Positions 1 through 43,412 of a stretch of 43,412 nt of DNA are shown here, one piece after another. The notes under the pieces are model-generated. The model saw nothing but the letters and a program-made list of their open reading frames with translations, did not search any database and was not told the DNA's origin. A program made the translations under genes and the position numbers. The first letter of the stretch is position 1, and the number at the start of each line of letters is the position of its first letter. The stretch covers positions 1-43,412 of the forward strand of contig JAJFLR010000122.1 of NCBI GenBank assembly GCA_021772565.1, given 5' to 3'. Source of the stretch: Opitutales bacterium (lineage in GTDB: Bacteria > Verrucomicrobiota > Verrucomicrobiia > Opitutales > JAJFLR01).

Positions 1-131
1 TAAAAGACTTGTATGTTTTTAATACACCAATATTTTATGAAAAAATCAAGTAAATTTTTCAAAAAAAAAGAAAAATTCGAACAATATTATTTATCTAAGT
101 GACTGGAATGTAGAAAGTTCTGTTTTTTCGT

Positions 132-2753
132 TCAGGCACTATTTATCAATTTGGAGTGTCCTATAAAATTGGTAATCTGTTTATTTGTTACGATATCCCA
201 TAGTTTAATAGTATTATCATTTGCTGCCGAGGCTAGTGTTTTTCCATCCGGGGACCATGTAATACTATTTATCAAATCGGAGTGTCCTTTAAAATTAGCA
301 ATTTGTTTACCTGTTGCAAAATCCCATATCTTAATAGTTTTATCGGTAGATCCCGAAGCCAGTTTTGTTCCATCTGGTGACCATACAACACAATTTATCC
401 ATGCTGTGTGGCTTTTGAAATTAGCGATCTGTTTATTGTTTGCGACATTCCACAGTTTGAGTGTATTATCTTTCGCTCCCGATGCCAAAGTTTTTCCATC
501 CGGTGACCATGCAAGACTGTTTATTAAATCGGAATGACCTACAAGGATGGCGATTTGTTTGCTCGTCGAAATATCACTTAGCTTGATAGTGTTATCTATT
601 GCTCCTATAGCGAGTGTGTTTCCATCTGGTGACCAAGCAATTTTAGATATTTGATTAGGGAAAAAAAGATTTATGCGTGTATTTCCTTTAAAATAATCGA
701 TCTGCTTACCTGTTGTGATATTCCAAAGTTTGATTGTGGAATCACTAGAACTTGAAGCTAACATTTTTCCATCCGGTGACCAAACTACGGTAGATATTTG
801 ATTAGGGGATATTAAAACACTTACACTTGAATGTCCATTGAAATTAGTAATTTGCTTACCCGTTGCAATATTCCATAGTTTGATAGTGTTATCTGCAGAC
901 CCCGAAGCCAATGTTTTTCCGTCTGGTGACCAAGAAATACTATTTATCCTACCCGAGTGTCCATTAAAATTTGCAATCAGTTTACCTGTTGCAACATTCC
1001 ATAGTTTGATAGTGTTATCTGCAGACCCCGAAGCCAGTGTTTTTCCATCCGGTGCATACGCAATACTAGTAATTGAACTGTCATGATGTCCGCTCTTTGG
1101 AGAACTGAAAATTAACGGGTAATCAGGATTATTAAATATTTGGTTGATAGTATTTCTTCTCTCCTTTTCACCGCCATCTTTTTTCAATATGCTTAAAGCA
1201 TAAAGGGAATATAGCCTTGCTTCATTGAACTCTTTTTTATCCAAAGAAATTTTTGCTTTTTCATTGAACATCATACCGAGGTTATGTTGGGATTCAACGA
1301 GCTGTTCTTTTGCTTCTCTTTCTTTGTCGTTAGCTCTCTTGGTATTTTCATTTGCCTTCATTTCATTTTGTTTTGCGTCTTTTGCATATCCATCGGCCTT
1401 CTTCCGCTCCCGTAAATTCCAAATGGTAAAAAACAAAAGACAGGTAAACGCCAGAGCAAACGCTGTCAGTTTTATTCGACGGATGCGCCGTTTTTGTTTT
1501 TCTATTTCTCGCTTACTTTCTTTAACAAATTTTTCTACATCTCCTTTTAGATAGAGCCTGGATTCGTACGGAGCTATAAATTCCAGGGTAGAGGCATCCA
1601 ATAAAGTGCCACGGTTTTTATATTCCTGATAGCGATTTTCCAGAGTTTGACGTATTTCCAGAAGGTCTTTCTCTATAGCAGTAATACGTCCGAAGATTTT
1701 ATCGGCAAGGCCGTCGTGTCGAAGTTCGTATGTACTGCCTTCATCCTTTTCCCTGATTATGCGAACCGAGATGAAATGCTGGAGTATGTTTTGGACTTTA
1801 TCCGGCTGCATCTTATGTCCCATAGATGCTATGGTATTGATTACGTCATCGAGCGTTACGGTTTTTCTGGTTCCCTGCATCGAAATCATCGTCTTCAGCA
1901 CTCGTTCTCCAGCTTCAGGATCCGTCATCAATGAGAGTTGTTCTTCGAGAAAATCGGCCAGGACGTCTCCAATCTTTGCCGACAAAACAGGATCATTCCC
2001 GGTTAAATATGGTTTATTCGGATTTGCTTCGGCGGCTGTTTTTATTAGCCTGTCCATCAAGACCTGTAGCCAGGTTAACTCGATACTGCCGTCATCTTTT
2101 GTTAATTTATCCAGAACGATAGATGATACGCCTTCTTCGATCTCGACACCGCAAACGGCACAAGGTCGCTCAATGACCTCAGTTGCCTGAGCGCGGCTTA
2201 TTTTTTCTATGCGAATTCGGTTATCAAACAGATCGGGTAGAGTTTTTTCCAATGTTGCCAAACCAGCTAGATATTCTTCTCGTATGACAAGGATGATTTT
2301 AACCTCAATATCCGAATTTCTCAGAGCTGATATTTCTTCGGCCAGTTTCCTTTGTTCGTCAACATCGCCAAAAATCAGAACTTCTTCGAACTGATCAAAT
2401 ATCAGATAAATCGGTTTGAAGTAGTCCAGATAAATGGATTTAACTTTTTCCGGCAGGGAGGTTTTGGATTTGATATCAGTAACCGCGGTACGGTTCAATT
2501 CATTATGTAGAGCTTCTAAAACATTCTGTTCTCTTCTGATGTTGATGGGCAGCCAATCTGTATCATCAAACTTATTGGCCAGACCACATTGCAGCAGGCT
2601 GGTTTTCCCCGTTCCTGAAGCTCCATAAACCAAAAGAAGATCGCTATAAAAAACCTGCGTATATATTTCTTCGGTCTCCTGAGAACGTCCGAAAAAGATA
2701 TCGTTATCCTCTTTGGTGTAAGCATCGAGAAATTTAAACGGGTTGCGTATCAT
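132..2753 (-). CDS. Membrane-anchored nSTAND1-type NTPase with WD40 propeller
   Basis: This 873-residue protein is a STAND-class ATPase sensor. Residues 4-23 match the usual nSTAND1 opening (NPFKFLDAYTKED, then DIFFGR). A Walker A, GASGTGKT, lies at 44-51 and a Walker B, IYLIFDQFEE, around 115-124. A sensor-type arginine sits in VIREEYL near 158, and a winged-helix end (YELRHDGLADKI) near 342. A single membrane helix (about 428-446) is followed by a charged coiled coil (447-490). Seven complete WD40 repeats run from about 556 on a 42-residue period, and the frame stops nine residues into an eighth. No effector domain is fused at the N-terminus, so the effector may be the gene 15 bp upstream. 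STAND proteins of this kind often act in antiphage defence or signalling; the trigger here is unknown. The domain call is firm, the biological role is inferred. Confidence 0.9.
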   Translation of the reverse strand: MIRNPFKFLDAYTKEDNDIFFGRSQETEEIYTQVFYSDLLLVYGASGTGKTSLLQCGLANKFDDTDWLPINIRREQNVLEALHNELNRTAVTDIKSKTSLPEKVKSIYLDYFKPIYLIFDQFEEVLIFGDVDEQRKLAEEISALRNSDIEVKIILVIREEYLAGLATLEKTLPDLFDNRIRIEKISRAQATEVIERPCAVCGVEIEEGVSSIVLDKLTKDDGSIELTWLQVLMDRLIKTAAEANPNKPYLTGNDPVLSAKIGDVLADFLEEQLSLMTDPEAGERVLKTMISMQGTRKTVTLDDVINTIASMGHKMQPDKVQNILQHFISVRIIREKDEGSTYELRHDGLADKIFGRITAIEKDLLEIRQTLENRYQEYKNRGTLLDASTLEFIAPYESRLYLKGDVEKFVKESKREIEKQKRRIRRIKLTAFALAFTCLLFFTIWNLRERKKADGYAKDAKQNEMKANENTKRANDKEREAKEQLVESQHNLGMMFNEKAKISLDKKEFNEARLYSLYALSILKKDGGEKERRNTINQIFNNPDYPLIFSSPKSGHHDSSITSIAYAPDGKTLASGSADNTIKLWNVATGKLIANFNGHSGRINSISWSPDGKTLASGSADNTIKLWNIATGKQITNFNGHSSVSVLISPNQISTVVWSPDGKMLASSSSDSTIKLWNITTGKQIDYFKGNTRINLFFPNQISKIAWSPDGNTLAIGAIDNTIKLSDISTSKQIAILVGHSDLINSLAWSPDGKTLASGAKDNTLKLWNVANNKQIANFKSHTAWINCVVWSPDGTKLASGSTDKTIKIWDFATGKQIANFKGHSDLINSITWSPDGKTLASAANDNTIKLWDIVTNKQITNFIGHSKLINSA
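870..1036. repeat. Near-identical WD40 repeat units in DNA
   Basis: Positions 870-910 and 996-1036 are identical over 41 bases, 126 bp (42 codons) apart. They lie in the first two WD40 repeats of the NTPase gene. Other units at about 560-830 are recognisably related but more diverged. This is the mark of recent tandem duplication or gene conversion between blades. Confidence 0.9.
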
Positions 2754-2768
2754 CTTATTGTAAAATAA

Positions 2769-3812
2769 TTATTCACTCTTTGTTTTACCGCTTTTGAATG
2801 CCGTAAGGTATTCTTTGAATTCTATTACCAATTCGTCATAAAAAGATAGCAAACGCAGATCGCATTTTTCCGTCACTTCCGTTCCCAAATAGAAAAGACG
2901 TTCTTTCTGCCACTTGGTAAATAAAAAGATGTCCTTTTTGATTTTTTTAATTTTGTCCGGTGTATTCAAGATATCGGTAGTTGTGTCAATAATCAACGGT
3001 GAGAGGTTAAGATATTCATAAGGCGTCTTGTTTAATGACTTTAAGAGCAGAACTGAATGGTTATCGGAAAATTTATCAAAGCATTTTTCTTTACCAAAAA
3101 AATCAGAAGAGGCGCTGTTGAGTATTTTCATTTCGTGAGAAAATTGAGCATCTGAGCGTTTTCTCTTCAAGACTCGAATTTCAGTAATAGTCACCAAAGG
3201 ATATTTTAAAAGGAAGGCCAGGTCAGATAACAGGACAGTTAGTTTTTCCTGATATTCAAAGCATCTGATTTCGACCTTCTCATCTGTCAGGTTAATCAGA
3301 TAATGGCCTATGTCATTTCTTTCCGGTACCCAGAAATCAAGTTTTGCATAAAACTTTTTATCAAATAATGACGCCATCTCCGCGACGAAAGGGTTGATGT
3401 CATTTCCTTCAAAGATATTGCCGATAGAACGAATCATCCAGGCATAATCTCCCATAGTCAGGCCAGAGATTCGGTTTGGAAATTGAGTCGCAAAGTCAGA
3501 GGATAACTCACATTTCCCAGCCTGATATTCCTCGAGAAGTTGGGAAAGTAGAACAAACGAGGTAAATTGCATGGTTCGTTCTATGGTCTTAAAAATCTGA
3601 TCGAGTCTCCCTCGCGTTGATCTTTCCATACCTGCAGAAAATAGACGCCTTAGCTCCACACCAATAGGCCAGGGAAAGCTACTGATAATTTTAGCGCCTA
3701 ACTCCCTCGTATCAACCTCATCCTCATCTTCATCCAACAATAAGGCCAATTTCGGGTTATAGCCTTTCAAAGCATTAAAGAGAGTAGTTATGATTTTTTC
3801 ATTATTGGTCAT
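2769..3812 (-). CDS. Unrecognised helical protein with Rx4H (HEPN-like) motif
   Basis: I do not recognise this 347-residue protein as a named family. It reads as mostly helical, with a conserved-looking block around 52-95 (VELRRLFSAG, then DQIFKTIERTMQF). At 164-172 it has ERNDIGHYL, in which R165-N166 and H170 reproduce the RNxxxH form of the Rx4-6H signature of HEPN ribonucleases. The usual sequence in that superfamily is like LRNxxAH. No membrane segment or signal peptide is seen. The ATG start is unambiguous. The stop lies 15 bp before the NTPase start, so the two are almost certainly co-transcribed, with this gene first. I infer an RNase effector controlled by the NTPase; the rest of a HEPN fold was not demonstrated and the motif could be chance. 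Confidence 0.6.
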   Translation of the reverse strand: MTNNEKIITTLFNALKGYNPKLALLLDEDEDEVDTRELGAKIISSFPWPIGVELRRLFSAGMERSTRGRLDQIFKTIERTMQFTSFVLLSQLLEEYQAGKCELSSDFATQFPNRISGLTMGDYAWMIRSIGNIFEGNDINPFVAEMASLFDKKFYAKLDFWVPERNDIGHYLINLTDEKVEIRCFEYQEKLTVLLSDLAFLLKYPLVTITEIRVLKRKRSDAQFSHEMKILNSASSDFFGKEKCFDKFSDNHSVLLLKSLNKTPYEYLNLSPLIIDTTTDILNTPDKIKKIKKDIFLFTKWQKERLFYLGTEVTEKCDLRLLSFYDELVIEFKEYLTAFKSGKTKSE

Positions 3813-4025
3813 ACCAAAAAAAACAGATTTTTAATATAGTTAGAACAACTAGCAAGACATGTTTTGAGCTTTTGCGATTAAAAACAAGAAGTACCACCAA
3901 GCACTAATATTTTTATAGTATAAGCCAAAATAAATTTCAATTATATGCCTTGGATTCAGTAGATGCTATAAGGCTCTTCAATTTGCGATTCTACATCTGA
4001 AAATTCATTTGCAGCAGGCATGTTA

Positions 4026-5222
4026 TCATGTATCCACCTTTGCCACTTCTTCTTCAATAATATGTCTATCCTTCTCAATAAATGCCTCCAGTTCTTCCGG
4101 GTTTGGAAGTTCAATCAAGTACCGGGATACAAATAATTGACTATCCATACCAGCAGTTGCATACTCAACTTTAGTACCCTCTTTGTCGCTACAGAGTATG
4201 ATACCAATCGGAGGATTATCACCCTCAAGCATTTCTTGATCTTTAAAGTAGTTCAGATAAAAATTCATCTGTCCGGCATCTTGATGACTGAATGCGCGGA
4301 TTTTTAAATCAACTAGAATATGACAACGCAGTCTTCGATGGTAAAAAACAAGATCAACTCGGTCATGTTCATTTCCAACTGTTATTCGTTTTTGTCTTGA
4401 TTCAAAACAAAAGCCATTTCCCAACTCTAATAGAAAACTTTGTAAGTGATCCAACAATGCTTTTTCTAAATCGTTTTCAGAATATGACGCCATTTCGGCC
4501 AAACCCACAAATTCTAGTACGTAAGGATCGCGTATTATGTCTTCGGTTATTGCATTAGATTCTTTTGTTTGTAAATGCGCACATTCAACAACCTTTTTTT
4601 TATTAGTTGAGAGGCCTGTTCTTTCAAAAAACAGGCTTTCGATTTGTCGTTTTAATTGACGTACAGACCAAGTTCCTTTCAGACATTCTACTTCGTAAAA
4701 GGAACGTTTGAGCTGATCTTGAATTCTAGATAATTCAATCAAATGCGACCAGGTGAATTGAAGAATCTTATCACAGGGAATTGATGTCATATTTCGTAAT
4801 TGTGCAGACGGTGTCTGCACAATGTTTTCTAGATTATCGGTATTTGAGTTTGATATTTCTTTATCAGGTTTTGTTTTTAACTGTATCGACAACATTTTTC
4901 TGATATCACTAGAAATTGATTTTCCAGATTGTGCAGACAACATCTGCACAATTTGTGGATAGGAGTTATAGAATAAAGTAGCATAATGAAGATTTCGCTT
5001 ACTTAGCCCCTTTACATTCATACTTTCGAGATCATTGGCCAATGAAGCATATAATTTTTCTCCATACTTGGCTCTATCTTCCCCATTCTTTTCAAATTCA
5101 ACAATAAAAGCACCCACACACCAGTTGCGCAAGATAAGCGATTTGTTTACAGTGCTACGCACATGGCTCTGTAACTGCGTATCAATTCCCTGAATGGTAT
5201 CAATGAGTTTATCGTATTTCAT
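4026..5222 (-). CDS. DUF1016/YhcG family PDDEXK nuclease
   Basis: This 398-residue protein has the two-part layout of YhcG/DUF1016 proteins. A helical N-terminal domain (about 5-205) includes YGEKLYASLANDL, GLSKRNLHYA and FTWSHLIEL. A C-terminal PDDEXK-type nuclease domain spans about 230-390. Candidate catalytic residues are D290 in DRVDLVFYH, D305 and K307 in VDLKI, and Q318 in GQMNFYLNY. The longer frame begins with GTG at 5237; the ATG at 5222 starts MKYDKLID and fits the family better. Family members often sit in defence or restriction islands, but their biochemical role is poorly settled. The linker between helices carries two copies of IVQxxSAQ, each encoded by a palindrome. It is separated by about 200 bp from the NTPase pair and need not belong to it. 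Confidence 0.88.
   Translation of the reverse strand: MKYDKLIDTIQGIDTQLQSHVRSTVNKSLILRNWCVGAFIVEFEKNGEDRAKYGEKLYASLANDLESMNVKGLSKRNLHYATLFYNSYPQIVQMLSAQSGKSISSDIRKMLSIQLKTKPDKEISNSNTDNLENIVQTPSAQLRNMTSIPCDKILQFTWSHLIELSRIQDQLKRSFYEVECLKGTWSVRQLKRQIESLFFERTGLSTNKKKVVECAHLQTKESNAITEDIIRDPYVLEFVGLAEMASYSENDLEKALLDHLQSFLLELGNGFCFESRQKRITVGNEHDRVDLVFYHRRLRCHILVDLKIRAFSHQDAGQMNFYLNYFKDQEMLEGDNPPIGIILCSDKEGTKVEYATAGMDSQLFVSRYLIELPNPEELEAFIEKDRHIIEEEVAKVDT
4799..4823. repeat. Palindromic 25-mer inside DUF1016 gene, copy 1
   Basis: Two perfect 11-base arms (ATTGTGCAGAC and its complement) flank three bases, GGT. On the minus strand it encodes IVQTPSAQ. It matches the other copy at 21 of 25 positions and lies 129 bp (43 codons) from it, in frame. 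Confidence 0.9.
4928..4952. repeat. Palindromic 25-mer inside DUF1016 gene, copy 2
   Basis: Two perfect 10-base arms (ATTGTGCAGA and its complement) flank five bases. On the minus strand it encodes IVQMLSAQ. All differences from the other copy fall in the central loop, so arm pairing is kept. Confidence 0.9.
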
Positions 5223-5361
5223 GACTTTTATGCACACAAATATTAATTTATAGTAGTCTTTAAAATATTAGCCAAAAACACTGAGGACAACATTTTCCAA
5301 CAATCTTGGAAAAATAGTTTACGGATTGCTGAAGTAGGCAAAAGATAACAAAACGTTCCAA

Positions 5362-6120
5362 TCACTTGTTCAACGATTCAATAACCTGAGCATGTAAATT
5401 TTTATTCGCCGCAACAACTGAATTTCCTTTGACCGGGTCATCTCCGTGCCAATCTGTAATTATTCCGCCGGCACCGCGTACTATCGGAATCAATGCCATT
5501 TTATCCCAAGAATTTACAACTGCGTCGAGCATGATATCCGCACCCCCGGTTGAGATTAAAAAATAACCGTAGCAATCTCCCCAGGTTCTAACCATTTTTA
5601 CAGAGGCGGAGAGTTTGGATAAATTTTGGCCGTTATGAATTTTTGATATCTTAGCAAAATCTGTTGACAATAAAGTTGAATTTGAAAGTTCAGTAGTTTC
5701 TCTAAATTTTACCGGTTTCCCATTTAATGAGGAAGAAACATTATCTCCAATTAACAATTGGCTTAGTAATGATAAGTGAATAGCTCCGAGTATAGGCTGT
5801 CCATTTTGCGTCAGGCAAATCAGTGTACCAAAAAGTGGGCAACCGGCAGTAAATGCTCGTGTACCATCAACTGGATCAATAACCCAGACAAATTCTGCAT
5901 CCTCATTTTCCGATCCCAACTCTTCGCCGATGATGCCATGATCCGGATAATTTTTGTTTATATGGAATCTAATAGTTTTTTCTGCCTCTCGATCAGCAAT
6001 AGTTACCGGAGATTGATCTTTTTTTAAATCAACTTTTAAATCAGCATCAAAGAAATACGGATTTATAATTTTTCCGCTTTCTGTAGCTATAAACTCAATG
6101 AATTTTCTATATTCTTCCAT
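5362..6120 (-). CDS. hisN: Inositol monophosphatase-family phosphatase, likely histidinol-phosphatase
   Basis: This 252-residue enzyme belongs to the Mg-dependent, Li-sensitive phosphatase superfamily. It shows GEELG at 65-69, the metal-binding WVIDPVDGTRAF at 79-90, and SWDKMALIPIVRGAGG near 204-219, whose aspartate completes the metal site. RTWGDCYGY near 178-186 is the sequence seen in the HisN-type histidinol-phosphate phosphatases, which carry out the penultimate step of histidine synthesis. hisF is present in the window but 8 kb away, so context adds little. The frame extends upstream to a TTG at 6171; the ATG at 6120 fits the family length and was chosen. Specificity for histidinol phosphate over inositol phosphate is inferred. 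Confidence 0.85.
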   Translation of the reverse strand: MEEYRKFIEFIATESGKIINPYFFDADLKVDLKKDQSPVTIADREAEKTIRFHINKNYPDHGIIGEELGSENEDAEFVWVIDPVDGTRAFTAGCPLFGTLICLTQNGQPILGAIHLSLLSQLLIGDNVSSSLNGKPVKFRETTELSNSTLLSTDFAKISKIHNGQNLSKLSASVKMVRTWGDCYGYFLISTGGADIMLDAVVNSWDKMALIPIVRGAGGIITDWHGDDPVKGNSVVAANKNLHAQVIESLNK

Positions 6121-6197
6121 TTTAAATTTAAAGGTGATTAACAATACATTAAGGTAATTTTTTGGTAGCAATCAAATTTAATAATATATTTAAATCT

Positions 6198-6857
6198 ATG
6201 AACTGGAGAAACACCCCAATACATGTAATTGATTTTGAAGGAAACCGAGAATATGGAATTGTCGAGTACGGAGTAGTAACTTTGCTCAATGGATCAGTTC
6301 AAGATACACATACTCGATTATGCAGAGCAAAAAAAGAAATAAATTACGCAGATACCAAAATTCATGGGATACGCTATGAAGAAACTCAACAATTTGAATC
6401 ATTTCATGAAGATTGGGATTTTTTTAATTCTTTGAGAAAACAGGGGCCATTTGCCGCTCATTTTGCTAGTGTAGAAAATAATTTAATTAAATCGGTTTGG
6501 CCATTTCCATCATTTGCCCCAGATTTTTTAAATTCTGAAAATGAAATTGCAACTTGGGGTCCGTGGATAGATTCATGTCGAATTTATGAGATTTTGTTTC
6601 CCGATTTAGATTCCCATAAGCTACAAAAACTAATTGATACTTTTGGGCTGCAAAATCAACTTAGCGAATTTGCAGAAAGATTTTGTCCGCCTAAAAGGAG
6701 TAAATATCATTGTGCACTTTATGATGCTTTGGCTTCAGCAGTACTATTGCTCAACATCGAAAATGTTATGGAAATTGAAAAATTAACGGTTCACTGGCTC
6801 TTGATTAACAGCTCTTCCAATCCTGCCATTACTGATCAACGCCAGTTGTTTGACTGA
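6198..6857 (+). CDS. DnaQ-like 3'-5' exonuclease
   Basis: This 219-residue protein has the RNase H-fold exonuclease signature. Motif I is IDFEGN with D12 and E14. Motif III is YHCALYDALASA with H171 and D176. Motif II is atypical: AAHFASVENNLI near 87-98, where HNAxFD would normally place aspartate, here shows Glu-Asn. A second acidic stretch, WIDSCRIYEILFP, lies near 123-135. Such proteins trim single strands in repair or RNA processing. The frame can start at a TTG at 6162, but the ATG at 6198 begins just before motif I and is preferred. It is divergent from the phosphatase gene and has no partner that fixes its substrate. Confidence 0.82.
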   Translation: MNWRNTPIHVIDFEGNREYGIVEYGVVTLLNGSVQDTHTRLCRAKKEINYADTKIHGIRYEETQQFESFHEDWDFFNSLRKQGPFAAHFASVENNLIKSVWPFPSFAPDFLNSENEIATWGPWIDSCRIYEILFPDLDSHKLQKLIDTFGLQNQLSEFAERFCPPKRSKYHCALYDALASAVLLLNIENVMEIEKLTVHWLLINSSSNPAITDQRQLFD

Positions 6858-6951
6858 TATCTGCGGATATTTTAGCTGATTCAATTAAAATCTAAAAAGC
6901 TTGCATAATAGAAAAATACAATTAACTTCTGGCTTTTTAAAAATTTGAAAA

Positions 6952-7182
6952 ATGTCTAGAATCTGCGTAATTACAGGGAAAAAACCAGTTAGAGGAAGTC
7001 GAATACACCGCAAAGGTCAGTCGAAGAGAAGTGGTGGTATTGGGACTCATGTCACGAAAGTTGTTAAAAGGACTTTTAAGCCAAATGTACAGCGTATCCG
7101 CGTTAAGCTGCCCAGTGGTCAAATAAAACGCATGTGGGTATCGGCTAAAGCGATAAAAGCGGGTAAAATAGAAAAAGCTTAG
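6952..7182 (+). CDS. rpmB: 50S ribosomal protein L28
   Basis: This 76-residue basic protein is L28 of the large ribosomal subunit. It begins with SRICVITGKKPVRG, the conserved opening, and continues with THVTKVVKRTFKPNVQ and the R/K-rich strand RIRVKLPSGQIKRMWVS. Of the four cysteines found in zinc-type L28, only one (C5) is present, so this is the zinc-free form. It is followed 10 bp later by cutA in the same direction, and both starts share the context TTTGAAAAATGTCT without a clear Shine-Dalgarno. Confidence 0.97.
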   Translation: MSRICVITGKKPVRGSRIHRKGQSKRSGGIGTHVTKVVKRTFKPNVQRIRVKLPSGQIKRMWVSAKAIKAGKIEKA

Positions 7183-7192
7183 TTTTTGAAAA

Positions 7193-7516
7193 ATGTCTGA
7201 ACTAATTGTCGGCTGGACTACAGTTGCTCAAAAAAAAGACGCTGAAAAAATCGCAACTGAAATAATAAAGAGCAAATTGGCTGCGTGTGTGCAATTTGAT
7301 GGCCCAATTTATTCGGTGTATGAATGGAAAGGAGAAATCAAAAATGAATCTGAATATCGTCTGACCATTAAATTTCCATCATCAAACGTGTATAAAATGG
7401 AAAATTGGATTAAAAAAAATCACCCTTATGAAACACCACAATGGGTAGTAGTTGATGCGAGATCAGTCTCTAAAGATTATTTAAGCTGGGTCAATGATGT
7501 GACCTGTAAATCTTGA
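7193..7516 (+). CDS. cutA: Divalent cation tolerance protein CutA
   Basis: This 107-residue protein is a CutA1-type small trimeric ferredoxin-fold protein. It shows the family pattern: an N-terminal strand VGWTTV, KLAACVQF near 28-35, SVYEWKGEI near 42-50, and HPYETPQ near 76-82. Length matches the family. CutA has been linked to copper tolerance, but its true role is unsettled. It is probably co-transcribed with L28 and ends 38 bp before the convergent xseA stop. Confidence 0.95.
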   Translation: MSELIVGWTTVAQKKDAEKIATEIIKSKLAACVQFDGPIYSVYEWKGEIKNESEYRLTIKFPSSNVYKMENWIKKNHPYETPQWVVVDARSVSKDYLSWVNDVTCKS

Positions 7517-7554
7517 TAGGTATTTCAGTTATCATATCTAATTTGGAAATGTAA

Positions 7555-8910
7555 CTAATCCAACACTTTGACATTAATCAAACCGTCATAAAACTGGTTG
7601 GATAAAATATCATGTTGTTTTAATGCAGCCCTACTGGAGACAATACAATTACTATCGTCTTTAACAATAACATATCCTCGTTTTAAAACTTTTTCAGGAC
7701 TAATCTGCAACAAACGAAGTTTAACATTATTGAATCTATCATTAGTAGTTTGAGCATTCAGTTTCAAATTATTGCCCATTTTATCTTTCAAAACATCTAA
7801 ATTTCTTGAAAGCAATTTGATTCGATCTACAATGGAAATTCCTGCTAATCTAGAATTAATATATTGAACTTTTTCTCTCTCTCTTGATATACAAATTTGA
7901 AATGCAGAATCTAAACGATTTGATAAATCATCTAATCGAAGTAAAGATTGCTCAACCCTGGATTGAGGTGATAATTTATCAATTGTACTTTCAAACAAAT
8001 CGATCTGATATTTTATTTTTTCAAATCTTTGTATAACAGTTTGATTAATTTGATCTGCAATATTAATTAATCTATCAACAGCATCAAAATATCCATCAGC
8101 AATTACTGCCGCAGCTGCTGAAGGAGTCTCAGCCCGGTAATCTGCAACAAAATCACATAACGTAAAATCTATTTCATGACCAACAGCAGATATTACAGGA
8201 ATCTTTGAATCTGCAATTGAACGAACAATCATTTCATCATTAAACGACCATAAATCTTCAATGCTTCCCCCTCCCCGTGTTAAAACCAATAACTCTATCT
8301 GATCGAAGAGCTGTGCAAGTTCAAGTGCTTGTTTAATTTCAATAACAGATTCTACACCTTGAACCCTAACTGGAAAAACAATAATGTTACCCCTCCATCC
8401 ACTTCTTTGAAGTATACTAATAAAGTCCCTAATTGCCGCGCCAGTGGGAGACGTTACTAGTCCAATTGTGCCAGGCAGTATGGGTAACGTTTTTTTCTTA
8501 TCTTTATCAAATAATCCCGCTTCTGCCAGTTTTTGTTTAACACGTTCAAATTCCAACTGCAAGCGACCGGCTCCATCCTCAACTAAATATCGAACAATTA
8601 TTTGATAATTACCTCTCGGTGGATACACAGTTAGCTGACCAAATATAATTACTGATATTCCATCTCTGATATCCATATTCAAGTTCACCGCATCACCTCT
8701 AAAGAGTACAGCTGTGATCTGACTACCTGAGTCTTTGAGTGAAAAATAACAATGACCACTGCCTTGTCTGCGAAAATTTGAAATTTCTCCACGCAGCCAA
8801 AATTCCGGCAATTCTGTTTCCAGAATTTTTTTAATATGATTAGTTATCTGCGTAACTGAATAGATAGAGTTATCCGGCGGCAACAAACTAGCTTCGATCC
8901 TGCTTTGCAT
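7555..8910 (-). CDS. xseA: Exodeoxyribonuclease VII large subunit
   Basis: This 451-residue protein is the large subunit of exonuclease VII, which degrades single-stranded DNA. An N-terminal OB fold (about 15-110) contains FWLRGEISNFRRQGSGHCYF. The catalytic domain contains GLVTSPTGAAIRDFI, RGGGSIEDLWSFNDE, and AVGHEIDFTLCDFVADYRAETPSAAA. A long coiled-coil segment follows (about 280-390). The length is normal. The small subunit gene xseB, often adjacent, is not seen in the window. The ATG overlaps the end of the upstream TVP38-like gene by 23 bp, which suggests translational coupling. Confidence 0.97.
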   Translation of the reverse strand: MQSRIEASLLPPDNSIYSVTQITNHIKKILETELPEFWLRGEISNFRRQGSGHCYFSLKDSGSQITAVLFRGDAVNLNMDIRDGISVIIFGQLTVYPPRGNYQIIVRYLVEDGAGRLQLEFERVKQKLAEAGLFDKDKKKTLPILPGTIGLVTSPTGAAIRDFISILQRSGWRGNIIVFPVRVQGVESVIEIKQALELAQLFDQIELLVLTRGGGSIEDLWSFNDEMIVRSIADSKIPVISAVGHEIDFTLCDFVADYRAETPSAAAAVIADGYFDAVDRLINIADQINQTVIQRFEKIKYQIDLFESTIDKLSPQSRVEQSLLRLDDLSNRLDSAFQICISREREKVQYINSRLAGISIVDRIKLLSRNLDVLKDKMGNNLKLNAQTTNDRFNNVKLRLLQISPEKVLKRGYVIVKDDSNCIVSSRAALKQHDILSNQFYDGLINVKVLD

Positions 8911-9559
8911 AATGATTTTTTAAAATTTTAGTCACAAATATTATTATAATTAATAACGATATACCTGCTATTGCCATGCCAGAATTACCTGAGAATAATG
9001 ACTGACCCACCAAAATAAATGCAATTGCGTAAGCTGCTTGCACAGCCCATGAAATAACCAAATATATTTTAAAAGGTATTCTAGCAAGACCGAGTAGATA
9101 GTTTTGAACAAACAATGGAACACCTGGTGCAATTCGAGTAATAAAAGTTACTCTTGCATATTCAGAAGTTGGAACTATCGGAATGGAATAATCCCATTTT
9201 TTGATCAACTGTTCTATAAAAGGTCGTAGATAGCCTGAGGCGATCCAGTAACTTAGAGAAACATTTAGAATAATTCCAAACGTCAGAATTAAAATGCTAA
9301 ACCAAACTCCATAAACAATGCTCAATATATAAAAAGGGCTAATTGGAACTCCAAATAATGGGAAGACAACCATACCGATAAAAAAAATTACCGGGTTCGT
9401 CCCTTTTAAAAATTTCCAAAAATTACTCATGAAAATTTTGGTGAATTCAATTATATTTTCATAATGATTAATTAAAAAATAACTCAGTAATAAAAATACC
9501 GAGATAAAAAATCCGAAAAAGAGGTACTTAGAATTTATTGTAGATTTTTTATTTAACAT
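8888..9559 (-). CDS. TVP38/TMEM64 (VTT domain) membrane protein
   Basis: This 223-residue inner-membrane protein belongs to the TVP38/TMEM64 group, related to DedA. Hydrophobic segments lie near 12-30, 56-80, 84-108, 160-185 and 195-212. The family motifs are FPLFGVPISPFYI near 66-78 and RIAPGVPLFVQNYLLGLAR near 142-160. Relatives are implicated in lipid scrambling or transport, but the substrate here is unknown. A longer frame starts with TTG at 9601; the ATG at 9559 puts the first helix in the normal place. It overlaps xseA by 23 bp and is probably co-transcribed with it. Confidence 0.88.
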   Translation of the reverse strand: MLNKKSTINSKYLFFGFFISVFLLLSYFLINHYENIIEFTKIFMSNFWKFLKGTNPVIFFIGMVVFPLFGVPISPFYILSIVYGVWFSILILTFGIILNVSLSYWIASGYLRPFIEQLIKKWDYSIPIVPTSEYARVTFITRIAPGVPLFVQNYLLGLARIPFKIYLVISWAVQAAYAIAFILVGQSLFSGNSGMAIAGISLLIIIIFVTKILKNHYAKQDRS

Positions 9560-9741
9560 ATTAAGGTTAAAATATTTATTTTTTCTAATTGAAATTTCCA
9601 AGATATGGATATATTAGTCATAATCAAACTCTCAATATTTAATAATTATCGCGCTTTAGATAATTAATTAAAAGCTACATTTAGAATACCCTGAATTTTT
9701 TTACTTTGAGATTTAAATTAACAAAAAGTCAATTTATTACC

Positions 9742-10206
9742 ATGTCTGGAATACCCCAAAAATCCGGGTTTACCCTTGTTGAAATAATGATAGTTGTCGT
9801 AATCATAGGATTGATCGTTACAATGGCAATTCCGTCATTTCGAATAGTTAGAGAACGATCACAAAACTCGTCATTCATCAGTGACTTAAGAGTGTTTAAG
9901 GGAGCTGTACAACAATATGCATTAGAAGTTGGTACTTTTCCGGCTGGAGGATCTCCCGGCGTTCCACCAGCCAGTTTCTCTGATTATATAATGAATTCCA
10001 AATATGCTGCGGCATCGCCAATAGGTGGTAACTGGCATACGATTGCTGATGAAAGAGGGGTTGATGCAGCTATTGGAGTTGAAAATTATATAATAGGCAC
10101 TGATCAATTAGTTGCAATTGATGAATTGATTGATGATGGTTCGACCACAACAGGATTCTTGCGGTCTTTAGGTGCAGATACTTACTATTGGATTATTGAA
10201 GAATAG
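9742..10206 (+). CDS. Type IV pilin-like protein (prepilin leader)
   Basis: This 154-residue protein starts with a nine-residue leader ending KSG, followed by FTLVEIMIVVVIIGLIV. That is a prepilin peptidase and N-methylation site, with glutamate at mature position 5. A hydrophobic helix is followed by a small globular domain with the spaced SPIGGNWH and a tail YYWIIEE. A truncated paralogue at 42691 shares the same architecture (TPIGGVWD and YYYILEE). It is likely a pseudopilin or minor pilin of a type II secretion or type IV pilus-like machine. No assembly genes are in the window. The frame can start at TTG 9706, but the ATG at 9742 gives a normal short leader. Confidence 0.9.
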   Translation: MSGIPQKSGFTLVEIMIVVVIIGLIVTMAIPSFRIVRERSQNSSFISDLRVFKGAVQQYALEVGTFPAGGSPGVPPASFSDYIMNSKYAAASPIGGNWHTIADERGVDAAIGVENYIIGTDQLVAIDELIDDGSTTTGFLRSLGADTYYWIIEE

Positions 10207-10216
10207 ACAGTAAACA

Positions 10217-11170
10217 TTAGTCTTCAAGAAGTTTAATTACCGCATCTCGAGAACTAACAATTTCTTCAGTCTCCAACCTTGGACTCATTTCTAGAACCAA
10301 TGTGTGTTCCGGCTTGAAAAACTTTTTAACTAAATCAAAATCTATTGTCCCGGATCCAACTGGTTGATGATCTCGTCCCGTTGCAGAAACATCGTGCAAA
10401 TGAAAACCAAAATGACGATTGCTGTTTTCTGTTAAAAGTTGTTCCTGTGTTATAATTCCTTCCTGCTGTTTAATCTGAGCATGTCCAACATCATGCCAAT
10501 AACCAATCCATTCCGGCTCAGGAAACTGACTTAAAAAAAATGCCATTTCATTATCTTGAGGTAATTCAATCAAACTCTCTCGATTTTCGATACACATTTT
10601 AACTTCGTTTTCGACAGCGTAGGGTAAAATTCTTAAATAGGAATCAATTAAAGTAGCAATATATTTGGCCTGCTTATTTTTTAATTTCAGTAATGCTTTT
10701 TCAACAATCTGATTATACTTGGGATCCATTTCAAGAGATTCCAGACTATGAGAATCTCTATATTTACTGATAGCATTATCCGGTCTAAAAAATTTAAAAG
10801 GATACGGGATACTGCCTGAATGAACAATCATTCTATCAGCACCCACCTGTTTGGCAAAATCAATCGTACGTTTTGTATATTGAAACCATAACTGCCGCAT
10901 CTGTGGATTTTGATCTGTCGGTTCATATAAATTGGGAGCTGCATAATTTATATGAGTAGGTAATGGACAAAAATTATGAACCGATGAAATTTTAATAATG
11001 CCCTCCTCAACAGCTCTCAATATCCCTTCTACCAGGACAACTTTTATTCCGTGGCTGAGTTCTGCATACTCAAAGCCTAAATCGGCCATTTCCTGAAGCA
11101 TTTCGTAGCCATCAGAATGTCGGTGCGAACACCAGCAGGATGATAGTGCAAGTCTGGGTTTTTTATCCAA
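10217..11170 (-). CDS. Sugar phosphate isomerase/epimerase-like TIM barrel
   Basis: This 317-residue protein fits the AP endonuclease family 2 / xylose isomerase-like TIM barrel group. Strand-like segments carry likely metal ligands: EYAELSHG near 34-41, RMIVHSG near 117-123, MCIENRES near 212-219, WHDVGHAQ near 244-251 and a late VLEMSPR. The gene starts with TTG at 11170; an in-frame TAA lies two codons upstream and no later ATG precedes the first strand, so TTG is the only workable start. Substrate cannot be told from the sequence. It ends 10 bp from the convergent pilin gene. Confidence 0.75.
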   Translation of the reverse strand: MDKKPRLALSSCWCSHRHSDGYEMLQEMADLGFEYAELSHGIKVVLVEGILRAVEEGIIKISSVHNFCPLPTHINYAAPNLYEPTDQNPQMRQLWFQYTKRTIDFAKQVGADRMIVHSGSIPYPFKFFRPDNAISKYRDSHSLESLEMDPKYNQIVEKALLKLKNKQAKYIATLIDSYLRILPYAVENEVKMCIENRESLIELPQDNEMAFFLSQFPEPEWIGYWHDVGHAQIKQQEGIITQEQLLTENSNRHFGFHLHDVSATGRDHQPVGSGTIDFDLVKKFFKPEHTLVLEMSPRLETEEIVSSRDAVIKLLED

Positions 11171-11252
11171 AGCTTATTTATTCTCTTATTTTAAATTTAA
11201 CTTAAAACTAAGACAGGTTATAGTAACTAATCGACCAAACCTGATAAAAATT

Positions 11253-11453
11253 TTACATATCAGCGTGCCGACGACGCAACATATCAGTAAACTTTTCAAC
11301 CTTTGTTTTACGCCTCTTAATTTCTGACGGCTTTTCAAAATAACGTTTTGCGCGAACATCACGAATGACTCCTTCGCGATCGAGCTTTCGCTTAAGGCGT
11401 CGCAACGCGCGTTCCATCGGTTCTCCTTTTCTTATTCTTACTTCTACTGGCAT
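11253..11453 (-). CDS. rpsU: 30S ribosomal protein S21
   Basis: This 66-residue basic protein is S21 of the small subunit. It opens with PVEVRIRKGEPMERALRRLKRKL, shortened here to its key parts: the VEVRIRKGE strand and the ALRRLKRK helix. It continues with VIRDVRAKRYFEKPSEIKR, the usual S21 core, and ends with a basic tail RRRHADM. A TTGACG box sits upstream on the minus strand at about 11505, but no convincing -10 accompanies it. The region behind its promoter holds a fumC remnant on the other strand. Confidence 0.96.
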   Translation of the reverse strand: MPVEVRIRKGEPMERALRRLKRKLDREGVIRDVRAKRYFEKPSEIKRRKTKVEKFTDMLRRRHADM

Positions 11454-11586
11454 AATTTTTTCTATTTAATGAGGTTGATTTTTAGTCAGGTTTTCACCCC
11501 ATCGTCAATATTTTTCTAAAAAGAAATAGACGCTCGTCATATTCCTTCCTAATTGCACTCATTTTCAAACATGTAATACTATAAAT

Positions 11587-11786
11587 ATGAGAACTGAATC
11601 TGATTCATTTGGTAAAATGGAAGTCCCCAATGATGTATTATACCGAGCATCTATACAACGATTTGTCTAAAATTATCTGATAAGTGGACAGTCACTGTCA
11701 ATTAGGTTCATCAAAGGATTATATCCGGTAAAATACGACTATATCGAATGCCATAAATGTTATCGTTTAAACCAAAAAATAATCAT
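11587..11786 (+). pseudogene. fumC: fumC (class II fumarate hydratase) 5' fragment
   Basis: Reading from ATG 11587 gives MRTESDSFGKMEVPNDVLYR, then ASIQRFV and a TAA at 11668-11670. The same frame continues as NYLISGQSLSIRFIKGLYPV and then KYDYIE. This follows the N-terminus of class II fumarases (RxExDSxGxxEVPxDxLWGAQTQRxVENFxISG, written as a pattern). The WG/YG of the active-site approach is changed to YR, and the homology stops near 11786, where a REP-like element begins. The rest of the enzyme, about 400 residues, is absent. It is a dead remnant. Confidence 0.8.
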
Positions 11787-11917
11787 GGATCGCCACGTCG
11801 CGCTACTCCTCGCGATGACAAAGTAAAAACCTTTATCATGTTTTCTCGTGATTATGTCGTCCCGATAAATCGAGACTCGGTAGCGAGCTCTGCCAAAGCA
11901 GAGTGTGGCAATCTATC
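11787..11917. repeat. REP-like inverted repeat pair
   Basis: Left arm 11787-11819 read on the minus strand runs GTCATCGCGAGGAGTAGCGC and ends GTGGCGATCC. Right arm 11856-11917 on the plus strand runs from GTCGTCCCGA to GTGGCAATCTATC. The two share their outer ends in inverted order, as in bacterial interspersed REP/BIME-like elements. The right arm also holds two hairpins: 11859-11876 (8-bp arms, one mismatch) and 11888-11903 (CTCTGC, loop CAAA, GCAGAG). It is more GC-rich than its surroundings. An 82-codon frame over it is an artefact. Confidence 0.7.
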
Positions 11918-12121
11918 TGAATTACGTCTATTGATTACATACACTGATTTATTTCGGTACCGAGTTGAAAACGACATCTACCAATTTATATTGCAGATGC
12001 TATAGTACCACAGCAAATGAAAATTTCGAACTGTTAATTATTACCTATAATTAAAGGTCAATTGCAGTAGCGAATTTGTATTAGCTAGTTGCTAACCTCA
12101 AAATGAGTTTTATAACCCAGG
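11918..12121. other. Gene-free tail of the rpsU to acyltransferase gap
   Basis: The stretch between the REP-like pair and the acyltransferase/GT9 stop codes for nothing I can support. No terminator hairpin with a T run was seen. It may hold further decayed fumarase sequence, but no frame showed it. Confidence 0.6.
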
Positions 12122-14023
12122 TTAAATAAATTCTCTAATAATTTCAAAAACCATTTCAGCTTTTATTTTATTTATTAAACTCCCTCCAATGTCTTTGCAA
12201 TCATCTGGTTGAATTATTATTTTTTTTGATTCAAAAATTGGTCTGGTACGGATTGGATTTGTTGGGCCGAATAACGCTACTAAAGGAATTCCCATTGCAT
12301 TAGCCAAATGCATGCCTCCGGAATCATTGCACACTATCAACTGACATTTGCATATTTCATCAGCAAATTGTTCGAGCGTTGTATTACCGACAAAATTTTC
12401 TATTCGATCCGATGAAATCTTTTTGATTATTTCATCAACAATCAGTTGATCAGTTTTTGTGCCGAAGAGATGAATTTTAACATCACTGCTTTCAACCAAA
12501 ATTTTATTGATCAAATCAGCCCAATTTTTTTGAGGCCATCGTTTTTCAGGATTGTTTTCAGATCCACAAATTAATCCGATAATTTTATTATGTGGATTTT
12601 TTTTTGTATCATTTTCAAAAGGCTGATAATTAATATCTCCATGCAGTCCAAAGTGCCTTAAAAATTTTTCCCAAACATCTGTCTGATGAATTTTGGCTTC
12701 ATCAATGTCTGTTGGCACCTGCCAGTTGTGAGTTAATAACGGTCGAGATTTTCCCGGTCTTAGCATACCAAAACGTTGCGGCGTTTTTGTTAAGTAAGCT
12801 TCCATATCTCCTCTGTATGAATTGGTAAATAAAATGAACGTATCTGGATATTTTGTTTTTAATTTTTTAAAAAACTTATAGTAACCCGATTTCTTTGGGG
12901 GTAATGCGATGAATGAATCAGCAACATTTAATTTTTCCAGAAGTTGAACAAATTCATTTTTAATTAGAAGAGTTATTTCTGCATCCGGTCGACTTGTCCG
13001 CAAAGTTCTGAGTAGAGGTAATGCCATAACTACATCGCCTAACCAATTCGGCATGCGAATCCAAAAACGTGTTTTCTTTGGAATAGACTTATAATTGTGA
13101 TACTCCCCTGCTTCACTTATATAATTCTTTTTTTGCAAAAGCCTCAATCTGTGCCGAGGTGTATCTTGATTCTTCCAACGTTTATGACTCCACAGCCAAT
13201 CGGAACATTGATCATCAGAAATTGAAAGGTGATTCTCCAGCCAGGCATTTGATGCTACAGTAACTGATATTGGTTCGGGATCACAGTTAAGCTGTTGTAG
13301 TTTTAATTCAGATTTCCAAAATCCGAGTCGATGGGAATAGATTATAATTGTTCGCGCATTAAATTTTTTTGCGATGATGCCAGGCAAATCAGTTGCCGAC
13401 GCAACTCTACCGAACAATGTAATGAGTGCACCACTATTGCCGGCATTCTGATCATAAAGTATAGAAAGCCATCCATTATCGCGGATAAGTGATAACGTTT
13501 TAGTCAATCCATCTTTTCTAGAAAACAATTCAAAGCCAAAACGTTCACGTGTGTCCTTCACCCAATTATTTAGATATTTATTTTCAAACGGTCTAAAAAT
13601 TGCACCCAAACGCGGAGGGTTGTCCAGCACTAATGGAACCAGAGGTAAGGTTTCCATTAAAGTAAAATGCGGCGTTAAGGCAATGCCTCCACTCCCCTCT
13701 TTTGTTAAGTGGGCAATTTGATCCAAGGTTTCGCTGGAAATTGTCAGACAGCTTTTTAATTTTTTTTCATTGAGCCAGGGCGAGACTAAAACAAACATAG
13801 TTAGCTCAATTAATCTTCGCAGACATTCTCTGGCAATGTTATGATGCCATTCTAAGGGCTTCTCGGGAAAAGCATGATGTAAGTTAGAAAGTGCCGTGTA
13901 TTTTCTTTTTGATGGAAGGTAATAAATCAAGTCACCTACTATCTTACAAATTAAATGACAGAATGATTCAGGAAATAGTGCAAGAATCCATCCGACAATC
14001 TTTAGAATGTAAACCAGAATCAC
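12122..14023 (-). CDS. Fusion: lipid A-type acyltransferase + GT9 heptosyltransferase
   Basis: This 633-residue protein joins two envelope enzymes. Residues 1-300 match the LpxL/HtrB acyltransferase family: an N-terminal hydrophobic helix, the catalytic HX4E motif at H119-E124 (HFTLME), FRPFENKYLN near 143-152 and YDQNAG near 190-195. Residues 319-633 match glycosyltransferase family 9 (ADP-heptose:LPS heptosyltransferase): RMPNWLGDVVMALPLLRTLR near 323-342, and the nucleotide-sugar motif NDSGGMHLANAMG, followed by VALFGPTNP, near 568-592. Both active regions look intact. It is expected at the inner face of the cytoplasmic membrane, acting on lipid A or a related lipid and on its core sugar. 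It lies 30 bp behind hisF in the same direction. The exact acyl donor and sugar are not readable. Confidence 0.88.
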   Translation of the reverse strand: MILVYILKIVGWILALFPESFCHLICKIVGDLIYYLPSKRKYTALSNLHHAFPEKPLEWHHNIARECLRRLIELTMFVLVSPWLNEKKLKSCLTISSETLDQIAHLTKEGSGGIALTPHFTLMETLPLVPLVLDNPPRLGAIFRPFENKYLNNWVKDTRERFGFELFSRKDGLTKTLSLIRDNGWLSILYDQNAGNSGALITLFGRVASATDLPGIIAKKFNARTIIIYSHRLGFWKSELKLQQLNCDPEPISVTVASNAWLENHLSISDDQCSDWLWSHKRWKNQDTPRHRLRLLQKKNYISEAGEYHNYKSIPKKTRFWIRMPNWLGDVVMALPLLRTLRTSRPDAEITLLIKNEFVQLLEKLNVADSFIALPPKKSGYYKFFKKLKTKYPDTFILFTNSYRGDMEAYLTKTPQRFGMLRPGKSRPLLTHNWQVPTDIDEAKIHQTDVWEKFLRHFGLHGDINYQPFENDTKKNPHNKIIGLICGSENNPEKRWPQKNWADLINKILVESSDVKIHLFGTKTDQLIVDEIIKKISSDRIENFVGNTTLEQFADEICKCQLIVCNDSGGMHLANAMGIPLVALFGPTNPIRTRPIFESKKIIIQPDDCKDIGGSLINKIKAEMVFEIIREFI

Positions 14024-14053
14024 GTTTTATTAATCTTTTTTAATATAACTCAA

Positions 14054-14821
14054 TTAAGTAACAATACGAACAGGTAACCCTGCATCGGCAAGTTTTCTTT
14101 TAGCTTCATAGATTGTAAACTGTCCAAAATGAAAAATTGATGCCGCCAGTACTGCACTGGCTTTTCCATTTTTCAAGACATCAACTAAATGATCAAGGTT
14201 TCCAGCACCACCAGATGCAATTACCGGAATTTCGACTGCTTCGCTAATTCTTTTTGTTAATTCAATATCGTAGCCGACTTGAGTTCCATCCTGATCCATG
14301 CTGGTTAATAAAATTTCACCGGCACCTAATTTAACTAATTTTTTGGCCCATTCAACGGCATCTAGATTTGCCGGATTTCGACCGCCGTGGGTATAAACTT
14401 GCCAACTATCTTCTCCGACAATTTTTTTTGCATCAATTGCTACAACAATACATTGATTGCCAAACTTATCAGATGCATCCTGCACCAGCTTTGGTTCTAA
14501 AATTGCAGCTGTGTTCAGACTTACTTTATCAGCTCCGGCATTGAGCATTTGTCGAATATTCTCTAAGTTTCTTAAACCGCCACCAACAGTTAGAGGCATA
14601 AAACATTCAGATGCGGTCTGTTCAACTACGTTATGCATAATTTCTCGATTGTCACTAGACGCTGTTATATCGAGAAAAACTAATTCATCAGCACCCTGTT
14701 TTTCATAAGCCTTGGCAATTTGAATAGGGTCACCGGCATCGCGTAGTTGTTTAAAATTAACCCCCTTGACGACACGACCCTCTGTAACATCCAAGCATGG
14801 AATTATACGAATACTTAGCAC
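14054..14821 (-). CDS. hisF: Imidazole glycerol phosphate synthase subunit HisF
   Basis: This 255-residue TIM barrel is the cyclase subunit that, with HisH, makes imidazole glycerol phosphate and AICAR in histidine synthesis. It opens [20 protein letters not shown], with catalytic D11 inside CLDV. The second catalytic aspartate lies in VVAIDAKK near 127-134. VIASGGAGN and the late AASIFHFGQ are phosphate-binding segments. The length is normal. It stands between two genes of other pathways rather than with other his genes, and is probably co-transcribed with them (gaps of 39 and 30 bp). Confidence 0.97.
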
Positions 14822-14860
14822 AACAAGATCTTTTTAATAAAAATTTTAGTAACTAAGAAT

Positions 14861-16621
14861 CTACTCACCAACCAAGGTAATGTCTGGCTCAAAAGTTACT
14901 TTTAGACGGTATTGTTGTTTTGGCCTCATTATCATAGGATGATCTCTGGTTAATGTCTGCAGGTAATTAATATTACCGTAATAAGTTTTATAATTTGGTT
15001 CGTTTGTTACATCTTCAGTATCACGCCATACTGCTTTAAAATCATCTCTTACCACATTGCATCTAACGCCCTCTTCACCAAATGTTAAAGTTGTTCCATT
15101 TCGATAATTTGAATGAGGTGAAGCAATCACCAATACATAACGCATACTGTTGAGTTTTACCTGACTTTTAACAGTAAAAATAAATTCACTGGTAATTTTA
15201 TTTCCACAAAATTCCCATGACACCTTGCAACTCCCTAGACCGGAAACCATTTCTTCATTTACAGTGATTAAATCGGGCTGTTCATAACGAAAATAAAACG
15301 AGTTTTTTAATCCGAGCCCGGTAGTACAGCGTTTACCATAAAAAGCAGGAACAATAACTTTTCCATCAAAGTTCAATTCCGGAAGCATTACAGGCAGAAA
15401 TTGATCAACCGGCCAATCGAATATACCGGGACAATGTGGAAATGAAAGAGAATCAGATTTTCCTTTTGCCGAAGCACCAACGAGTGGTAAATGAATATGC
15501 AATCCACACTCAGGATCATGATAAATAAATAATCCTTGTTCCTTGCGATTTCTCTTGTCAAAATTCACAAAGCGACCAGCTCTCTTATTTAAAAGATGTC
15601 TTGATTCCATTTTTCCCCCTATCGATCTAGCTAATCGAGCCCATTGACAGAGTGTTCGAGCACCGTCAAAATTTGCCATTCTAGAAGTATGGCGATCAAT
15701 TGTATTTCGTTCTTCATCTCGTATTACTAAAAAACCATGTTCCTGATCAAGATAGGTCATAAAGTAAAATTGAAAAAGCCGTCTTAAAATATCAGTATAA
15801 AATGGTTTTTGTGTATCAGAAATCCATCCATCGCGCATTGCCTGCATAATAATACTGATACTGTGTATTTGACCATAAGCTCCAATGCCATTACCAAAGC
15901 ACCAGCCCAAACCATCTTGTCTTACAAGGTCTGGCATAATTTTAATATATTTTTCTACACAAGTTCTTAAACTGGGAAGTTTACGTTCACGTAAATTTAA
16001 ATTAGCGGACAGTTGTAATGCTTGACGAATGAAGGTAAATGACATCAAACCATAAACATCAAAAACACCGCCCACACCTTTGTCAGATCCGTCATCAAAA
16101 TAATTACCTGAACTGTTTTGCTGAATTCGTTCAATAAATTTATCTATCAACTTGCCTGTTTCATCTTTTTTCGAAAGACCCATACTATAGCGAGTAACAG
16201 CCTTTGCTATGTTAAAAGCTTGATAATGATTCGTATAATCTGATCGAGCTAAAAGTCTTTGGTCTAATCTTTCGCGTGTGGGATCCAGTAGACGTTCCCA
16301 AACAGGATTACGATTTTTAGCCGGCCCAAACGAAAGCAAGGCCAGTGCTGCGTATGCTAACCCATTTTCATTTTCCTGATCACTAAATACCTGTAAAGTA
16401 ATACATCTTGCGACTAGATCAATTAGATCATAATCACCGAATTCAGTTTGATTTGTAACACGATAATACTCGCCAATTGCCAAGGCTGCATGTCCTGGTT
16501 CATCTATGCGAGTAGTCTCGCTACCGACAGGATCAATTGAACCATCCTCGTTGATAGCGTTTAAATTGTGACCCAATATTGATTGAGCCATGTCCAAGCA
16601 TTGATCGGCAAAATTTAGCAT
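14861..16621 (-). CDS. Unrecognised large protein, toroid-plus-beta-sandwich layout
   Basis: I do not recognise this 586-residue protein. Residues 1-350 read as repeated helix pairs with aromatic and histidine clusters (EPGHAALAIGEYYRV, DYTNHYQAFNIAKAV, GGVFDVYGLMSFTF, CFGNGIGAYGQIHS), like an alpha/alpha toroid of carbohydrate-active enzymes. Residues 390-586 read as beta-rich (SGLGSCKVSWEFCGNKITSE, TYYGNINYLQTL). This is the layout of polysaccharide lyases and some glycoside hydrolases, but no catalytic motif is certain. No signal peptide is present, so it should be cytoplasmic. It begins an apparent operon with hisF and the acyltransferase/GT9 gene and lies 85 bp behind metX. The assignment to a sugar enzyme is an inference. 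Confidence 0.6.
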   Translation of the reverse strand: MLNFADQCLDMAQSILGHNLNAINEDGSIDPVGSETTRIDEPGHAALAIGEYYRVTNQTEFGDYDLIDLVARCITLQVFSDQENENGLAYAALALLSFGPAKNRNPVWERLLDPTRERLDQRLLARSDYTNHYQAFNIAKAVTRYSMGLSKKDETGKLIDKFIERIQQNSSGNYFDDGSDKGVGGVFDVYGLMSFTFIRQALQLSANLNLRERKLPSLRTCVEKYIKIMPDLVRQDGLGWCFGNGIGAYGQIHSISIIMQAMRDGWISDTQKPFYTDILRRLFQFYFMTYLDQEHGFLVIRDEERNTIDRHTSRMANFDGARTLCQWARLARSIGGKMESRHLLNKRAGRFVNFDKRNRKEQGLFIYHDPECGLHIHLPLVGASAKGKSDSLSFPHCPGIFDWPVDQFLPVMLPELNFDGKVIVPAFYGKRCTTGLGLKNSFYFRYEQPDLITVNEEMVSGLGSCKVSWEFCGNKITSEFIFTVKSQVKLNSMRYVLVIASPHSNYRNGTTLTFGEEGVRCNVVRDDFKAVWRDTEDVTNEPNYKTYYGNINYLQTLTRDHPMIMRPKQQYRLKVTFEPDITLVGE

Positions 16622-16706
16622 TTAGAAAGCTGGGGTTTTTAGTTGAGGTGAATTAACCATGCAAGAAAATAATATGTATAAATATATTTTAATTAATCAA
16701 AAGAAT

Positions 16707-17846
16707 TTATTTTAAATATACCCTAACAAGATCATATAATTCAGGAGCTTCAACCAAAAAAGAATCATGCCCAAGATCCATGCTGATTTCTGCATAAGTC
16801 GCTTTTTTGCCTGACTGTAACATTGCGTGAACAAGTTCTCGATTTTGTGCGGGTGGATAAAGCCAATCTGAACTAAATCCAACGATTAATGCTGATGCTT
16901 TCATATTGCTAAAAGTGTCACAGAGTGATTTTCCTTTAATAAATAAATCAAATCGATCTACTGCTTTGGTAAAATAGAGATAGGTATTTGCATCAAAACG
17001 ATTAATAAATGTCTGACCTTGATAGCGAAGATAACTTTCAACTTCAAATTCAACATCAAAATTATTTTTTGAATGGGATTCATTTTTTTTACTTCGACCA
17101 AATTTATCTTCCATTCCTTTATTTGATAAATAAGTGATATGTGCCATCATTCTGGCGACTGACAGACCAACATTTGGCCCTTCTGAAATTTGATAATTTC
17201 CATTATTCCATTCAGGATCCCTAATAATAGCAGACCTTCCAACTTCATTAAAAGCAATTGCTTGTGCACTATGTCGTGCTGTTGCTGCTAAAACAATAAT
17301 TCTGTTTACCATATCAGGATACTCAATTGACCACAGAAGTGATTGCATTCCACCCATTGAACCTCCAATTACTGCATAAAGTGATTCTATACCCAAATGA
17401 TTGATCAGGAGTTTTTGTGCTCGAACCATATCAATAATTTTTAAATTTGGAAAATTCAAATTGTAAGGTTTATTAGTTTCAGGATTAGTTGAACCAGGGC
17501 CTGACGTCCCTTGACACCCGCCCAAACAATTTGAGCAAATTACAAAAAATTTATTTGTGTTGATTGGTTTTCCCGGACCAATAATATGATTCCACCAACC
17601 TGGTTTTTTATCTTTAACCGAATTGATCCCAGCGCAATGATGATCCCCGCTTAATGCATGGCAAATCAATATTGAATTTGATTTTTCAGGATTTAAGTGA
17701 CCATATGTCTCATATCTTATACTGAGTTCAGGTATTTTTTCACCGGAATCAAAAATAAATGATTGATTGTTGTAATAATCGACAGACTCAACAAGCCCAA
17801 TGTCACCGACTGATTTTTTTAATAAATTAGATTCTGAATCGTTCAT
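16707..17846 (-). CDS. metX: Homoserine O-acyltransferase (MetX type)
   Basis: This 379-residue alpha/beta-hydrolase fold enzyme transfers an acyl group to homoserine in methionine synthesis. The nucleophile S163 lies in VIGGSMGGMQSLLW. The triad is completed by D327 in FSSDWLYPP and H360 in DLGHDSF. Conserved segments LICHALSGDHH and SNCLGGCQGTSGP are near 60-70 and 105-117. Length matches the family. Whether acetyl-CoA or succinyl-CoA is used cannot be decided here; MetX-fold enzymes include both. I looked for a SAM-type riboswitch upstream and did not see one. Confidence 0.93.
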   Translation of the reverse strand: MNDSESNLLKKSVGDIGLVESVDYYNNQSFIFDSGEKIPELSIRYETYGHLNPEKSNSILICHALSGDHHCAGINSVKDKKPGWWNHIIGPGKPINTNKFFVICSNCLGGCQGTSGPGSTNPETNKPYNLNFPNLKIIDMVRAQKLLINHLGIESLYAVIGGSMGGMQSLLWSIEYPDMVNRIIVLAATARHSAQAIAFNEVGRSAIIRDPEWNNGNYQISEGPNVGLSVARMMAHITYLSNKGMEDKFGRSKKNESHSKNNFDVEFEVESYLRYQGQTFINRFDANTYLYFTKAVDRFDLFIKGKSLCDTFSNMKASALIVGFSSDWLYPPAQNRELVHAMLQSGKKATYAEISMDLGHDSFLVEAPELYDLVRVYLK

Positions 17847-18149
17847 TAACCCATAGATGAAAAAACGTTAAATTGTTCATTTCTGATGCCCAAAGATAAT
17901 TGATCACTCAATCGATATGTCTGGTAGAAAAGAATAACTAAGTCAAAATGATCAAATATATCAATTGAATAATGCATAATAGTTTTTACATCAATATTGT
18001 GATACTTATCTCAGATTATTTTTGAAATTTAATAAGTTAAGGTAGGAAATTGTTGCATTATTATTTAATTCAAATTTTTAATTAGATGTGGAGATTACTG
18101 TTATCGACAATTTAATTGCTGATCAAAAATAGAGCATTTTTATAAATAA
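17847..18149. other. Divergent intergenic region metX / dapF-like
   Basis: This 303-bp AT-rich stretch must carry the promoters of two divergent genes. I see no hairpin, riboswitch core, tRNA or coding frame in it. TATAAATAAATG runs into the dapF-like start but is too close to serve as an ordinary -10. Confidence 0.6.
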
Positions 18150-18998
18150 ATGAAATTCATCAAATATCACGCACTTGGTAATGACTATTTAATATTAGAT
18201 CCTGTTGATATTGATAGAGTCCCAAATCAAAATCTGATTAGACTAATTTGTCATCGAAATTTCGGAATAGGATCAGATGGAATACTACTTGGACCAATAG
18301 TGACAGACAAAGCCGATTTTCAGTTGCGAATTTTTAATCCAGATGGGAGTGAAGCAGAAAAAAGTGGTAACGGGCTGCGTATTTTTTCACGTTACTTATA
18401 TGATAACAATAAAGTAAGTGATCAAAAATTTAGTGTCCTAACATTAGGTGGAGTAGTTCAATGTCAAGTGAAAGATTATGGCAAGACTGTAACTGTTGAA
18501 ATGGGAAAAATCAGTTTCAATAATGAAGATATCCCAGTAATAGGAGCAGATCGAGAAGTTTTAAATGAGACTATTGAAATCAATGAGAAAATTTACAATT
18601 TTTATGCTGCAACAATAGGAAATCCACATTGTGTAATTCCACTTGATGAAGTCACATCAAGTCTTTGTAATGAAATAGGCCCTATAATAGAAAATCACAA
18701 AAATTTCCCCAACAGAATAAATCTCCAACTTTTAAAAATAATTGATCGTAATAATATTCAAATCGAAATTTGGGAACGGGGTGCAGGTTATACTCTGGCA
18801 TCTGGTAGTAGTAGCTGTGCGGCAGCGGCTGTTGCATATAAAATGGGATCGGTGGACAGCAAAATAAAAGTCCATATGCGAGGCGGTACCATAGATATTG
18901 ATATTGGCTCAAACGGCATAATAACTATGCACGGAGCAGTCACTAAAGTCGGCACATTTTATTCTGACAATGAATTATTCGAATTCAATGCGTTCTGA
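18150..18998 (+). CDS. dapF: DapF-like PLP-independent epimerase with Ser/Ser active site
   Basis: This 282-residue protein is clearly a diaminopimelate epimerase homologue: KYHALGNDYLILD at the start, GSDGILL near 41-47, NPDGSEAEKSGNGLR near 63-77, GNPHCVIP near 157-164 and WERGAGYTLASGSSSCAAAA near 208-227. In DapF the two catalytic cysteines lie in CGNG and ACGTG. Here S72 stands in the first (AGT at 18363) and S218 in the second (TCT at 18801). The glutamate of the usual GVGET is Y214. Length is normal and there is no frameshift. So it may be a diverged epimerase of another substrate, a slow DapF or a non-catalytic paralogue. The gene symbol marks homology only. Confidence 0.85.
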   Translation: MKFIKYHALGNDYLILDPVDIDRVPNQNLIRLICHRNFGIGSDGILLGPIVTDKADFQLRIFNPDGSEAEKSGNGLRIFSRYLYDNNKVSDQKFSVLTLGGVVQCQVKDYGKTVTVEMGKISFNNEDIPVIGADREVLNETIEINEKIYNFYAATIGNPHCVIPLDEVTSSLCNEIGPIIENHKNFPNRINLQLLKIIDRNNIQIEIWERGAGYTLASGSSSCAAAAVAYKMGSVDSKIKVHMRGGTIDIDIGSNGIITMHGAVTKVGTFYSDNELFEFNAF

Positions 18999-19405
18999 TT
19001 TTTGTGTTTGTGTGTCGGATTAAAACGAACATTTAGATAATATTTTAATGCTAGCAGTTGCTTTTGATTCAAACGTCCGGCCAATTGCTCTATTTTTATC
19101 TGTTCATCAATTTGTTTTATTATATCGCTCTTAATTTTTTTAAGTTCTTCTAACTGCTTTTTTTCTGTATCGGGTGAAATTGAAACTTCATCAAACTTAA
19201 TTTTTTCTGAAAAAACTTTCTGCCCAAGAGAATATCGAGATTTGTCAAAAAATACATCAACAGGCTCCTCCTTAATCGGCTGCAATGGGTTAACAGATTT
19301 CTTTTCATCACTAAATGATGGGAAATAGCTCCCAGAGGCCAACAGTGATATTGCCGGTACTAAAAGTAGATTAAAAAATAAAATTATTTGTAATAAGTTT
19401 TTCAT
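18959..19405 (-). CDS. Secreted hypothetical protein
   Basis: I do not recognise this 148-residue protein. It has a clean signal peptide (basic MKN, then a hydrophobic stretch to about 22, ending LLASGS). No lipobox cysteine is present, so a periplasmic or secreted product is expected. The middle is charged and coiled-coil-like, with KKQLEELKKIKSDIIKQIDE near 81-100. Its 3' end overlaps the convergent dapF-like stop by 40 bp, so the last dozen residues are shaped by both genes. Confidence 0.65.
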   Translation of the reverse strand: MKNLLQIILFFNLLLVPAISLLASGSYFPSFSDEKKSVNPLQPIKEEPVDVFFDKSRYSLGQKVFSEKIKFDEVSISPDTEKKQLEELKKIKSDIIKQIDEQIKIEQLAGRLNQKQLLALKYYLNVRFNPTHKHKNQNALNSNNSLSE

Positions 19406-19487
19406 AGTTAATTATATTATTTGAATTAATAGAGATAAAAATATTCCCATTTATAATAATTTTGCAAGAATCTCTTACATTAAAAAT

Positions 19488-20192
19488 ATGCCTATAGATT
19501 ATGAAAGAATACAGATTATAATTCCAGCACACAATGAAGAAAAAAGTATATCTGGTGTAATTGATCGTCTGATAGAACTTGGACTTAAAAATATTCGAGT
19601 AATTGACAATGCAAGTACGGATCAAACAACCACTTATGCAGAACAGTTGGGAGCAGCGATTATACATGAACCAAAGATAGGATACGGAAATGCATGTTTA
19701 AGCGGAGTTAATAATCTATCTGAAAATATTGAATGGCTGCTATTTTGTGATGCTGATGGATGTGATGATCTTGAGAGTCTGCCTGACTTTTTTAAGATAT
19801 CTGAAAAATTTGACTTAATATTAAGCAATCGTCGAGATTTCAAAAAAAATAAAGATGCGATGTCGATTTTACAGTTTTATGGAAACGGTTTAGCAGTTTG
19901 GTTAATATTTATATTGTGGGGACACAGATATAATGATTTGGGACCGATGCGACTTATCAGAAAAAATTCATTTCAGAAACTCAAAATGAAAGACCAAAAT
20001 TATGGTTGGACTGTTGAAATGCAAATAAAAGCAATTAATTGTAATTTAAGAAGCAAAGAAATCGCTACAAAATATTATGAAAGAAAAGAAGGAGAATCTA
20101 AAATATCAGGTTCAATAAGTGGTGCATTAAAAGCCGGAACCAAAATATTATGGACTATATTTATTCTATATTTCAAAAAAATTATTAAATGA
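19488..20192 (+). CDS. Family 2 glycosyltransferase
   Basis: This 234-residue protein is a GT-A fold family 2 glycosyltransferase of the dolichol-phosphate-mannose synthase-like kind. It shows IIIPAHNEEKSISGVID near 10-26, RVIDNASTDQT near 37-47, and the metal-binding FCDADGCDD near 86-94. NDLGPMRLIRK near 149-159 and YGWTVEMQIKA near 171-181 are the conserved acceptor-loop segments of this group. A hydrophobic stretch, AVWLIFILWG, suggests membrane association, and the C-terminus is basic. The donor and acceptor are unknown. The stop overlaps the next small frame by ATGA. Confidence 0.87.
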   Translation: MPIDYERIQIIIPAHNEEKSISGVIDRLIELGLKNIRVIDNASTDQTTTYAEQLGAAIIHEPKIGYGNACLSGVNNLSENIEWLLFCDADGCDDLESLPDFFKISEKFDLILSNRRDFKKNKDAMSILQFYGNGLAVWLIFILWGHRYNDLGPMRLIRKNSFQKLKMKDQNYGWTVEMQIKAINCNLRSKEIATKYYERKEGESKISGSISGALKAGTKILWTIFILYFKKIIK

Positions 20193-20281
20193 TATTAAAA
20201 CTGACCAAACAAGAGAGAAAAGCACTTACAATAATTTTATTTCTGTGCGCACTGAGTCTAATAGGATGGATAATTTTTTAA
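20189..20281 (+). CDS. Small single-helix membrane peptide, coupled to GT2
   Basis: A 30-codon frame starts in the ATGA overlap with the GT2 stop. It reads MILKLTKQERKAL followed by a hydrophobic helix ending in GWIIF, then TAA. A basic N-terminus and one membrane helix are clear. The segment LTKQERKALxxILFL resembles the start of ComEA-type proteins, but the helix-hairpin-helix part is absent. It could be a real small protein, a truncated ComEA start, or chance. The overlap and the composition are the only support. Confidence 0.4.
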   Translation: MILKLTKQERKALTIILFLCALSLIGWIIF

Positions 20282-20284
20282 AAA

Positions 20285-20833
20285 CTAAAATCCTTTAAAT
20301 GCATTATAGTAAGCTATTGAGGTGAACTCATCCATCTCTAGAACCTTGAGATCATATTCTGTTAACACTGGTTTTATAGCACCATAATCAGCTAATACTT
20401 TTAACATAGAATCACGTTGAGCATTATTTCCTCTGAATGAATTATAAATAGCATAATGTGTAGGAGTTCTACCGCTTTTAGTATGTGCATTAGGATCTGA
20501 GCCACCCTCTAATAAAACAAAAACCATACCCGTGCTTGACCATCCTGATGCAAGATGCAGTGGCGTCCTGCCTTTACTGTCTCGAATATTTAATTCTACA
20601 CCTGCTTTTATAAATATCTTTACTGACCTAACAGAATCAAGTTGAATAATCTTATTTATTAATGGTTCTCCATTATTATTTTTTGAATTAATTACATGAG
20701 GATTTTCATTTAGATATTTTTCCAATTGAACAAATTTATTTTTTTTTACAATCGATTCAATGATATAAAATTCATCACCTAATGATGAAGAATGTATAAA
20801 AGCTAATATAAATATAATAGTAAGAATTTTCAT
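20285..20833 (-). CDS. Exported ankyrin-repeat protein
   Basis: This 182-residue protein has a signal peptide (MKILTIIFILAFIHSSSLG) and then three to four ankyrin repeats. The clearest are RDSKGRTPLHLASG near 84-97 and HTKSGRTPTHYAIYN near 116-130, with GRTPLHLA and GADxN-type turns (GGSDPN, KAGVELNIRD). Ankyrin stacks bind other proteins; the partner is unknown. The gene ends convergent with the small membrane frame, 3 bp away. Confidence 0.82.
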   Translation of the reverse strand: MKILTIIFILAFIHSSSLGDEFYIIESIVKKNKFVQLEKYLNENPHVINSKNNNGEPLINKIIQLDSVRSVKIFIKAGVELNIRDSKGRTPLHLASGWSSTGMVFVLLEGGSDPNAHTKSGRTPTHYAIYNSFRGNNAQRDSMLKVLADYGAIKPVLTEYDLKVLEMDEFTSIAYYNAFKGF

Positions 20834-20937
20834 TTAATTCGATAATTTATATTTTAATGCTACAGATAGTTTAATATAATAAAAGTGTTAAATTATATAT
20901 ACTGTAGTACTACTATTTAATTAAAGATTTTCCGTAA

Positions 20938-21602
20938 ATTTTCTGTCAAATTGAAATAGTAGATGTAACATCAGGACAGGAAGCCTTAGATAGAATTGAA
21001 GAAAATAACTGGGCACTAATTTTACTGGATGTTCGAATGCCTAAAATGGACGGATATGAAATTGCGACAAGAATCAGACAAAGCTCTGACAATAGAAACG
21101 TCCCGATCATTTTTATGACATCAAGTGCTGACGATAGGCAAACACAAAAAGGATATGAAGTTGGCGCAGTAGACTACCTGATTAGACCAATCGACAGTTA
21201 CATTCTTACCAGTAAAGTTAAAATATTTATAGAGCTGTATTTACAACGAAGAAAATCTCAAGATCTAGTCGTTAAATTAGAGCATGAAATAATTGAACGT
21301 AAGAGTGCAGAATCTGAACAATTAAATTTAGAAGCTCAATTAAGGCATGCTCAAAAAATGGAAACTATTGGAACATTAGCAGGTGGCATAGCCCATGATT
21401 TTAATAATTTGTTAGGCAGTATAATAGGATATTCTGATCTCACCCTAAAACAAATTGATAGAAATACCCCAATTTATAGTTATCAATCTAAATTGCGTGA
21501 TGGTGCCAATCGCGCAGCAAACTTAGTTAAGCAGATTCTTACATTTAGTCGACAATCAGAACACAGACCGCGTCCCATCAAATTAAACACAGTAGTTAAA
21601 CT
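20938..21602 (+). pseudogene. Hybrid histidine kinase remnant (receiver + HisKA)
   Basis: After a TAA at 20935-20937 the frame opens without a start codon directly inside a receiver domain. The acidic DD pocket is missing. The phospho-acceptor segment LILLDVRMPKMDGYEIA and IIFMTSS are kept, but the usual lysine of YLxKP is R (YLIRPID). A linker coiled coil leads to a HisKA H-box, GTLAGGIAHDFNNLLGSIIG, near 21370-21426. Homology runs to about 21600 (FSRQSEHRPRPIKLNTVV), where the ATPase domain should begin; it is absent. The frame then reads on in nonsense to TGA 21702. It is 5' and 3' truncated, so not functional. Confidence 0.85.
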
Positions 21603-22520
21603 AGCAATGTTATCTCGCATGCGAATAATAAGAAAAATTATAAAATTGGCCTATCAGTTTGGTCAGGATATCCTTCAAGCGTTAAAGGGTTTAAAGAAGT
21701 GATGAATAAATCCGGTTATATTGAAGGAAAAAATGTACAGTATTTAAATGGCGTTAGTGGTGATATTCCAAAGCAGATAAAAATTGCCAATTTGTTTAAA
21801 GAGTTCAAACTAGATCTAGTTTATTCACTCACAACCACAGGGACAATAATTTTAAAAGAAACATTGCCACCCACAGTACCTATAATATTTTCAATTTGTA
21901 CTTATCCATCTGATACCGGACTCATAGATACCATCGATTATTCAGGAAATAACTTAGTTGGTTCTAGTAATTATGTTCCATTAGAAAATTATGTCAGACT
22001 ATTAAATGATTTTCTTCCCAACACAAAAACAATTGCTATTTTTCATCGAAAATTTGAACCAGACTCAAAAATTCAAGCCACTAATATAATTCGATTACTG
22101 AAAAAAAAACATATCAAGGTAATTGACCTTGAACCAAATAATTTAACAGAAGTTAAAGTTCTGGCATTAAAATATATTGATGAAATAGATGTTATCATGA
22201 CAACAATTGATACATTAATGCAAAATGGTGGTGAGGAAGAATTGATAAAATTATCACTAAAAAAAGGTGTGCCAATATTGAGTTCTAATAAAGCTGGGAT
22301 AGAGCAAGGTTCAACATTTGGTATTACCACTGACTATTATGAATTAGGAAAAATTTCCGGAAATATTGCAGTAAAAATTTTATCTAATAAAAAAACCCCT
22401 GCTCAGCTAAAAACTAAATTTCAAATTCCGGCTATAATTATGGTAAATAATAAAAGTTCTGAACTTCTCTCAATAAAAATTCCAGAAAATAAATATCCTA
22501 ATATAGTTTATGTAAGGTGA
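21600..22520 (+). pseudogene. ABC_sub_bind (TrpX/DUF534-like) protein, 5'-truncated
   Basis: The frame is open from 21600 and reads NYKIGLSVWSGYPSSVKGFK (from about 21633), then EVMNKSGYIEGKNVQYLNG. It matches the ABC transporter substrate-binding family PF04392, through NLVGSSNYVPLENYV and LKKGVPILSSNKAGIEQGS. The ATG at 21699 falls inside the family's first helix, so it is not the true start; the signal peptide has been lost. The 5' edge abuts the kinase remnant, and the protein could once have been the sensor domain of a hybrid kinase. The mature fold from 21633 on looks undamaged, so expression of a truncated product cannot be ruled out. Confidence 0.75.
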
Positions 22521-22541
22521 TATGATATTACTTCTTCACTT

Positions 22542-22780
22542 ATGAAGTTAATAAAAAAACTTTTAACTTTCACGATTTCAACTGTAATTATTGTGATGAG
22601 TATATGAGATAATAGTTTCATCTAGCAATTCGCTCTTTGAAAAAGGAGTTAAACTCAAGGTTGATACTAACGTAGTATCTCGAAGAAAGTTTTTATTATA
22701 TGATATTACAAAAACGCAAATGGCCTTGGTATTTAATAAAGATATAATTTTTACACCGGTAAATAAAATAACGACACGCT
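22542..22780 (+). pseudogene. Decayed membrane-sensor fragment
   Basis: ATG 22542 reads MKLIKKLLTFTISTVIIVMS, I, then TGA. A +1 shift recovers EIIVSSSNSLFEKGVKLKVD and then RRKFLLYDITKTQMALVFN up to about 22780. This looks like the first transmembrane helix and periplasmic start of a sensor kinase. The family was not identified. It is frameshifted and cut off. Confidence 0.5.
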
Positions 22781-22783
22781 GGT

Positions 22784-23029
22784 ATGGATGGCAGGACGGT
22801 ATTAAGAAAAATTAAGCAAAATAAAGACACTCAAGAAATTCCCGTAGTGATTCTCACAACCTCAGATAATGAAAAAGATGTTGAAAAATGCTATTTGGAA
22901 GGAGCAAATACTTATATAAAAAAGCCAGTTGATACCCAGGCATTTTTAGATGCTATACAGCGAATCAAGGAATACTGGTTTTCGGTCGCTATTTTACCAG
23001 TTAAACACAATGTGGATAATGTAGTTTAA
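22784..23029 (+). pseudogene. C-terminal half of a CheY-like receiver
   Basis: The frame begins RHAGMDGRTVLRKIK just after a TAA at 22769. It continues with IPVVILTTSDNEKDVEKCYL, GANTYIKKPVDTQAFLDAIQ and IKEYWFSVAILP. This is the distal half of a response regulator of the Rcp1-like kind, with the switch threonine and the conserved lysine. The half containing the phospho-acceptor aspartate is missing. The break at GMDGR follows directly on the decayed sensor fragment. Confidence 0.8.
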
Positions 23030-23030
23030 T

Positions 23031-23120
<90 letters not shown>

Positions 23121-23210
23121 TTTAATAAATTCACACTCTCAATCTTTTTATATCAGTCAAGTGTGAACTTTCTTATCAATTAAATAGTTATAAAATAATG
23201 ATTGAAAATT

Positions 23211-23996
23211 CTATTCTAGTAAACTTTTTATATCAGGTATACTAATAACCTTACTGCCGTTTGGTTTTTCCTCGAAATAAGGATCAATATCCCCAAATTT
23301 ATTGGATTCTAATATATTCTCATTCTCACAGCTATCAATTTCATAAACTAATTGTGTACCCACTGTTGATGATCCTTCATCAACAAGTTGATCATAATCT
23401 ACATCAAAATAGTGCGACAATCTTCTAACCTCAGGATATAATATTTTTGCTGGATTTGACAATTTTCCTTTAGATGCAAATTCAAACAAGCAAGGATAAA
23501 ACTCTTTTTTGAATTTCTTTTGATAATTATTAAACCATTTGTTAGAAATATTTTTATAGTAATTAAGCAATACAACATCAGAAAAATATATGCACGCATC
23601 ATACCACTTGCATATGTCGTTATGACTGCTAACTCGCTCACAATTTACAATAGTTATAATTCGTGCCAGAGAAAAATTATTTTCAATAACCCAAAACTTA
23701 AATTTCTCAATTTGATTAACTGGGTTAAGATATCCACTACCTATAACAAAAATAATAGATTCATCCTCTAAAAACTCTAATGGGCTATCTATCCCTACGC
23801 TACCTTGTTTCATTTTAATAATCTTTGTATTGGAAGAATCTTTAATCGGTTTATAGAAATCGTTATCCAACTCCTCGCTAGAGTATAGAATGAAAAAATT
23901 TTCTTTTTCTATATCATCTAAATTAGATACTAAATCACTAACGATAGCTCTTCTGCCTGAACCGCAGACACCCAAGATTAAATAAACTTGTGGCAT
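23211..23996 (-). CDS. P-loop protein, CobW/UreG-like, degenerate Walker A
   Basis: This 261-residue protein begins with a strand and P-loop like those of CobW/HypB/UreG GTPases, VYLILGVCGSGRRAIVSDL, but the essential GK[ST] is replaced by GRRA. Further on, IITIVNCERVSSHNDICKWY near 112-131 and YFSDVVLLNYYKN near 137-149 resemble the CobW pattern of a base-binding strand followed by a switch helix. No metal-binding CxCC is seen. It may bind no nucleotide, or bind it differently. The function is unknown. It ends 21 bp before aroC is reached on the same strand and is probably co-transcribed. Confidence 0.6.
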   Translation of the reverse strand: MPQVYLILGVCGSGRRAIVSDLVSNLDDIEKENFFILYSSEELDNDFYKPIKDSSNTKIIKMKQGSVGIDSPLEFLEDESIIFVIGSGYLNPVNQIEKFKFWVIENNFSLARIITIVNCERVSSHNDICKWYDACIYFSDVVLLNYYKNISNKWFNNYQKKFKKEFYPCLFEFASKGKLSNPAKILYPEVRRLSHYFDVDYDQLVDEGSSTVGTQLVYEIDSCENENILESNKFGDIDPYFEEKPNGSKVISIPDIKSLLE

Positions 23997-24016
23997 TTCT
24001 TTTTTCTATTGAAAAT

Positions 24017-25114
24017 TTATTTCGAAAATGAAAATGAATTTCTTTGAGCGTTTTGTCGCATGCAATGATCAACTATTACAATAGCAGCCATTGATTCAAC
24101 AATAGGAACTGCTCTAGGCAATACACATGGATCATGTCGTCCCCTCCCTACTAATTCAGTCTCTTCACCATTTACAGATACAGTTTTTTGTTTTTGTAAT
24201 ATAGTTGCAGTAGGTTTAAATGCCACCCTGAAATAAAGTTCCTCGCCATTGCTTATACCACCCTGAACTCCACCTGAACGATTAGATTGTGTCTGAATAC
24301 CATCAGCCCCAATTTCAAATATATCATTATGCTCAGAACCCGTCATAGAAGTTCCAGAAAATCCACTTCCAACATCAAACCCCTTAGTAGCAGGTAATGA
24401 TAACATTGCCTTTGCTAAATCAGCTTCCAATCGATCAAATACCGGTTCACCTAACCCAGTAGGTAAGTTTTTGATACGACATTTAATAACTCCACCTAAG
24501 GAGTCTCCCTTACTCTGTATTTCCTTAATTTTAGAAATCATTTTTGTAGCAGTCTTTTGATCAGGACAACGAATATCATTTCTATCAACATCATCAATAG
24601 TAGGAAATTTTTCCATAGATGGCATTATAATACTATGCACCTGTTCAACATAGGCAATAATTTCAATATCTAAAGCTAGTTTAAGTATCTTTTTTGCCAC
24701 AGCACCAGCTGCAACTCGACCCGCAGTCTCTCTGGCTGAAGACCTACCACCACCCTCAACCATTCGTATACCATATTTCATCTGATATGTATAATCAGCA
24801 TGTGAAGGACGATATTTTTCCTTCATTTCAGTATATGCTTCAGGTCTGGCATCTAAATTTGGAATTAACATGGCAATTGGTGTACCAAGGGTAAAACCTT
24901 CATTAACTCCAGATAGTATTTTTACAGTATCAGATTCTTTTCGCTGAGTAGTAATACTACTTTGACCAGGTTTTCTTCGATCTAATTCAATTTGGATATC
25001 AGATTCTGATATAGGTAACTTAGGTGGACAGCCATCAATCACGACTCCAATGCCGCCGTTGTGACTTTCCCCCCAGGTGGAAATAACAAAAAGTTGTCCA
25101 AATATATTACCCAT
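24017..25114 (-). CDS. aroC: Chorismate synthase
   Basis: This 365-residue enzyme makes chorismate from EPSP, the last step of the shikimate pathway, and uses reduced flavin. It shows [17 protein letters not shown] near 14-30, the DRRKPGQSS-like [32 protein letters not shown] near 101-114 and [20 protein letters not shown] near 120-139. The active-site region [20 protein letters not shown] and the C-terminal [16 protein letters not shown] are complete. The length is usual. The ATG is the first codon of the conserved start (MGNIFGQLF). Confidence 0.98.
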
Positions 25115-25417
25115 TTAATATTTTTACTAAAATTCGTTAACGTTTTAAAAAATAATTCTAGTTACTGAACTAATTAAGCAGTAAATTTATAAAATAAATA
25201 TTAAAATTCAATTCAATAGAAATAACTACACTATAAAAAGTTGACACAAGGGGTAAATGCCCTAGTTTTGTAAAGAATTATTGTATTTCATAATATAAAC
25301 TATTTTAAATAAATCTACATAATTATTGGTAAATTGAAAATTGATATTGTAATACAATAAAAACAGTGTAAATTTAGTCGCAAAATTTAATTAAAAAATA
25401 ACTCTACTTATCAACTC
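25115..25417. other. Divergent intergenic region aroC / hydrolase
   Basis: This 303-bp stretch is very AT-rich. A perfect TTGACA lies at 25241-25246 on the plus strand, but no good -10 is found 17 bp away. A weak GGGG/CCCT stem follows it. I see no RNA gene or coding frame. Confidence 0.55.
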
Positions 25418-26257
25418 ATGAGGTATCTGAAATATCTAATTATAACAATTATTTGTGGGGTATGTACCTCAAATACTGGTTTTAGCTTAGGTAATTCAAA
25501 TAAAATAGACGTTAGAAATTCCGATTTCGAACTACAAACGTATACACACAAAGGTAGAACTCTACAATACATGCAGAAAGGAGACTTGGATAAACCTTTA
25601 GTTCTTCTAGTTCATGGAGCACCAGGTTCCTGGAAAGTTTTTGAGAGTTATTTACAAGACAAGCAATTACTTAAAAGATTTACCCTTATTTCAGTTAGCA
25701 GGCCTGGTTATGGTGAGTTTGATAGCGGAAATTACGAACAATCAATAAAACAACAAGCTAATTTTTTATCTCCTCTATTAGAAAAAAATCATTCGAATCA
25801 TAGAACTATACTTGTGGGCCACTCATATGGAGGTCCAGTAGTCTCAAGAATGGCAATGGATTATCCTGATAAAATTGGTGGGTTAGTGTTAATTGCACCT
25901 GCTCTAGATCCAAGTAGCGAAAAAATGGAATGGTATCAACGAGCTGCAGGATTTTCTCCTTTAATGCTTATAACACCAAAATCAATTAGAATTGCACATA
26001 GAGAAATTAGACCTCTAAAAGAAGAACTTAATAAAATGTTGCCATACTGGAGCAAAATTAGAATCCCGGTAACTTTAATACATGGGGATAAAGACCAACT
26101 CGTTCCTGTTTCAAATGCAGAATTTGCAAGAAAAGTATTAGTTAATACCAATCCACGTATATTAAAACTTTCTCATGAATCCCATGCTATTCCATGGACA
26201 AGACCTAAAATTATTAGAGCAGCTATATTAGATATTCTTAATCAGCTAGAAAATTAG
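25418..26257 (+). CDS. Exported alpha/beta hydrolase
   Basis: This 279-residue protein has a signal peptide (MRYLKYLIITIICGVCTSNT, then GFSLG) followed by a complete alpha/beta hydrolase fold. LVHGAPGSWKVFE near 64-76 supplies the oxyanion hole. The nucleophile S136 sits in VGHSYGGP. The acid is D224 or D226 in HGDKDQLVP, and H256 is in SHESHAIPW. So it is probably an active periplasmic esterase or related hydrolase. The substrate is not readable. It stands alone, divergent from aroC. Confidence 0.87.
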   Translation: MRYLKYLIITIICGVCTSNTGFSLGNSNKIDVRNSDFELQTYTHKGRTLQYMQKGDLDKPLVLLVHGAPGSWKVFESYLQDKQLLKRFTLISVSRPGYGEFDSGNYEQSIKQQANFLSPLLEKNHSNHRTILVGHSYGGPVVSRMAMDYPDKIGGLVLIAPALDPSSEKMEWYQRAAGFSPLMLITPKSIRIAHREIRPLKEELNKMLPYWSKIRIPVTLIHGDKDQLVPVSNAEFARKVLVNTNPRILKLSHESHAIPWTRPKIIRAAILDILNQLEN

Positions 26258-26524
26258 ATTTTACACTTTAATATAAATCCTACCCTTATTGATTATTTTG
26301 CATAATTTCAATTTGCTGAATGAGAATTAAGTCGTATTGAATATACGGATTGAATTAATTAAATAGATTCACAAAATTAGCGTAGATTACAATCCATACT
26401 TCCACTTGATATTACTGGAACTATAGAAAAATTTTGAATCTCAAAATTACAACACGGCAAACTTCTATCTTAGAGGAAATTATAACTAGCCATTAATAGC
26501 AGATAATACATCCAGCATAAATTA

Positions 26525-27388
26525 TTAGAAAATCTTATTCTCTTCTTTTGGATATTTAAAAAAGTTGTCGAATACACCTACACCAAAATCAAATTTATTA
26601 ATTATAATATTTGATTCTAATTTTCCATTTACACGGTTAAGAACTTTTCCAGCGACAACAAACTTACCAACATTCTTAATATCACTAAACACACTTTCCT
26701 TGGTTATTATATTATCACCATACTTTTGTGACGAAATTGTGACTCTTTCATAAAAAGTATCTGTATCCAAATAGTAGATTACAGAAGATTTATCAGGTAA
26801 AACAGCTTTAATTTTATGACAATTTACTCCTGCTATTTTCTTAACACCCAAATATGTTAATTCAATTCCTCTTTCTTCATATTTATATAAATGACTGAAA
26901 ATATAAGCATCTCTAATAAATTCAGCTTTATCAATTTCACTCATTAAAGAAGTCATATTTGTTTTCTCTAACGAATTAAATTTTTGTTCCCAGGCAATAT
27001 TACCGTCATAGGACATAACTGAAAATAAATCATTATCATTATTCTTCAAAGACACTCGAATTTTGGATGGTTTCTTTTTGTATATTATAAAATCAAAAGA
27101 TTGTTCGCCTATTTCCATAGACCCGGATGCCTGCATACTTTGAACTTCATCCATTGCTAAAAGCCCGCCCTGAGATTCGTAATATTTATCAAGTATTTCA
27201 GATAAACCAATATTATGATCAGCTTGCGTTTTTGTTTCAGTTAGAACAATTTTCTGGCCAGCCTCATTTTGCACACCTAGAAAATAAAAATAAATAACAG
27301 CAACGATACCAAGTATGAAAACCATGATCATTACGTACAAAAAATATACGTTAGTTTTCTTTTTTGTTTTTCTTCTAGATTCACTCAT
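26525..27388 (-). CDS. LolA-like, membrane-anchored hypothetical protein
   Basis: This 287-residue protein has a short basic cytoplasmic start (SESRRKTKKK), one membrane helix at about 13-36 and a periplasmic beta-rich domain. The segments GLLAMDEVQSMQASGSMEIG, FIIYKKKPSKIRVSL and VNCHKIKAVLPDKSSVIYYL recall the lipoprotein-carrier LolA/LolB fold (outer membrane lipoprotein-sorting family). It is anchored rather than soluble, so it is not LolA itself. Family membership is a pattern judgement. Confidence 0.6.
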   Translation of the reverse strand: MSESRRKTKKKTNVYFLYVMIMVFILGIVAVIYFYFLGVQNEAGQKIVLTETKTQADHNIGLSEILDKYYESQGGLLAMDEVQSMQASGSMEIGEQSFDFIIYKKKPSKIRVSLKNNDNDLFSVMSYDGNIAWEQKFNSLEKTNMTSLMSEIDKAEFIRDAYIFSHLYKYEERGIELTYLGVKKIAGVNCHKIKAVLPDKSSVIYYLDTDTFYERVTISSQKYGDNIITKESVFSDIKNVGKFVVAGKVLNRVNGKLESNIIINKFDFGVGVFDNFFKYPKEENKIF

Positions 27389-27438
27389 AATGATAATTCA
27401 GTATAAAAAGATTAAAATTATAAGAAATTTAATTTTAC

Positions 27439-28590
27439 CTAATTAAGTAAATTAATTAAGTAATCAGTTGGTTTAAAGTTCTGATAAACGACAGTTACAT
27501 CATCATTACGATACATTCTAACCTCTGGAACGTTGATCTCAGGTGTTTTAAAGGGTGCAAATAAAATATCATCATGGGTAGCATTAATCGCTTTAGCAAA
27601 TTTATCTGGAGTTAGATGCCCACCTAAATGATCACTTCTACCGGTAGCTACATGAATTGTCCCAAATATTTTTTCATCCTGTATATCTCTACCTGAGACT
27701 GGTAAAACTTGAGTACCAAGACCTAATTCACCAATCTCTCCGGTGACTGGGTCTGATAACAACTTCTCATTATGATTATCTATTACTTCCTGATTTCCAT
27801 TAACTAGAGTAGCATTTTTTATTCTACCGCCTTGGACATTCATTATGCCAATAGTGCCATCTTCATATTTCATTGGAAACTGACCCTCTGCACCTTCAGG
27901 CACATAGTACACTTCACCAGCAGGCAAATTTGCTATATCAGGAGTTTTACCACGACATAATCCGTGGCTTTTCTGCGCTTCCTGTTTATTACAAAAAACT
28001 TTAAAAGTATAATTATTATCACATACAGTGAAATCGATTTCAAACGCGTCTGCCTGGGTTAACCCCTTTCTAAGTTTTTCTGCATTCACGCTTACATCAT
28101 TATAATCTACCGCCAATCCACTCGACAATATTACATCATTTAAACCATGTAAAGTCGCTCCGCGAAATCCAAATATTTTTGCAGATGCAGTGAGTGGTGC
28201 AGTTGCAGAGTTTGTTGAAATACAAAGAATAATGTCATAATTTGGATAAATGTCTTTCTCTAAACTCAACTGACTCCCCGATTTATCATAACATTCGTCA
28301 GGTAAATCCAAATTACTACCACCAGTAATTTTATATGCATAAATTGCCCCATCAGTATAATTGAGCTCATTGAGCACACCATCCTTTAATCCATTGTAAA
28401 ATACTTCAACTGCTTTCCTCTGTATGGTTAGTGTTTCATCTTCCAAAAATCTAAAATCCGTAATATCTTCAGGGTCTTCTAAATCAATTAATATGCAAAC
28501 ACGCTCGTTTCCTTCACAACTAAACACTGTTTCTAACAGCCTTTTCAGATCAAACGGTGGAAAGTCTATTTTTGATGGATCTAAATTCAT
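27439..28590 (-). CDS. M29 aminopeptidase-like metalloprotein
   Basis: This 383-residue protein carries features of the M29 (thermophilic aminopeptidase) fold. NLPAGEVYYVPEG near 221-233 matches the family's first metal glutamate site. GEIGELGLGTQ near 284-294 holds the second, and DEKIFGTIHVATG near 305-317 and the H-x-D of THDDILF near 338-344 match the histidine-aspartate ligands. The family includes aminopeptidases and a dihydroxypyridine dioxygenase, so the reaction is open. An ATG also exists at 28632 (adding 14 residues, MLYIQENTFLVYLI); the ATG at 28590 was chosen because the extra part adds an unsupported hydrophobic stub. It lies about 100 bp behind the PPIase gene. Confidence 0.7.
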   Translation of the reverse strand: MNLDPSKIDFPPFDLKRLLETVFSCEGNERVCILIDLEDPEDITDFRFLEDETLTIQRKAVEVFYNGLKDGVLNELNYTDGAIYAYKITGGSNLDLPDECYDKSGSQLSLEKDIYPNYDIILCISTNSATAPLTASAKIFGFRGATLHGLNDVILSSGLAVDYNDVSVNAEKLRKGLTQADAFEIDFTVCDNNYTFKVFCNKQEAQKSHGLCRGKTPDIANLPAGEVYYVPEGAEGQFPMKYEDGTIGIMNVQGGRIKNATLVNGNQEVIDNHNEKLLSDPVTGEIGELGLGTQVLPVSGRDIQDEKIFGTIHVATGRSDHLGGHLTPDKFAKAINATHDDILFAPFKTPEINVPEVRMYRNDDVTVVYQNFKPTDYLINLLN

Positions 28591-28692
28591 GATAAGATAA
28601 ACTAAAAAAGTATTCTCCTGGATGTAAAGCATTACCGAAAAAAAATTCTAATATAGTTAGAAAACATCAAAAAATATTAAGGATAGCTCTCT

Positions 28693-29676
28693 TTAATAAA
28701 ACTTAATATACGCATCTTTTCTTAAATGCTTTATCCAGTCACGCTGGGATTGTCTTGCCAGTTGACTAGCGATGATGTTCTCGATTGCATCTCTCACATC
28801 TTCTAACGACTGAATGCCTTCCTCAAATCGATCCTCCACATAGAGTATGAAAATCTGTAAATCAAGTTCTATAATACTACTGAATTTCCCAGGCTCAATT
28901 GAAAATGCAATTTCTGCAAGTTCCTCACGCAAATCAGATGGTTTTACCCAGCCCCAATCTCCTCCTTTTCTTCCAGAGCTGTCCTGGCTATATTTTTTTG
29001 CTAATTTAGAAAAATCAGCGCCATTATTTAATTTATATAATATACTATCAGCAGTTTGAAATATTGATTCTGGAGGTTCACCTTGATATAATTTCAACAT
29101 TATTAGTCTAAGCCGAATCTTTTCTTCCTGATAGTAATGTATCTTATTTTCTTTATAAAAATTCTCTATTCTCTCTGGGCTAACTTCCGATTGTGAACGT
29201 TGAATTTGCCCCCTCATTATATTAACAATCACTCTTTCTTTTAAGTCGTTGCGAAATTCCCTATCTGTTTTACCCTGTAATTTGAGGTGCTCTAAAAATT
29301 TTCGCCTATTATTGTTAAATTGTTTAATAAGAATTTCATCATATTCATTATCAACATAACTTTCCGGAACCTTAAATTCTTTCTTATGAAACTCATTAAT
29401 AATTAACGTTCTATCAATTAAACTATTTAATATATCCAAGTATAGATTTTCAATTTTCTTATCAAATTCTTCTTTGCTGCTTGATTCTGATTTAACCTGT
29501 CGAATCAATGGTGCCATCTCACGTCGTAACTGCTCAAACGTAATAATTTCATCTTCAACTGCTGCAGCAATTCCATTTTTGTACGGTGCTTCCCAAATAT
29601 TGTAAACCGGTTGAGCGGATAAACTAATATTCAACAATACTAGAAGTGCTAATGATATGAATATGGACTTAACCAT
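28693..29676 (-). CDS. SurA/PrsA-like periplasmic peptidyl-prolyl isomerase
   Basis: This 327-residue protein has a signal peptide ending near LSAQ (about residue 21). A helical SurA-N-like chaperone domain (about 30-170) contains FEQLRREMAPL and FNNNRRKFLEHLKLQG. A parvulin domain (about 178-270) contains KIRLRLIMLKL, GADFSKLAKKYSQDSSGRKG, GDWGWVKPSDL and GKFSSIIELD. It should fold outer-membrane or secreted proteins in the periplasm. The frame has TTG directly before the ATG at 29676; the ATG was used. It sits 12 bp behind mfd and is co-directional. Confidence 0.9.
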   Translation of the reverse strand: MVKSIFISLALLVLLNISLSAQPVYNIWEAPYKNGIAAAVEDEIITFEQLRREMAPLIRQVKSESSSKEEFDKKIENLYLDILNSLIDRTLIINEFHKKEFKVPESYVDNEYDEILIKQFNNNRRKFLEHLKLQGKTDREFRNDLKERVIVNIMRGQIQRSQSEVSPERIENFYKENKIHYYQEEKIRLRLIMLKLYQGEPPESIFQTADSILYKLNNGADFSKLAKKYSQDSSGRKGGDWGWVKPSDLREELAEIAFSIEPGKFSSIIELDLQIFILYVEDRFEEGIQSLEDVRDAIENIIASQLARQSQRDWIKHLRKDAYIKFY

Positions 29677-29688
29677 CAAAAATAATTT

Positions 29689-32600
29689 TTATTTATACTC
29701 ATGCATACATTGTAACCTTAAAAATTCAATGATTTCTTTTAGCCTATTCAGAGGTTTTTTTTCAGTCAATCTTGGAAATCTCGTTCCATTTTTAATAAAA
29801 TCGTCACTTTTCCCCGTGGCTTTCAGGCATTTTAGCCGACTTCCTTCTGTATAAAGCGACATTATTCCACAATTTTCAGCTAAACACCTAATTTCCGTAA
29901 TCAGTATTACTGCCTCAACTTCAATTGGATAATTCCCAAATCTATCAACTAATTCAGCTTTAATATCATTTAATCTATCTAAATTATCAGCTAATGATAA
30001 TTGTCTATAAAACTCAATACGCAATCTGATTTCCCCAATGTAGTCTGCAGGTATATATGCCTCAATTTTGTCTATGCGCTCAGATGACAACTCATCTTGT
30101 TTTAAAATTTCGTAATCATTATCAGGCAATGCTACGATATTTATTTTTTCCTGACCTACGACAATAAAATCGAGTCTAACATTTGCTCTTATAATTTTTG
30201 AGCTTTTTTCGCCTTTCAACCGACTTATGCTCTGCCTTAGAAGCTGACAATATAGATCAAACCCTATACCAGCAATATGTCCACTTTGCTCAGAACCCAA
30301 TAAATTCCCGGATCCCCTTAACTCCAAGTCCCTCATCGCAATCCGAAAACCAGCTCCCAACTGATTAAATTGTTTAATCGATGAGAGTCTTTTTTGGGCA
30401 TTTTCCTGCAATAGAGAATTTCTATGTAAAAGAAGTAGAGCTACCGCCTGTCGATTAAACCGACCGACTCTTCCTCTAAGTTGATAAAGTTGAGACAGAC
30501 CAAATCGATCTGCACCTTCTATTATTATAGTATTACAATTTGGAATATCCAAACCTGATTCAATTATTGTGGTACAAACCAGAACATCAAATTTATTGGC
30601 AACAAAACCGGTCATTATTTTTTCGAGTTGATGCTCACCCATTTTCCCATGCCCAACCGCTATTTTTATATCAGGCAATTCGTCCTGTAAATTTTTTGCC
30701 ACTGATTCAATTGAATCAACTCTATTATGCAGATAAAATACTTGTCCGCCACGCTGAATTTCAAAACTGATAGCATCCTTAACCAATTTCATATCATAAC
30801 GTTTAACTAAAGTTTGAATGGGCAGACGATCAACCGGTGGTGTTTCAATCACACTCAAATCGCGTGCTCCCATCAGTGCAAAATAGAGAGTACGAGGAAT
30901 AGGTGTAGCACTCATTGATAAAATATCAATGTTTGGCCAAAGCTGCTTTAATTTTTCTTTGTGCTTAACTCCAAAACGATGTTCTTCATCAATAATTAAT
31001 AATCCTGGATTATTAAAAATTACATCCTTGCTCAATAATCTGTGAGTCCCAATTAAAATATCAATCTGTCCTAGTTTAGTTTGTTCGATAATTTGGCGTT
31101 GCTGCTTTGGAGTTCGAAAACGACTCAACATTTCAACTACTACCGGATATTTTGATATTCTTTCTCTAAAAGAATTGAAATGTTGTTGAGAGAGAACAGT
31201 TGTTGGTGCAATAACAATTACCTGTTTACCATCCATAACTGCCTTGAACGCTGCTCTCATCGCCACTTCAGTTTTACCAAATCCAACATCGCCACAAAGC
31301 AGACGATCCATAGGCCTAACCATTTCCATATCACTCTTTATATCACTCGAGGTAGTAAGTTGATCCTTAGTTTCCTGAAATGGAAATGCATTTTCAAAAT
31401 CTTTTTGCCAATCGTTATCCTTGGCAAACGAATACCCCTCAACCAAACTCCGTTCAGCCTGAAGGTTTAACAACCTTGCTGCATAATCGAGAGTCGCGAT
31501 TTCAGCATCCCTCTTAGAATTCTCCCAGCCGGATCCACCAACTTTTCCTAATTTGGGATGAACTTTACTGAGTCCAACATAACGAGAAAGTAAATGAGAT
31601 TCTCTAAGGGGTAAATAAATCACAATTTCATTTTCAAATTCTAATGTAATCATTTCCTCACGCTTGCCCTTACCATCCATTAAAGTAATGCCACGGTAAA
31701 TACAAATACCATGTAAAATATGGACAACATGATCACCTTCTACTAATTCTGAAAAATCAAGTAAGTGGTCAATCTGCGTATGGTTAGGTAATTTTCGTCG
31801 CCGGACACCAATCCCCTTTTGCCTTCGTCGAGAATAAATCTCATTACCTGTGACAACTACAATTCCTTTATCACTACATCTTTTAGTTAAATTTAATCGA
31901 AGTTCATCTGAGCTATCCGAATAGTTTATAGCAAATCCTTCGACAACGTCACCCTGAAAAATTAATATCTCGAGTCCTGACAATTCATCATTTAGCCTAA
32001 TAAAATTTCTTAAACCGGCCTCTTCACTTTCATCCTGTAAAATAATTAATGCTTCAAACCCCTCATTTCGCCAGTTATTAATTTTTATAAGCAATTCATT
32101 GCGTAATATTTCTTCTGATTTTTGATACTCTATACCGAGTTGCTTATCATCAATATCAACTCTGAGATCACTCAAAGAATGAGACTGAATTTCTATTACT
32201 TTACTTTCAAAAGCAAATAACGAATCACTACATTGAAATTCTGAAATAAAAAACCAGGAATCTTTTTTCTCAATTCTATCGTTAAACAAATTTTGTAATG
32301 ATATAGAAGCCGGGTTGATTCTCTCGGGAATAGTAAAAAGATCCAAATATTGTTTAATCAATTTATCAGGTTCAAAAAAGACCCAACTAACTTTATCATC
32401 AAAATAATGTAGAATATTTCCGGCAACTAATTCCGCATCACTGGTATTTAGGCCCGTTATTGAAATTTGTTTAATGCTTTCAACCGTACGTTGTGTTGTC
32501 GGATCGTAATACCTAATCGACTCTATTTCATTACCAAAAAAATCAAGGCGACATGGGGCCTTGGAATTTACCGGATAGACATCGACTAGCCCACCTCTAA

Positions 32601-33144
32601 CTGCAAACTGGCCCGGAGTCTCGCAAACAACCTCATTCGAATAACCAAATTTTTCACTAAGGTGTTTGATAAGTTTTTTAAATGAATAATTTTGCCCAAC
32701 TTTAAGGCTAATATCATTTTCAACTAATTTTTCCGGCAGTTGAACTTTTTGAAAAAAAGAATCGGGTGTGGTCAACACAACCATTTTACTTTTAGCTGAT
32801 ACACCCTTATTTTTAATGTTAGTAAGTCGATTTAAAGTAGTTAGTAAATCACACTCATTGTCTAAATACCCAGGATGACTAGTATCTTCCATAACTTGAG
32901 GGAGAATCATAATTTCTAGTACAGAAAATTTTGCCTTTGGGCTATTAGACGATTGCTTAATTAAATTATAATAACCAAGTTCCAGAATCCATTGCTCAAT
33001 GGACTTCATGTCAGATAAAAAAACTACCGACACATCTCCACATTTATCATAAATAATTTGTTCGACAATTGCCGATGCAGATGAAGACACAACACCAACA
33101 TATGCGGTAACGTTTTCCGTTTGATTTAATTCTACGACTCTCAT
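29689..33144 (-). CDS. mfd: Transcription-repair coupling factor Mfd
   Basis: This 1151-residue protein is the translocase that removes stalled RNA polymerase and recruits UvrA. An N-terminal UvrB-like part contains the flexible FAVRGGLVDVYPVNS. An RNA polymerase interaction domain follows (EGDHVVHILHGICIYRGI). The RecG-like motor has Walker A DVGFGKTE around 615-623, Walker B DEEHRFGV around 720, SATPIPRTLYFAL, and QLRGRVGRFNRQA. The C-terminal TRCF domain is present (EIRLRIEFYRQLSLADNLDR). Length is normal. The PPIase gene follows at 12 bp, a pairing that fits an operon. Confidence 0.97.
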   Translation of the reverse strand: MRVVELNQTENVTAYVGVVSSSASAIVEQIIYDKCGDVSVVFLSDMKSIEQWILELGYYNLIKQSSNSPKAKFSVLEIMILPQVMEDTSHPGYLDNECDLLTTLNRLTNIKNKGVSAKSKMVVLTTPDSFFQKVQLPEKLVENDISLKVGQNYSFKKLIKHLSEKFGYSNEVVCETPGQFAVRGGLVDVYPVNSKAPCRLDFFGNEIESIRYYDPTTQRTVESIKQISITGLNTSDAELVAGNILHYFDDKVSWVFFEPDKLIKQYLDLFTIPERINPASISLQNLFNDRIEKKDSWFFISEFQCSDSLFAFESKVIEIQSHSLSDLRVDIDDKQLGIEYQKSEEILRNELLIKINNWRNEGFEALIILQDESEEAGLRNFIRLNDELSGLEILIFQGDVVEGFAINYSDSSDELRLNLTKRCSDKGIVVVTGNEIYSRRRQKGIGVRRRKLPNHTQIDHLLDFSELVEGDHVVHILHGICIYRGITLMDGKGKREEMITLEFENEIVIYLPLRESHLLSRYVGLSKVHPKLGKVGGSGWENSKRDAEIATLDYAARLLNLQAERSLVEGYSFAKDNDWQKDFENAFPFQETKDQLTTSSDIKSDMEMVRPMDRLLCGDVGFGKTEVAMRAAFKAVMDGKQVIVIAPTTVLSQQHFNSFRERISKYPVVVEMLSRFRTPKQQRQIIEQTKLGQIDILIGTHRLLSKDVIFNNPGLLIIDEEHRFGVKHKEKLKQLWPNIDILSMSATPIPRTLYFALMGARDLSVIETPPVDRLPIQTLVKRYDMKLVKDAISFEIQRGGQVFYLHNRVDSIESVAKNLQDELPDIKIAVGHGKMGEHQLEKIMTGFVANKFDVLVCTTIIESGLDIPNCNTIIIEGADRFGLSQLYQLRGRVGRFNRQAVALLLLHRNSLLQENAQKRLSSIKQFNQLGAGFRIAMRDLELRGSGNLLGSEQSGHIAGIGFDLYCQLLRQSISRLKGEKSSKIIRANVRLDFIVVGQEKINIVALPDNDYEILKQDELSSERIDKIEAYIPADYIGEIRLRIEFYRQLSLADNLDRLNDIKAELVDRFGNYPIEVEAVILITEIRCLAENCGIMSLYTEGSRLKCLKATGKSDDFIKNGTRFPRLTEKKPLNRLKEIIEFLRLQCMHEYK

Positions 33145-33211
33145 TTAAAAAATAACTATTGCCTGAACTGTTCACAGTTTTCTGGATAAGAGTCAAAATA
33201 TAGCGAGTACC

Positions 33212-33355
33212 ATGTTCTATAAAATCGTTTTAATTTTGTGGCTACTCAGCATATCTGTAAATACAGGTATTATAAAAAAATTTGTGGGGTTCGAACTTGT
33301 TCGATGCGGTAGAGACAACTGTCTCTGGTCGTCTGTTGTGAATTTCACTACGTAA
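33212..33355 (+). other. Possible 47-codon ORF with N-terminal hydrophobic helix
   Basis: Between mfd and glgC, which point away on the minus strand, ATG 33212 opens MFYKIVLILWLLSISVNTG, a plausible signal or membrane helix. It is followed by 28 residues and TAA at 33353. A 16-base palindrome (AGAGACA..TGTCTCT, 33311-33326) lies in its second half. No ribosome binding site stands out. It may be chance. Confidence 0.22.
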
Positions 33356-33420
33356 GCCTAATTTCTAATTCAATTTCCGTCACGTAATGTAGCGAAATTT
33401 TCAATGGCAGAACATTCTGT

Positions 33421-34713
33421 TTACTTAATTACAGTATTATTCGGAACAATGCCTTTTTTTAAGACAATTAGAATTCCATCTTTTTTGACTATAACTCCCT
33501 GATCAAATCCATCCGGTACATTTTCTGGATCAAGTACTACATTATTTCCAATCCGTGCATTCTTATCAATAATTGCATTTTTAATAACACAATTATCTCC
33601 TATACCGATATTGGGAATATCATCCACAGCATTATCAATTAAGTTGTCCTCTGATTCAAAATAATCCGCGCCCATCATAATAACTCTATCCATCTGTGTT
33701 CCTTTGCCTATTATACTGCGAATTCCAACAATACTTTGAGAAATCTTGGCAGCACTCACTTTGCAGCCGTCCGCAAAGATTGTATTTTCTGAATAACAAT
33801 TGTTAATTCTTGAAGCTGGTAAATACCGAGCATGAGTAAAAATTAAATTTTTCTGCTGATAAAAATCAAACGGCGGATGCTTATCGGTTAATCTAATATT
33901 TGCATCAAAAAATGCACTGACAGTCCCAATATCTTCCCAATAGCCATCGAATATGTAACTGTAAATTTTTGCTTTATTAAGAAGTTCAGGAATTAATTCT
34001 TTTCCAAAATCCGTAGCTTTGGATCGGACAAGAGATTCATAAATAACATTTTTGTTAAAAACATAAATCCCCATTGAAGCTAAACAGTAGTTTTGAGAAT
34101 CCGGATTATTTAAATTTTTCTTTAGATTATTACTTAGAGTTAAATTTTCGATTATTTTTGAATCTTGTGGCTTTTCTATAAAATCAGATACAGATAAATC
34201 ATCATTCACTTTAAGTACCCCAAATTCTCCGACACAAGATGATGGTATGGCCTTAGCTGCAATAGTAATATCGGCATTAGTACTAAGATGTTGTTCAATA
34301 ATTAATTTCAAATCCAAACTATACAATTGATCTCCGGATAAAATTAAAAACAAATCATTATCATCATCTGAGCTGAAATGCATCAAATTTTGTCGAACGG
34401 CATCACATGTCCCCTGATACCAATTTTCAGCGTCTTCAGTCTGTTCAGCAGATAAAATATCGACAAATCCACCACCAAATGGATCAAATTTATAAGATTC
34501 CTGGATATGCCTGTGCAAAGAAGCAGTATTAAACTGTGTGAGCACATAAATCCTATTGAGTCCTGAGTTTAAGCAGTTGCTTATCGGAATATCAACCAGT
34601 CTGTATTTACCGGCTAAGGGAACAGCTGGTTTACACCTGAGCTTGGTCAATGGGTGAAGTCTTTTTCCTCTCCCTCCTCCCATTATTACTGATAAAACTT
34701 TTGATTTTTTCAT
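33421..34713 (-). CDS. glgC: Glucose-1-phosphate adenylyltransferase
   Basis: This 430-residue enzyme makes ADP-glucose for glycogen. The N-terminal nucleotide-binding loop is GGGRGKRLHPLTKLRCKPAV near 13-32. YRLVDIPISNCLNSG near 37-51 follows. FLILSGDQLYSLD near 121-133 holds the metal aspartate. YWEDIGTVSAFFDAN near 258-272 is the sugar-phosphate site, and a left-handed beta-helix makes up the C-terminus (IVGIRSIIGKG, VVLDPENV). No other glycogen gene is in the window. Confidence 0.95.
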   Translation of the reverse strand: MKKSKVLSVIMGGGRGKRLHPLTKLRCKPAVPLAGKYRLVDIPISNCLNSGLNRIYVLTQFNTASLHRHIQESYKFDPFGGGFVDILSAEQTEDAENWYQGTCDAVRQNLMHFSSDDDNDLFLILSGDQLYSLDLKLIIEQHLSTNADITIAAKAIPSSCVGEFGVLKVNDDLSVSDFIEKPQDSKIIENLTLSNNLKKNLNNPDSQNYCLASMGIYVFNKNVIYESLVRSKATDFGKELIPELLNKAKIYSYIFDGYWEDIGTVSAFFDANIRLTDKHPPFDFYQQKNLIFTHARYLPASRINNCYSENTIFADGCKVSAAKISQSIVGIRSIIGKGTQMDRVIMMGADYFESEDNLIDNAVDDIPNIGIGDNCVIKNAIIDKNARIGNNVVLDPENVPDGFDQGVIVKKDGILIVLKKGIVPNNTVIK

Positions 34714-35023
34714 TTTTGTAAAATATCTATCTCTATAATTCTCATTTAATGAGGCACATTGCGATGACTACTAAACAGTCAATTATTTAAAATTTTCAAC
34801 AGTAGTAAATAAGATATTTAAATTTTTTGGAGAAATATCTGCTCAGTAATTATGTTATAAGATCAATTTAATAATACAAAGCGTAAAAATTGTTAATAAC
34901 TTCGTATTCCTAAATAATAAATTTTTCTTAAGAATCGCACATTAAATTAGTTTTTTCAAAATTATTAATAAAATTCAACACATACACTAATATCAAAACA
35001 CTGTAATATTTAATTTATTTTTT
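34714..35023. other. Divergent intergenic region glgC / amt
   Basis: This 310-bp AT-rich region holds the promoters of glgC and the ammonium transporter. I checked for a sigma-54 site, as would suit nitrogen control; GGCACATTGC appears at 34752 but the spacing of the GG and GC pairs is too short. No RNA gene or frame was seen. Confidence 0.55.
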
Positions 35024-36367
35024 ATGTCGATCTATACTACTTCTAACAAAAAGACCTATTTTATTTTAATATCTATTATATTTCTGTTGCCTAACATAAT
35101 TTTTGCTAGTGATACGCCATCATTAGATACTGGAAACACAGCTTGGATGATCACGTCAACAGCTTTGGTTTTATTTATGACACTTCCTGGATTGGCACTG
35201 TTTTATGGAGGCCTTGTTAGAACAAAAAATATCCTTTCTATTTTGATGCAAAGTTTTGCCATAGCTTCAATGATAACACTGATATGGGTAGTTTGTGGTT
35301 ATAGCATCGCATTTGATACTACTGGAATGGAATCAGGTGTCACAAATCTAAATTCATTTATCGGTGGTTTTGGAATTGCATTCTTGAAAGGAGTGGGAAT
35401 CGATAGTTTGTCTGGATCAATACCCGAAACCGTTTTTATAACTTTTCAAATGACATTTGCTATTATAACACCTGCTTTGATTACAGGTGCTTTCGCAGAA
35501 AGAATGAAATTTAGCTCAATGTTAATTTTTATGGGCATCTGGTCGATCGTTGTATACTCTCCACTTTGTCATATGGCCTGGAGCGGTGGTGGTTCTTATT
35601 TTGGAAATATTTTGGGTGCACTTGATTTTGCCGGTGGCACAGTTGTGCATATCAATGCTGGAATTGCCGCACTCGTGGCCGCAATAGTATTAGGTCCAAG
35701 AAAAGGATTTCCCAAATATCCCATGCCTCCACACAGTTTGACACTAACTGTAATTGGAGCCGCTATGTTGTGGGTAGGCTGGTTTGGATTTAATGCAGGT
35801 AGTGCGCTTGCTGCAGATGGTGCGGCCGGCATGGCAATGTTGGTTACGCAAATTGCCAGTGCTTCTGCTGCTTTAGCATGGATGTTCATTGAATGGTTTA
35901 AACACGGCAAACCAAGTGTTCTGGGAACTGTTACAGGTGCTGTCGCTGGTCTCGTTGCCATAACGCCGGCATCAGGATTTGTTGGACCGATGGGGGCAAT
36001 AATATTAGGATTAGTATCAGGAGTCGCATGCTTTTTTACCGCAACAACAATAAAACGAAAATTTCGTTATGATGACTCACTTGATGTATTTGGAGTCCAC
36101 GGTGTTGGAGGAATTATTGGTGCAATACTTACAGGAGTATTTGCATCAGAAACATTTGGCGGGATGGGACTAGCAGAAGGAGTTACAATAAGTAAACAAG
36201 TAATTGCTCAAACACTTAGTGTCCTTATTACAATAGCTTATAGTGGTGTTGGTACTTATATTATTTTAAAGATTCTTGATAAAACTATCGGTTTACGCGT
36301 AACTAATGAAGAGGAAATTACCGGTTTGGATATTTCATTGCACGATGAAAATGGATATAATTATTAA
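35024..36367 (+). CDS. amt: Ammonium transporter, Amt family
   Basis: This 447-residue membrane protein is an Amt/MEP/Rh-type ammonium channel. It has an N-terminal signal segment (to about residue 28, IFASD) and then eleven helices. ALFYGGLVRTKN near 59-70 and HMAWSGGGSYFG near 184-195 are signature segments. The twin pore histidines lie in FAGGTVVHINAG near 199-210 and DVFGVHGVGGIIG near 350-362. The C-terminal tail EEEITGLDISLHDENGY is the family's cytoplasmic regulatory tail. The GlnK gene usually paired with amt is not next to it. Confidence 0.96.
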   Translation: MSIYTTSNKKTYFILISIIFLLPNIIFASDTPSLDTGNTAWMITSTALVLFMTLPGLALFYGGLVRTKNILSILMQSFAIASMITLIWVVCGYSIAFDTTGMESGVTNLNSFIGGFGIAFLKGVGIDSLSGSIPETVFITFQMTFAIITPALITGAFAERMKFSSMLIFMGIWSIVVYSPLCHMAWSGGGSYFGNILGALDFAGGTVVHINAGIAALVAAIVLGPRKGFPKYPMPPHSLTLTVIGAAMLWVGWFGFNAGSALAADGAAGMAMLVTQIASASAALAWMFIEWFKHGKPSVLGTVTGAVAGLVAITPASGFVGPMGAIILGLVSGVACFFTATTIKRKFRYDDSLDVFGVHGVGGIIGAILTGVFASETFGGMGLAEGVTISKQVIAQTLSVLITIAYSGVGTYIILKILDKTIGLRVTNEEEITGLDISLHDENGYNY

Positions 36368-36454
36368 ATTAAAATAGTAAATTTAATATCCGATTTTTGT
36401 CTTTATAGTTCTTGAGATCATCGACAGATTATAATAAACTTAAATTAAATCCAC

Positions 36455-36757
36455 TTAAAACTCCCAACGTTTTTCAGTTTCATTCCAACGTTGTAGTGTA
36501 TCTTTAGGGACAAAATCATATTTACCGGTTCTCAAATTGTAAGCCCTGATAGTCTCTTTGAAATATTCTGATGCTCTTGAGCTTTGATCTTCTAAATTTC
36601 TTTTCTTAATATTTCCAATATATTTATCTAACGTTTTAGTCTCACCCGTAATAACTGAACCCAAAGGTGATTCTTTAATAGCTGTGTTATTACTGTTACA
36701 TCCAACCAAACCAATTAGTAAAAAAATATTTACTCCAGTTAATAATGATAATCTCAT
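36455..36757 (-). CDS. Small lipoprotein, function unknown
   Basis: This 100-residue protein has a signal peptide with a lipobox, LIGLVGC at about 15-21, so the cysteine is lipidated. The mature part is charged, with KYIGNIKKRNLEDQSSRASE and a C-terminal WNETEKRWEF. No family was recognised. The frame extends by eight residues to a TTG at 36781; the ATG at 36757 fits a normal signal peptide. It is convergent with amt. Confidence 0.7.
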   Translation of the reverse strand: MRLSLLTGVNIFLLIGLVGCNSNNTAIKESPLGSVITGETKTLDKYIGNIKKRNLEDQSSRASEYFKETIRAYNLRTGKYDFVPKDTLQRWNETEKRWEF

Positions 36758-36834
36758 ATTAAAATAAAATATATTAATCAATTTAACATCATTCTCATAT
36801 TTTTTTCAATTTTATAATGTCAGTTATTATAATA

Positions 36835-37437
36835 TTAATCTGCTGATCTAAAAACAATTTTATTGTTCAACACTAGTAAATAAATTGAGGGGACTACCTG
36901 ATTACAGAAGATGAGTATTGAAAACCAAAAAAATGAGTTAACATTAGAACAATAAAATAACCCAACTGATCCTATCCACCAAACTCCCGCACAATATTTA
37001 AATATCAACCTTTGATCAACAGCACTGTAACAAAAATACCCAAGACCAATAATTATTGAAAAAAATGCAGGTAATAAAAATATTGAAAATGCGTTTAACC
37101 CCGTACCTACTATGCCAACAATTGTAATAGCTACCGCACATCCCGCCCAAATTTTTGCCACATACCTCCCAACTAAAGGCTGAGTCATAAAGCCCTTAAC
37201 TATTGATTCAAAGTAGACCCAAGTTGCAATAAATCCAAAAATTAATGTAGGCAACCAAACATAAATTGAATTTATCGGCATCGAATAATAATTGATAGCC
37301 CATTCTGCCATAATACATTTTACTAAGATTAATCCCCAAAACATAAATAAAATTAGTCGTTGAGGTGTCACTTTTTTCTCATACTCCAACGCCATTTTGA
37401 CTTCAGTCATTTCCGGCTTATCCAATACCTGATACAT
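36835..37437 (-). CDS. Multi-pass membrane protein, function unknown
   Basis: I do not recognise this 200-residue protein. After a charged start of about 26 residues it carries roughly six hydrophobic helices, near 27-46, 56-78, 93-115, 117-136, 146-163 and 168-189. It has no charged pore motif or conserved signature that I can name. It lies 72 bp behind sufT on the same strand, and a short tandem repeat separates them. Confidence 0.6.
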   Translation of the reverse strand: MYQVLDKPEMTEVKMALEYEKKVTPQRLILFMFWGLILVKCIMAEWAINYYSMPINSIYVWLPTLIFGFIATWVYFESIVKGFMTQPLVGRYVAKIWAGCAVAITIVGIVGTGLNAFSIFLLPAFFSIIIGLGYFCYSAVDQRLIFKYCAGVWWIGSVGLFYCSNVNSFFWFSILIFCNQVVPSIYLLVLNNKIVFRSAD

Positions 37438-37477
37438 ATTAAATCCTAATCATAATCGTAATCTAATTTCTAATTTC

Positions 37478-37503
37478 AATTCACAATTCACAATTCACAA
37501 TTC
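37478..37503. repeat. Short tandem repeat AATTCAC
   Basis: The unit AATTCAC occurs three times in full and part of a fourth (37478-37503) in the gap between sufT and the membrane-protein gene. It is just upstream of the latter's start. A changing copy number would alter the spacing of the leader. Confidence 0.85.
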
Positions 37504-37509
37504 TCCATA

Positions 37510-38067
37510 TCAATCTAAGCCCAAAACCTTTCTACCAACATCAGAAATCATATGGGGCGTCCATTGAGGATCCCAAACTATTTGTACATCAGCATCGGCA
37601 ATTTCCGGTATAGACAATATTTTTGTTTTTGCATCTGCAGCAATAGTCGGCCCCATCCCACATCCTTGTGCAGTCAATGTCATTTTAACTTTCACATCAT
37701 GTTTGCCATCATCTCGCGGTTCTATTTGCAAATCATAAATCAATCCTAAATCAACGATGTTAACCGGAATTTCCGGATCAAAACAATTTTTCAAAGCTTC
37801 CCAAATATCTTCAACTCCAAATTCTCTGCCAGATCTAATCTCATGGTTATTTTGAAAGTCAGATAAACTTTCTATTTCTACATCAAGTGCTCCGAGATTT
37901 TCACTGCTGATTTGATAAAGTCCCCCATCTTTTCTAACAGTAACAGTTCCACCCAGAGCCTGAGTAATAAAAACAATTGAACCGACTTCTAATGTAACTT
38001 TATCGCCTGCCGGAATTAATGTAGCAGGGCAATCAGTATTTAAAATTATTTCATCATTAACATTCAT
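37510..38067 (-). CDS. sufT: Putative Fe-S cluster assembly protein SufT
   Basis: This 185-residue protein matches the long form of SufT. A unique N-terminal beta-rich domain covers about 1-80. The C-terminal DUF59/MIP18 domain (about 85-185) has EALKNCFDPEIPVNIVDLGL, IYDLQI, TLTAQGCGMGPTI and VQIVWDPQWTPHMISD. The cysteine of QGCGMGP is the conserved cluster-related residue. SufT helps mature iron-sulphur proteins, but no suf gene neighbours it here. It lies 12 bp behind holB, at the end of the pfkB-tmk-holB operon. Confidence 0.9.
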   Translation of the reverse strand: MNVNDEIILNTDCPATLIPAGDKVTLEVGSIVFITQALGGTVTVRKDGGLYQISSENLGALDVEIESLSDFQNNHEIRSGREFGVEDIWEALKNCFDPEIPVNIVDLGLIYDLQIEPRDDGKHDVKVKMTLTAQGCGMGPTIAADAKTKILSIPEIADADVQIVWDPQWTPHMISDVGRKVLGLD

Positions 38068-38079
38068 AATAGTTTAAAA

Positions 38080-39036
38080 TTATTTTGCAGACCAAATTTT
38101 CAGTGACGAAAGTAGAAAGTATTCGAGTGCCGTATCTTCTTTCAAATTAACTTCTAATAGTCCAACTATAGATTCCAGCACTGAAATTGAGTTAATAATT
38201 TTTTGATTCGTTTTATCTGATCCTTCCAGATTTATCAGTGACTCCTGACTTGTTTGTATTTCAATCTCACAGAATATTTGCTGTCTAATACTTTTGAAAA
38301 CACCTACTTCTAACGCATCTACAATATCACTGGAAATATCCGGCGAAATTTGTTTTTTCTGATCATTCCAGGCTGCACTCGAAAGTTTTTTTAATATTAT
38401 CTGAAACTGATATATTAACCCATAAAGATTGAGAACAAGCTTGCTTCTATTTTTCACATTTTTCTCGTGATTTAATAAACAAACCAGCCACTCATTGTAA
38501 CTATTCAACCAATTACTCCAGTCTTCATCATCGATTCTATTATCTACAGATGGGAGCCTAAAATTAATACAACGACTCCTAATGGTCGGCAGAAGATCAT
38601 ATAGCCTGGTAGTAAATAACAAAATTGTGCTATCGACTGGTGGTTCTTCTAACGTTTTCAAAAACGCATTTGCAGATTCCTGATTCATACGATCAGCTTC
38701 ATGGATTATTGCCACTTTGGCACCACCCTGATGAGAAGTAAACTGTATTTGACGGATCATTTCCCTGACGCTCTTTACACTGATTCGACGCATCTTATTT
38801 GAAGGACGCACAACAAATAGATCCGGATGAAAGAAAGTCTGATCACTATTCAGATTATTCTTGTTTACCTTGAGCAAATTAGATGCAAGCGCTAAACTAA
38901 CCTCTTCAAGCACCTTTATATTATCACAATGAAATAAAATTGCGTGAGGTAAACGGTTTTTAGACAGTGAATTATCTAACGCTTTGATCGATGCACTCGA
39001 CGCCAGTGGCTCAGTCAATAAGTCTGCAAAGCTCAT
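38080..39036 (-). CDS. holB: DNA polymerase III subunit delta'
   Basis: This 318-residue protein is an AAA+-fold clamp-loader subunit. RLPHAILFHCDNIKVLEEV near 30-48 stands where a P-loop would be, in the degenerate form expected for delta'. The sensor-like segment KVAIIHEADRMNQESANAFL, followed by KTLEEPPVDSTILLFTT, is the most typical part of this family. It continues with YDLLPTIRSRCINFRLPS. No zinc-binding cysteine cluster is present. Its start overlaps the tmk stop by 26 bp, a classical neighbour pair. Confidence 0.92.
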   Translation of the reverse strand: MSFADLLTEPLASSASIKALDNSLSKNRLPHAILFHCDNIKVLEEVSLALASNLLKVNKNNLNSDQTFFHPDLFVVRPSNKMRRISVKSVREMIRQIQFTSHQGGAKVAIIHEADRMNQESANAFLKTLEEPPVDSTILLFTTRLYDLLPTIRSRCINFRLPSVDNRIDDEDWSNWLNSYNEWLVCLLNHEKNVKNRSKLVLNLYGLIYQFQIILKKLSSAAWNDQKKQISPDISSDIVDALEVGVFKSIRQQIFCEIEIQTSQESLINLEGSDKTNQKIINSISVLESIVGLLEVNLKEDTALEYFLLSSLKIWSAK

Positions 39037-39661
39037 TCCAAATATCTTCAGCTACCTCTTGACGCTCCTTGGTTCCATCTGCAATGATAAATCGATCCGG
39101 TATTGCTTTTGCCAGCATGAGATAACCCTCTCGCACTTTACGATAAAATTCAATATTCTCCTCTTCCATACGATCCGGTAAATCAGAAGCTCTATGCTTT
39201 ATTCGCTCCATACCTATCTCCGCAGGTGTATCAACTACAATCGTATAATCAGGCATTAAATCACCCACTGCAAAAGTATTAATTATATGTACTGGTTCTG
39301 CAGCGATCTTTCGCCCCACACCTTGATAAACTGTAGTCGAATCTAAAAATCGATCACAGAGAATTATTTTTCCTTCATCGAGTGAGGGTAAAATCACTTC
39401 TCGAACCAACTGGGCACGACTTGCGGCAAATAGTAATAATTCTGTTTCAGAAAACATACGGTCATCACCATAAGCATGCAGTAACATATGACGAATATCT
39501 TCACCAATTTGAGTACCACCCGGCTCACGCGTCACAACAACTTCAAAACCCTCGTCTTCAAATGAAGTTGCTAATCGACTGATCTGGGTAGTTTTACCAC
39601 TCCCCTCAGAACCTTCGAACGTTATCAATAAACCATTTTCATTATTTTTTGGATCAGGCAT
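39011..39661 (-). CDS. tmk: Thymidylate kinase
   Basis: This 216-residue enzyme phosphorylates dTMP to dTDP. The P-loop FEGSEGSGKTTQ lies near 15-26, followed by the DRY-like site DRFLDSTTVYQG near 102-113. EPGGTQIGEDIRHML near 45-59 is the substrate-binding loop. The LID region near 150 carries basic residues (RIKHRASDLPDRMEEE). It starts 4 bp behind the pfkB-type gene and overlaps holB by 26 bp. Confidence 0.96.
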   Translation of the reverse strand: MPDPKNNENGLLITFEGSEGSGKTTQISRLATSFEDEGFEVVVTREPGGTQIGEDIRHMLLHAYGDDRMFSETELLLFAASRAQLVREVILPSLDEGKIILCDRFLDSTTVYQGVGRKIAAEPVHIINTFAVGDLMPDYTIVVDTPAEIGMERIKHRASDLPDRMEEENIEFYRKVREGYLMLAKAIPDRFIIADGTKERQEVAEDIWNELCRLID

Positions 39662-39665
39662 AAAT

Positions 39666-40778
39666 TTATCTCCAGTTTTTTATAAAATTTTCAATTTCAC
39701 CAATTGTAGGACTTTTTGCATTTTTTACATAGTATCCTGAAAATGTAGCAGCTAATGTCAAACAAGATATTGGGCTAAGCCCTAATGTCTGTGCTGTAAC
39801 AAATCCGGCATTAAAATGATCCCCTGCACCAGTAGATATCAGCGGAGATTCTTCATAAGGACCTAAAACTGACCAGACATCATCCTTTGTCGAACACGTA
39901 GCTAATTTGACAGAATGGATAACCACATGTGATATGTCAAGTTCTTGACGTATTCGATGTGCAATTTTCTTCATGCCGTCGACATCAGGCTCAATTTGTT
40001 TATTTCCTAAAACTAAATCTACCTGCTGTGCTTCCTTCAGATTTAACCCCAAAGTGACACTTCCATGAGAACGAAATTTTGCAATCGTTTTGAGTGCCGA
40101 CTCTAATTCTTCAGCAGTTCTCTTTTCCGGATCAGCTAAATCAAAAAAGAAGATCCTGTTGTCTCGAGGCCCTAAATTGGGTAAAGCTTTTTCCAATAAA
40201 TCAGTAAATATTTGCGTCATTTTTGGAATCATCGTCCAATTCACCATTGCAAAAATATCTGCTCTTGAAATCAGATCATAGAATGGCCCTTCTTCCATAA
40301 CGTCTATAATCTTTTGGTAAGTTATTTGATCCAAACTGGCCATCTCTCCAAATAATATTTTACCGTCAGAAAACTCTACAGCGTTAGTTAATCCAGGTTC
40401 ACAAATTGACACTGCATTGGTTTTTTTTGCAAACTCATCAAACAGCGAATGGATCTTGGGCATACCTAGTGCTCCAATATAATTTACCTTTAAACCGGCG
40501 GAAAGCAATGAATTCGCCATAATCGGCCCGTTGCCACCGAGCTTTTCAGTAGTGGGAAATAATTCGATATTTGTGCTTTTACCTGCAGCATCAGATATTC
40601 TTTTGCCAAATTCATTGATTGTCTGAATAGGCTCAAAATCATTTCCGACTCCAAAACGTTTGTCAACCGGTGTCAAAATTTTATCGATAAAACCGTCAAA
40701 TCCGACAAGAGCTGATCGTTTTGACAGCTCGCTTGATTTATTTGCTAATTCTTTGAGTGTGTTTTCTTTATGATTCAT
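39666..40778 (-). CDS. PfkB-family sugar or nucleoside kinase
   Basis: This 370-residue protein is a ribokinase-like kinase. GFDGFIDKI near 26-34 and GGNGPIMANSLLSAGLKVNY near 81-100 are the N-terminal substrate-binding pieces. The catalytic anion-hole motif STGAGDHFNAGF near 315-326 puts the base at D320. It is longer than typical members, about 300 residues, with an insertion near 195-260. The substrate is not readable. It leads a tight operon with tmk, holB and sufT. Confidence 0.85.
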   Translation of the reverse strand: MNHKENTLKELANKSSELSKRSALVGFDGFIDKILTPVDKRFGVGNDFEPIQTINEFGKRISDAAGKSTNIELFPTTEKLGGNGPIMANSLLSAGLKVNYIGALGMPKIHSLFDEFAKKTNAVSICEPGLTNAVEFSDGKILFGEMASLDQITYQKIIDVMEEGPFYDLISRADIFAMVNWTMIPKMTQIFTDLLEKALPNLGPRDNRIFFFDLADPEKRTAEELESALKTIAKFRSHGSVTLGLNLKEAQQVDLVLGNKQIEPDVDGMKKIAHRIRQELDISHVVIHSVKLATCSTKDDVWSVLGPYEESPLISTGAGDHFNAGFVTAQTLGLSPISCLTLAATFSGYYVKNAKSPTIGEIENFIKNWR

Positions 40779-40793
40779 CGTATTGCTATATTA

Positions 40794-41972
40794 CTACTCA
40801 ATCTTTTTAGAGAATAATATCAATTCAAAATTATAACCATAAACGTCCTTTCCGTCATGAAGGTATTTACTAAATAATTTATTATCTGAGCTCTGCTGTA
40901 ATAATAGCTCCTTCACTCTATAAAATTGCTTTTCATCAACAAAATATGGTTGATAATGAGTGATACGGTTATCACTGAAGATTGGGTATAGACGGAGTTT
41001 TAAAATAAAGTTACCATTCTTTTGAGACACATCTAGTTTAGCAATCAAACTAAATGGATCTATCTTCTTTTTTTTATATCGCCCAGGTGCATTGAAAACA
41101 AAATTACCGAGATTATAGATAATCCATCGCCCATTGTATTGCTCAATCTCCTGCATGACATGAGCACCATGACCAATCACAATATCAGCTCCTGCATCAA
41201 TCAAGGCATGCGCAAGGGCAGTTTGCTCTTTAGTCTTCCATGCATAGTTTTTTCCAAAATGAGGATACGCCACAACAATCGCTTTGGGATTAGAAAGGCG
41301 AATTTCCTTTAACTGTACAGTAGCACGATCAATTGTCCAGGCATTCGTGCCAGCTTTATTTTTACCTGAATAAAAATAATATTCTTTTTCATATTTTTTT
41401 CGATATTCGAAACCCGCAGCAATCACTAGTTGTAGTGGTTGTTGGTTGAGTAAATAATTGAATTTCAGAGGTTGAGCTGCAGATTCTTCATCAACACCAG
41501 CACCTAGACACTGTATATTAAATTTCTTCAACGACTGGAATGTTTGCTCAAGACCTTCAACCCCAAAATCTAATGAATGATTATTGGCTAAAGAAACTAT
41601 CCTAATATTATTATCATACAGTGCTTTGGGGGTTTTTGTTAAATCGCTCCAGTGAAGATAATCCTTTTTACCTTTTAATGGAGATATGGCCAGATCAGTT
41701 ACAGGAGTTTCAAGATTTGCAATTACAAATTCGGCCTGTTCCAAAAAGGCGGTAAATTTTTTCAGACTGTATTGATATCCTTTAGCAGTTAGAATATTTT
41801 CACCCCCATACTTTTCAATCTGCTCCTGATAGTTTTCTCCAAAACTTGTATCTCCCAAAAATATAAAACTAACTTTTCCATCAGGTATATTCATAACTTG
41901 CGCTGCATCAATAGTATTAAAATTTAATACAAACAACGCTATGAACAATATATATATATCAATAGTTAGCAT
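40794..41972 (-). CDS. CapA-family metallophosphatase-like protein
   Basis: This 392-residue protein has a signal peptide (to about residue 24) and a CapA/PgsA-type metallophosphoesterase domain. FIFLGDTSFGENY near 36-48, FVIANLETPVTDL near 82-94, IVSLANNHSLDFGVEGLEQT near 124-143 and VIGHGAHVMQEIEQYNGRWI near 245-264, with YNLGNFVFN following, are the family's metal-site segments. Relatives take part in poly-gamma-glutamate capsule making, but none of the partner genes is nearby, so a general extracellular phosphatase is as likely. Confidence 0.87.
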   Translation of the reverse strand: MLTIDIYILFIALFVLNFNTIDAAQVMNIPDGKVSFIFLGDTSFGENYQEQIEKYGGENILTAKGYQYSLKKFTAFLEQAEFVIANLETPVTDLAISPLKGKKDYLHWSDLTKTPKALYDNNIRIVSLANNHSLDFGVEGLEQTFQSLKKFNIQCLGAGVDEESAAQPLKFNYLLNQQPLQLVIAAGFEYRKKYEKEYYFYSGKNKAGTNAWTIDRATVQLKEIRLSNPKAIVVAYPHFGKNYAWKTKEQTALAHALIDAGADIVIGHGAHVMQEIEQYNGRWIIYNLGNFVFNAPGRYKKKKIDPFSLIAKLDVSQKNGNFILKLRLYPIFSDNRITHYQPYFVDEKQFYRVKELLLQQSSDNKLFSKYLHDGKDVYGYNFELILFSKKIE

Positions 41973-42012
41973 GCAAAGAAACTATAGTTGGGACTTCTTC
42001 ATTCAAGAAAAA

Positions 42013-42372
42013 TCAATTTCCCAACTGCGTCTTTATTTCCTCTCTTATCTGTTCAACATCGTAATGCTCATTTAATGCAACCTTCAGCGACTGAAGACCA
42101 ACAGCAACAATAATTCCGGTAAAAAGCACACCGACCAACGCTATAATTATTGATGCAATTTTGGATCTGCGATGCAAAGGACGAAAGTCACCATAACCGA
42201 CAGTTGTCGCAGTGATAAATGCATAATATAATGAATCTAAAATTGACCACTTTTCAATTCGACCCACAAACTGGCCAATCAGTGTAATTGTAATCATCAG
42301 AAAAATGAGTATTGGGCTTACCAGAAAAATTGTCGTGATGAATACCTTTAGAAATGTCAGTGTAAATTCCAT
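42013..42372 (-). CDS. Two-helix potassium channel
   Basis: This 119-residue protein is a minimal ion channel: an outer helix near 8-34, a pore helix (ILDSLYYAFITA), the selectivity filter TVGYGDF near 57-63, and an inner helix near 73-94. The filter is canonical for potassium. No RCK or other gating domain is fused; the tail after residue 95 (LKVALNEHYDVEQIREEIK) is a short amphipathic stretch. It should be a homotetramer in the inner membrane. Confidence 0.92.
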   Translation of the reverse strand: MEFTLTFLKVFITTIFLVSPILIFLMITITLIGQFVGRIEKWSILDSLYYAFITATTVGYGDFRPLHRRSKIASIIIALVGVLFTGIIVAVGLQSLKVALNEHYDVEQIREEIKTQLGN

Positions 42373-42410
42373 TATTTATTATCACCAATACTTCGATAAA
42401 AATTGTAAAC

Positions 42411-42656
42411 TCAATTCAAAATCTTCAGTGCAAAGTAAGGGACAATATTTAGAACTATAATTGCAATCTTGTACTGAGCTAAATATTGAAAATAAGCTCG
42501 AGACAAATCATTCTCCTGCAAATTAAACATTTTGGCATGAATGCGAGATATTGAATCTCGTAATAAAATTACAGATATTGAAGAAAGCATCAATAATCCT
42601 ATATTTATTACTGCACACCATCCAAAAAATTTTGTTAATATTTCGATTGTAATCAT
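42411..42656 (-). CDS. DUF6868-like small membrane protein
   Basis: This 81-residue protein has two hydrophobic helices (about 8-31 and 62-78), with GWCAVINIGLLML in the first. The middle carries HAKMFNLQENDLSRAYFQYL and the end YKIAIIVLNIVPYFAL. That pattern matches the DUF6868 group as I remember it. Its function is unknown. The frame extends six residues to a TTG at 42674; the ATG at 42656 was chosen. It may be co-transcribed with the potassium channel. Confidence 0.65.
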   Translation of the reverse strand: MITIEILTKFFGWCAVINIGLLMLSSISVILLRDSISRIHAKMFNLQENDLSRAYFQYLAQYKIAIIVLNIVPYFALKILN

Positions 42657-42690
42657 ATAGCAATAATACAACAAGAGTCGTTAAAAACAA

Positions 42691-43133
42691 CTATTCTTCC
42701 AAAATATAATAATAACGATCTCCAGCAAGTTTCCTGTAATATCCTGTACTAAGATTTCCGTCATCAAATTCTGCATCTATTTCTTCAAGCTGAGAATCGG
42801 GAATAATAAATTGGTGAACGCCAAATGCCTGGGTAATACCAAACGAGTTTAACTCCATATCCCAAACACCCCCGATTGGTGTGACACTTGTCCATTTTTT
42901 AGCACTGATATATTCAGCCCAACCAGATGGCACTGCCCCGCTGCCGGAATCCTCAAGATACTCTCCAGTTTCTAAAATGTATTGATTAGCTGCAGTAGCG
43001 AAAACACGAATATCATTTATAAAACGAGAATTCATAGAACTTTTGCGCATTTTGTGATACGAAGGATATGCAAGTGATAAGAGCAATCCAATAATGACAA
43101 CTACAACCATTATTTCAACGAGCGTCTGGACTT
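42691..43133 (-). pseudogene. Pilin-like gene with destroyed prepilin leader
   Basis: From ATG 43110 the frame reads MVVVVIIGLLLSLAYPSYHK and ends YYYILEE, a paralogue of the pilin-like gene at 9742. Extending in frame upstream gives TLVE before IMVVVV, so the true signature is TLVEIM. The GF of GFTLVE is gone: AAG TCC (KS) at 43133-43128 is followed by only two bases before ACG, where GGxTTx should be, so the reading frame breaks and a TAA lies at 43134. An internal start would yield a protein lacking its leader peptide. The loss removes the cleavage site for prepilin peptidase. Confidence 0.7.
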
Positions 43134-43176
43134 AGCTACCACTCCAGTATCGTTCAATTGTTAAGTCAATGTTCAT
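43132..43176 (-). pseudogene. Truncated ORF start, MNIDLTIERYWSGS
   Basis: ATG 43176 opens a 14-codon frame ending at TAA 43134-43132, 14 bp behind the 64-residue gene and preceded by AGGAG. The start is reminiscent of small HicB-like antitoxins, but it stops where the broken pilin begins. It reads like one gene's head joined to another's body at about 43133. The family name is a guess. Confidence 0.3.
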
Positions 43177-43190
43177 CTCCTCTTCATCGT

Positions 43191-43385
43191 TCAAATTTCC
43201 GGCGGTGTAATGTGGTTAGCTTCAGTCGCTTTGTTCGGCATTCCCTTTCTACGGTCGACGAGCTTGATACTAGAATGACTCTCCATCTTCTGTAACTCGA
43301 TTACCATGGAATGTATATCATAGTCGTGTTTTCTCGCAAACTCATCTCTGCTGCGCCATACTTCTTCTAATATTTCATTCTTCAT
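43191..43385 (-). CDS. Small hypothetical protein, possible antitoxin-like
   Basis: This 64-residue protein begins MKNEILEEVWRSRDEFARKH, then DYDIHSMVIELQKMESH. The helical opening with EVWRSRDEFA and HxYD-type motif resembles small proteins paired with toxin-like genes. The last third (RRKGMPNKATEANHITPPEI) looks irregular. It lies directly upstream of the 14-codon fragment, so it may be the intact half of a small two-gene module. No partner is complete in the window. Confidence 0.5.
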   Translation of the reverse strand: MKNEILEEVWRSRDEFARKHDYDIHSMVIELQKMESHSSIKLVDRRKGMPNKATEANHITPPEI

Positions 43386-43412
43386 AATATCTCATCTCCA
43401 ACATTTCAAAAG

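Follow-up and report, generated by a model that had tools for sequence, protein, structure and literature searches.

DapF, an enzyme of lysine and cell-wall synthesis that converts LL-diaminopimelate (LL-DAP) to meso-DAP, works through two catalytic cysteines. This two-thiol mechanism is the standard textbook example of how a proton is taken from an amino acid that is not activated; designed inhibitors of the enzyme, such as aziridino-DAP, alkylate these cysteines. On a 43,412-nucleotide stretch of DNA from an Opitutales bacterium (contig JAJFLR010000122.1, assembly GCA_021772565.1), termed the window below, a DapF homologue carries serine at both positions, raising the question of whether such a protein can be the DAP epimerase of its host and, if so, by means of which residues.

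An intact DapF homologue with serine at both catalytic positions

The gene occupies positions 18150–18998 of the forward strand and runs from ATG to TGA over 282 amino acids without an internal stop codon. Its product is assigned to the DapF family by the curated TIGR00652 model (250.4 bits, cut-off 114.65), scores 199 bits against PF01678, and falls far below the thresholds of the bifunctional DapF/glutamate racemase model (NF038284, 69.2 bits versus 350) and of the PhzF isomerase models (PF02567, 14 versus 27 bits; TIGR00654, 12.5 versus 76.2 bits). The AlphaFold model of the protein has a pLDDT of 94.3, and its best 26 PDB matches are all DapF or O-ureidoserine racemase chains (TM 0.72–0.91), the closest being the closed Anabaena DapF (9mro, TM 0.91). 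An initial sequence-only reading had described the frame as intact and the fold as well kept, and both statements hold.

To place individual residues, we relied on the alignment with the crystallised Anabaena DapF (9mro). Ser72 (codon AGT, 18363–18365, + strand) stands at the first catalytic cysteine (Cys75 in Anabaena, Cys73 in Haemophilus influenzae), just before helix 73–85, and Ser218 (TCT, 18801–18803, +) at the second (Anabaena Cys224, H. influenzae Cys217), just before helix 219–231, confirming the earlier proposal that these two serines replace both catalytic cysteines. In a first count, Ser at positions 72 and 218 together with Tyr at 214 was present in 91 of 91 members of the branch to which the protein belongs, and Cys occupied the first catalytic position in 19/19 proteins of the Cys/Cys set.

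Tyr214 (TAT, 18789–18791, +), a possible helper or base, is occupied by E, I, V, P or L in Cys/Cys enzymes. The earlier reading correctly located this tyrosine at the glutamate position of a 'GET' motif, but that glutamate, which it called conserved, is neither invariant in working DapFs nor a fixed catalytic residue: the Anabaena enzyme, which has been assayed and crystallised, carries isoleucine there ('GAGITLACG'; PMC12039745). DAP is instead contacted by the glutamate of the 'ERG' motif (Anabaena Glu215), present here as E209. Ser221 (AGT, 18810–18812, +) replaces a glycine found in 19/19 Cys/Cys proteins, the backbone NH of which (Gly227 in Anabaena) contacts the catalytic sulfur or side chain (PMC12039745). 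Ser221 lies three residues past Ser218, a spacing resembling that in the proline racemase superfamily, in which the catalytic Ser90 is held by Asn93, three positions on (PMC4113996); we regard this resemblance as a structural parallel, not as proof. Besides Y214 and S221, residues typical of the branch are Q193, Y13, Y6, K71, I78 and G48; K71 and S221 are nearly invariant, K71 being replaced by Ile in two members.

In contrast to the catalytic pair, which is Ser/Ser in the entire branch, the residues that bind DAP are retained. Asn11 (18180–18182; Anabaena Asn13) corresponds to the contact of the proximal amine, Asn63 (18336–18338; Asn66) to that of the distal L-amino acid, Asn158 (18621–18623; Asn164) and Asn191 (18720–18722; Asn197) to those of the distal carboxylate, and Glu209-Arg210 (18774–18779; Glu215-Arg216) to those of the distal amino and carboxylate groups, all on the + strand. 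Ten positions matching Anabaena DAP contacts are invariant in the branch, namely N11, G44, N63, G73, N74, N158, N191, E209, R210 and G219, of which N11, G73, N74 and G219, with S/T220, form the proximal end of the site and N63, N158, N191, E209 and R210 the distal end; G44 is the plant/cyanobacterial form at that position. Overall, every DAP-binding residue described by Lamer et al. for the Anabaena enzyme, including the amides at the helix N-termini, is invariant or conservatively kept.

The Ser/Ser proteins form a separate and widespread branch

The homologues come from whole genomes sampled across the order and the phylum, plus named genomes; many of the sampled genomes are metagenome assemblies. 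The 131 aligned homologues (a second count) comprise 95 Ser/Ser proteins, 35 Cys/Cys proteins and a single Ser/Cys protein, so that the Ser/Ser pair is indeed kept in related genomes, a check that the sequence-only reading had proposed. The tree separates a Ser/Ser branch (SH-aLRT 98) from a Cys/Cys branch (SH-aLRT 94), and on this topology a single origin of the Ser/Ser branch is shown. The view of the protein as something other than an ordinary DapF is upheld.

The branch spans about ten phyla. Within Verrucomicrobiota it includes Opitutales, Cerasicoccus, Coraliomargarita and Opitutaceae; outside, it is found in KSB1, Calditrichota, SAR324, Desulfobacterota/Myxococcota metagenome-assembled genomes (MAGs), Chloroflexota, Spirochaetota, Omnitrophota, Cyanobacteriota (Mastigocoleus, Spirirestis) and Bacillota (Sporomusa, Pelosinus, Desulfotruncus). 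In eight close pairs of the branch dN is far below dS. The branch is previously unremarked, the open-access literature having yielded no earlier report of a Ser/Ser DapF (subscription papers lay outside the search), and it often provides the only DapF of its host. Genomes of Bacillota, Cyanobacteriota, Desulfobacterota and Spirochaetota carry the Ser/Ser gene in addition to a Cys/Cys DapF, and there this second copy may be redundant or different in function.

Several individual loci depart from the general pattern. A 1.0-Mb genome of the same order (G033) encodes, at L110:6167-7069, the homologue in which Ser occupies the first catalytic position and Cys the second, and this protein has a very long branch in the tree; LysA and DapL were not detected in this reduced genome. 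In KSB1, Calditrichota and Spirochaete MAGs (L090, L091 and L093) the Ser/Ser dapF matches are fragmented or spread over more than a single frame, which reflects assembly faults or decay, and L090 also contains a masked stretch. The 12.7-Mb assembly of Mastigocoleus testarum BC008 has two near-identical Ser/Ser dapF neighbourhoods (L072 and L074) as well as two Cys/Cys copies with equal scores; the assembly is probably duplicated, and the copies are then no true paralogues.

A single candidate for the LL-to-meso step was found in the source genome

In the DAP pathway, the LL-DAP aminotransferase DapL produces LL-DAP, DapF converts it to meso-DAP, and the DAP decarboxylase LysA and MurE consume meso-DAP. 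The known bypass of DapF is the meso-DAP dehydrogenase Ddh, an NADP-dependent enzyme that yields meso-DAP directly from tetrahydrodipicolinate. The source genome, which is 95% complete, contains no DapF homologue other than the Ser/Ser protein, the only other match (C89) having an E-value of 0.056. It encodes a DapL (G000:C44; NF004937, 681.8 bits versus a cut-off of 585), without a plant-type DapL above cut-off, a LysA homologue that at 273 bits falls short of the TIGR01048 threshold (297.9), and a MurE (531 bits, with the DNPR motif), and no Ddh (TIGR01921) was found. With DapL, the LysA homologue and MurE present and Ddh missing, no candidate other than the Ser/Ser DapF was found for the LL-to-meso step. 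The sequence-only reading had suggested two ways round this protein, and neither is tenable: a DapL route is present, but its product, LL-DAP, still needs an epimerase, and another DapF is lacking from the genome.

The low LysA score is common in the order, in which LysA is of a divergent type with about 240–285 bits (G000:C116:26294-27520 and many relatives); the same type is encoded in KSB1 dapF-dapL-lysA operons. A specific tie between Ser/Ser and divergent LysA was considered and rejected, as divergent LysA also occurs in the Cys/Cys family f8, and LysA exceeds the cut-off in two Ser/Ser genomes, G012 and G049.

The gene neighbourhoods of relatives agree with this place in the pathway. In two loci outside the order (L040 in G052 and L053 in G056) the Ser/Ser dapF, dapL and lysA form an operon with gaps of 27–33 and 5 nt, from which dapB-dapA diverges, along with lysC in L040; neither genome has a second DapF or a Ddh. 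Other arrangements are dapB-dapA-dapF (L046), lysC-dapB-dapA-dapF (L048) and dapF followed by dapA-dapB (L049). Apart from such DAP-pathway genes in some lineages, no conserved dapF neighbour that might supply a thiol was found across the branch.

Ddh or a Cys/Cys DapF takes the place of the Ser/Ser gene in relatives

Within the order, the near-complete genomes that lack DapF are G015, G037, G249 and the 0.8-Mb G043. The first three possess Ddh, and G043 lacks both LysA and a DapL-like enzyme. G015 comes from a genus that also includes the Ser/Ser genomes G035 and G050. In G015 and G037 both DapL types are gone as well, a loss to be expected after a takeover by Ddh. In the phylum as a whole, Ddh is present in 18 of 21 DapF-less genomes, but of the 52 near-complete Ser/Ser genomes tested only 2 have it (Fisher p about 4e-12, a value that overstates independence, the genomes being related); Ser/Ser DapF and Ddh occur together in G034, G045 and G160. 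In families f8 and f24 a single Cys/Cys DapF is found where relatives have the Ser/Ser one. The Ser/Ser gene is thus swapped for either of two enzymes that make meso-DAP.

Four reduced genomes (G006, G011, G024 and G025) have lost LysA and kept the Ser/Ser DapF and the DapL-like enzyme, which points to a use in peptidoglycan. DAP has long been reported absent from subdivision-4 Verrucomicrobia, and the Ser/Ser DapF bears on their contested cell wall. In Opitutaceae (Lacunisphaera and Opitutus terrae) DAP was found by GC/MS at a low level, with the isomer not resolved, and no DL-DAP was seen on TLC (Rast et al., PMC5303756). From Opitutaceae proteins (e.g. L042 and L044) we infer that the DapF of Lacunisphaera and Opitutus terrae is likewise of the Ser/Ser type.

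Function and mechanism of the Ser/Ser DapF

Epimerase function is strongly suggested by this genome evidence, and we consider it likely that the Ser/Ser protein is a DAP epimerase in the cell. The fuller interpretation, in which the window gene encodes a working LL-DAP to meso-DAP epimerase from a distinct DapF branch whose Cys/Cys acid/base pair has turned Ser/Ser, is probably correct. Whether the two serines are themselves the bases is less certain, the chances appearing about even. We lean slightly towards the general proposition that a natural, cofactor-independent amino-acid epimerase takes an alpha-proton of pKa near 29 without cysteine, by means of Ser/Ser or of Ser and Tyr, and that it serves as the sole meso-DAP source in many bacteria of several phyla.

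Under the serine mechanism, S72 and S218 at the helix N-termini would carry out the 1,1-proton transfer, closure of the site would shut out water and leave the serines desolvated, and S221 and Y214 would act as helpers that tune them; the changes around the site that accompany Ser/Ser comprise Y214, the Gly-to-Ser exchange at 221, Q193, Y13, Y6 and K71. Precedents for parts of such a mechanism are available: a 4-hydroxyproline epimerase of the same superfamily works with a Ser/Cys pair (PMC4113996), and some aspartate/glutamate racemases have Thr in place of one Cys (PMC8142540). Serine is on paper a poor base (PMC8142540), and in the homologous HisR, exchanging either Cys for Ser by engineering removes most of the activity, turnover being greatly reduced (PMC11602996); because of this loss, the accompanying residue changes must matter in the Ser/Ser branch. 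A further Ser/Thr relative in the superfamily is a dehydratase rather than an epimerase (PMC4113996).

The main rival on mechanism assigns the role of base to Y214. In its wider form, DAP is epimerised by Tyr214 or by a relay via Ser221, Lys71 or ordered water, with the serines only positioning the substrate. Y214, which adjoins the C-terminal half-site, is invariant and specific to the branch, S221 and K71 being nearly so, and racemases and epimerases of other folds are known to use Tyr as a base (PMC8142540). We nevertheless judge this alternative unlikely, as the invariant S72 and S218 occupy precisely the two helix N-termini where the thiols are otherwise placed, K71 is Ile in two members, and one epimerase of the proline racemase superfamily has an established catalytic Ser at the first position (PMC4113996).

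A different possibility is that the protein has been repurposed as an isomerase, lyase or racemase for another substrate, e.g. glutamate, or has become bifunctional, meso-DAP being made by another enzyme. The Chlamydia DapF racemises glutamate too (PMC5885031), Ser/Thr in the superfamily accompanied dehydratase activity, and among 52 genomes of the order the glutamate racemase MurI (TIGR00067, E<=1e-15) turned up in just 3, which leaves the other 49, the source genome included, in need of another source of D-Glu. The absence of MurI from many PVC bacteria has already been reported (PMC5885031), and a specific link of its loss to Ser/Ser was rejected, given that MurI is also missing from Cys/Cys DapF genomes and from the DapF-less G015. 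As the distal-site residues that recognise DAP's second amino acid do not vary, the gene shares operons with dapL and lysA and is swapped with Ddh and Cys/Cys DapF, and the bifunctional model is matched so poorly, repurposing appears quite unlikely.

E. coli DapF activates RppH, and by analogy the Ser/Ser protein might be a dead DapF kept for a binding role, with MurE and LysA using LL-DAP directly. The loss of both catalytic thiols and the unresolved DAP isomer in Opitutaceae (PMC5303756) would fit such a pseudoenzyme, a reading that we find very improbable in view of the replacement of the gene by Ddh, itself a meso-DAP maker, of the Ser/Ser genomes G012 and G049, which combine a LysA above the curated cut-off with the absence of Ddh, and of strong purifying selection over the whole active site. 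Finally, base-call errors at 18363 and 18801, which the sequence-only reading had named as grounds for refutation, or a pseudogene, have a negligible chance of being the explanation: each Ser codon is one base away from a Cys codon, but the same residues recur across phyla in 95 homologues of independent assemblies, the frame is intact and dN/dS is low.

Relation to known systems

Compared with Cys/Cys DapF (TIGR00652; Anabaena 9mro, H. influenzae 1gqz, E. coli 4ijz), the window protein shares about 32% identity, the fold (TM 0.91 to 9mro), all DAP-binding residues, the pathway position and the operon partners, whereas its branch is distinguished by Ser/Ser, S221 for Gly, Y214, Q193, Y13, Y6 and K71 and stands apart in the tree. 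The proline racemase superfamily members with a catalytic Ser (PMC4113996) have a related two-domain fold, Ser for a catalytic Cys in a working enzyme, and a residue three positions on that holds this Ser; unlike in the window protein, only one of the two Cys is replaced, the substrates are other ones and similarity is remote (12–17%). The bifunctional DapF/glutamate racemase of Chlamydia trachomatis (PMC5885031, NF038284) is likewise a DapF of the PVC superphylum in hosts without MurI, but the window protein is far under the cut-off of its model (69 versus 350 bits). Ddh (TIGR01921) resembles the Ser/Ser DapF as a maker of meso-DAP with a complementary distribution, while being an unrelated NADP-dependent enzyme acting on tetrahydrodipicolinate.

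If this large natural branch does the same job without the cysteines, as appears to be the case, thiols would not be required for DapF chemistry, which would challenge the two-cysteine textbook mechanism, and the Ser/Ser branch would offer a natural comparison set for why cysteine is used. Natural insensitivity to thiol-directed inhibitors and to oxidation would also be implied.

Other genes of the window

Three further regions of the window were noted. On the minus strand, a single frame at 12122-14023 fuses a lipid A acyltransferase domain with a glycosyltransferase family 9 (heptosyltransferase) domain, and a 586-aa protein without Pfam matches at 1e-5 is encoded at 14861-16621 between hisF and metX. 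On the plus strand, a short frame at 21037-21702 contains a partial response-regulator domain and a HisKA domain and is directly followed by an ABC substrate-binding-like frame, an arrangement that looks like pieces of a larger two-component sensor.
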